33,800 bases of DNA from contig JANYIJ010000199.1 of NCBI GenBank assembly GCA_025362095.1, positions 1 through 33,800 on the forward strand, written 5' to 3'. The notes under the pieces were generated by a model. The model saw nothing but the letters and a program-made list of their open reading frames with translations, was not told the DNA's origin and searched no databases. Positions within the stretch are counted from its first letter, which is position 1. The number at the start of each line of letters is the position of its first letter. Both the position numbers and the translations under genes were made by a program. This document shows positions 1 through 33,800 of the stretch, piece after piece. Source of the stretch: Gemmatimonadota bacterium (GTDB lineage Bacteria; Gemmatimonadota; Gemmatimonadetes; Gemmatimonadales; Gemmatimonadaceae).

Positions 1-956
1 AGGTGTCGTCCATGAAGGACCTGCTCCCGATCCTGGAGAAGGTCGCGCAGACCGGCAAGCCGCTGCTCATCATCGCCGAGGACGTCGAGGGCGAGGCGCT
101 CGCGACGCTCGTGGTGAACAAGCTCCGTGGCACTCTCAAGATCTCGGCCGTCAAGGCGCCGGGCTTTGGCGACCGCCGCAAGGCGATGCTCGATGACATC
201 GCGACGCTGACCAATGGTCAGGTGATCTCCGAGGAAATGGGCTTCAAGCTCGAGAACACGACGGTCGACAAGCTCGGCCGCGCCAAGCGTATCGTGATCG
301 ACAAGGACAACACGACGCTGATCGACGGCGCCGGTGACGAGGACAAGATCAAGGGCCGCATCAAGGAAATCGAAGTCGCGATCGAGAAGTCGACGAGCGA
401 CTACGACAAGGAGAAGCTTCAGGAGCGCAAGGCGAAGCTCGCGGGCGGTGTGGCCGTGATCAACGTCGGCGCGTCGACCGAGAGCGAGATGAAAGAGAAG
501 AAGGCCCGCGTCGAAGACGCGCTGCACGCCACGCGCGCGGCAGTCGAAGAGGGCATCGTCCCCGGCGGCGGCGTTGCGCTCGTGCGCGCGCAGATCGCGC
601 TGAAGGGACTGAAGCTCGATGAAGACGAGCAGATCGGTGTCGACATCATCCGTCGCGCGATCGAAGAGCCGATTCGCATGATCGTTTTCAATGCGGGCGG
701 CGAAGGCTCGATCGTGGTCGAGAAGGTTCGCGCGTCGAAGGACAAGAACTTCGGCTACAACGCGCTGACGGACACGTACGAAGATCTCGTCGTGGCGGGC
801 GTCATTGACCCGACGAAGGTGACGCGCACGGCGCTGCAGAACGCCGCGTCGATCGCCGCGCTTCTCCTGACGACCGAAGCGCTGATCGTCGAGAAGAAGG
901 AAAACCACCCCGCACCGGCGGCTCAGGGCGGCGGTGGAATGGGCGGGATGTACTAG
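1..956 (+). CDS. groEL: Chaperonin GroEL, C-terminal part (cut by window edge)
   Basis: The open frame enters from the left edge; the GTG at position 3 is an internal codon, not a start. The 317 visible residues match the second half of the 60-kDa chaperonin, roughly from the middle of the apical domain (E. coli residue about 228) to the end. Recognisable landmarks in order are [93 protein letters not shown], and the C-terminal tail GGGGMGGMY. The mature protein forms the 14-mer folding cage with GroES, driven by ATP. groES probably lies upstream, outside the window. No frameshift or odd residue is seen in the visible part. Confidence 0.97.
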
Positions 957-982
957 AACTGCGGCAACTGGGTACTGGTGAG

Positions 983-1024
983 GGGCGACTGGCACTGGAA
1001 ATGACTTCCAAGCGCCAGTCGCCC
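983..1024 (+). terminator. Hairpin after groEL, possible terminator
   Basis: An 11-bp perfect inverted repeat (GGGCGACTGGC at 983-993, GCCAGTCGCCC at 1014-1024) encloses a second stem (TGGAA 996-1000, TTCCA 1006-1010) with the loop ATGAC. It starts 27 bp after the groEL stop. No T-run follows, so it may act as a 3' stabilising or Rho-assisted structure rather than a textbook intrinsic terminator. The arms contain the same GGCGAC/GTCGCC core as the heptamer repeats just downstream. Confidence 0.45.
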
Positions 1025-1046
1025 TTCGCACGTCCGCCCCTCACGA

Positions 1047-1102
1047 GTTGCCTGTTGCCTGTCGCCTGTCGCCTGTCGCCTGTCGCCCGTCGCCTGTCGC
1101 CT
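1047..1102. repeat. Degenerate 7-bp tandem repeat, 8 units
   Basis: Eight consecutive heptamers are visible: GTTGCCT twice, GTCGCCT three times, GTCGCCC once, GTCGCCT twice. It lies in the noncoding gap between groEL and the small exported protein gene. Related heptamer runs occur at 26484-26504 (reverse-complement units) and, with a different consensus, at 9787-9814. No coding role is apparent. Confidence 0.85.
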
Positions 1103-1166
1103 CCGGTCGGCCTTTATTCGGGTCGCACATTCCCGCCGATCAACAGTTACAAAGTGCTTCGCTATT

Positions 1167-1196
1167 GCGTCTTAGGTCAAAATCACGCAACTTAGG
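1167..1196 (+). promoter_or_regulatory. Two direct repeats 20 bp apart, possible operator or promoter element
   Basis: GCGTCTTAGG (1167-1176) and GCAACTTAGG (1187-1196) are direct repeats with 8 of 10 positions identical and a spacing of exactly 20 bp, about two helical turns. They lie 60-90 bp upstream of the start of the small exported protein. No convincing -35/-10 pair was found in 1103-1256, so an alternative sigma factor or a regulator site is possible. This rests on spacing only. Confidence 0.25.
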
Positions 1197-1256
1197 CCGT
1201 TACGTTGGATCAGGTTAAGACAACGAACCCCCGCTCCCAAACTCGTCGGAGAATCT

Positions 1257-1577
1257 ATGTCCCGTAAGACCACGTTCGCTGTTGCCGCGCTCCTGTCGAT
1301 GGTTGCCGCATCGGCCGCTTTTGCCCAGGGCGCGACGAAGGCCGATTCGACCAAGAAAAAGGCCGCGGCCTCGACCACGAAGGACGCCGGAATGAAGAAG
1401 GGCGACGCCATGAAGAAGGCGGACGCCGCGCCGGCCAAGGGCGACGCCATGAAGAAGGCGGCTCCGGCCAAGAGCGACGCCATGAAGAAGGAAGCTCCGG
1501 CCAAGGGCGACGCCATGAAGAAAGACGGCATGAAGAAGTCGACGAAGAAGGACACGACGGCCGCGAAGAAGCCGTAA
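1257..1577 (+). CDS. Small exported Lys/Ala-rich repeat protein (MKK repeats, MxKDx-like)
   Basis: The 106-residue product starts with a clear Sec signal peptide: a short basic N-region, a hydrophobic core at residues 7-19, and AFA before Q24 as the likely cleavage site. The mature part is extremely basic and low in complexity. MKK occurs six times (residues 46, 52, 65, 76, 87, 92), and an 11-residue unit (AKGDAMKKAAP and variants) repeats three times at 60-91, mirrored as a 33-bp DNA repeat at 1434-1532. It resembles the small 'pentapeptide MXKDX repeat' exported proteins of unknown function. The start is fixed by GGAG at 1248-1251, five bases from the ATG. It appears monocistronic, closed by the terminator at 1596-1637. 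It may bind polyanions in the periplasm, but this is a guess from composition. Confidence 0.8.
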   Translation: MSRKTTFAVAALLSMVAASAAFAQGATKADSTKKKAAASTTKDAGMKKGDAMKKADAAPAKGDAMKKAAPAKSDAMKKEAPAKGDAMKKDGMKKSTKKDTTAAKKP

Positions 1578-1595
1578 ACTCGGCTCTCCCGACTG

Positions 1596-1637
1596 AAAAA
1601 GCGCCTCCCGGCTCAGGTCGGGAGGCGCTTCTTTTTC
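1596..1637. terminator. Bidirectional intrinsic terminator
   Basis: A perfect 12-bp stem (AAGCGCCTCCCG at 1599-1610, CGGGAGGCGCTT at 1619-1630) has an 8-base loop. An A-run lies on the left (1596-1600) and CTTTTTC on the right (1631-1637). It sits between convergent genes ending at 1577 and 1656 and can stop transcription from both sides. Confidence 0.93.
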
Positions 1638-1655
1638 GCCGCGCCTTCCTGAGCG

Positions 1656-2462
1656 CTAGAGCGCGAGCGCCAGCTGGCGCACCCCGCCCGATCCGTCGCC
1701 GAACGGACCCGCCGCGCGATCCTGCGGCGCCGCCGTCACCGGGCACTTCGCCTTCGCTCCGCGCAACGCCGCCTCGGCCGCAGCGACCGCGTGCTTCGGC
1801 GTGTTGTTCACCTCGCTCAGATGCAGCAGCACAAGTTGCCGCAAATTCTCCCACGCGAGTTCACGCGTGAGTGCCGCCGATTTCCGGTTGCTCAAGTGCC
1901 CCGAGCCTCCTGAAATGCGCGACTGAAGGAACGGCGGGTAGGGTCCGTTCCGCAGCATCTCTTCATCGTGGTTCGACTCGAGCAGCAGCAGGTCGAGCCG
2001 CGCGAACGCCGTCCGCAGCGTCTCCGGAACGGCGCCAAGATCGTGCGCGATGCCAGCGCGGAATCCGCTGCGCACGTCGGTCGCGAGCACTGCGGTCGGC
2101 GCAGACGCGTCGTGCGGCACTCGAATCAATTCGAACTGCAGCGAGCCGATCGTGAACGGCGCCGGTGAACGGATGGCGGTGCTCCGCTTCTCGTCGAGAT
2201 CCTCCAGCGCCGCGATGGTTCCTGCAGAGCCGTACACCTGCCACTTCCACTTCCGCTGCGCCGCGCGGACGCCACGCTTGTGATCGATGTGCTCATGCGT
2301 GACGATCACCGCGCTTATTGATTCAGGTGCGACGTGCACGCTCGCGAGCCGCTGCGCGAGCGCGCGCGGCGAATACCCGGCATCAATCAGGACGCGGGTT
2401 CCGTCGCACTCGAGCAGGATCGAGTTGCCTTTGCTGCCGCTGCCGAGCGTCCAGGCTCTCAC
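1656..2462 (-). CDS. Metallo-beta-lactamase-fold hydrolase, WalJ/YycJ type
   Basis: The 268-residue protein begins with LGSGSKGNS, typical of the WalJ/YycJ branch of the metallo-beta-lactamase superfamily. Metal-site motifs are THEHIDH (H56, H58, D60, H61), PHDAS (H117), AHDLG (D141), ESNHD, GHLSN (H189) and HLSEVNN (H214), so both metal sites look intact. Members are predicted phosphodiesterase or nuclease-type hydrolases; in Firmicutes WalJ is linked to cell-wall homeostasis and DNA repair. The start is GTG at 2462, seven bases after the stop of the upstream GlmU-like gene. It is therefore the last gene of the roadblock-receiver-manC-glmU-like operon and ends at the bidirectional terminator. 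The exact substrate cannot be told from sequence. Confidence 0.88.
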   Translation of the reverse strand: MRAWTLGSGSKGNSILLECDGTRVLIDAGYSPRALAQRLASVHVAPESISAVIVTHEHIDHKRGVRAAQRKWKWQVYGSAGTIAALEDLDEKRSTAIRSPAPFTIGSLQFELIRVPHDASAPTAVLATDVRSGFRAGIAHDLGAVPETLRTAFARLDLLLLESNHDEEMLRNGPYPPFLQSRISGGSGHLSNRKSAALTRELAWENLRQLVLLHLSEVNNTPKHAVAAAEAALRGAKAKCPVTAAPQDRAAGPFGDGSGGVRQLALAL

Positions 2463-2469
2463 GCGTGCG

Positions 2470-3681
2470 TCACTTTTGGGTCGCGCCGGCGAACGCGCCG
2501 CGCCGCGCCCACGCCGCAGCCAGCGCGCTTCTGCCGTTCTCTCCGAGCGTCACGCCGCGCCGGGCCATCACTTTCGCAGCCACATCCAGAAACTTCGCGC
2601 ACTCAAATTCCTGGAACGGCGGCGTATCGCCCCACGCAAATGGCGGCACGAATTTCGGCGGCATCGCGCTGCCGAACACGTTTGCTCCCGCGCCCACGAC
2701 ACATCCCGTTGTCAGCCGCGTGCCGATGCCGAGCTTGGCATGGTCGCCGATCATCGAACCGAGGAACGTGAGATGCGTTTTGCGCACACCACCGGGCGTC
2801 CAGAGCGACACCTCGCCGTAGCTGTTCTTCAGATTGCTCGTGATGCTCCCCGCGCCGACGTTCGCCCAGCGGCCGAGCACGGAGTCGCCGATGAACCCGT
2901 CGTGGACCTTGTTCGCGTGGCCGATGAAAATCGCGCCGCTCAGTTCGCCGTGCACGCGAGAATGCTCGCCGATCGAGCAATTTTTTATTTTGCCGCCGCC
3001 GACCTGCACGCCCTCGCCTATCACACACGGTCCTACCAGCCGCGTGAAAGCCGAGACCCTCGCGCCGCAGCGCACCAGCACGGGTCCTTCCGTCGTGTCG
3101 ACGACGACATACGGGTCGAAATACGCGCCGCGCTCGGCGAATGCGCCGTGCTCGCCGAGGACGCTCACGTGCGACGGCATGTCCTCGGCGCCGGCGGCGA
3201 GCGCGGCGATGTCCGCGACCAGCATGTTGCCCAGCCGCGCGCACAGGTCCCAAATCTCTTCGATCCACCATCCGCGCACCTCGGCCATCGCCCCGCTCGC
3301 GATCGTGTCGAGACGCAGCGTTCCGTTCTCCAAACGCGCGACGTCGAGTGGCGCGCTGAGGCGGACCGCCGCAATACGGCTGTCGCAAGTCCAAACATTC
3401 GCGTCGCCAAGAATCGCGTCGAGCGCTATCGCGCAGCGGGCGTTGACGATGATCGTGCCCTGTGCGAGCGTGCCGCTCACGACCGGCGGCGCGTCGAACT
3501 CTTCGAATGTCTTCAGGTGTGGCGCCCCCGAAAACCCGATCGCTCGAGCTCCCGCTGCGCGCTCCCATCGCCGCCGAATCAGTTCCGCGCCAGCGCGCAG
3601 CTCACCAGCGGGCCGCGTAAGCGCGAACGGCTCGAACGTGCGCGCCCGCGCGTCGTCGTACATCACGAGTTCTGCCGTCAT
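2470..3681 (-). CDS. GlmU-like sugar nucleotidyltransferase / hexapeptide acyltransferase
   Basis: The 403-residue product has an N-terminal sugar-nucleotidyltransferase-like region beginning LVMYDDARARTFEPFALTRP and RPAGELRAG, as in the NTP_transf_4 family. From about residue 200 onward it has a left-handed beta-helix with hexapeptide repeats (IGEGVQVGGG, IGEHSRVHGELSG, IGDSVLGRWANVGAGS). This matches the alternative bacterial GlmU-related family (TIGR03991), proposed to make UDP-GlcNAc from glucosamine-1-phosphate. The start was chosen at 3681 because this ATG overlaps the TGA of manC by 4 bp (ATGA); the open frame extends further upstream only as a shadow of manC. Which sugar it acts on is inferred. 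It should be checked against any canonical glmU elsewhere in the genome. Confidence 0.85.
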   Translation of the reverse strand: MTAELVMYDDARARTFEPFALTRPAGELRAGAELIRRRWERAAGARAIGFSGAPHLKTFEEFDAPPVVSGTLAQGTIIVNARCAIALDAILGDANVWTCDSRIAAVRLSAPLDVARLENGTLRLDTIASGAMAEVRGWWIEEIWDLCARLGNMLVADIAALAAGAEDMPSHVSVLGEHGAFAERGAYFDPYVVVDTTEGPVLVRCGARVSAFTRLVGPCVIGEGVQVGGGKIKNCSIGEHSRVHGELSGAIFIGHANKVHDGFIGDSVLGRWANVGAGSITSNLKNSYGEVSLWTPGGVRKTHLTFLGSMIGDHAKLGIGTRLTTGCVVGAGANVFGSAMPPKFVPPFAWGDTPPFQEFECAKFLDVAAKVMARRGVTLGENGRSALAAAWARRGAFAGATQK

Positions 3682-4748
3682 ATGTTGCGCACCTCCGGCG
3701 GCAGCGAATCGAGCAGCGACTTGAGATCCGCGGCTCGCTCCACTGTCGTCACGAGTGTCACGCCGGTCGTCGCGACCACAACGAGATCGTCGACCCCGAA
3801 CAGCACAACGGTCTGCCCCTCGGCGTGCACCACGTTCCGATTCGACTCGCGAATGAACACCTGACCGGACGGCACGTTGCCGTTCTCGTCTGCGGCGCGC
3901 ACCGCGCGCAGCGCCGCCCATGTGCCGACATCGCTCCAGCCGAAGTCGCCGGGTATGACCATCACTTTGCTGCTGCGCTCCAGCACACCCACGTCGATCG
4001 CGATTGGTTTCACGATCGCGCCGAAGAATGCGCCGAGATCGCTGGGATTCGCCGCGAGCGGCGAAGCAATCTCAGGACAGTGCGCGCGCACTTCACCAAG
4101 CAGCACGTTCACCCGCCACGCGAAAATCCCCGAGTTCCAGAGACATCCCGCGGCGACCATCGCCTCGGCGCGGGGGCGATCCGGCTTCTCGACGAACCGC
4201 GCAACCTTCCTCAGCGGCCCTTTCACAACGGCGCCGGGCTCTATGTACCCAAGCCCGATGTCCGCAAATCGCGGTACGATGCCCACCGTGACGAGCGAGT
4301 TTTCCGTGTGAGCCGCCACCGCCGCCTGCAGCAGAGCGCTTCGGAACGCAAGCTGATCGCCGATCGCCGCGTCGGCGTGCACGGAGACCATCACGGGATC
4401 GCGCGGGTCTCGCCGCGAAATCTCGTGCGCGGCCCACGTCAGCGCGGCCGCAGTGCCAGCAGGGCGCGGCTCGGCGATGATGTTGTCGGCAGGAATCTTG
4501 GGAAGTGCGTTTCGAACAGCCGCCACGAGCGACGAGTTCGTGAGAACCAGCGTGCGCTCCGGTGGCGCGAGCGTGGAAATTCGTTCGATCGTGTCGACGA
4601 GCATCGGCTCCGCCGTTACGAGCGGCAGCAGCTGCTTGGGCCGCTGCGGCGTGCTCACAGGCCAGAAGCGCGAGCCCACGCCTCCTGCGAGCACGACGAC
4701 CCACATGGCTCCCTCGTCGCCGCCGAGACTCGTGATGGCGCCGCTCAT
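3678..4748 (-). CDS. manC: Mannose-1-phosphate guanylyltransferase (GDP-mannose pyrophosphorylase)
   Basis: The 356-residue protein shows the family signature LAGGVGSRFWP (residues 20-30) followed by PKQLLPL (37-43), then EPRPAGTAAAL, VEKPDRP, LWNSGIFAWR and GDFGWSDVGTW. It lacks the C-terminal isomerase domain of ManC/AlgA fusions. The reaction is GTP plus mannose-1-phosphate to GDP-mannose, supplying surface polysaccharide or glycosylation. The metal-site segment reads SVHADAAIGD where many relatives have PADH: the Asp is kept but the following His is Ala. The start ATG at 4748 overlaps the receiver gene's TGA; a second ATG at codon 15 immediately precedes the conserved core and could be the real start. 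Confidence 0.9.
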   Translation of the reverse strand: MSGAITSLGGDEGAMWVVVLAGGVGSRFWPVSTPQRPKQLLPLVTAEPMLVDTIERISTLAPPERTLVLTNSSLVAAVRNALPKIPADNIIAEPRPAGTAAALTWAAHEISRRDPRDPVMVSVHADAAIGDQLAFRSALLQAAVAAHTENSLVTVGIVPRFADIGLGYIEPGAVVKGPLRKVARFVEKPDRPRAEAMVAAGCLWNSGIFAWRVNVLLGEVRAHCPEIASPLAANPSDLGAFFGAIVKPIAIDVGVLERSSKVMVIPGDFGWSDVGTWAALRAVRAADENGNVPSGQVFIRESNRNVVHAEGQTVVLFGVDDLVVVATTGVTLVTTVERAADLKSLLDSLPPEVRNI

Positions 4749-5125
4749 GTTTCCACTCCAGTCAGCTCCACCACACGGGCATACAGACGCTTGGGACTGA
4801 AGGGTTTCGTCACGAACGCCGTCGCGCCGAGTCGCATCGCTTCATCGTAGCGCTGATCCTGGCCAGCCGCAGTCAGGATGATGCAGGGGAGTGCGCTCCA
4901 CTTTGGATTCCCGCGCATTTCAGCCAGCACTTCGAGTCCGGACTTGATGGGCATCATGAGGTCGAGGAGCACCAGCGCCACATCGGGGTATTGCTCCAGA
5001 GCCCTCAGGGCTTCGGCTCCATCGTACACCAGCGTAACTCGAAACGGGCCGAGTTCGAGTTTTGTCTGGATGATGCGGCCGATGTGCGGTTCGTCGTCGG
5101 CCACCAAGATGTGGCGGGTGCTCAT
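4745..5125 (-). CDS. Single-domain response regulator (CheY-like)
   Basis: The 126-residue product is a lone receiver domain with no output domain. The acidic pocket is D10-D11, the phospho-acceptor is D55 (LLDLMMP), the switch residue is T85 (ILTAA), and the conserved lysine is K107 (TKPFSP). A GTG directly before the ATG (5128) could add one residue. It follows the roadblock gene by about 40 bp and overlaps manC by 4 bp, so it is co-transcribed with both. There is no kinase gene in the operon; a histidine kinase lacking an adjacent receiver lies 2.4 kb away on the other strand, but pairing the two is only a guess. The likely job is to relay a signal to a protein partner rather than to DNA. 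Confidence 0.93.
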   Translation of the reverse strand: MSTRHILVADDEPHIGRIIQTKLELGPFRVTLVYDGAEALRALEQYPDVALVLLDLMMPIKSGLEVLAEMRGNPKWSALPCIILTAAGQDQRYDEAMRLGATAFVTKPFSPKRLYARVVELTGVET

Positions 5126-5165
5126 CACCGGATCCGGCGGAAGAAGAGCGGTCAGGCTGCAGCCG

Positions 5166-5519
5166 TCAAACGAGAGCGGCGATGTTCGCGCGGTTGCGGC
5201 GCAGTTCGTACAGGAGCTGTCCGAGGTTGGCGGTTGGCTGCACGAGAACGAGCAGCACGGCGTCGGGCGAGAGGCACGAAATCACGGCGAGACCATTCTC
5301 GTGTTCCATGACGGCGGTTTGCAAAGCCCCACGCGCTGCGGCAACGCCGAATTCGTCGGCGAACTGGATGATCGAGGGCACGTGGGCGGCAACATGTTCG
5401 GAATCGAAACTGGCGATGGCCTGGCTGTCGATCAGCAGGCCGTCGCGGCCGAGAACGACGGCCGCCTCAACGCCTTCGCGCTGCCGGATGGCCGCGACGA
5501 GGTCGCGAATAGTTGGCAT
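5166..5519 (-). CDS. Roadblock/LC7-domain protein
   Basis: The 117-residue product is a single roadblock/LC7 (MglB-like) domain: MPTIRDLVAAIRQREGV, then VVLGRDGLLIDSQ, a helix with HVPSIIQFADEFG, and the strand MEHENGLAVISCLS. Proteins of this fold form dimers that act as scaffolds or regulators of small Ras-like GTPases such as MglA. No GTPase gene is next to it. The ATG at 5519 is chosen because GGAG sits five bases upstream; an upstream GTG-type extension would run over the promoter. It is the first gene of the leftward operon, and its promoter is visible at 5544-5571. It could sense or relay a polarity or motility signal with the downstream receiver; that is inference. Confidence 0.88.
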   Translation of the reverse strand: MPTIRDLVAAIRQREGVEAAVVLGRDGLLIDSQAIASFDSEHVAAHVPSIIQFADEFGVAAARGALQTAVMEHENGLAVISCLSPDAVLLVLVQPTANLGQLLYELRRNRANIAALV

Positions 5520-5543
5520 GGCCGCTCCGCAAAAGGTTATCGA

Positions 5544-5571
5544 AGCATACCCGCGCACCGAGTGAAGTCAA
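5544..5571 (-). promoter_or_regulatory. Sigma-70-type promoter of the roadblock operon
   Basis: Read on the minus strand, TTGACT (5571-5566), a 16-bp spacer and TATGCT (5549-5544) match 5/6 and 4/6 of the consensus. The expected start lies near 5537, leaving a leader of about 18 nt that carries the GGAG of the roadblock gene. Confidence 0.6.
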
Positions 5572-5584
5572 GCTTCTGATTCGC

Positions 5585-5613
5585 TTGAAGTTGGCTCTAC
5601 TTCTGGATACACT
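5585..5613 (+). promoter_or_regulatory. Possible promoter of the lipoprotein-serS-kinase run
   Basis: TTGAAG (5585-5590), a 17-bp spacer and TACACT (5608-5613) match 4/6 at each box. The predicted start would fall about 6 nt before the ATG at 5626, and no ribosome binding site is visible there, so the first gene may be nearly leaderless. It is divergent from the roadblock promoter. Confidence 0.35.
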
Positions 5614-5625
5614 ACGCCTGCATAG

Positions 5626-6231
5626 ATGACAATAAACTTGCCGCCAATTCGCACCAGACTTTCTCGCCGCTTCGTTCCCGGCGCGCTCATCGTTTGCGCG
5701 GCGATTGCCGGCGCGTGCGACGGTCCGTCGCAGCTCGCCGGCCAGACGCGGAACGCGACGCAGCCGTTCTTCGTGCACGCGCTCTCGGGATCTCCGCTCA
5801 TCACGTCGAACGCGATCGCGTTTCCGGGCCGCGCGCTCACGCGAGTCGACGGCACGTTCAACTTCGACATCGCGTTCGACATCGACGCGGCGGGCAACGT
5901 CATGCTGCTCGCGCCAGAACTTGTCGGACAGAACCCGGCAGGCAACCGGCTCGTCGGCATCTTCAAGGCAAGCGTCAGCTACGACAGCCTCACGGCGGCG
6001 CCGCTCGGCGGATACACGGTGGATTCCATCACGGTTGTCCAGCGCGGACAGGCCGTGGCGGTGCAGGCGCAGGAACCGGTGTGCCTCTCCGGAAATCCGG
6101 CGGCGCCGTATCTCTACGCGAAGATCGTCATCGATTCCGTCGACGTCGTCAATCGCGGCATCTACGGCCGCACGATGATAGGCGGCAATTGCGGCTACCG
6201 TCAACTGATCCCGGGCTTCCCGGCGTTCTGA
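5626..6231 (+). CDS. Putative lipoprotein of unknown function
   Basis: This 201-residue protein is not recognised as a named family. It begins with a basic segment (RTRLSRRF) and a hydrophobic core (VPGALIVCAAIAGA), then C31. This looks like a lipoprotein signal with a relaxed lipobox (AGAC), so anchoring to a membrane facing the periplasm is likely. The rest is beta-rich and hydrophilic, with two further cysteines (in PVCLSG and GGNCGY) that might form a disulfide. The gene is followed one base later by serS, so the two are probably co-transcribed. No Shine-Dalgarno sequence is evident and no alternative start codon keeps the signal sequence. Confidence 0.75.
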   Translation: MTINLPPIRTRLSRRFVPGALIVCAAIAGACDGPSQLAGQTRNATQPFFVHALSGSPLITSNAIAFPGRALTRVDGTFNFDIAFDIDAAGNVMLLAPELVGQNPAGNRLVGIFKASVSYDSLTAAPLGGYTVDSITVVQRGQAVAVQAQEPVCLSGNPAAPYLYAKIVIDSVDVVNRGIYGRTMIGGNCGYRQLIPGFPAF

Positions 6232-6232
6232 C

Positions 6233-7507
6233 GTGATCGACGGCCGGATGGTCCGCGAGCAGGCTGGTGCGCTGCGCGAGGGCGTCCGGCGCAGGGGGTC
6301 ACTCGACAAGCACGGCCCGCTGATCGATCGCGCAGAGCGGCTCGATCGCGAACGCCGCCTCACGATTCAAGCCGTCGAAGAGCGCAAGGCCGCGCGCAAT
6401 ACCGCGAGCCAGGAAGTCGCGCGCATGAAGAAGGCCGGCGAGAACGCCGACGAACTCGTTGCGAGCGCGCGCGAACTCGGCGCCGATATCGCGCGCCTCG
6501 AGACCGAGCTCGCCGCATCGCAGGGCGAGTTCGACGCCATCCTCCTCGAGCTTCCAAACGTCACGCTCCCTGAGGTTCCCGAGGGCGACGCGACGAAAAA
6601 CGTCATCGTCAGCACGTGGGGCGAACCGCGTGCGGCGGGCAGCGTGAAGCCGCACTGGGAAGTCGCCGAGAAACTCGGCCTGCTCGATCTGCCGCGCGGC
6701 GCGAAAATTTCCGGATCTGGTTTTATCGTCTATCGCGGCCGCGGCGCGAAGCTGCAGCGCGCGCTGATGAATTTTTCCGTCGATCTGCACACGCGTGAGT
6801 TCGGCTACGAGGAGACGCAGGTTCCGCTGTTCGTCAATCGCGACGCGATGATCGGCACGAGCCAGCTTCCGAAGTTCGAAGAGGACATGTACGCGCTGCG
6901 CGACGATGCGCTCTTTGCGATTCCCACCGCCGAAGTTCCGGTGACGAATCTCTTTCGCGAGGAGATTCTCGACGGCGCGACGCTGCCGCTCGCGCTCACC
7001 GCGTTCAGCGCCTGCTTCCGCCGCGAGGCAGGATCGGCCGGCAAAGACACCCGCGGGCTTCTTCGCGTGCATCAGTTCGACAAAGTCGAGCTCGTGCGCT
7101 TCAGCACGCCGGAAGATTCTCCCGCGCAGCACGAGCTGCTGACGTCGCACGCCGAGCAGGTGCTTCAGCGGCTCGGCATTCCGCACCGCCGACTGCTGCT
7201 CGCGGCAGGTGACACGGGATTCGGCAGCGCCAAGACCTACGATCTGGAGGCGTTCGCGCCCGGCGTGGGGCAATGGCTCGAGGTGTCGTCGTGCTCGAAC
7301 TTCGGCGAGTTTCAGGCGCGCCGCGCGAGCATCCGCTACCGGCCTGCCTCAGGCGAGAAGCCGCGGTTCGTGCACACGCTGAACGGATCGGGGCTCGGCT
7401 TTCCGCGCACGATCGCCGCGATCCTCGAGCACTATCAGAACCCTGATGGCAGCGTGACGGTGCCGGAGGTGCTCAGGCCGTATTTCGGTTCCGACGTGAT
7501 CCGATAG
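6233..7507 (+). CDS. serS: Serine--tRNA ligase
   Basis: The 424-residue product has the usual length and layout of bacterial SerRS. An N-terminal antiparallel coiled-coil arm (about residues 30-100), which grips the long variable arm of tRNA-Ser and tRNA-Sec, is followed by a class II catalytic core. Landmarks are TAEVPVTN, motif 2 ACFRREAGSAGKDTRGLLRVHQF-like (shown in part) and motif 3 NGSGLGFPRTIAAILE. It charges tRNA-Ser and also puts serine on tRNA-Sec, the first step of selenocysteine synthesis, relevant to the selC gene at 32423. The start is GTG at 6233, one base after the preceding stop. A three-base gap leads to the downstream kinase. Confidence 0.97.
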   Translation: MIDGRMVREQAGALREGVRRRGSLDKHGPLIDRAERLDRERRLTIQAVEERKAARNTASQEVARMKKAGENADELVASARELGADIARLETELAASQGEFDAILLELPNVTLPEVPEGDATKNVIVSTWGEPRAAGSVKPHWEVAEKLGLLDLPRGAKISGSGFIVYRGRGAKLQRALMNFSVDLHTREFGYEETQVPLFVNRDAMIGTSQLPKFEEDMYALRDDALFAIPTAEVPVTNLFREEILDGATLPLALTAFSACFRREAGSAGKDTRGLLRVHQFDKVELVRFSTPEDSPAQHELLTSHAEQVLQRLGIPHRRLLLAAGDTGFGSAKTYDLEAFAPGVGQWLEVSSCSNFGEFQARRASIRYRPASGEKPRFVHTLNGSGLGFPRTIAAILEHYQNPDGSVTVPEVLRPYFGSDVIR

Positions 7508-7510
7508 CGC

Positions 7511-8656
7511 ATGCGACGCAGCGCGCCGCTCTTGATCGTCACGTTCGGCCTACTGACGCTGCTCGCGTCATTCATCTGGTATTCACAAACCGTCTTGAAC
7601 AATCTGCATGCCGAGGCGCAGCAGACCGCCGGCATGTACGCGAAGGTCTTCGGCGCGATTCAGGACACGACCAGCGATCCCGCCGCGCAGACAACGACGC
7701 TCGTGGATCTGATCGAGTCGCTGAAGAAACTGCGTGTGCCGGTGATTCTCATCTCGACGAGCGGCGAAGTGCAGGGAAGCGCGAACCTGCCGTTCGCCGA
7801 CACGCTCGCCGCGCCGCACGTGAAGGCGTACGCCGACACGCTCGACGCCGAGAATGCGCCGCTCCTCACGCCGGTGGGCACGGTGCACATCGGGAATACT
7901 GCACTCGTGCGCGGCATGCGGGTGATTCCGCTGCTGATGGTCGCGGTGCTTGGCGTGCTGATCCTCTCGGGACTCGTGATGCTGCGGTCGGAGGGTCACG
8001 CCGAGCGCGAAGCGGTTTTTGCCGGGATGGCGCGCGAGTCCGCCCACCAGCTCGGCACGCCGCTCTCGAGTATGCACGGCTGGATCGAGCTGCTGCGCGA
8101 GCGCGACGATCCCATGATCGCGCAGGCGCTGCCGCACATGGAGAACGACATCGAGCGGCTCGAGCGCGTTGCGCACCGGTTCGAGCGCATCGGCCGGCCG
8201 CCTCGCCGCGATCCGGTGGACGTCGCGGAGGTCGCGAATCATGTCGTGCAGTATTTCTCAGCGCGCGTGCCGACACTCGCGCACTCAATCACCGTCCGGC
8301 TCGAGGCGGCGGCGGGCGGGTTCACCATTGCCGGCGATCGCGTGCTGCTCGAGTGGGCAATTGAATCGCTGGTGAAGAACGCGATCGACGCGCTCGCAGG
8401 GCGCGGCGGCTCGATCGTCGTGACCGTCGAACCGGTGGACGGCGGCGGTGTTCGCGTGCGCGTGGCCGACAACGGGCCGGGCGTTCCGCGCGATCTTCGC
8501 CGCAAGATTTTCTCGGCGGGATTCTCCACCAAGGAATCGGGGTGGGGGATCGGCCTGGCGCTCACGCGCCGGATTGTGGAAGCAGGGCACGGCGGGCGCC
8601 TGCAGCTCCTGCCGTCCGACAATGGCGCTGTGTTCGATATCGTGCTGCCCGGCTAG
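7511..8656 (+). CDS. Membrane sensor histidine kinase
   Basis: The 381-residue protein has transmembrane segments at about 5-24 and 138-158, bracketing a periplasmic sensor region of about 110 residues with no recognised domain. The cytoplasmic part carries the H-box ESAHQLGTPLSS with the phospho-acceptor H179. An ATPase domain follows with N-box VKNAIDAL, G1 ADNGPGVP, F-box FSAGFSTKE and G2 GWGIGLAL, so all catalytic boxes are present. It should autophosphorylate in response to an envelope signal. No receiver gene is adjacent, making it an orphan kinase placed three bases after serS. The signal is unknown. The only receiver in the window is at 4745-5125 on the other strand. Confidence 0.92.
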   Translation: MRRSAPLLIVTFGLLTLLASFIWYSQTVLNNLHAEAQQTAGMYAKVFGAIQDTTSDPAAQTTTLVDLIESLKKLRVPVILISTSGEVQGSANLPFADTLAAPHVKAYADTLDAENAPLLTPVGTVHIGNTALVRGMRVIPLLMVAVLGVLILSGLVMLRSEGHAEREAVFAGMARESAHQLGTPLSSMHGWIELLRERDDPMIAQALPHMENDIERLERVAHRFERIGRPPRRDPVDVAEVANHVVQYFSARVPTLAHSITVRLEAAAGGFTIAGDRVLLEWAIESLVKNAIDALAGRGGSIVVTVEPVDGGGVRVRVADNGPGVPRDLRRKIFSAGFSTKESGWGIGLALTRRIVEAGHGGRLQLLPSDNGAVFDIVLPG

Positions 8657-8662
8657 GGCGCA

Positions 8663-9772
8663 CTAGGGACGCGAGACGATCTCCTGCTCGACCGCTGCGC
8701 GCACGATGCTCATGAAGTCCTGCGCGTTCGTCACCACGCCCACGGCCTGGTGCGTGCCGCGATCCTTCAGCTTGCTCACGAGAAACTCGCTCGCGTCGAC
8801 GCAGATCGTCGGCAGTTCGACGATCCCGCGCACGGGATCCTCGTAGTACGCCGGAAGCATGTTGCCCACGGCGATCGAGTGGAGCGCTGTCGCAATCATC
8901 ACGGCCATCGTGGCGCCGGTCGTGTGCGCGCGCATGGCGTCCTGCGCCGCAATGGCGTCGGTGATCACGCCGGGCAGCGGACCGTCATCGCGAATCGAGC
9001 CGCAGAGCAGATACGGCACGCCCTCCACCACGCAGGCGTGCATGATACCGCCGTTGATAATTCCTTCATGAACCGCTTTCTCAATCGAGCCTGAGCGGCG
9101 CACCGCGTTGATCGCGCGCATGTGCGCCGCGTGGCCGCCCTTGGTGGGCTCGCCGGAATCCGTCATGCCGAGCGTCGTGCCGACGACCGCCGCCTCGATG
9201 TCGTGCGCGCCGACAGCATTCCCGGCGAGCAGCGCCTGCACGAATCCGTTGCGAATGAACCACACCAGATTGTCGCGCGCTCGCGAGTGCACGAGCGCGG
9301 GGCCCGTCACCCAGATCACGCGGCCGCCGCGCGCGCGTTCGTCTACGAGCATGCGCGCGATGCGCCCGTAGTCTATTGGTTTCTCGCGCGAGACCTGGCT
9401 GCTCATGAAATGGAAGTCGCCCTGCGCGCCCGCGGGAATCTGAAAGCCGTTCGCGTGAACCAGCACGCCTTCGCTTCCGTCCTCCGCTGCACCAAGCACG
9501 ACGCGCTCGCCGCGCTTCACGCGTCGTCCTTCGCGCACCCACCAGCGACCGTCGGCGCCGCCGACGAGACAGCCGTCCATGCGCGGTTCTCGCGGAAGTG
9601 TCCACCGGCCGTCGCCTCCCTTCACATACGTCGGCAGGTTTGTCGTTGCGAAAAATCCATCGGGCAGCACGCCGTCGGATTCTGCAGGCGCGGTCCGCGC
9701 GGCCGGCGCATTCGCGAGCGCAGCCGACGTGAAATCGGGCGGCGTGTACGTCGGCGTTCTGGAGTCGCGCAT
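8663..9772 (-). CDS. LOR/SDH-domain protein (TIGR00300), probable ornithine cyclodeaminase
   Basis: The protein (369 residues from the chosen ATG) matches the LOR/SDH conserved family. Landmarks are VHANGFQIPAGAQGDFHFM, SREKPIDYGRI, VIWVTGPALVHSRAR, FVQALLAGNAVGAHDIE, the TKGGHAAHMRAINAVRRSGS-type stretch, and VVTNAQDF near the end. Archaeal members, and the C-terminal domain of cyanobacterial AgrE/ArgZ, convert ornithine to proline with release of ammonia using bound NAD. The adjacent upstream arginase makes ornithine, which supports that role here. An earlier ATG at 9817 overlaps the arginase stop, but the extra 15 codons consist of a 7-bp DNA repeat, so the ATG at 9772 is preferred. The function is inferred from family and neighbour. 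Confidence 0.82.
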   Translation of the reverse strand: MRDSRTPTYTPPDFTSAALANAPAARTAPAESDGVLPDGFFATTNLPTYVKGGDGRWTLPREPRMDGCLVGGADGRWWVREGRRVKRGERVVLGAAEDGSEGVLVHANGFQIPAGAQGDFHFMSSQVSREKPIDYGRIARMLVDERARGGRVIWVTGPALVHSRARDNLVWFIRNGFVQALLAGNAVGAHDIEAAVVGTTLGMTDSGEPTKGGHAAHMRAINAVRRSGSIEKAVHEGIINGGIMHACVVEGVPYLLCGSIRDDGPLPGVITDAIAAQDAMRAHTTGATMAVMIATALHSIAVGNMLPAYYEDPVRGIVELPTICVDASEFLVSKLKDRGTHQAVGVVTNAQDFMSIVRAAVEQEIVSRP

Positions 9773-9786
9773 CCGGCGATCGGTTT

Positions 9787-9814
9787 CGGTCTTCGATCCT
9801 CGGTCTTCGGTCCT
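9787..9814. repeat. Degenerate 7-bp tandem repeat, 4 units
   Basis: Four heptamers in a row (CGGTCTT, CGATCCT, CGGTCTT, CGGTCCT) lie between the arginase stop and the probable start of the LOR/SDH gene. If translation began at 9817, the repeat would encode the low-complexity N-terminus RTEDRGSKTETD, which has no family counterpart. Confidence 0.7.
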
Positions 9815-10725
9815 CATAGAATGCGCTTCCCCAGCGCGCTCAGGATCAGCTCCGTCGCAAGTTCGGCGGTGCGGTTCCGCTCGTCGAGCACGGGATTCAC
9901 CTCGACCACATCCATTCCGATCAGCCGCCCTGTGTCGGCGAGCATCTCCATCGCGAGGTGCGCCTCGCGGATCGTCATGCCCCCGGGCACGGCGGTTCCG
10001 ACACCCGGCGCGTCGTCGGGACTGAGACAGTCGACGTCGAATGAAAGCCAGATTCCCGCGGTGTCCGAGCCCGAGACTTCGATCGCCTCCTGCATCACAC
10101 TCCGCACGCCGCGCTCGTCGATGTCGCGCATCGTGAGCGCGCGCAGTCCCCAGCTCTTCACATGCTCGCGCTCCGGGGCGTCCAGATCCCGCACGCCCAC
10201 CAGCGCGACGTTGGCGGCGGCAAGCGCGGCGGCGGGTCCCGCGATGTGCGCGAACTCGCGGTCGCCGTGCCCGAGCAGATGGGCGAGCGGCATGCCGTGC
10301 ACGTTTCCGGAGTTCGACGTGCCCGGTGTGTTGATATCGCCGTGCGCATCGAGCCAGATGACGCCGATCCGCGCGCCGGCGGCCGCGTGGAAACGCGCGG
10401 CTCCGGCGATCGATCCGCCGGCGAACGAGTGATCGCCGCCGAGCAGGAGCGGAAACCGGCCCGAGCGCAGCGCCGTCTCTGTTTCGTTTGCGACGAGCTT
10501 CGACACATCGGCGATCGCGCCGAGAAAATGCGCGCCGCGTTGCGCCCCGCGCTCCGCGTCCTCGCGCAGTGGCACGGCGATGTTTCCGGCGTCCTCGACG
10601 CTGTGTCCGAGGCGCGCGAGCCGCTCTCGCAGATCGGTGTACCGTACCGCGAACGGTCCCATGTCGACGCCGCGTCTGCTGGCGCCGAGATCCATCGGCA
10701 CGCCGATAATTCTGATTTTCGTCAT
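9814..10725 (-). CDS. rocF: Arginase
   Basis: The 303-residue protein has the complete ureohydrolase metal site: GGDHS (H99), DAHGDIN (D126, H128, D130) and SFDVDCLSP (D230, D232), plus E275 in VVEVNP. The sequence PGTSNSGNVHGMPLA after the second motif is the arginine-recognition loop typical of true arginases rather than agmatinases. It hydrolyses L-arginine to L-ornithine and urea with a Mn2+ pair in the cytoplasm. The ATG at 10725 is chosen since the conserved core begins at once (TKIRIIGVPMDLG); the frame extends to 10815 without family similarity. It is first in a two-gene unit with the LOR/SDH protein. No urease or arginine-transport gene is seen nearby. Confidence 0.93.
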   Translation of the reverse strand: MTKIRIIGVPMDLGASRRGVDMGPFAVRYTDLRERLARLGHSVEDAGNIAVPLREDAERGAQRGAHFLGAIADVSKLVANETETALRSGRFPLLLGGDHSFAGGSIAGAARFHAAAGARIGVIWLDAHGDINTPGTSNSGNVHGMPLAHLLGHGDREFAHIAGPAAALAAANVALVGVRDLDAPEREHVKSWGLRALTMRDIDERGVRSVMQEAIEVSGSDTAGIWLSFDVDCLSPDDAPGVGTAVPGGMTIREAHLAMEMLADTGRLIGMDVVEVNPVLDERNRTAELATELILSALGKRIL

Positions 10726-10793
10726 GCGCGCTGCCCGCCTGCCATGCAAAAGAGGTTGGACTCCGTAATGTATCCGGTTTCTGTTTTGCGGCG

Positions 10794-10823
10794 GTGACTG
10801 TGCCTCGTCCAGCATGCTAGATT
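10794..10823 (+). promoter_or_regulatory. Possible promoter of pcrA, perhaps leaderless
   Basis: GTGACT (10794-10799), an 18-bp spacer and TAGATT (10818-10823) precede the ATG at 10830 by only six bases. There is no Shine-Dalgarno sequence, so the transcript could start at or next to the ATG. The -35 match is modest. Confidence 0.3.
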
Positions 10824-10829
10824 TCCGTT

Positions 10830-13118
10830 ATGATCGCGTCACCACCCGCCGAAAAAACCGCCTCCGCGAAACCCTCACTCAACGACGCTCAGCGGGAGGC
10901 GGTAGAGCACGGTTCGGGGCCCTTGCTGGTGCTCGCCGGCGCCGGATCCGGAAAGACGCGGGTGCTCACCGCGCGCATCGCGCGACTGATTGCGGACGGA
11001 GTCGTGCGGCCCGATCAGGTGCTCGCGGTGACATTCACGAACAAGGCCGCGGGCGAAATGCGCGAACGCATTGGCCGCCTGCTCGAGAGCGATCCTGCGG
11101 GCATGTGGGTTGGGACCTTTCATGCAATTGGCGCGCGCATGCTCCGCGCCAATGCGGCGCTCGTCGGCCGCTCGAGCGCGTTCACGATCTACGATGAAGA
11201 CGACACGCTATCGGTCATCAAACGCCTGATGGACCGGCACCGCGTCTCGCCGAAAGTCTGGACGCCGCGGGCGATCTCCTCCGCGATTTCCGGCGCGCGC
11301 AACGCGCTCGTCTCACCCGCTGAGTACGCCTCGCTCGCGCAGATGCCGCTCGCCAAGGCCGTCGCGCCGGTCTACAGCGATCTCGATGCCGCGTTCCGCA
11401 ATGCGAACGCCGTCAGCTTCGACGACCTGCTCGGCCTTCCCGTGCAGCTGCTCACCGCGAACGTTGACGTGCGCGAGCGCTACGAGAAGCGTTTCCGCGT
11501 GATCCTCGTGGACGAATACCAGGACACGAACCGTGCGCAGTACGAGTTCATCCGCCTGCTCGGCGCGCGTCACGGCAACGTGGTCGTCGTGGGCGACGAC
11601 GATCAGTCGATTTACGGCTGGCGCGGCGCCGACGTGCGCAACATTCTCGACTTCGAGCGCGACTATCCCGCGGCGAAAGTGGTGCGGCTCGAAGAGAACT
11701 ACCGCTCGACTCCACAAGTCCTTGCGCTCGCCAACGCCGTGATCAGCGAGAACGCTGAGCGTCGCGGGAAAGTCCTGCGCGCGACGCGGCCCGACGGCGA
11801 TCCGGTCGTGCTGGTGGCGGCGCTCGACGATCGCGACGAGGCCGATTTTATTGCGGCCGAGATCGAACTTCGCCGCACGCGAAACGGCGAGCCGCTCGGG
11901 GCGAACGCGGTGCTGTATCGCACCAACGCGCAGAGTCGCGTGCTCGAGGAATCACTGCGTCGGCGCGCCATTCCGTACCGGCTCGTTGGCGCCGTGCGAT
12001 TCTACGACCGGCGCGAGATCAAGGATCTGCTCGCGTGGCTGCGCTTGATCGCGAACCCCGCAGACGATGAAGCGTTTCGGCGGGCGATCACGGCGCCGCG
12101 GAGGGGAATCGGCGAGACGACGGTCGAGATGCTCGCGCTCGCGGCCGCCGATGCGGGCGTGCCGCTGCTCGCCGCTGCGTCCCGCGAAGATCTCGTGACT
12201 GGCGCGCGAATCGCGACGCGCACGGCGCTCGCGGATTTTGCCTCTCTGATAGAGCGGTACCGCAATAAGGCTGCGGATTCGAGCGTCGACCGCCTGATTC
12301 TCTCACTCGTTGACGAAATCGGTTTCGCCGACGCGCTCCGCGCCGAAGGACCCGAGGGGCTCGAGCGACTCGACAACGTCGCCGAACTCGCGCGCGGAGC
12401 TGCAGAGCTGGTGATCGAGGAGGGCGGCGAGGTGGGATTGCGCCCGCTCGACCACTTCCTGCAGCGCGCGACGCTCGTCGCCGGAATCGACCTGCTCGGC
12501 CCGGATGCGGACGCCGTCACCATGATGACGCTGCACACCGCCAAGGGCCTCGAGTTTCCGGTGGTGTTCATCGCCGGTCTCGAGAACGGGCTCTTTCCGC
12601 TGAGCAGAAGCTTCGACGATCCGGCGCTGCTCGAAGAGGAGCGACGGTTGTTTTACGTCGGCATTACGCGCGCCGAGAAGAGGCTGTATCTCACGTGGGC
12701 GCGGAGCCGACGCCGCAATGGCGAGCTGATTTCGTCAGCGATATCGACGTTCATCACGCCGGCGGCGGAGAAGCTGCTCGAGCCAACGGCGACCATCCGC
12801 CTGCGCGCGAGCGGCCGCTCCGGCGGTGTTGGTATTCGCGCCGAATCGGCGCCGCGCGGCTGGGATGATGACTCACCGCGCACCTGGCAGCGCAATCCTT
12901 CGCGTGAACGCGCCGTGGAGATCGACGAGATGTCGCAAGATGTGCCCGCGTTCGTGCAGGGCGAGCGCGTGCGGCACAAGACGTTCGGCTCTGGCACGAT
13001 CTCCGCGATGGCCGGCGCGGGGCGCGACGCGAAAGTGACCGTGGATTTCGACGATGAAAACGTGGGGCGAAAGCGGCTGGTGGTTGCGTTCGCCGGACTC
13101 GAGCGAGGGTTCGACTGA
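10830..13118 (+). CDS. pcrA: ATP-dependent DNA helicase, UvrD/PcrA type
   Basis: The 762-residue SF1A helicase shows all motifs in order: Q-motif LNDAQREAV, Walker A AGAGSGKT (K42), TFTNKAAGEM, GTFHAIGARML, Walker B VDEYQDTN (about 227-234), GDDDQSIYGWRGAD, LEENYRS, TLHTAKGLEFPVVF and RRLFYVGITRAEKRL. The C-terminus (about 700-762) with GERVRHKTFGSGTI matches the Tudor-like end of PcrA/UvrD, which contacts RNA polymerase. It unwinds DNA 3' to 5' in nucleotide-excision and mismatch repair and clears stalled replication or transcription. Its TGA overlaps the gatC ATG by one base, so repair helicase and amidotransferase genes share an operon. Calling it PcrA or UvrD is a matter of naming. Confidence 0.95.
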   Translation: MIASPPAEKTASAKPSLNDAQREAVEHGSGPLLVLAGAGSGKTRVLTARIARLIADGVVRPDQVLAVTFTNKAAGEMRERIGRLLESDPAGMWVGTFHAIGARMLRANAALVGRSSAFTIYDEDDTLSVIKRLMDRHRVSPKVWTPRAISSAISGARNALVSPAEYASLAQMPLAKAVAPVYSDLDAAFRNANAVSFDDLLGLPVQLLTANVDVRERYEKRFRVILVDEYQDTNRAQYEFIRLLGARHGNVVVVGDDDQSIYGWRGADVRNILDFERDYPAAKVVRLEENYRSTPQVLALANAVISENAERRGKVLRATRPDGDPVVLVAALDDRDEADFIAAEIELRRTRNGEPLGANAVLYRTNAQSRVLEESLRRRAIPYRLVGAVRFYDRREIKDLLAWLRLIANPADDEAFRRAITAPRRGIGETTVEMLALAAADAGVPLLAAASREDLVTGARIATRTALADFASLIERYRNKAADSSVDRLILSLVDEIGFADALRAEGPEGLERLDNVAELARGAAELVIEEGGEVGLRPLDHFLQRATLVAGIDLLGPDADAVTMMTLHTAKGLEFPVVFIAGLENGLFPLSRSFDDPALLEEERRLFYVGITRAEKRLYLTWARSRRRNGELISSAISTFITPAAEKLLEPTATIRLRASGRSGGVGIRAESAPRGWDDDSPRTWQRNPSRERAVEIDEMSQDVPAFVQGERVRHKTFGSGTISAMAGAGRDAKVTVDFDDENVGRKRLVVAFAGLERGFD

Positions 13119-13462
13119 TGGCCGTATCAAGAGACGACGTGCGTCATATCGCCGGGCTCGCGCGAGTCGGCGTTCCGGACGAGAAACTCGACACGCTTGT
13201 GACGGAGCTCAACGGAATTCTCGGCCATATGGAAGTGCTCCAGAAAGTGCAGAGCGCCGGCGCGGCGGCCGAGGCCGACGCGCTCCGAACGGGAATGCCA
13301 CTGCGCGCTGACGAAGGCCCGAGTGTGAAACTCGAACGGCCGATCGCCGAAATCGCGCCGGCCACTCGCTCGCTCGACGGCGCGCCGATGCCCGCGGTAG
13401 TCGACGGATTCTTCCTCGTGCCGCGTCTCGCGACGCACGAAGACGCGGGGGACGAATCGTGA
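13118..13462 (+). CDS. gatC: Asp/Glu-tRNA amidotransferase subunit GatC
   Basis: The 114-residue protein matches GatC: VSRDDVRHIAGLARVGV at the N-terminus, LNGILGHMEVLQKV in the middle helix, and a C-terminal extended segment with LRADEGP and VVDGFFLVPRL. GatC wraps around the GatA-GatB interface and stabilises the complex. The start overlaps the helicase stop (TGATG), and the end overlaps the gatA start (GTGA), which points to translational coupling and matched subunit amounts. Confidence 0.95.
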   Translation: MAVSRDDVRHIAGLARVGVPDEKLDTLVTELNGILGHMEVLQKVQSAGAAAEADALRTGMPLRADEGPSVKLERPIAEIAPATRSLDGAPMPAVVDGFFLVPRLATHEDAGDES

Positions 13463-14907
13463 CCCCGACTCCGGAATCGCTGCTCGCCGCGGGAGCCGGC
13501 GCCATTGCCGCCGCCGTGCGCGATGGGACGATGCGCCCGCGCACCGTGGTCGAGGCGAGCTTTGCGCGCGCCGCGGAAGTTGATTCGGGGCCGAAAGGAC
13601 TCAATTGCATCCTCACGTCCGATCTCAACACGTCGCTGCGTCTCGTCGAGAGCGCTCCGGTTGGCGGCGCGCTCGCGGGCGTGCCGTTCGTGCTGAAAGA
13701 CAACATCGCGACGACGGTGCTCTCCACATCGTGCGGCTCGAAGATTCTCGAAGGCTACGTCAGTCCGTACGAGTCCACCGTCGCGAAGCGGCTGCGCGAC
13801 GCCGGCGCAATTCTCGTCGGCAAGGGAAACATGGACGAGTTCGCGATGGGGTCGTCCACGGAACACTCGGCCTTCGGACCGGCAAGAAATCCGATAGATC
13901 GCACTCGCGTCCCAGGCGGCTCCTCCGGCGGATCGGCGGCGTCTGTTGCCGCAGGCATAGTTCCGATCGCGCTGGGCTCCGAGACCGGCGGCTCGGTCCG
14001 CCAGCCGGCGGCGTTCTGCGGAATCGTCGGCGTGAAGCCAACCTATGGGCGCATCAGCCGCTTCGGGCTCGTCGCGTTCGCGTCGTCGCTCGACAATATT
14101 GGCGTGTTCGGCCGCAGCGTGGACGACGCCGCTCGCGCGATGGAAGTCGTTTCTGGAAACGACACCGCGAATGATGCCACTTCCGCCCGGCTCGCTGCGC
14201 CGGAACTGCGCACCGACTCGCGCGATCTCACCGGCATCGTGATCGGCAAGCCGAAGGAATATTTTCCGTCGTCGCTATCGGCCGAGATGCGCGCGCACTG
14301 CGATCGCGCGCTCGACGCGCTGCGCGCGCGCGGCGCTGAGATTCGCGACGTCTCACTGCCGCATACCGATCTCGCGCTGCCCGTGTACTACATCATCGCA
14401 CCGGCGGAATGCTCGGCGAACCTCGCCCGGTTCGACGGCGTGCGCTACGGCTTGCGTCTCGAAGGCGACGGGCTTCGCGGCATGTACGAGGCCACGCGCT
14501 CGCGCGGCTTCGGCGCAGAGGTCACGCGCCGAATTTTGCTCGGCACCTACGTGCTCTCGGCGGGCTACTACGACGCGTACTATCGAAAGGCGCAGGATGT
14601 GCGCGCGCTGATCGCGCGCGACTTCACAAATGTCTGGGCATCGGGTGTCGACGCGCTGTTCACGCCGACCACAGCGGCGCCGGCGTTCACGATCGGCGCG
14701 ATCTCAGATCCGTACGAGATGTATCTCTGCGATCTCTTTACGGTCTCGGCGAATCTCGCCGAGGTGCCGGCGATGTCGATCCCCATCGGACGAATCAGCG
14801 GGCTTCCCGTTGGCGGGCAGGTCATTGCGCCGCGCTTCGGTGAAGCGGCGATGTTCAAAATCTCTTACGCGCTCGAGTCGGAACTGGGCGGGGCGGCGCA
14901 CACATGA
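13459..14907 (+). CDS. gatA: Asp/Glu-tRNA amidotransferase subunit GatA
   Basis: The 482-residue amidase-signature protein carries the Ser-cisSer-Lys triad: K80 in FVLKDNIAT, S155 in PGGSSGGSAA, and S179 in GSETGGSVRQPA. GatA releases ammonia from glutamine and passes it through a tunnel to GatB, where Glu-tRNA-Gln (and often Asp-tRNA-Asn) is amidated. Its length is normal for the family. The start is GTG at 13459 within GTGA overlapping the gatC stop, and its own TGA lies inside the ATGA of gatB. The catalytic residues are intact, so the enzyme should be active. Confidence 0.97.
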   Translation: MTPTPESLLAAGAGAIAAAVRDGTMRPRTVVEASFARAAEVDSGPKGLNCILTSDLNTSLRLVESAPVGGALAGVPFVLKDNIATTVLSTSCGSKILEGYVSPYESTVAKRLRDAGAILVGKGNMDEFAMGSSTEHSAFGPARNPIDRTRVPGGSSGGSAASVAAGIVPIALGSETGGSVRQPAAFCGIVGVKPTYGRISRFGLVAFASSLDNIGVFGRSVDDAARAMEVVSGNDTANDATSARLAAPELRTDSRDLTGIVIGKPKEYFPSSLSAEMRAHCDRALDALRARGAEIRDVSLPHTDLALPVYYIIAPAECSANLARFDGVRYGLRLEGDGLRGMYEATRSRGFGAEVTRRILLGTYVLSAGYYDAYYRKAQDVRALIARDFTNVWASGVDALFTPTTAAPAFTIGAISDPYEMYLCDLFTVSANLAEVPAMSIPIGRISGLPVGGQVIAPRFGEAAMFKISYALESELGGAAHT

Positions 14908-16331
14908 GTGCCGCATGGGAGATGGTGGTCGGCCTTGAAGTGCATGTGCAGCTCAAGACGCGCACCAAGGCGTTCTGTCGCTGCTCCACTTCATTTGGCG
15001 ATCCGCCGAACACGAACACCTGCCCGGTTTGCCTCGCGCTTCCGGGCGCTCTGCCGGTGCTCAACGAGCGCGCGGTGGAGCTCGCCGCGCGCGCCGCGTT
15101 CGCACTCGGACTCGAGGTTCGCGAACGCTCGGTCTTTGCCCGAAAGAATTATTTCTACCCGGACCTGCCGAAAGGATATCAGATCTCGCAGTTCGATCGT
15201 CCGCTCGCAGAACGGGGGACGCTTGCGATCGGTGGAGGCCGCTCGATCGGCATCACGCGCATTCACATGGAAGAGGATGCGGGAAAATCGGTGCACGACC
15301 GCTTCGCCGGGTTCACCGCGATCGATCTGAACCGCGCCGGTGTTCCGCTCATCGAAATCGTGAGCGAGCCGGAAATCCGCGGCAGCGCAGAGGCTGGCTC
15401 GTATCTGCGCGCGCTGAAGGAGATCCTGCTGTTCGCAGAAGTCTCCGATTGCTCGATGGAGGAGGGAAGCCTGCGCGTGGATGCGAACGTCAGCGCCCGG
15501 CCGATCGGCGAGACCGCGCTCCGCACGCGCACGGAGATCAAGAATCTCAATTCGTTTTCAAACGTGGAGCGCGCGCTCGAGCTCGAGTTTGCGCGTCACG
15601 TTGCCGTGCATGAGTCCGGCGGCACGATCGTGCAGCAGACGATGTTGTTCGACGCGCACAAGAACGAAGTGCGCGGCGCCCGGTCCAAAGAGGGAAGTCA
15701 CGACTATCGCTATTTTCCAGAGCCGGATCTTCCGCCGCTGGTGCTCACGCCCGCGTGGCTGCAGGGAGTGCGTTACGGCCTTCCCGAGTTCCCGGCCGCC
15801 CGCCGCGCGCGCTACACGAAGGACCTCGGTCTCAGCGAGACTGACGCCGCGGTCCTCACGGCGAGCCGCGATTTGGGAGACTATTTCGAAAAGGTCGTCG
15901 CCGCGTCGAACGACGCGAAGATGGCCGCCAACTGGATGATGAGCGAAGTGAGCGCGTCACTGAACGACTCGGGCGTCGAGATCCGCGCGTTTGCCCTCAA
16001 GCCCGCCGCGCTGGGAGAACTCATCGTCCTGGTCAAGAACGGCACCCTGAGCAATAGCGCGGCAAAGACGGTGTTCGCCACGATGCTGCAGGAAGGCGGA
16101 ACCGCCGCCTCGATCGCCGAGCGCGATGGCCTTCTGCAAGTGGGCGATGATTCCGCGCTCGTCGCTTGGATCGACGAAGTCTGGGCCGAGCATCCCGACG
16201 AAGCCACGCGCTTCGCCGGCGGCGAGCGAAAACTTCAGGGCGTGCTGGTCGGATTCGTGATGAAGAAATCGAAGGGTCGCGCCGATCCGAAGAAGGTGAA
16301 TCAGCTTCTCGGAACGAGAGCAGGAACGTAG
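14904..16331 (+). CDS. gatB: Asp/Glu-tRNA amidotransferase subunit GatB
   Basis: The 475-residue protein has the GatB signature GLEVHVQLKTRTKAFCRC, the zinc cysteines C25, C27, C40 and C43 (CRCSTSF and CPVC), NYFYPDLPKGYQISQ, and DANVSARP. The C-terminal helical YqeY-like tRNA-binding part runs from about residue 300 to the end. GatB activates the tRNA-bound carboxylate with ATP and adds ammonia from GatA. The start overlaps gatA by 4 bp. The last 31 bp overlap, tail to tail, the end of the convergent phospholipase-like gene. Whether the complex serves tRNA-Gln, tRNA-Asn or both depends on which synthetases the genome has, which cannot be seen here. Confidence 0.97.
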   Translation: MSAAWEMVVGLEVHVQLKTRTKAFCRCSTSFGDPPNTNTCPVCLALPGALPVLNERAVELAARAAFALGLEVRERSVFARKNYFYPDLPKGYQISQFDRPLAERGTLAIGGGRSIGITRIHMEEDAGKSVHDRFAGFTAIDLNRAGVPLIEIVSEPEIRGSAEAGSYLRALKEILLFAEVSDCSMEEGSLRVDANVSARPIGETALRTRTEIKNLNSFSNVERALELEFARHVAVHESGGTIVQQTMLFDAHKNEVRGARSKEGSHDYRYFPEPDLPPLVLTPAWLQGVRYGLPEFPAARRARYTKDLGLSETDAAVLTASRDLGDYFEKVVAASNDAKMAANWMMSEVSASLNDSGVEIRAFALKPAALGELIVLVKNGTLSNSAAKTVFATMLQEGGTAASIAERDGLLQVGDDSALVAWIDEVWAEHPDEATRFAGGERKLQGVLVGFVMKKSKGRADPKKVNQLLGTRAGT

Positions 16332-17281
16332 AGCGGCCCTGAAATCGCGCGCGTAAAGGCGAGTTCGCTCGCGGGCAGCCCGAACTCGCGCTCGGCTTCG
16401 GCGCCCACCGCGTCGTCGCCGCCGCTCCGAAGAGCCGTTCTGCGCACGAGTTTCGCGGCGCGGAGCGCGCGGTCGCCGGAGGGATCGAGCTTGTACGGCT
16501 CGGACGACTCGACCCGGACGAGGAAATCCATCACGAAGTCGAATGACCGCGTGAGATAGCGGCCCACCTCGCGCTCTTCGAGATCCCAGCGGCTGTTCTC
16601 CGCCATCAGCGTGAAGATCCGCTGCCAGCTCTCCGAGTCCGTTACGTACACCATCCCGCGGAAAATCCGCCGGTTGGTTGGCGTGCTAAAGATCGTCGGG
16701 CTGAGGATGCGGTCCAGGTGTTCGTCGCTGCGCGCGTGATCGAGCTGGATGATCTCGCGCGCACGTCGGGGGAATGTGTCGCCGATGTGCATCTCGAACC
16801 GGCTTTCCCAGTAACTGTGCCCGAGCGCGCTCGTGCTCGTGGTGACCGCGAGCTGGTGCGGCACGAAGTAGTTGTGCGCGACGGCGTCAGCGGCGAGGTG
16901 CGCGAGGTATCCGTATCCGAACGCGCGCACACGTTCATCGCGCGCGCCGTCGAGAATCTCCTGTCCAACCGCCCACGAGTGACAGTGCCTAGCGAACTTC
17001 GCGTACTTCTTCGCGATGCTCGTGTCCGCTGCGATCGATCCGTACAGAAAATCGTGCGGATGTGCGCGGAGCAGCGCGCCGATCGCGGGCGGGAGAAGCG
17101 CCGCGCTCCGGAGCACCGCCTCGCCGAGGAGGATATGCGTGCCGGGCGTCCAGGCCCACGCGACGGTCGGCAGCAGCGCGAGCAGCACCACCGCGCCGAC
17201 CACGAACCACGCTATGCGCGCGAGCCGCCTATTTTTTGCGGCCGCGCGAATCGTCGTACGGCGAGTCACGTTCGTCGTCAT
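16301..17281 (-). CDS. Zinc-dependent phospholipase C-like membrane/exported protein
   Basis: The 326-residue protein starts with a basic stretch and a hydrophobic segment (IAWFVVGAVVLLALLPTVAWA) that can serve as a signal or anchor. The domain after it resembles the Zn_dep_PLPC family, with possible metal ligands in WTPGTH, PHDFLYGSIAADT, RHCHSWAVG, YLAHLAADAVAHNYFVPH and HSYWESRFEMH. Such domains bind three zinc ions and cleave phosphodiesters, but many bacterial homologues have no known substrate. The start at ATG 17281 overlaps the upstream gene by 53 bp; GTG at 17269 is an alternative. The 3' end overlaps gatB by 31 bp on the opposite strand. Confidence 0.75.
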   Translation of the reverse strand: MTTNVTRRTTIRAAAKNRRLARIAWFVVGAVVLLALLPTVAWAWTPGTHILLGEAVLRSAALLPPAIGALLRAHPHDFLYGSIAADTSIAKKYAKFARHCHSWAVGQEILDGARDERVRAFGYGYLAHLAADAVAHNYFVPHQLAVTTSTSALGHSYWESRFEMHIGDTFPRRAREIIQLDHARSDEHLDRILSPTIFSTPTNRRIFRGMVYVTDSESWQRIFTLMAENSRWDLEEREVGRYLTRSFDFVMDFLVRVESSEPYKLDPSGDRALRAAKLVRRTALRSGGDDAVGAEAEREFGLPASELAFTRAISGPLYVPALVPRS

Positions 17282-17756
17282 TCGCGGATTCGTCGCGCCG
17301 GTCGTCGAGGTTGGCCTCGACCTGCGCCGCGGCGGGTTCGCCCGCAGCCGCCGCTTTGTCGTCGCGGGATTTCCGTCGGCGCCTGCGCCCTTCGCCGAAT
17401 TTCTTCGCGCCCCACGCGATGCCGTCCATCGCCATTCCGCCGACTTCGACCACCGTCTCCACGCGGCGATGAACTTTCCCAAGCAGATCGTTGAACTCGT
17501 CCACGCGCTCTCCGAACTCCGCGATGCGACGATCTAACGCTGCGTGCGCACGTTGCACACTGCGCCGGACGGCGAACATCGCCACGACCAGCCCGGTAAT
17601 CAGCAGCAGCACCAAGAGCGTGGAAATGCCGGAGGCCACGAATACGACCTGCTCGAACCACGTGCGCACCGGCGGCACCTGCCGCGTGATCACCGTGTCG
17701 TGCGCCGCGACCGCCTGCAGGAGAAACCGTGCCGCAGTACTCGCGAGAATCGTCAT
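17229..17756 (-). CDS. Single-pass membrane protein of unknown function
   Basis: The 175-residue product is not assigned to a family. It has one clear transmembrane helix (about residues 37-62, with the run TLLVLLLITGLVVAMFAV). A likely coiled coil follows (about 65-105, ALDRRIAEFGERVDEFNDLL-like), then a conserved-looking segment VGGMAMDGIAWGAKKFGE and a highly charged, disordered C-tail. The layout resembles small DUF948-type envelope proteins, but I would not name it as one. It precedes the phospholipase-like gene, overlapping it by 53 bp, so the two are probably co-expressed. Confidence 0.7.
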   Translation of the reverse strand: MTILASTAARFLLQAVAAHDTVITRQVPPVRTWFEQVVFVASGISTLLVLLLITGLVVAMFAVRRSVQRAHAALDRRIAEFGERVDEFNDLLGKVHRRVETVVEVGGMAMDGIAWGAKKFGEGRRRRRKSRDDKAAAAGEPAAAQVEANLDDRRDESANDDERDSPYDDSRGRKK

Positions 17757-17843
17757 ATCTGCATGGTAGGCGGGCGCAGCGCACTCTGCAACGCCTGCAC
17801 CAATTACGTAGGTTTACAAACTCCTTTCAGCACCTAGAAAAAC

Positions 17844-19139
17844 ATGTCCGCAGTGCAATTCATCGTCGAAGGCGGCAACACGCTCACGGGAACGATCCGG
17901 CCGAGCGGAAACAAGAACGCCGCGCTCCCTATCGTCGCGGCCGCGCTGCTCACCGATCAGCCGGTCACGCTCCAGAACGTGCCGCGCATTCGGGATATCG
18001 AGACGCTCGTCGATCTCCTGAAGACCACCGGCGCGGACGCAGAGTGGACCGATCGCAACACCCTTCGCATTCACGCAAAAACGGTGAACGCGTCGTCGCT
18101 CGATCCCGCGATGTGCGCGCGCATCCGCGCGTCGATTCTGCTCGCCGCGCCGCTGCTCGCGCGCTGCGGGCACGTCGAACTCTCGCCGCCGGGCGGCGAC
18201 GTCATCGGCCGCCGCCGGCTCGACACGCATTTCCTCGCGCTCGAGCGGCTCGGCGCCACCCACATGTTCGACGATCGCATCTCGTTCTCCACCAAAGGAC
18301 TGAAGGGCGCCGACGTCTTTCTCGACGAGCCGAGTGTCACCGGCACCGAGAACGCCGTGATGGCCGCGGTCGCTGCGAAGGGCGAGACCGTGCTGCGCAA
18401 CGCCGCGTGCGAGCCGCACGTGCAGGATCTCTGCAACTTTCTCGTCGCGATGGGCGCGACGATCGAGGGGATTGGATCGAACCTGCTGCGCATTCAGGGC
18501 GGCAAGCCGCTGAAAGGCGTGACGCATGCGATCGGGCCCGATCATATCGAGGTCGGATCGTTTATCGGACTCGCTGCGGTGACCCGCTCGGAGCTGCGCA
18601 TACAGAACGCGGGAGTCGAACACCTGCGCTCCGTGCGCCTCGGGTTCGAGCGGCTCGGTGTCGTCACGACGGTGCAGGGCGACGACCTGATCATCCCCGC
18701 CAATCAGTCGATGGAGATTCAGAGTGATCTCGGCGGCCATGTGCCGAAACTCGAAGATCAGCCGTGGCCCGCCTTTCCGGCGGACGTCATGTCGATCGCG
18801 ATCGTGACCGCCACGCAATGCACGGGCTTGATCCTGATGCATGAGAAGATGTTCGAGTCGCGGCTGTTCTTCGTCGACAAACTCGTCGGGATGGGCGCGC
18901 GCATCGTCCTGTGCGATCCGCACCGCGCGCTCGTCGCCGGCCCGAGCGTGCTGCGCGGGGCCACAGTGGAATCGCCCGACATTCGAGCGGGGATGGCGAT
19001 GCTGATCGCCGCGCTCTGCGCGAAGGGAACGAGCACCATCAACAATGTCGGGCAGATCGAGCGCGGGTATGAGCGGATCGACGAACGCCTCGGCGCGCTT
19101 GGCGCGAAAATCAAACGGGTCGAGGTGGGACGCACGTGA
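17844..19139 (+). CDS. murA: UDP-N-acetylglucosamine 1-carboxyvinyltransferase (Cys-to-Asp type)
   Basis: The 431-residue protein is full-length Mur[19 protein letters not shown] (K24, N25 of the active site), [17 protein letters not shown]-type loop, and C-terminal [19 protein letters not shown]. It moves enolpyruvate from PEP to UDP-GlcNAc, the first committed step of peptidoglycan synthesis, in the cytoplasm. The catalytic loop reads [15 protein letters not shown], so the position of E. coli Cys115 is D119 (codon GAC at 18198). Asp at this site occurs in Mycobacterium and Chlamydia MurA and makes the enzyme insensitive to fosfomycin. The ATG at 17844 lacks a strong Shine-Dalgarno sequence. 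The stop overlaps the pgeF start (GTGA). Confidence 0.96.
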
Positions 19140-19870
19140 CCGCAGCGCAGTCTCCTGATCCGATTCCGCTGCGCGAGAAAGTCGATTCGTTCGCGTCTAT
19201 CGGCGTTGATGCGTTCACCACCACGCGAGTCGCGGGCGACTACGGCCTCGGTGACGGGGACCCTCCGCAGGCCGCGCTCGCGAAGTGGGTCGCGCTTCAG
19301 CAAGAGCTGGCGGAGGTAGCGCCGCGACTCGCGAGCGCGAAGCAGATTCACGGCACACGCGTACTGGAGCACGGCGCCGGAACTGACGGCTGGACGAGGC
19401 ATGCGGGCGCCGATGGCCACATCACGTACGCGCCCGGAGTCGCGCTCGCCGTGCAGATCGCAGACTGCGTTCCCGTGTTCATCGCGCATCCGTCGGGCGC
19501 CGTCGCGCTGCTCCACGCGGGATGGCGCGGCACGGCGGAGCGGATCGTGCAGCGCGGAATCAATCGCCTCGTGGATGGCGGCCTGGATGCCGCCGACTTG
19601 AGGGTGCATCTGGGTCCGGCGATCTGCGGCCGCTGCTACGAAGTCGGTCCGGACGTGTTCGAGCAGCTCACCGGCTGGCAGACGATTCGCAATCGCAACG
19701 TCGATCTGCGCGCGCTGCTCGCCGAACAGGCCAAGGAGCTTGGCGTGCGACAGCTGTCGGCCAGTCCGCATTGCACAAAATGCGACAACGATCGTTTCTT
19801 TTCACGCCGTGCAGGTGACGCCGAACGTCAGGTCGCGGTCATCGTTTCCGCGGTCGATTCAAAGGCATAA
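19136..19870 (+). CDS. pgeF: Peptidoglycan editing factor PgeF (multicopper-polyphenol-oxidase-fold)
   Basis: The 244-residue protein has the YfiH/PgeF motifs: KQIHG (H72), the DGHIT strand, ADCVPV (C111), [12 protein letters not shown] (H127), [12 protein letters not shown], and [16 protein letters not shown] near the end. The H72-C111-H127 set is the zinc site. In E. coli the protein removes wrongly added L-Ser in place of L-Ala from UDP-MurNAc, keeping the peptide stem correct; older names call it laccase-domain protein or polyphenol oxidase. Its GTG start overlaps the murA stop by 4 bp, so synthesis and editing of the peptidoglycan precursor are coupled. A structured region with a T-run follows its stop. 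Confidence 0.92.
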
Positions 19871-19882
19871 AAAGAAAAAAAA

Positions 19883-19969
19883 TTGCCGCAGGTGTGCGCG
19901 GGTCACCGCGGGTAGCGATGCTCAAGACAACCCGCGCGTTCCCGCGAAGACCCGCGGCAAGGCTTTTTT
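19883..19969 (+). terminator. Long structured terminator after murA-pgeF
   Basis: TTGCCGC (19883-19889) pairs with GCGGCAA (19954-19960), followed by GGC and a six-T run (19964-19969). Inside, GCGCGGGT (19896-19903) pairs with ACCCGCGC (19930-19937). CGCGGGT (19907-19913) can instead pair with ACCCGCG (19950-19956). An A-rich tract precedes it right after the pgeF stop. The arms can fold in more than one way. Confidence 0.6.
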
Positions 19970-19981
19970 GTAGTTGTTCGC

Positions 19982-20023
19982 GCGATGGGGTAGTGGGTCA
20001 GTTGACCCACTACCCGCGATGGG
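19982..20023. repeat. Perfect 13-bp palindrome flanked by an 8-bp direct repeat
   Basis: GGGTAGTGGGTCA (19988-20000) and TGACCCACTACCC (20003-20015) form a perfect inverted repeat with a two-base centre. GCGATGGG occurs on both sides (19982-19989 and 20016-20023), sharing two bases with the left arm. It ends seven bases before the -35 box of the rimP promoter, a fitting place for a regulator. It could also be a cruciform or remnant of a small palindromic element. Confidence 0.8.
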
Positions 20024-20029
20024 ATCGGC

Positions 20030-20058
20030 TTGACGAGACCCCCATCCGCAACTATGAT
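20030..20058 (+). promoter_or_regulatory. Sigma-70-type promoter of the rimP-nusA-infB operon
   Basis: TTGACG (20030-20035), a 17-bp spacer and TATGAT (20053-20058) match 5/6 of the consensus at each box, the best promoter in the window. Transcription should begin near 20065, giving a leader of about 87 nt before the rimP GTG, which contains the terminator at 20096-20125. Confidence 0.8.
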
Positions 20059-20095
20059 TAAGTAGCTGAACGATTTCGTGCTGGTCGTCGGCGAG

Positions 20096-20125
20096 ATGTG
20101 GGGGAAGTTCTCCCCACATTTTTTT
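20096..20125 (+). terminator. Intrinsic terminator inside the rimP leader (probable attenuator)
   Basis: ATGTGGGG (20096-20103) pairs perfectly with CCCCACAT (20112-20119), with an 8-base loop and an unbroken T-run at 20119-20125. It lies downstream of the promoter and 26 bp upstream of the rimP start, so it must be bypassed for the operon to be expressed. GCGAG just before it (20091-20095) can pair with CTCGC just after it (20129-20133). Confidence 0.8.
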
Positions 20126-20151
20126 GTCCTCGCAAGTAACGCGGAATCGAC

Positions 20152-20628
20152 GTGAAGCAAACACTGGAACCGATTGTGGTTGCTGAACTTGACTCGCTTG
20201 GATTTGATCTTGTCGAACTCAAGGTTGGCGGCAGCAAAGGACGTCCGATTTTGGACGTCCGCATAGACCGGCGTGACCTCGAAAAGGTCACCGTTGGCGA
20301 TTGTGAAAAAGCATCCCGCGCGATCGAACTCAGGCTCGACGCGATGCCGGATGCGATTGCCGGACGCTACGTGCTCGAAGTGTCGTCGCCGGGAATGGAG
20401 CGGCCGCTGAAGTCCGCCGCCGACTGGCGGCGCTTCGCGGGACGCTCGGCAAACGTGAAGAGTTCGCGATTCGCCGCGATCGGCGGATACGCGGAAGTCG
20501 AGATCGTCGCAGTGCTGGGAGAACAAGGTCACGAGCAATATCAGGTGCGTGACCTCAAGGGAAATGAGATCACATTGGCGCCGGCGGATGTTCAGGAAGC
20601 CCGCCTCGCGTTCCACTGGAAACCGTAG
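20152..20628 (+). CDS. rimP: Ribosome maturation factor RimP
   Basis: The 158-residue protein matches RimP (YhbC/YlxS): an N-terminal alpha/beta domain with LGFDLVELKVGGS and LDVRIDR, the signature YVLEVSSPGMERPL, and a C-terminal SH3-like barrel. It helps assemble the 30S subunit. The start is GTG at 20152, preceded by a weak purine stretch (GCGGAA). It is the first gene of the translation operon and, with nusA nine bases downstream, follows the order common in bacteria. Expression likely depends on read-through of the leader terminator. Confidence 0.95.
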   Translation: MKQTLEPIVVAELDSLGFDLVELKVGGSKGRPILDVRIDRRDLEKVTVGDCEKASRAIELRLDAMPDAIAGRYVLEVSSPGMERPLKSAADWRRFAGRSANVKSSRFAAIGGYAEVEIVAVLGEQGHEQYQVRDLKGNEITLAPADVQEARLAFHWKP

Positions 20629-20637
20629 GAGTCCAGG

Positions 20638-21978
20638 ATGGCTGGTTCGACGGAAATTCTCACCGCGATTCGCGAGCTCTCGAATCTCAAACAGATCGAG
20701 CGCTCGGAACTTCACGAGCTGCTGCAGGACGGCATCCACGCCGCCCTCGCAAAAAAGCATGGTCCTACTGTGCAGGCCGAAGTCGACATCGATGACGACA
20801 AGGGTGACATCCGCATCGTCCTCCTGAAGACCGTCGTCGAAACCGTCGCCGACCCTGCGCGCGAGATCACGCTCGAGGAAGCGCGTTTCGAAGATCCCGA
20901 CTATCAGGTCGGCGATCTCATGGAAATTCCTGTCGACTTCGCCGAGTTCGGACGCTCGGCGGTGCAGGCGGCCAAGCAGCGCATCATCCAGCGCGTTCGC
21001 GAAGGCGAGCGCACCAAGATTCGCGACGAGTTCAACGACCGCGTCGGCGATCTGCTCTCCGGAGAAATCCAGCAGATCGAGCGCGGCAAGATCGTCGTCA
21101 TGCTGAACAAGTTCCGCGAAGCCGAGGCGATCATCCCGTATCGCGAGCAGAATCACCGCGAGGATTACAAGCAGGGTGAACCGATTCGCGCTGTGCTGAA
21201 AAAAATCGAAGAGACGCCCAAGGGACCGCGCCTCGTGCTCTCGCGCGGCGATGCGATGTTCGTGAAGGCGCTGTTCAAGCTCGAAGTGCCCGAGATTCAG
21301 CAGGGCATCGTCGAGATTCGCGCGTCGTCGCGCGAGGTTGGCAGTCGCACGAAGATCGCGGTCTTCTCGAAGGATGATTCGATCGATCCGGTGGGCGCCT
21401 GCGTGGGGCTCAAGGGCTCTCGCGTGCAGGCAGTGGTGCAGGAACTCGGCGGCGAACGCATCGACATCGTGCCATGGTCGTCGGATCCGGAGCGCTTTGC
21501 GAAGCTCGCGCTCGCGCCGGCGAAAGTCGCCCGGGTGTTCAGCGAAGCCGCGACGAAAACGATTCAGGCCGTGGTCGACGAAGACCAGCTTTCGCTCGCG
21601 ATCGGCCGCAACGGCCAGAACGTGCGTTTGGCGTCGGAACTCACCGAGTGGAAGATCGATCTATACTCGAGCCGCGAGTGGCTGGAGCGTGGCGGCGATG
21701 CGCCGTTGTTCGCGCCGCTGCCCGAGGAAGATGGCGGCGAAGAAGCAGCCGACGTGAAGCTCTCCGACATCGAGGGACTTCCGCCGGCCACCGTGGCCGT
21801 GCTCGAAGCGGGCGGCTACAAGACGCTCAACGACATCATCGATCTCGAGCGCGAGGACTTCCTCAAGCTCGCCGGCATCGCGCCGGAAGAAGCCGATCGC
21901 TTGATGGCGTTCATCAACGAAGTCACCGGTGATGACGGTGCGGATGCTGCGGCGCCAGAGGGCGGCGCAGCGGCGTAA
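20638..21978 (+). CDS. nusA: Transcription termination/antitermination factor NusA
   Basis: The 446-residue protein has the NusA layout: N-terminal RNA-polymerase-binding domain (1 to about 125), S1 domain (about 135-200, with GEIQQIERGKIVV), KH1 (GACVGLKGSRVQAV, about 253-266) and KH2 (LAIGRNGQNVRLA, about 320-332). A helix-hairpin-helix region near the C-terminus (about 375-430) follows an acidic linker, with a short Ala/Gly tail at the end. NusA slows RNA polymerase, enhances hairpin termination and joins antitermination complexes. The start is supported by AGGAG upstream of the ATG. Because NusA strengthens intrinsic terminators, the terminator in its own operon leader suggests feedback control (inference). 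Confidence 0.97.
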   Translation: MAGSTEILTAIRELSNLKQIERSELHELLQDGIHAALAKKHGPTVQAEVDIDDDKGDIRIVLLKTVVETVADPAREITLEEARFEDPDYQVGDLMEIPVDFAEFGRSAVQAAKQRIIQRVREGERTKIRDEFNDRVGDLLSGEIQQIERGKIVVMLNKFREAEAIIPYREQNHREDYKQGEPIRAVLKKIEETPKGPRLVLSRGDAMFVKALFKLEVPEIQQGIVEIRASSREVGSRTKIAVFSKDDSIDPVGACVGLKGSRVQAVVQELGGERIDIVPWSSDPERFAKLALAPAKVARVFSEAATKTIQAVVDEDQLSLAIGRNGQNVRLASELTEWKIDLYSSREWLERGGDAPLFAPLPEEDGGEEAADVKLSDIEGLPPATVAVLEAGGYKTLNDIIDLEREDFLKLAGIAPEEADRLMAFINEVTGDDGADAAAPEGGAAA

Positions 21979-21997
21979 AGAACGGTTTGTGACGGGA

Positions 21998-22324
21998 ATG
22001 AACGAGGCCGGCTGGAAAAAAGTGCTCGGCCTGGTCGGGCTCGGAGTAAGAGGACGACTCGCCGTGATTGGAGTCGATCGGGTGCGGGAAGCAGCGCAGA
22101 AAGGAACGTTGAAGCTGGCGATCGTCGCGCGTGACGCGTCGAAAAACAGTCTCGACAAAGTCGTTCCGCTGCTCGAAGCAAAACGGATTCGTATTGTAGA
22201 CGGCATTACCGCGACCGCGCTTGGCGCGGCGGTGGGCAGGGACGCGACGGCGGTGATCGGCATCGTCGACGCGCAGCTGGCAAAGGGAATTCGCGGAGTC
22301 GCCGATTCCGCGGGAGGAGTTTGA
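21998..22324 (+). CDS. L7Ae-family RNA-binding protein (YlxQ-like)
   Basis: The 108-residue protein from the ATG at 21998 (preceded by GACGGGA) fits the small L7Ae/L30e family seen as YlxQ between nusA and infB in many bacteria. Recognisable parts are KVLGLVGLGVRGRLAVIG, LAIVARDASKNSLDKV, and the VIGIVDAQLAKGI stretch near the end. Members bind kink-turn RNA; the bacterial operon member may act in ribosome assembly. Upstream in-frame codons reach back into nusA and are not needed. The DUF448 protein YlxR, which usually lies just before it, is not found here. Confidence 0.8.
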   Translation: MNEAGWKKVLGLVGLGVRGRLAVIGVDRVREAAQKGTLKLAIVARDASKNSLDKVVPLLEAKRIRIVDGITATALGAAVGRDATAVIGIVDAQLAKGIRGVADSAGGV

Positions 22325-22351
22325 TTTCGTGAGTGCTTCAGGGAGGATGGT

Positions 22352-25153
22352 TTGAACAAGCTTCGGGTTCATGATCTGGCGGCAGAGTTCGGCATTCCGA
22401 GCGACGAAGTCATCACGATGCTTCGTTCGCTCGAGGTCGTCGTCCGCAGTCACCTGACGCAGCTCACCGACGATCAGGTGGCGCGTGCGCGCGCCCGTTG
22501 GGAGCGCGAGAAACGCGCGCGCGCCGCGAAGGCCGCGACATCTGCTGCAGCGCCGGCCCGCCGGCGTCGCACAAGCGCGGCCGTCGAGACGGTCGCTCCC
22601 GCTCCCGCCGAAGAGCAGGCGCCAGCAAAGCCGAAGGCGAAGACTGCGGCAAAGAGCAAAGCGAAAGCGGCGCCCGAGCCGGAACCCGAGCCCGCGGCAA
22701 AGCCGGGCACGCGCCGTCGTAAGGCTGCGCCTGCGCCGACCGCTGAAGAAGCCGCCGCCGCAGAAGCCGCCGCCGCTGAGGCCGCTGCTGAAGAACTGGC
22801 CAAGGCCGCCGCAAAGGCTGCGCCGCCCGTAAAGGAAATCCTCGCAGAGAAACCCGCAGCGCCCGTCGTCGAAGTTCCCAGAGAAAAGCCGGCAGCGCCG
22901 CCGTCGGATTCAGGCAGCGCGCCAGTCGCGCCTGCAGCCGCGCCGCCCGCCGCACCGAGCACGCCGCATCCCGCACCGCAGGGTCCGTACTCCACGCCCG
23001 ACCGTCCGCGTCCGCGTTCGGTGGTGCCCGGTGCGCCGCGCCCGCGTCCGGTTAGCAGCGGTCTGCCGTTCCCGCCGCGTCCTGTCGCGTCCGCAACGCC
23101 CGGCACCGGCAGCGGCGGCGGCGTCTCGCGTCGCGACGATCGTCGCCCGAGCGGCGGCGGTGGCGGATCATCGAGTGGCATGGGCGCTCCCGCGCCGTCG
23201 GCGGGTCGTCGCAAGAAGGGAAAGCGCGGTCAGGTCGATCAAGAGGCGGTGTCGGCGAACATCTCGCGCACCATGCGCCAGATGGGCGGCCCGGCACCCA
23301 AGCGTCGTGGCTCGCGTGACGACGGCTCGCGTGAAGAAATCGAAGCAATGCGTCAGGCTGCGGCCGAGGTCGAAAAGAAACTCGTCCGCGTCAACGAGTT
23401 CATCACGGTGAGCGAGCTGGCGGACATCCTCAAGGTGCCGGCCACTCAGATCGTGTCGTTCGCGTTCAAGAATCTCGGCCTGATGGTCACCATCAATCAG
23501 CGGCTCGACTTCGATCAGATCGAGCTGATCGCAAGCGAGTTCGGCTTCAACGCGCAGAAAGAAGAGGAGTACGCCGCGAGCGCCGTCGAAACAATCGCCG
23601 ACGCTCCGGAAACGCTGCGTTCGCGTCCGCCCGTGGTCACGATCATGGGCCACGTCGACCACGGCAAAACGTCGCTGCTCGACTTCATCCGAAAGGCGAA
23701 TGTCGTCGCGGGCGAAGCAGGCGGTATCACACAGCACATCGGCGCGTATCACGTCACGACGCCGAGCGGCAAGCAGGTCACGTTCCTCGATACACCAGGC
23801 CACGAAGCCTTTACGGCCATGCGTGCGCGCGGTGCGCAGGTCACCGATATCGTCGTGATCGTCGTCGCCGCAGACGACTCCGTGATGCCGCAGACGATCG
23901 AGGCCATTTCGCATGCCAAGAACGCCGGTGTGCCGATGATCATCGCGATTAACAAAGTCGATCTCCCGACGGCGAACGTGATGAAGGTTAAGCAGGAACT
24001 GCTCGCGCACGGCGTCGTGCTCGAGGAGTTCGGCGGACAGGTGCTGCATTCCGAGATCTCGGCCAAGAAGGGCACGAACGTGCAGTCGCTCATCGACCAG
24101 ATCCTGCTGCAGGCGGAAATTCTCGATCTCAAGGCGAACCCGTCGCGTCACGCGACCGGTTCGGTCGTCGAAGCGCAGCTCGACGCGGGCAAGGGTCCTG
24201 TTGCGACCGTGCTCGTGCAGAACGGAACGCTTCACGTGGGCGATGACTTCATCTGCGGCCTGTTCTCGGGCCGTGTGCGCGCGATGTTCGACGAGCGCGG
24301 CAAGCCGGTGAAGGAAGCCGGGCCTGCGATTCCGGTGCAGGTGCTCGGCATGGTGGGTGTGCCGATGGCAGGCGATCAGTTCCTCGTCGTTGAAGATTCC
24401 GCCGAGGCGCGTGAAATCGCGCAGCGTCGTGAACGCCTCGATCGCGAGGCCAAGAGCCGCCGCACGAGCAAGGGCGCGGTTTCGCTCGAAGATTTCATCG
24501 CGCACGCCGCCGAAGGCGAGAAGCGCACGCTCAAGCTGCTCATCAAGGCGGATCAGGGCGGTCCGGCAGAAGCGCTCGCCGACGCGCTGTCCCAGCTGTC
24601 GAACGCAGAAGTGCAGGTCGAGGTCATTCAGCGCGCAGTCGGCGCGGTGACCGAAGGCGACATTCTGCTCGCCAAGGCGTCCGGCGCGATCATCATCGGC
24701 TTCCACGTGCGCCCCGACAACAAGGCGCGCTCGGCCGCCGAGCGTGAGGGCGTCGAGATCAAGCTCTACAAGATCATCTACGAGGCCGTCGCGGATGTGC
24801 GCGCCGCGCTCGAAGGCATGCTGCGCCCGGACGAGAAGGAGGTCGTCTACGGCGAGGCTGAAGTGCGCGAGACATTCAAGGTGTCGAAGATCGGCACGAT
24901 CGCCGGCTGCATCGTGCGCAGCGGCATGATCAACCGTCAGGGCCGCGTCCGCGTGATTCGCGATGGATCGGAGGTATACGATGGCATCATCGGATCGCTG
25001 CGCCGCTTCAAGGACGACGTGAAGGAAGTGAAGGACGGATTCGAGTGCGGCATCGGAGTCGAGAATTTCAACGACGTCAAAGTCGGCGACCTGCTCGAGT
25101 GCTATCGCAAGGAAACGATCGCGCGCACGCTCGCCTCTTCTGCGGCGGACTAA
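22352..25153 (+). CDS. infB: Translation initiation factor IF-2
   Basis: The 933-residue protein starts at TTG, with a strong GGGAGG five bases upstream. Parts in order: a first IF2_N domain (1 to about 52), a long Ala/Pro/Lys-rich linker (about 58-290), a second IF2_N region (about 345-400), and the GTPase domain. The latter shows GHVDHGKT (433-440), DTPGHEAF (480-487) and NKVD (534-537). The beta-barrel, groove and C-terminal fMet-tRNA-binding domains end near ETIARTL. It places initiator tRNA on the 30S subunit and promotes subunit joining. An eight-codon reading frame (22329-22355) overlaps its start; whether it matters is unclear. Confidence 0.97.
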
Positions 25154-25162
25154 GGGTTCATC

Positions 25163-25594
25163 ATGCCGCGGGATACGCGACGTCCGGATCGTGTTGGTGA
25201 AGCCGTCCGCGAGGAGATCGCTGCATTCCTCGCGGGAGGCGTGAAGGATCCGCGTGTCGTCGGTCTCGTGACCGTGACCGCGGTGGAGATGTCGCGCGAT
25301 CTCGCGCAGGCCAACGTGTTTGTGAGCGTGTACGGCAGCGACGAAGAGCGCGCGCTGACGATGGAAGGACTCGAGAGCGTCGCGACCGGATTGCGCGGTC
25401 GTGTGGGGCGGGCGTTGCATCTGCGCATCGCGCCGCATATCACGTTCCGGCAGGATGACAGCATCGCGCGCGCATCGCGCATCGAGACGCTGCTCGCGGG
25501 CCTCAAGGCTCCGCCCGCGCCCGATGCCGCGGTGGCCGCAGACGAGAAGCACAGCCAGGGCAGCACGCCCGAAGGAACCGACGACGGCCGCTGA
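25163..25594 (+). CDS. rbfA: Ribosome-binding factor A
   Basis: The 143-residue protein matches Rbf[19 protein letters not shown] at the N-terminus, [19 protein letters not shown], a KH-like core with [10 protein letters not shown], and [17 protein letters not shown] near the end. The tail beyond about residue 115 is disordered. It binds the 30S subunit and helps mature the 5' end of 16S rRNA, needed in the cold. The ATG lies nine bases after the infB stop. The 3' end overlaps the truB reading frame. Confidence 0.95.
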
Positions 25595-26477
25595 AGGGCT
25601 GCTGCTCGTCGATAAACCCGCCGGCGTCTCCTCGCACGACGTCGTCGCCATCGCGCGGCGCGCGCTGCATGAGAAACGCATCGGGCACGCGGGCACGCTC
25701 GATCCTTTCGCGACCGGCCTCCTGATTCTCTTGCTCGGACGCGCGACTCGTCTGATGCGCTACGTGCACGACGAACCGAAGGTCTACCACGCGATCGTGA
25801 AATTCGGAGCGGAAACCGACACCGAGGATCCGAGCGGCATTGTGATTCGCGAGGCAGCGTTGCCGTCGCGGCAGGCGCTCGCCGTCGCCGTGCCCGGATT
25901 TATCGGAACCTTTCAACAGACTCCGCCGGCATTTTCCGCGAAGCAGGTGGACGGCGAGCGTTCGTACGATCTCGCCCGCGCCGGGCGCGCCGTAGCACTG
26001 GCGCCTGTCGCCGTCACGGTCTACGAGTGCGCGCTGAGCGAGTTCGACGAAAGCGTCTCCGGCGTTGCGCAGTGCGCGATTCAAGTTTCGTGTGCGGGCG
26101 GCACCTACGTCCGGTCGATCGCGCGTGACCTCGCGCGCGCGGCCGGATCCGCGGCCCATCTCACGTCGCTGCGCCGCGTCAGCGCAGGCAGCTTCGCGGC
26201 TGAGAAAGCGTTTTCGCTGGCATCGCTGCAATCGGCCGCGGTGAGTGTCGATCCGCCGCTGTCTGCGCTCGACGGATATCCGCTGCAGAGCATCACGCCG
26301 GATGAAATCGTGAACGTCGGCCGCGGCATGAGCATCGACGCGCGCGTCGACGGGGACCACGCGTCGCTGCTTGACGAAACGGCGCGTGCGCCGCGGCGAC
26401 TCGTGGCGTTCGCCGAGCGGGTGCGGTCCGAGGCAGGCGACCGGTGGCAGCCGCGGGTGGTGATGCGCGATGCGTAG
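25524..26477 (+). CDS. truB: tRNA pseudouridine(55) synthase TruB
   Basis: The protein contains the TruB core: [34 protein letters not shown] with the catalytic Asp, [21 protein letters not shown], and [15 protein letters not shown]. It makes pseudouridine-55 in the T-loop of tRNAs. No ATG, GTG or TTG lies just before the conserved N-terminus. The nearest in-frame ATG (25524) is inside rbfA and adds about 27 residues, overlapping rbfA by 71 bp. Alternatives are a rare start such as ACG at 25581 or 25584 behind AAGGAA (25572-25577), or CTG at 25599 or 25602. The catalytic part is complete, so only the start is uncertain. Confidence 0.9.
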
Positions 26478-26483
26478 CGGCAG

Positions 26484-26504
26484 AGGCGACGGGCAACTGG
26501 CGAG
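26484..26504. repeat. Degenerate 7-bp tandem repeat, 3 units, before ribF
   Basis: AGGCGAC, GGGCAAC and TGGCGAG follow each other. On the other strand these read GTCGCCT, GTTGCCC and CTCGCCA, the same family as the units at 1047-1102. The last unit runs into GAGGGGAA, which supplies the ribosome binding site of ribF. Confidence 0.6.
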
Positions 26505-26510
26505 GGGAAT

Positions 26511-27428
26511 GTGACAACCGGCGACGGGACCGTCCTCACGGTCGGCACGTTCGACGGCGTACATCGCGGGCACCGGCTCGTGCTGGCGAAGCTCGCTGCG
26601 CGCGGGCGTGAGACCGGACTCAAGAGCGTCGTTGTCACGTTCTCCCCGCATCCGCTGGAGATCGTGAACCCGTCGGCAGCGCCGCTGCTGCTCACGGCAG
26701 GAGAGGAAAAGGACGATGCGCTTGCCGGCAGCAACATCAGCGAAACCGTCGTGCTGCCGTTCACGCCGGAGCTCGCCAAGCTCGACGCCCAACAGTTTGT
26801 GGAGGAAATCCTCCTGCGGAAACTCGGGATGCGCGAGTTGCTCGTCGGACATGATCACGGATTCGGACGCGGCCGCGCCGGCGGTGTGGCGGTGCTGCGC
26901 GCGCTGGGCGCGGAACGCGGCTTCAGAGTGGACGTAGTACCGCCGGTGCCGGGACGAGACGGCCGGCCCATCTCGAGCACGTCGATCCGCCGCAGCGTCG
27001 CGGGCGGCGATCTCGCTCACGCGGCGGACGGTCTCGGCCGCCCGTATTCAGTGAGTGGATTGGTGGAGCACGGCGCGGCGCGTGGCAGGCTGCTCGGATT
27101 CCGCACGATCAACATCGCCGGGCCGCCGGAGCGCAAACTTCTCCCTCCTGTGGGTGTATATGCGATTCGCGCAGCGACGACGAGCGGATCGTTCGCGGGG
27201 ATGATGAACATGGGGCCGCGCCCGACGTTCGGAGAATCGGCAGTAGCGCTCGAAGCGCATCTGTTCGACGCAGACGGTGACTGGTACGGCACGCGAGTCC
27301 GGATCGATTTCATCGCGCGGTTGCGCGACACGAAGAAGTTCTCCGGGCCCCAGGATCTCATGCAGCAACTCGCGCGCGACGAGCAGATGGCGAGGGTGGT
27401 GATCGGACGTGCCCGCGCCGGTTTTTGA
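26511..27428 (+). CDS. ribF: Bifunctional riboflavin kinase / FMN adenylyltransferase
   Basis: The 305-residue protein has an N-terminal adenylyltransferase domain with GTFDGVHRGHR (HxGH-type site), VVTFSPHPLE, GHDHGFGRGRAG and ISSTSIRR. The C-terminal kinase domain shows GRPYSVSG, LGFRTINI, PPVGVYAI, MMNMGPRPTFGE and EAHLFDADGDWYG. It makes FMN and then FAD from riboflavin. In the kinase domain FRTINI replaces the more usual FPTAN motif, a mild change in a nucleotide-binding segment. The start is GTG with GAGGGGAA upstream. It closes the rimP-to-ribF operon. Confidence 0.95.
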   Translation: MTTGDGTVLTVGTFDGVHRGHRLVLAKLAARGRETGLKSVVVTFSPHPLEIVNPSAAPLLLTAGEEKDDALAGSNISETVVLPFTPELAKLDAQQFVEEILLRKLGMRELLVGHDHGFGRGRAGGVAVLRALGAERGFRVDVVPPVPGRDGRPISSTSIRRSVAGGDLAHAADGLGRPYSVSGLVEHGAARGRLLGFRTINIAGPPERKLLPPVGVYAIRAATTSGSFAGMMNMGPRPTFGESAVALEAHLFDADGDWYGTRVRIDFIARLRDTKKFSGPQDLMQQLARDEQMARVVIGRARAGF

Positions 27429-27497
27429 GACGATTGTCGCGGGTTGGTGGAAGGTTTTTGAGAGCGGGGCCAACCCCTTGTCCCATCGATAGATCGC

Positions 27498-27526
27498 TTG
27501 ACCAGTCGTTGCCCGCTGGCTACTCT
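27498..27526 (+). promoter_or_regulatory. Sigma-70-type promoter of secDF
   Basis: TTGACC (27498-27503), a 17-bp spacer and TACTCT (27521-27526) match 5/6 and 4/6. The start would be near 27533, about 45 nt before the secD ATG. It lies in the 149-bp gap after ribF, which also holds an 11-bp direct repeat (27420-27430 and 27453-27463) and a weak 7-bp stem (27441-27447 with 27470-27476). Confidence 0.65.
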
Positions 27527-27577
27527 TCAAGGCTTCTGTAAAAACGCCATACCAACCTCTTAATCACCGGCTTCGGA

Positions 27578-29224
27578 ATGTCGAACCTGCAGTATCGTGT
27601 GTCCGCCATCGTCGTGCTGGTCCTCGCGTCTCTCTGGGCACTTTACCCGAGAACCGTGATCGAGCGCAACCGCCGCGGCGGCGCGTTCGTGACCGATACG
27701 ATCAAGCGCGTACCACTCAAAAAGGGACTGGACCTGCAGGGCGGAATGCATCTCACGCTCGCGGTCGACGAGTCCAAGGGCGTCATCGCGAACAAGGGTG
27801 AAGCGCTCGATCGCGCGCTCAAGGTCGTCCGCACGCGTATCGACCAGTTCGGCGTGTCCGAGCCCGTCGTGCAGAAGGCTGGTACCGACCGCATCATCGT
27901 CGAGCTTCCTGGCATCGACGACGAGCGCCGCGCCACCGACGTCGTGCAAAAGGCCGCATTCCTGCAGTTCCAAATCACAGATAAAACCGGCGCCTTCGAG
28001 CGGGTAATCCCGCGCCTCGATGGCATCGTGAAAGAAAAGAAACTCGGCGGCGCCACGGCCGATGTCCGCGGCGACTCCGCGAAAACTCCCGCCATCAAGT
28101 CGCTCTTCACACCGAAAACCGACAGCGCAAAAACGAAAAAGGCCGCCGACTCGACGTCGACGACCGGTCCGTTCTCGCGGCTCGTCATGTCTGCGCAGGC
28201 GCTCGGAAGCCCGGTGCCCGGACTTTTCTTTGTCGCGGCAAGCGACCAGCCGGAGATCGATTCCTACCTGCAGAATGCCGATATTCAGGCGGCACTGCCG
28301 CCCGGAAAAGTCGTGCGCTGGGGCGCTGACTCGACCGTCGTGAACGGCCGCGCACTGATTCCGCTCTATGTGCTCGACGCCCGCGCGATCATCGGTGGCG
28401 ATGCGCTCATCGACGCGCAGCCCACGATGGAGCCGATCGAAGGCACCGTCGTGACGTTCACGCTGAGCAACGAAGGCGGCCGCAAGTTCAAGTCGGAAAC
28501 CGGCAAGCACGTGAAGGACTACATGGCGATCGTTCTCGACGATCGCGTCATGAGCGCTCCGGTTATTCAGAGCGCCATCGGCACGCGCGGACAGATCACG
28601 ATGGGCGGCAAGGATCTCGCCGCCGCGCAGGACCTCGCGATCGTGCTGCGCGCTGGCGCGCTCCCCGTGCCGCTCAAGGTCGAGGAAGTGCGCGCGATCG
28701 GCCCGAGCCTCGGCGCCGATTCGGTGAATAAGGGCATCACCGCCGGCGCGATCGCGGTGCTGCTCGTCGTGATCATCATGCTCGGCTACTACCGCTTCGC
28801 GGGCTTGCTTGCCGTGTGCGGCCTCGCGCTCTACATGCTCTTCACACTCGCCGCCCTCGCAGGATTCAGCGCGGTGCTCACGCTGCCGGGACTCGCGGGC
28901 TTCGTGCTCTCGATCGGCATCGCGGTGGATGCGAACGTGCTGATCTTCGAGCGCATTCGCGAAGAAATGGTGCACGGCAAGGCGATCCGCACCGCGATTG
29001 ACGAAGGCTTCAAGCACGCGATGAGCGCCATCATCGACTCGAACGTTTCCACGGCGCTCACCGCCGCGGTCCTCTACCAGTATGGAACCGGGCCCGTGAA
29101 GGGATTCGCCGTCACACTTATCGCCGGCATCGCGGCATCGATGATCTCGTCGATCTTCGTGGTGAAGACCTTCTTCCTGGTCTGGCTGAGCCGCAACAAA
29201 ACCGCTGAGACGCTGAGCATCTGA
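27578..29224 (+). CDS. secD: Protein translocase subunit SecD
   Basis: The 548-residue membrane protein has an N-terminal transmembrane helix (about 8-24), the signature [12 protein letters not shown] (about 48-59), and a large periplasmic P1-type region. A block of five helices follows from about residue 385 to the end, with [19 protein letters not shown] and [15 protein letters not shown]. With SecF it uses the proton gradient to pull exported proteins through SecYEG. The periplasmic region holds a Lys/Ser/Thr-rich insert (about 165-195) that looks disordered. The TGA overlaps the secF ATG by one base. Confidence 0.97.
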
Positions 29225-30171
29225 TGCTTCGAATCCTGCACGACACCAAGTACGATTTCATCCGCTGGTGGCGCACCGCCGCCGGCCTCACGATCGCTTT
29301 CATCGTGATCGGCATCGGGTCGATCTTCGTTCGCGGAGGATTCGACTACAGCGTCGAATTCACCGGCGGCACGCTGATGCAGCTGCACTTCACAACGCCG
29401 CCGGATCAGGGGAAGATCCGCTCCGCGCTCGACGCCGGCGGCATTCGCGACGAAGAAATCCAAACGTTCGGAACACCCAACGACTTCACCGTCCGCGCGC
29501 GCTCCGATTCCACGGCCACCGGCGCCGACTCGGCCTCGCGAACGATCGAAGGGCTTCTCGTGAAGAGCTTCGGCCGCGACGCGTTCAAGGTTGTGCGCAC
29601 GGAAGCGGTGGGGTCGAAGGTGGGCAGCGAGCTCGCGCGCGGCGCGATCATCGCGATCCTTGTGTCATTCTTCGTCACGCTCGTCTATCTCGCGATTCGT
29701 TTCGACTGGAGATTCGGCGTCGCCGCGACGATCGCGACGATGCACGACATCCTGACGACCGTCGCGTTCATGAAGATCATTCACCTCGAAGTCTCGCTGA
29801 CGGTGATCGCGGCGCTGCTCACTGTGATCGGATATTCGCTGAACGACACGATCATCATCTTCGATCGCGTGCGCGAAAATCTGCGCAAGAACCGCCGCGA
29901 ACCGCTGTACAACACGCTGAACCGCTCGGTGAACGAGACGCTGCCGCGCTCGATTCTCACGCACGCCACCGCGCTCGCCGCGACGCTCGCACTGCTGTTT
30001 TTCGCGGGCGAAGTGATCCGTCCGTTCGCGTGGGTCATGGCGTTCGGTATCGTGACGGGAACGTTCAGCTCCATCTACGTCGCGTCGCCGATCCTGCTCT
30101 GGATCGAGACGAAGTACCCGCGCGAGAACACGGCCAAGTCTGCCAAGGCCACGAAGGCGGCGAGGGCGTAA
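29224..30171 (+). CDS. secF: Protein translocase subunit SecF
   Basis: The 315-residue membrane protein has a first helix at about 17-36, the SecF signature GGFDYSVEFTGGTLMQLHF (shown within limits), a periplasmic domain, and helices from about residue 140 on. The latter include the conserved TVIGYSLNDTIIIFDRVREN and a stretch ending PFAWVMAFGIVTGTFSSIY. The C-tail is basic and Ala-rich. It pairs with SecD in the translocase accessory complex. The start overlaps secD (TGATG), so subunit synthesis is coupled. Confidence 0.97.
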   Translation: MLRILHDTKYDFIRWWRTAAGLTIAFIVIGIGSIFVRGGFDYSVEFTGGTLMQLHFTTPPDQGKIRSALDAGGIRDEEIQTFGTPNDFTVRARSDSTATGADSASRTIEGLLVKSFGRDAFKVVRTEAVGSKVGSELARGAIIAILVSFFVTLVYLAIRFDWRFGVAATIATMHDILTTVAFMKIIHLEVSLTVIAALLTVIGYSLNDTIIIFDRVRENLRKNRREPLYNTLNRSVNETLPRSILTHATALAATLALLFFAGEVIRPFAWVMAFGIVTGTFSSIYVASPILLWIETKYPRENTAKSAKATKAARA

Positions 30172-30204
30172 GCCAGCGGTTCATCGTCGTAAGGGATCGG
30201 TGAA

Positions 30205-31011
30205 ATGCGCTTTGTCGACTCGCACGCTCACCTCGCCGATCCCGCTTTTGATCTCGATCGCAACGATGTGATCGCGCGCGCCCGCGCTGCGGGCGCTGCG
30301 GCCGTCGTCGCAATCGGAGAATCCCTGGCCGCCGCCGCGCGGGCGCGCGAGGTCGCCACAGCGAATCCCGGGTTCGTTTTCTTCACCGCCGGCGTGCACC
30401 CGCACGACGCAGCGTCGTTCGATCCCGTGAACGATCCCATTGCGATCCGCACAGAGGTGGCGCAGGGCGCCGTCGCGATCGGGGAGTGTGGTCTCGACTA
30501 CCACTACGATCACACTCCGCGCGAACTTCAGCGCCGCGCGTTTGCGGCGCAGCTCGCGCTTTCAAGCGAAACCGGGCGCCCGGTGGTGGTGCACACGCGT
30601 GAAGCTGAGGACGACACCGCCGCGATGGTGCGCGAAGCGGGCGCAGCTGGAATTGGCGGCGTACTCCATTGCTTCACGGGATCGCACGCCCTCGCGCACG
30701 CGGCGCTCGAATCGGGATGGTACATTTCGTTCAGTGGCATCGTGACGTTCAAGAAATGGATCGACGACGATCTGTTGCGGCTCGTGCCCGATGACAAGCT
30801 GCTGGTCGAATCGGACTCGCCGTATCTCGCGCCGGTGCCCGATCGCGGGAAACGAAACGAGCCGGCGTGGGTCGCGCGGACGGTAGAGCGCGTGGCGCTG
30901 GCACGCGGAGTCTATGCTGAAACGGTCGGTGAGCAGTGCGCGGCAAACGCCGTGAAGCTTTTTGGGCTGTCATCTTCGATCGTCCATCTTCCATCGGAAT
31001 TTTCAACATGA
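30205..31011 (+). CDS. tatD: TatD-family metal-dependent hydrolase (DNase)
   Basis: The 268-residue TIM-barrel protein has the TatD metal ligands: DSHAH (H7, H9), GECGLDY (E94), VVHTRE (H130), LHCFTG (H155) and ESDSPYL (D204). Family members are 3'-5' exonucleases or DNases acting in DNA quality control; none has a proven role in Tat export. The ATG at 30205 has AAGGGA upstream. The last residues are a family-unlike tail (SSIVHLPSEFST), since its TGA lies within the ATGA shared with ridA. Confidence 0.93.
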   Translation: MRFVDSHAHLADPAFDLDRNDVIARARAAGAAAVVAIGESLAAAARAREVATANPGFVFFTAGVHPHDAASFDPVNDPIAIRTEVAQGAVAIGECGLDYHYDHTPRELQRRAFAAQLALSSETGRPVVVHTREAEDDTAAMVREAGAAGIGGVLHCFTGSHALAHAALESGWYISFSGIVTFKKWIDDDLLRLVPDDKLLVESDSPYLAPVPDRGKRNEPAWVARTVERVALARGVYAETVGEQCAANAVKLFGLSSSIVHLPSEFST

Positions 31012-31391
31012 GCGTGCGCTACCTGCAAACCGCTGAAGCACCCGAGGCCATCGGCCCTTATTCGCAGGCAGCCGCCGTCGGCGGCTTTCTGTTCACCGCA
31101 GGTCAGATCGCATTCGATCCGAAGACGATGCAAGTCGTCGAGGGCGACGTGGCCGCGCAGACCGAGCAGGTGATGAAGAATCTCACAGCCGTCCTCTCGA
31201 ACGCCGGTTGCAGCTGGGCCGAAGTCGCGAAGACGACGATCTTCCTCGTGGACATGGCGGATTTCGCGAAGGTGAACGAGGTCTACGCGAAGCACATCGG
31301 CGGCTCGCGTCCCGCGCGCTCGACCGTTGCCGTCGCCGGACTTCCGCGCGGCGTGCGCGTGGAGATCGAGTGCGTGGCAAAGGTCGGCTGA
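31008..31391 (+). CDS. ridA: RidA-family reactive enamine/imine deaminase
   Basis: The 127-residue protein matches RidA (YjgF/YER057c/UK114): EAIGPYSQA, FLFTAGQIAFDP, TEQVMKNL, TTIFLVDMADFAKVNEVY, and RSTVAVAGLPRGVRVEIECVA with the conserved Arg that holds the substrate carboxylate. It breaks down 2-aminoacrylate and similar imines released by PLP enzymes. The ATG overlaps the tatD stop (ATGA); a longer frame starting inside tatD is not supported. selD follows 25 bp downstream. Confidence 0.95.
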   Translation: MSVRYLQTAEAPEAIGPYSQAAAVGGFLFTAGQIAFDPKTMQVVEGDVAAQTEQVMKNLTAVLSNAGCSWAEVAKTTIFLVDMADFAKVNEVYAKHIGGSRPARSTVAVAGLPRGVRVEIECVAKVG

Positions 31392-31416
31392 ACCGCCACG
31401 AGGCACGGGGAACATC

Positions 31417-32466
31417 ATGGCCACCGCGACGAAAGAGGATGTGATTCGCCTGACGCAGTTCGCGCGCTGCGCGGGCTGCGCTGCGAAAATGGGACCAGGC
31501 GATCTCTCCGCCGCGCTCGCGCCACTGGAGCGCCGCACGGATCCGCGCATTCTGGTCGGGCGCGAAACGTTCGATGACGCCGGTGTTTATCAGCTCACGC
31601 CGGAACTCGCGCTCGTGCAGACACTCGATTTTTTCGCGCCGATCGTCGATGATCCGTACGACTTCGGCCGCGTCGCGGCGACCAACGCGCTGTCAGATGT
31701 GTTCGCGATGGGCGGCGAGCCGATCACCGCGATGAACATCGTCGGGTTTCCAGTCGGCCAGCTTCCGCTCAGCGCGCTCACCGACATGCTGCGCGGTGGG
31801 CAGGACGCGGTGCACGACGCAGGCGCTCATATCATCGGCGGCCACACCATCACCGATGAAGAACTCAAGTACGGGCTCTCCGTGACCGGCACGATCCACC
31901 CGCAGCGCATTCTCACGAACGCCGCTGCGAAACCCGGCGACGCGCTCGTGCTGACGAAAGCGATCGGCACCGGAATTCTTTCGACCGCTGCAAAGCGCGG
32001 TGCTCTCGGAGCCGCCGCCCAAACGGCACTCGTGAAGTCGATGACCACGCTCAATGCCGCCGCGAGCCGCGCAGCAATGGCGCTCGGCCTCGAGTGCGCC
32101 ACTGACGTCACGGGTTTCGGTCTGCTCGGACACGCGTCGCACGTCGCGCGCGCGAGCAATGCGACACTCGTGATTCACGTGTCGAAGGTGCCGCTCCTTC
32201 TTGGCGCGCGCGACGCGCTCGCCGCGGGCGCGCTCACGGGCGGCGCAGCCCGGAACGATACGTATCTGGAACCACTGGTGAACTGGGGGCGTACCACGAC
32301 GGAAGAACGTGCATTCCTCGTCGATCCTCAAACTTCCGGCGGACTGTTGGTCGCTGTCCCGCAGAGCAAACTTTCGGATTATCTCAGCCGCGTCGACGGC
32401 GCCGTGCAGATCGGCGAAGTGCGGGAGCGTTCTCATTCTGGTGAATGGCTCAGTCTTCAAAACTGA
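31417..32466 (+). CDS. selD: Selenide, water dikinase (selenophosphate synthetase)
   Basis: The 349-residue SelD makes selenophosphate, the selenium donor for selenocysteine, from selenide and ATP. The N-terminus reads RLTQFARCAGCAAK, giving C21 and K24 at the places of catalytic Cys17 and Lys20 of E. coli; this is a Cys rather than a Sec form. Further marks are QTLDFFAPIVDDPYDFGRVA, TNALSDVFAMGG, IIGGHTITDEE, CATDVTGFGLLGHA and PQTSGGLL. The ATG has CGGGGA upstream. The family-conserved part ends near QIGEV. The last 14 residues (336-349) and the TGA are encoded by the first 44 bases of the tRNA-Sec gene. No SECIS-like use of that TGA is apparent. Confidence 0.96.
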   Translation: MATATKEDVIRLTQFARCAGCAAKMGPGDLSAALAPLERRTDPRILVGRETFDDAGVYQLTPELALVQTLDFFAPIVDDPYDFGRVAATNALSDVFAMGGEPITAMNIVGFPVGQLPLSALTDMLRGGQDAVHDAGAHIIGGHTITDEELKYGLSVTGTIHPQRILTNAAAKPGDALVLTKAIGTGILSTAAKRGALGAAAQTALVKSMTTLNAAASRAAMALGLECATDVTGFGLLGHASHVARASNATLVIHVSKVPLLLGARDALAAGALTGGAARNDTYLEPLVNWGRTTTEERAFLVDPQTSGGLLVAVPQSKLSDYLSRVDGAVQIGEVRERSHSGEWLSLQN

Positions 32467-32519
32467 TGCGACCTGACGACGTCGGGTTGGGTGGGTTCGA
32501 TTCCCATACGCTCCCGCCA
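32423..32519 (+). tRNA. selC: tRNA-Sec (anticodon TCA)
   Basis: The 97-nt gene folds as a bacterial selenocysteine tRNA. The 8-bp acceptor stem is GGGAGCGT (32423-32430) with ACGCTCCC (32508-32515), then discriminator G and an encoded CCA (32517-32519). The 6-bp D stem TCATTC/GAATGG has the tiny loop TGGT. The 5-bp anticodon stem TCAGT/ACTGA has loop CTTCAAA, with TCA at 32457-32459. The long variable arm CGACCTGA/TCGGGTTG pairs over 8 bp (with G-U pairs), and the T arm is GTGGG-TTCGATT-CCCAT. The 8+5 acceptor/T layout is the bacterial Sec type. It overlaps selD by 44 bp on the same strand. Confidence 0.97.
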
Positions 32520-32573
32520 GCCGGTCGCGCCGTCTGCGCGGCCCGCGTCGCGCGGATCGCGGCGCACGGTGTC

Positions 32574-33173
32574 ATGCTCGCCGTCTGTGTGAGTGGCGCG
32601 GCACTCGCGCAGAAACCCGACAGCACCACGGGCTTCAAGGCGGTCGCCACCGATACCGTTCCCGCGCTGCCGGCGAAGCGCATCCTCAAGCCCTTCACAC
32701 CGCCGCCGATTTCACCACGCCGCGCGTTCGTCTACTCCGCTCTTATTCCCGGGATGGGGCAGGCGGCGCTCGACCGGAAATACACGGGCGCGACATTTTT
32801 TCTCATCGAGGCCGTCTCGTGGGCAATCCTGCGTCGCTCGGCCAACGACGAACGAATCGCGAAGTCGTTCGCGGGCGATTCGGTGCCGCAGTCGTACGCG
32901 ATCGATCCCAACACCGGCCTCGCGCAGCGAGACGGCCACGGCAATCCTGTCGTCGCGACGTGGTCGCAGACCCGCTACTCGAAAGATCTCGTGCATGCCC
33001 GCGCGCTGCAGGTGGAGGACTGGGTCGCGGTGATTCTGTTCAATCACCTTTTCGCGGGAGCCGACGCGTACGTCGCGGCGAACCTCTGGGATTTGCCGCA
33101 GCACCTCGGCATGCGCGCCACGCCGCTGCCGCGCGGCGGAGCGGCGCTGACGTTCTCGTTCAGCGTTCGCTAA
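32574..33173 (+). CDS. DUF5683-type envelope protein
   Basis: The 199-residue product (from ATG 32574) begins with a short hydrophobic stretch ending ALA before Q13, probably a signal sequence. A Pro-rich linker (KRILKPFTPPPISPRRA) follows, then the DUF5683-like core AFVYSALIPGMGQAALDRKYTGA and a second hydrophobic region (DWVAVILFNHLFAGADAYVAA). Such proteins are of unknown function in the cell envelope. The start is uncertain: the chosen one gives a signal with no basic N-region and has no good ribosome binding site. An in-frame ATG at 32466, sharing the selD stop (TGATG), would extend the protein through the tRNA-Sec gene. Confidence 0.75.
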   Translation: MLAVCVSGAALAQKPDSTTGFKAVATDTVPALPAKRILKPFTPPPISPRRAFVYSALIPGMGQAALDRKYTGATFFLIEAVSWAILRRSANDERIAKSFAGDSVPQSYAIDPNTGLAQRDGHGNPVVATWSQTRYSKDLVHARALQVEDWVAVILFNHLFAGADAYVAANLWDLPQHLGMRATPLPRGGAALTFSFSVR

Positions 33174-33188
33174 ACTGCTCGCGGCGCG

Positions 33189-33800
33189 TTAGCGCCCGGC
33201 CGCGGTTCGCTTCTCTTCCTGTATGATGCGCACGCTGCCGCCCTCGAGCGTGGCGAGTTCGATGCGATCGTCGTTGATCCGCAGAAACGTCGGCCCGTCC
33301 ATCCACGCTCCAGGATTCGCCATCACGCCGCCTTGCGCAGATTTTCCGATCGTCGGCGCGTGCGAATGTCCGTAGACGTAGAGCTCAAGCGAGGAATCGG
33401 CCGCGAGCCTCTCGAGCGCGACGCGCGCGAGTCCTTCGCCACGGTCGCGCGGACGCATGTTGCGGCTCGTGTGCGACGTCCGCAAGGCGATCCACGTCGC
33501 AATGTCTGGATGAATCCAGCGAAAAAGGTTTATCGCGATTGGATTCCTCAGCACGGCGCGCAGACGGCGATACGGCGCGTCCTCTTTGTCACGCAGCCCG
33601 TCGCCGTGCTCGATCAGCACGTTCCATCCGGCGATCGATCCGCGCCAAGGCCCCACATGGTACGTCACGCCGACGTCCTTCGTGAGAATCTCGCCGCCCC
33701 AGCAGTCGTGATTGCCCGCGATCCAGAGCACCTCCACGCCAGCTTCACGCAACGCGGCGATCGACGCCAGCGCGCGGAATCCCACCCGCGGCATCACGTG
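33189..33800 (-). CDS. LpxH-like metallophosphatase (cut by window edge)
   Basis: The frame runs off the right edge; the visible 203 residues or so lack the N-terminus. Calcineurin-like motifs are GNHDCWGG, EHGDG and YGHSHAP, with further core residues in HTSRNMRPRDRGEG. Family comparison suggests that the missing part holds the DxH and GDLFDFWFE-type motifs just upstream. Close relatives are UDP-2,3-diacylglucosamine diphosphatases (LpxH) and look-alike phosphoesterases in diderm bacteria, so a role in lipid A synthesis is plausible but not certain. It converges on the DUF5683 gene with 15 bp between stops and no visible terminator. Confidence 0.85.
   Translation of the reverse strand, partial: HVMPRVGFRALASIAALREAGVEVLWIAGNHDCWGGEILTKDVGVTYHVGPWRGSIAGWNVLIEHGDGLRDKEDAPYRRLRAVLRNPIAINLFRWIHPDIATWIALRTSHTSRNMRPRDRGEGLARVALERLAADSSLELYVYGHSHAPTIGKSAQGGVMANPGAWMDGPTFLRINDDRIELATLEGGSVRIIQEEKRTAAGR

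Follow-up and report, generated by a model that had tools for sequence, protein, structure and literature searches.

Organization of the rimP-nusA-infB locus

The window, i.e. the whole stretch of 33,800 nucleotides analysed here, originates from a Gemmatimonadaceae MAG (2.99 Mb, contig 48) and carries, in this order, genes encoding MurA, PgeF, RimP, NusA, IF-2, TruB, RibF, and SecD. Protein family models bore out the identities of RimP, NusA, and IF-2 that had been proposed in an earlier note made from the sequence alone. The named relatives of the window NusA were Gemmatimonadota, mostly Gemmatimonadaceae. A selenocysteine tRNA was also found at positions 32423-32515 (Rfam RF01852, 77.4 bits). 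The features of the leader and of the operon are as follows:

20030-20035, + strand: -35 hexamer TTGACG, read from the sequence; TTGAC[TGC] is kept at a constant distance in relatives
20053-20058, + strand: -10 hexamer TATGAT after a 17-bp spacer, read from the sequence; position conserved in relatives
20065, + strand: putative transcription start, about 7 nt past the -10 hexamer, placed from the promoter position
20065-20092, + strand: 5' hairpin, designated H1; arms 20065-20069 and 20071-20075 with 20083-20092
20096-20119, + strand: terminator hairpin; arms 20096-20104 and 20111-20119, loop 20105-20110
20119-20125, + strand: T tract (7 T), predicted termination point, read from the sequence; T tract conserved in the alignment
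20152-20628, + strand: rimP, first gene of the operon; GTG start at 20152, RimP models, PF02576 at 20188-20400
20638-21978, + strand: nusA, proposed source of the feedback factor; TIGR01953, 379 bits
22352-25153, + strand: infB (IF-2), downstream gene of the operon; TIGR00487, 790 bits

The promoter described in the earlier note matched the sequence base for base, as did the 8-bp hairpin, the run of seven Ts, and the distance of 26 bases (20126-20151) between the T tract and the GTG codon of rimP. The stem of the terminator, in which ATGTGGGG (20096-20103) pairs with CCCCACAT (20112-20119), comprises eight Watson-Crick pairs and one G-U pair, with a folding energy of -13.5 kcal/mol (z -3.1), and was the longest terminator-like match in a 10-kb stretch. 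The leader has a total length of about 85 nt, with about 60 nt up to the end of the terminator, and a 65-nt leader segment folded with a z-score of -3.85. Within the same 10 kb, the number of promoter-like matches (one, at this site) was equal to the average of 1.0 in shuffled sequences, and was thus not significant by itself. It is the comparison across relatives that establishes both the promoter and the hairpin as real.

Two repeats were observed upstream of the promoter. An imperfect palindrome of about 86 nt (TTGCCGCAGGT...ACCCGCGGCAA, positions 19883-19968), flanked by A and T runs, resembles a REP or MITE-like repeat located between pgeF and the rimP promoter, and is able to fold into a strong terminator. 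Four or more further copies were present elsewhere in the genome and one in the sister genome G011, with none in the other relatives searched. The second repeat, a perfect 13-bp inverted repeat (GGGTAGTGGGTCA-GT-TGACCCACTACCC, positions 19988-20015), ends 14 bp 5' of the -35 hexamer; no second copy was found in the genome, and it may represent an operator or a hairpin. At the equivalent place upstream of the rimP promoter, locus L011 (genome G014) carries a different long inverted repeat, which is absent from G009 and G011. The region just 5' of the rimP promoter is thus a possible insertion hot spot.

Conservation of the promoter and terminator

NusA was detected in 112 of the 119 relatives, and about 1 kb of sequence 5' of nusA was sampled from 108 genomes. 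The genome set consisted of drafts or MAGs throughout; genomes devoid of both NusA and RimP were counted as assembly gaps, not as losses, and in one case (G007) the leader was located on a different contig. Promoters with at least 9 of 12 matches were present in 29 of 68 relatives, versus 0.57 expected, and the -10 hexamer mostly ended 30-39 nt 5' of the terminator stem. Among the first 80 loci, a hairpin followed by a T tract was observed 5' of rimP in all except L018, which lies at a contig end; at L071 and L073, the search pattern missed or misplaced the hairpin, and the sister-family form was recognised by eye. Only L147 among the later loci was without a pattern-detected hairpin, yet it has a run of nine Ts. 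Overall, the promoter-terminator pair was present in nearly every assessable relative.

The family consensus of the terminator is AATGTGGGGgaGgttCCCCACATTTTTTTgTTCT. Across 56 distinct versions of the stem, pairing was retained in 503 of 503 cells, versus 48-77% in slid controls; this figure is partly obtained by construction, as hairpins were chosen by their pairing pattern, although almost no locus was dropped for lacking one. Double-sided changes were found at four stem pairs (A-U to G-C, U-A to C-G, and G-C to C-G), such that the covariation check across relatives proposed in the earlier note did reveal compensatory changes. Moreover, the GGG/CCC pairs were invariant in the 56 sequences, indicating that the sequence of the stem is conserved beyond its pairing.

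In the sister family f2, the stem is partly of the form GCGGGCGAAGTTCGGCCCGC-[GA]-CTTTTTTTT, and a covariance model of this form (R2) gave strong matches in about 23 further genomes. At five f2 loci (L072, L080, L082, L085, and L086), a terminator with eight Ts directly adjoins the ATG codon of rimP. This arrangement leaves no space for a Shine-Dalgarno sequence and places the hairpin inside the ribosome footprint.

A covariance model of the window form (R1) matched exactly once in 49 of the 70 relatives and in 100 of the 249 Gemmatimonadota genomes; since only the top first-look candidates were scored in each genome, weak extra copies could escape these counts. In the compared genomes that were not used for training, the match again lay directly 5' of RimP, e.g. 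in G137 (match at 17428 of contig C86, RimP at 17547) and in G151 (match at 1491025 of contig C1, RimP at 1490924, minus strand). As judged from these sequence matches, the terminator motif is specific to the rimP-nusA-infB operon. The proposal of an attenuator in the leader of this operon, as put forward in the earlier note, is thus supported by the phylum-wide conservation of promoter and terminator, by covariation, and by the single match per genome. The related statement that transcripts of the whole operon must cross the terminator also held, as the promoter lies at a conserved distance between pgeF and the terminator.

A variable 5' hairpin precedes the terminator

The segment between the putative transcription start and the terminator, usually 22-30 nt long, folds as a hairpin. 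This structure, H1, had been overlooked in the earlier note, whose description of the leader was otherwise correct for the promoter and the terminator. H1 and the terminator arms have no positions in common, and H1 is absent in those f2 members in which just a few nt precede the stem. Sequences of H1 were too diverged in the MAFFT alignment for covariation analysis, and dinucleotide shuffles and half-swaps were used instead. In 37 genus representatives, the summed folding energy of H1 was -438 kcal/mol, versus -311 kcal/mol (sd 13) in shuffled sequences (z -9.9), whereas the hairpin of the window by itself gave a modest z-score of -1.8. When halves of the hairpin were swapped between genera, the stability was abolished (native -430, swapped -302, sd 15; z -8.5), which argues that the pairing is selected while the sequence drifts.

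The terminator is retained in front of nusA after loss of rimP

Eleven f2 genomes were found to have no rimP at this locus (L124, L129, L131, L133, L135, L136, L138, L139, and L142-L144), and all of them keep the terminator directly 5' of nusA. The hairpin is located 89-209 nt 5' of nusA, a gap too small for a RimP gene, and the reading frames present in this gap were unrelated in the eight loci that were read through. The terminators are of the GTGGGG/CCCCAC or GTCGGG/CCCGGC type, with a T tract, and promoter-like sites with 8-9 of 12 matches were present upstream in the nine loci scored. The RimP_N domain (PF02576), which is present in 141 of the 163 genomes of the order, was not found genome-wide in the listed rimP-less genomes (90-99% complete; G101 is not listed by name). 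The 30S maturation factor RimP is missing from these nearly complete genomes in spite of its wide conservation.

According to the NusA tree, rimP was lost independently at least twice, with both losses forced by well-supported branches: once within genus g40, in which G091 and G115, the remaining members, retain rimP, and once in a clade formed by g48, g54, g56, g57, and g60. Related genomes are not independent, and genus-level tests and the NusA tree correct for kinship only partly. The retention of the terminator after loss of rimP indicates that the element tracks nusA (and infB), not rimP, and that RimP is not a necessary factor in these genomes.

Relationship to known leaders of nusA operons

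Attenuators upstream of rimP, designated rimP-leader, were the most often found and most ubiquitous of those predicted by Naville and Gautheret (2010; PMC2965389), who described a conserved GGGc...gCCC stem located 4-130 nt before the start codon, with no antiterminator in most species. The window element shares with this class a terminator placed between the promoter and rimP at a distance within this range (26 nt), a G-rich 5' arm, a C-rich 3' arm, a T tract, and the lack of an antiterminator. It differs in that the family of the window has GTGGGG...CCCCAC, in which GGG...CCC is kept and the c...g pair is absent; the exact GGGC...GCCC stem is present in f2, and likewise in the leader of E. 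coli (GGGCTTTAGGCCCTTTTTTT). Based on position, arms, and specificity, i.e. on sequence criteria, the window element belongs with the rimP-leader attenuators. The attenuator proposed in the earlier note is therefore supported, but is not of a new kind. Compared with the rimP-leader, the additional characters are H1, a T tract abutting the ATG codon in part of f2, and a leader retained after loss of rimP; of these, H1 and the retention are the new points.

Both RimP and NusA were considered as the factor acting on the rimP-leader in 2010, and the choice was left open (PMC2965389). In B. subtilis, NusA is autoregulated through NusA-stimulated termination in its own leader (Mondal et al. 2016, as cited in PMC12288461), which is about 180 nt long (PMC2965389). 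The leader described here resembles this attenuator in that it contains an intrinsic terminator, in cis with nusA; it differs in its length (about 85 nt) and in that NusA autoregulation, established in B. subtilis, is here a proposal. Repression of the operon by NusA has been reported in E. coli, as cited in PMC2965389. In the gbs0413-gbs0418 operon of S. agalactiae, termination was mapped by RNA-seq 31 nt past the start of the rimP operon, and NusA feedback was proposed (PMC4448216). The leader described here is similarly very short, with termination soon after the start, but its termination point is predicted and H1 precedes the terminator. A literature search for transcription-start data for Gemmatimonas found none.

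Proposed mechanism and alternative explanations

We consider it probable that the leader acts as an attenuator of nusA operon transcription, at which NusA-stimulated termination would provide negative feedback, the NusA step being inferred. RNA polymerase would start near position 20065, and the first 28 nt or so would fold into H1. The probable role of H1 is either to hinder base pairing between the 5' end and the terminator or to make the read-through mRNA more stable. The next 24 nt would form the intrinsic terminator, which ends in U7; near position 20125, many polymerases would be expected to halt. Termination at this site is presumably partial. NusA bound to the polymerase would stimulate termination, such that read-through into rimP-nusA-infB would decrease when NusA is abundant and increase when it is scarce. 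NusA thus appears to be the best explanation for the factor tuning termination in the leader. This feedback gains support from the retention of the leader in rimP-less genomes, the absence of RNA-switch signals (see below), the precedent of B. subtilis, and the proposals made for E. coli and S. agalactiae.

NusA-dependent terminators of B. subtilis tend to be weak. The effect of NusA might therefore be small here, because the hairpin and the U-tract look strong. Retention of the leader with nusA would be equally expected if the factor is not NusA, or if control is directed at IF-2, because infB follows nusA. An unlikely alternative is that the attenuator is regulated by a different factor (RimP, IF-2, NusG, or some other RNA-binding protein), which recognises the conserved sequence of the stem: the invariant GGG/CCC pairs suggest recognition, and RimP was among the candidates of Naville and Gautheret. 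In genomes that have the leader but no rimP, RimP cannot be a required factor, and elsewhere control has been established for NusA only.

It is quite improbable that the hairpin is a plain, unregulated terminator, which would stop read-through from pgeF or set a fixed low level of operon expression. This explanation would fit the strength of the terminator and the presence of pgeF upstream on the same strand, ending just 5' of the promoter in sister genomes. It is at odds with the position of the promoter between pgeF and the terminator, which makes operon transcripts cross the latter, and with the occurrence of a single stem of this type in each genome, confined to this operon; in the window, another palindrome able to form a terminator already lies 3' of pgeF.

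Control by a leader peptide, a riboswitch, or an antiterminator is very improbable: the sole candidate leader-peptide ORF (MWGKFSPHFF...EST*, 20096-20155), which runs into the start of rimP both in the window and in close relatives, is not constant within the family in frame, length, or end; searches of Rfam, both at the gathering cutoffs and at more relaxed ones, returned only chance microRNA-like matches to palindromes, with no riboswitch or T-box; and the 5' segment paired with the 5' arm of the terminator no better than shuffled sequences (mean z -0.3), with no excess or alternative pairing. An amino-acid leader peptide and an antiterminator in the usual sense were thus rejected, and the absence of a leader peptide and of a known riboswitch, already noted from the sequence, was confirmed. 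With none of these three elements found, the simplest interpretation is a protein that affects termination.

The NusA feedback leader may also be viewed, more tentatively, as a two-hairpin structure (a variable H1 and a conserved terminator) that might serve as the nusA autoregulatory site throughout Gemmatimonadota, reporting free NusA, outliving rimP, and having its stem sequence read by NusA.

The two natural losses of rimP in which the leader was kept argue against RimP as the factor, and point to NusA or to the genes after it. The leader is compact, with about 60 nt to the end of the terminator, and is thus suited to in vitro testing. NusA feedback at this site would extend a mechanism known from B. 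subtilis to the Gemmatimonadota, bacteria of soil and water.

Follow-up and report, generated by a model that had tools for sequence, protein, structure and literature searches.

A selenocysteine tRNA gene that overlaps the 3' end of selD, and probably the start of the following gene, in a clade of Gemmatimonadaceae

The stretch of DNA that we analyzed, here called the window, comprises 33,800 nucleotides of a contig from a Gemmatimonadota bacterium. In it the gene for tRNA-Sec, selC, begins before selD has ended, so that 44 nucleotides belong to both genes on the same strand. The open frames on both sides of the tRNA, the overlap of a stop codon with a start codon, and a derived selD end common to four genomes can all be read directly from the DNA. 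We consider it moderately probable, taken as a whole, that the entire tRNA lies in open frame, with nucleotides (nt) 1 to 44 ending selD and nt 44 to 97 probably starting the next gene, that selC is embedded in a translated operon (tatD-rid-selD-selC-DUF5683-like) whose RNA is either cut or translated, and that the overlap arose by deletion. The preliminary description of this locus covered the selD side but missed the downstream DUF5683-like gene, which apparently also overlaps the tRNA. The features of the locus are listed in Table 1.

Table 1. Genes and overlaps at the selD-selC locus of the window
Feature	Position	Strand	Evidence
secF-like gene, co-directional run ahead of selD	29224..30171	+	ORF
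TatD-family hydrolase gene	30205..31011	+	TIGR00010, 240.7 bits (cut-off 206)
Rid-family deaminase gene	31008..31391	+	TIGR00004, 165.4 bits (cut-off 106.25)
selD, selenide water dikinase (selenophosphate synthetase), 349 aa, Cys form	31417..32466	+	ORF and TIGR00476
selC, tRNA-Sec, encoded CCA, anticodon UCA	32423..32519	+	ARAGORN, RF01852
44-nt selD/selC overlap, tRNA nt 1-44, SelD tail RERSHSGEWLSLQN	32423..32466	+	ORF versus tRNA coordinates
TGATG: selD stop 32464-32466 and start 32466-32468, tRNA nt 42-46	32464..32468	+	sequence
DUF5683-like secreted or membrane protein gene, likely start ATG 32466	32466..33173	+	ORF 32445-33173, PF18935 sub-threshold
Putative second overlap, tRNA nt 44-97 as DUF5683-like N terminus (MRPDDVGLGGFDSHTLPP...)	32466..32519	+	inferred

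The first ORF of the table is, by its sequence, presumably a secF-like gene. The end of tatD and rid overlap by 4 nt, and 25 nt separate rid from selD. A promoter scan of 29100-33300 found no sigma-70-like promoter, which is weak evidence; the scan detects sigma-70-like sites only, and a separate selC promoter of another type would escape it. Because tatD, rid, and selD lie head to tail and no such promoter was found, the tRNA-Sec is probably cut from the operon transcript.

ARAGORN called a tRNA-SeC at 32423-32519 with the anticodon tca at position 35, and the UCA anticodon, the long variable arm, and the encoded CCA are all present. The tRNA-Sec assignment made in the preliminary description was borne out by the model RF01852, which matched 32423-32515 over all 91 model positions with 77.4 bits against a gathering score of 47 (E 1.8e-14) and was also found in relatives, giving 16 tRNA-Sec genomes among the 18 of the window's genus (E <= 1e-11). 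This was the one match above the gathering score in the draft of the window's own genome, G000, with the best of the 6 others listed reaching 46.6. The cloverleaf was also predicted de novo (z = -3.69; 2 of 200 shuffles fold equally well).

The selD gene runs from ATG 31417 to TGA 32464-32466 with no earlier in-frame stop, and its 349-residue product scored 375.9 bits against TIGR00476 (cut-off 125). As had been claimed, by the coordinates, tRNA nt 1-44 coincide with the final 14 codons and the TGA of selD, entered at the second base of Arg codon 336: 2 nt of that codon, 13 full codons (337-349), and the stop. Residues C21 (Sec/Cys) and K24, which lie near the N terminus and which we take to be conserved for a catalytic role, are invariant in 27 aligned SelDs of the family and in 41 diverse SelDs, Sec rows being counted as Cys. 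Readthrough of the selD TGA as Sec was also considered.

The junction and the 97-nt tRNA of the window are identical in three further genomes, G009, G011, and G014, the last of which is listed as 100% complete in about 30 contigs; this rules out misassembly or a chance origin of the overlap. That the locus is an artefact of misassembly, a frameshift, or a false tRNA call is hardly credible. Such a reading could appeal to the state of G000, a 253-contig draft that is 92% complete, but the junction is repeated in four assemblies, the RF01852 score is strong, and the SelD-homologous frame is single and open. Two objections raised in advance have thus fallen away, namely, that a frameshift error hides a selD stop before 32423, where we found one open frame, and that the overlap is an assembly error or unique accident, since four genomes have it.

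The 44-nt overlap is present in 4 of the 16 tRNA-Sec genomes of the genus (G000, G009, G011, and G014). The selD stop abuts tRNA nt 1 exactly in G013 and G015, and a gap of 11-49 nt separates selD from selC in the remaining 10. Since 12 of the 16 do without it, the overlap is, on this distribution, dispensable rather than required. A SelD nucleotide tree was built from 14 of the 16 genus members and 4 outgroup genomes, omitting G013 and G007, in which selD is cut by contig ends. In this tree the four overlap genomes formed one group (support 94/96; 92% of 200 bootstrap trees), with G012 and G015 as the nearest genomes without the overlap (support 86/90). A single origin of the selD-selC overlap is favored on this basis.

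We then compared the SelD C termini in an alignment of 27 sequences, which revealed a derived tail in the four overlap genomes. The family-conserved part of SelD had been said to end right before the tRNA. This stands insofar as the TIGR00476 match ends earlier, at residue 317 (Pfam AIRS_C extends to residue 341), but relatives carry about 10-11 more residues that are lost here. Their SelDs end about 10-13 residues past a shared V335, mostly 10-11, in a hydrophobic strand that often reads I-V-L or I-V-V, and at the place of this ancestral end the four overlap genomes read RERSHSGEWLSLQN. Judged from the alignment, the clade has lost the ancestral C terminus and tRNA-coded residues have taken its place, most likely through a deletion of a few tens of base pairs that removed the old tail and stop of selD.

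To see what such a tail might form, we modeled the protein with AlphaFold2, using as input 41 sequences, namely, the window's SelD and those of 40 of 79 diverse loci (19 without an in-frame TGA and 21 of the 60 with one). The model had a mean pLDDT of 93 and a pTM of 0.91, and its best matches among solved structures were the Aquifex and E. coli SelDs. A strand at residues 345-348 is built solely from tRNA-coded residues; the block 341-349 has a pLDDT of 89, a prediction that may draw on the alignment of other SelDs. The tRNA-coded tail is therefore predicted to rebuild the last beta-strand of SelD, and it would have been kept because this replacement was functional.

The SelD of the overlap clade is probably in use, because each genome has a single selD, selA and selB are present, and a formate-dehydrogenase-like gene with a TGA accompanies them. 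There was one selD match per genome in G000 (at E <= 1e-20), G009, G011, and G014, and selA and selB were found in all four, selB of G000 lying on contig C96. The formate-dehydrogenase-like gene, with a single in-frame TGA, was found in G009 and G014 and as a fragment in G011; TIGR01591 scores of 655-665 bits, and of 334 for the fragment, fell short of the cut-off of 666. The G000 draft yielded no TGA-containing formate dehydrogenase. A search of the same draft for tmRNA with RF00023 gave five matches, all sub-threshold, the best two being tRNA-Ala genes; the missing tmRNA may be a gap of this incomplete draft.

Seven relatives appeared to have early stops in selD, a reading we rejected, as each is an in-frame TGA at the catalytic position (Sec); the selD stops of the family were accordingly located by scanning the C-terminal part, avoiding this TGA. 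SelD itself thus appears to be a selenoprotein in many relatives, with the catalytic-site TGA in at least 23 of 102 family loci (many rows being unreadable by pattern) and in 60 of the 79 best diverse loci listed. In the window's genus the catalytic position is Cys in 14 of the 14 read, from 16 members.

We looked across the family to determine how widely selD and selC are neighbors. tRNA-Sec was present in 104 of 179 genomes, giving 106 loci, at 100 of which selD precedes selC in the same orientation. Gaps of 3-88 nt separate the two genes at 94 of the 100 loci, while 2 abut and 4 overlap; the gap is 0-7 nt at 53. Of the other six loci, three lie at contig ends, G168 has no selD in the examined stretch, and G033 (L050) and G072 (L097), from two genera, have tRNA-Sec followed by a divergent selD (44-46% identity) that may have replaced the original gene. 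No selD was found beside tRNA-Sec at 18 loci from two other families of the order, within the examined stretch. In a wider selD survey, one of the best 80 loci listed belonged to a Gemmatimonadetes MAG (64% identity), and the other 79 came from other phyla. None of these 79 had tRNA-Sec downstream of selD, the examined stretch being short for a few, and 5 had it upstream (4 on the same strand, 1 on the opposite). The close selD-selC order looks like a trait of this family, with the overlap as a derived state of one clade.

These distributions bear on a first alternative, that the overlap is neutral compaction of little consequence, with most tRNA-Sec transcribed from a selC promoter inside selD, or with enough time between processing and translation for the overlap to cost nothing. 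It is somewhat unlikely in our view. The 12 of 16 relatives without the overlap, the appearance of one event in one clade, and a tail that may be merely what the tRNA spells and is tolerated are all as it would predict. It fits less well with the adjacency of selD and selC at small gaps across the family, with the many relatives whose downstream gene has no start codon outside the tRNA (see below), and, as weak evidence, with the lack of a sigma-70-like promoter nearby.

Downstream of selC lies a gene for a DUF5683-like protein. The window's protein scored 22.2 and 22.6 bits against PF18935, under the gathering score of 26.7; none of 9 DUF5683-like proteins tested passed this score (best, 25.3), and a conserved core was evident in a 16-sequence alignment that included the window's protein. 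The in-frame starts inside the tRNA are ATG 32445, ATG 32466, and TTG 32487. ATG 32466 overlaps the selD TGA as TGATG, in the region of the 3' strand of the anticodon stem. The ATG at 32574 is also in frame but is a less likely start, being placed within the hydrophobic core, so that the signal peptide would be very short. From its sequence, the window's gene probably starts inside the tRNA.

Twelve genus members with a downstream gene provide a comparison. At tRNA nt 44, in frame, 11 have ATG and 1 has GTG, and all 12 share the frame at 11 different tRNA-to-core distances, a constancy that is weaker than it appears since much of that distance is coding anyway. Inspection by eye showed no Shine-Dalgarno-like site before nt 44. 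Starts upstream of the tRNA are barred in the overlap clade by a TGA at tRNA nt 20-22. In G009 and G014, GTG or TTG codons located 3' of the tRNA might serve as starts. We consider the case for a second overlap in the window to be good but not closed. In G013, G015, and G012 (L008, L009, and L016) no DUF5683-like gene was found after the tRNA, with matches to the tRNA part only, and these three genomes have GTG, not ATG, at nt 44; G005 has ATG there, yet no DUF5683-like gene was found.

A DUF5683-like gene follows tRNA-Sec at 111 loci of two families (85 and 26). At 44 of the 111, a script based on a simple hydrophobicity rule found no ATG, GTG, or TTG in the interval from the tRNA to the signal-peptide core, a count that includes the miscalled G263, whose first ATG comes 72 codons after the tRNA; by eye, an earlier version of the script had also miscalled G066, G146, G184, and G007. 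An in-frame start inside the tRNA was present at 42 of the 44, G238 and G244 having one only upstream of the tRNA. The other 67 loci had an ATG after the tRNA (34), only GTG/TTG (27), or an intervening stop (6), so a start inside the tRNA is not general across these loci. At one locus, G240 (L217), the A of an in-frame ATG is the last base of CCA, tRNA nt 97.

The clearest cases were the genera g5 (14 of 15 genomes) and g7 (4 of 4), in which at most about 4 codons, none of them a start codon or a near-start codon shared among the genomes, separate the tRNA end from the core; the fifteenth g5 genome, G191, has its own ATG in another frame. The tRNA frame from nt 46 spells a positive n-region in g5 and g7, such as VTLLRRVGWVRFPHSPAT, although starts upstream of the tRNA may be used there. 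At L047 2449-2600 (G021) and other g5/g7 loci, the charged n-region is apparently encoded in its entirety by the 3' half of the tRNA. In frame-B genomes (g1, g42, and most of g15), the tRNA-coded stretch has a net charge of -1 or -2, and positive charges, where present, come 3' of it; by its composition, this stretch alone is a poor signal-peptide n-region.

We also examined substitutions after the tRNA. Between G009 and G011, the first 14 codons differ by 3 third-position changes and 1 first-position change. Changes at positions 1/2/3 numbered 19/6/16 in g5, 6/1/11 in g7, 1/0/3 in g1, and 4/5/1 in the control g47, a thin test of 5, 2, 1, and 2 pairs, respectively, with no usable pair in g18, g42, g14, g15, or g48. 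The pattern is only suggestive of coding sequence after the tRNA.

A second alternative is that only selD overlaps the tRNA, the DUF5683-like protein starting after it from a noncanonical codon or with a very short signal peptide, and the second overlap being a chance open frame. An open frame is by itself unremarkable, as at the seven loci inspected no stop interrupts any of the three frames between tRNA nt 55 and the CCA end; an ordinary ATG follows the tRNA at 34 of the 111 loci, and g47 has such an ATG in 8 of 9 genomes, with mixed frames. Against this, the g5 and g7 genomes (18 of 19) combine a core within about 4 codons, no ATG/GTG/TTG, and charge from the tRNA part, and the downstream frame is constant in g1 (12/12), g7 (4/4), g42 (5/5), and g18 (3/3). 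We regard this alternative as improbable.

A broader reading, to which we give somewhat less than an even chance, is that the order often uses tRNA-Sec as coding sequence. A start codon and the charged front of a secreted protein's signal peptide would come from its 3' half, and selD of the window's clade would also end in its 5' half, so that there the whole tRNA would be read in two frames via TGATG and form a cut-or-translate junction linking three products.

The anatomy suggests how the preferred reading, with the tRNA cut from or translated within the operon transcript, could work. A ribosome reaching the end of selD would unwind the tRNA part, halt at UGA, and could restart at the overlapping AUG. 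If the tRNA folded first, RNase P and 3'-end nucleases would excise it, so that the selD message would lack its stop codon and the downstream message its start codon. Each RNA would then give either tRNA-Sec or full SelD plus the secreted protein. The earlier argument that RNase P cleavage at 32422/32423 would remove the selD stop, so that one RNA could not serve both purposes, is sound by logic: given the overlap, the tRNA and a normally terminated SelD would be mutually exclusive on one RNA. This exclusivity is best seen as a physical consequence of the anatomy, and we do not yet claim an evolved regulator.

Such a regulator is the third alternative, in which selD translation hides the tRNA, tRNA folding shuts off SelD and the downstream protein, and selenophosphate is tuned to tRNA-Sec. 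The anatomy with its exact TGATG junction, the published selB parallel (Mukai 2021, PMC8124441), and the family-wide closeness of selD and selC are consistent with a switch of this kind. We nevertheless doubt it, since the overlap is not conserved within the genus, the argument is based on anatomy with no selenium link seen, and the tRNA is identical in the four genomes, which makes selection on the inner coding frame unmeasurable.

Overlaps of selC with another gene of the Sec pathway are known. Mukai 2021 (PMC8124441) reported selC nested in selB in Alphaproteobacteria, selB-selC overlaps in Alphaproteobacteria, Gammaproteobacteria, and Nitrospirae, and, for Dyella and Luteibacter, partial overlaps in which the stop occupies tRNA nt 46-48. 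The paper put forward a processing-or-translation model as a hypothesis; the consulted part of a 2026 review (PMC13188914) repeats the overlap model for selB only. The window resembles selB-selC (PMC8124441) in that selC overlaps the 3' end of a Sec-pathway gene on the same strand, the host stop lies within the tRNA (here at nt 42-44), the tRNA dictates the residues of the C-terminal extension, and the host stop shares bases with the probable start codon of the next ORF, as it does with that start in Alphaproteobacteria. It differs in that the tRNA begins at a codon's second base, not in frame as Gly. The host gene here is selD, with selB on another contig, so the window is not a member of that group; its tail replaces a lost SelD strand, and its downstream ORF seems to start inside the tRNA.

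The window shares with bacterial sel clusters, including selABC operons and those containing selC (PMC5330540, PMC8124441), the placement of Sec-machinery genes beside selC, but the consulted passages of these two sources describe no selD overlap. A term search of PMC8124441 returned "Gemmatimonad" 0 times and selD three times. An overlap of tRNA-Lys with cox1 in Armadillidium vulgare mitochondria is cited in PMC8124441. As in such mitochondrial overlaps, tRNA processing and an intact message would be mutually exclusive here; unlike here, those lie in a compact organelle genome and involve unrelated genes. The supposition that the overlap was undescribed therefore survives in part: searches of the open-access literature, from which most subscription journals and bioRxiv preprints are absent, showed neither a selD-selC overlap nor any signal peptide that starts within a tRNA, but the selB-selC precedent comes with the same model (PMC8124441). 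What appears new here is selD as host and the probable second overlap; the cut-or-translate idea had already been proposed for selB.

If the preferred reading is true, a tRNA with every base protein coding would be an extreme gene overlap outside organelles and viruses, and the tRNA and the first of the two proteins, SelD, belong to the same pathway. The family would provide a natural series (gap, abutment, and overlap; ATG after the tRNA and start inside it) for testing the cut-or-translate model, which so far has been only a proposal for selB. The locus would also show how a protein can acquire its tail, or a signal peptide its front, from tRNA sequence, and start and stop codons at such tRNA/protein junctions may be misassigned by automatic annotation.

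Finally, the D-arm of the tRNA (window 32434-32447) is AU-rich, CATTC...GAATG, in the four overlap genomes and GC-rich in the other genus members. The AU-rich arm yields TGA-ATG at tRNA nt 20-25 in the frame of the downstream gene.
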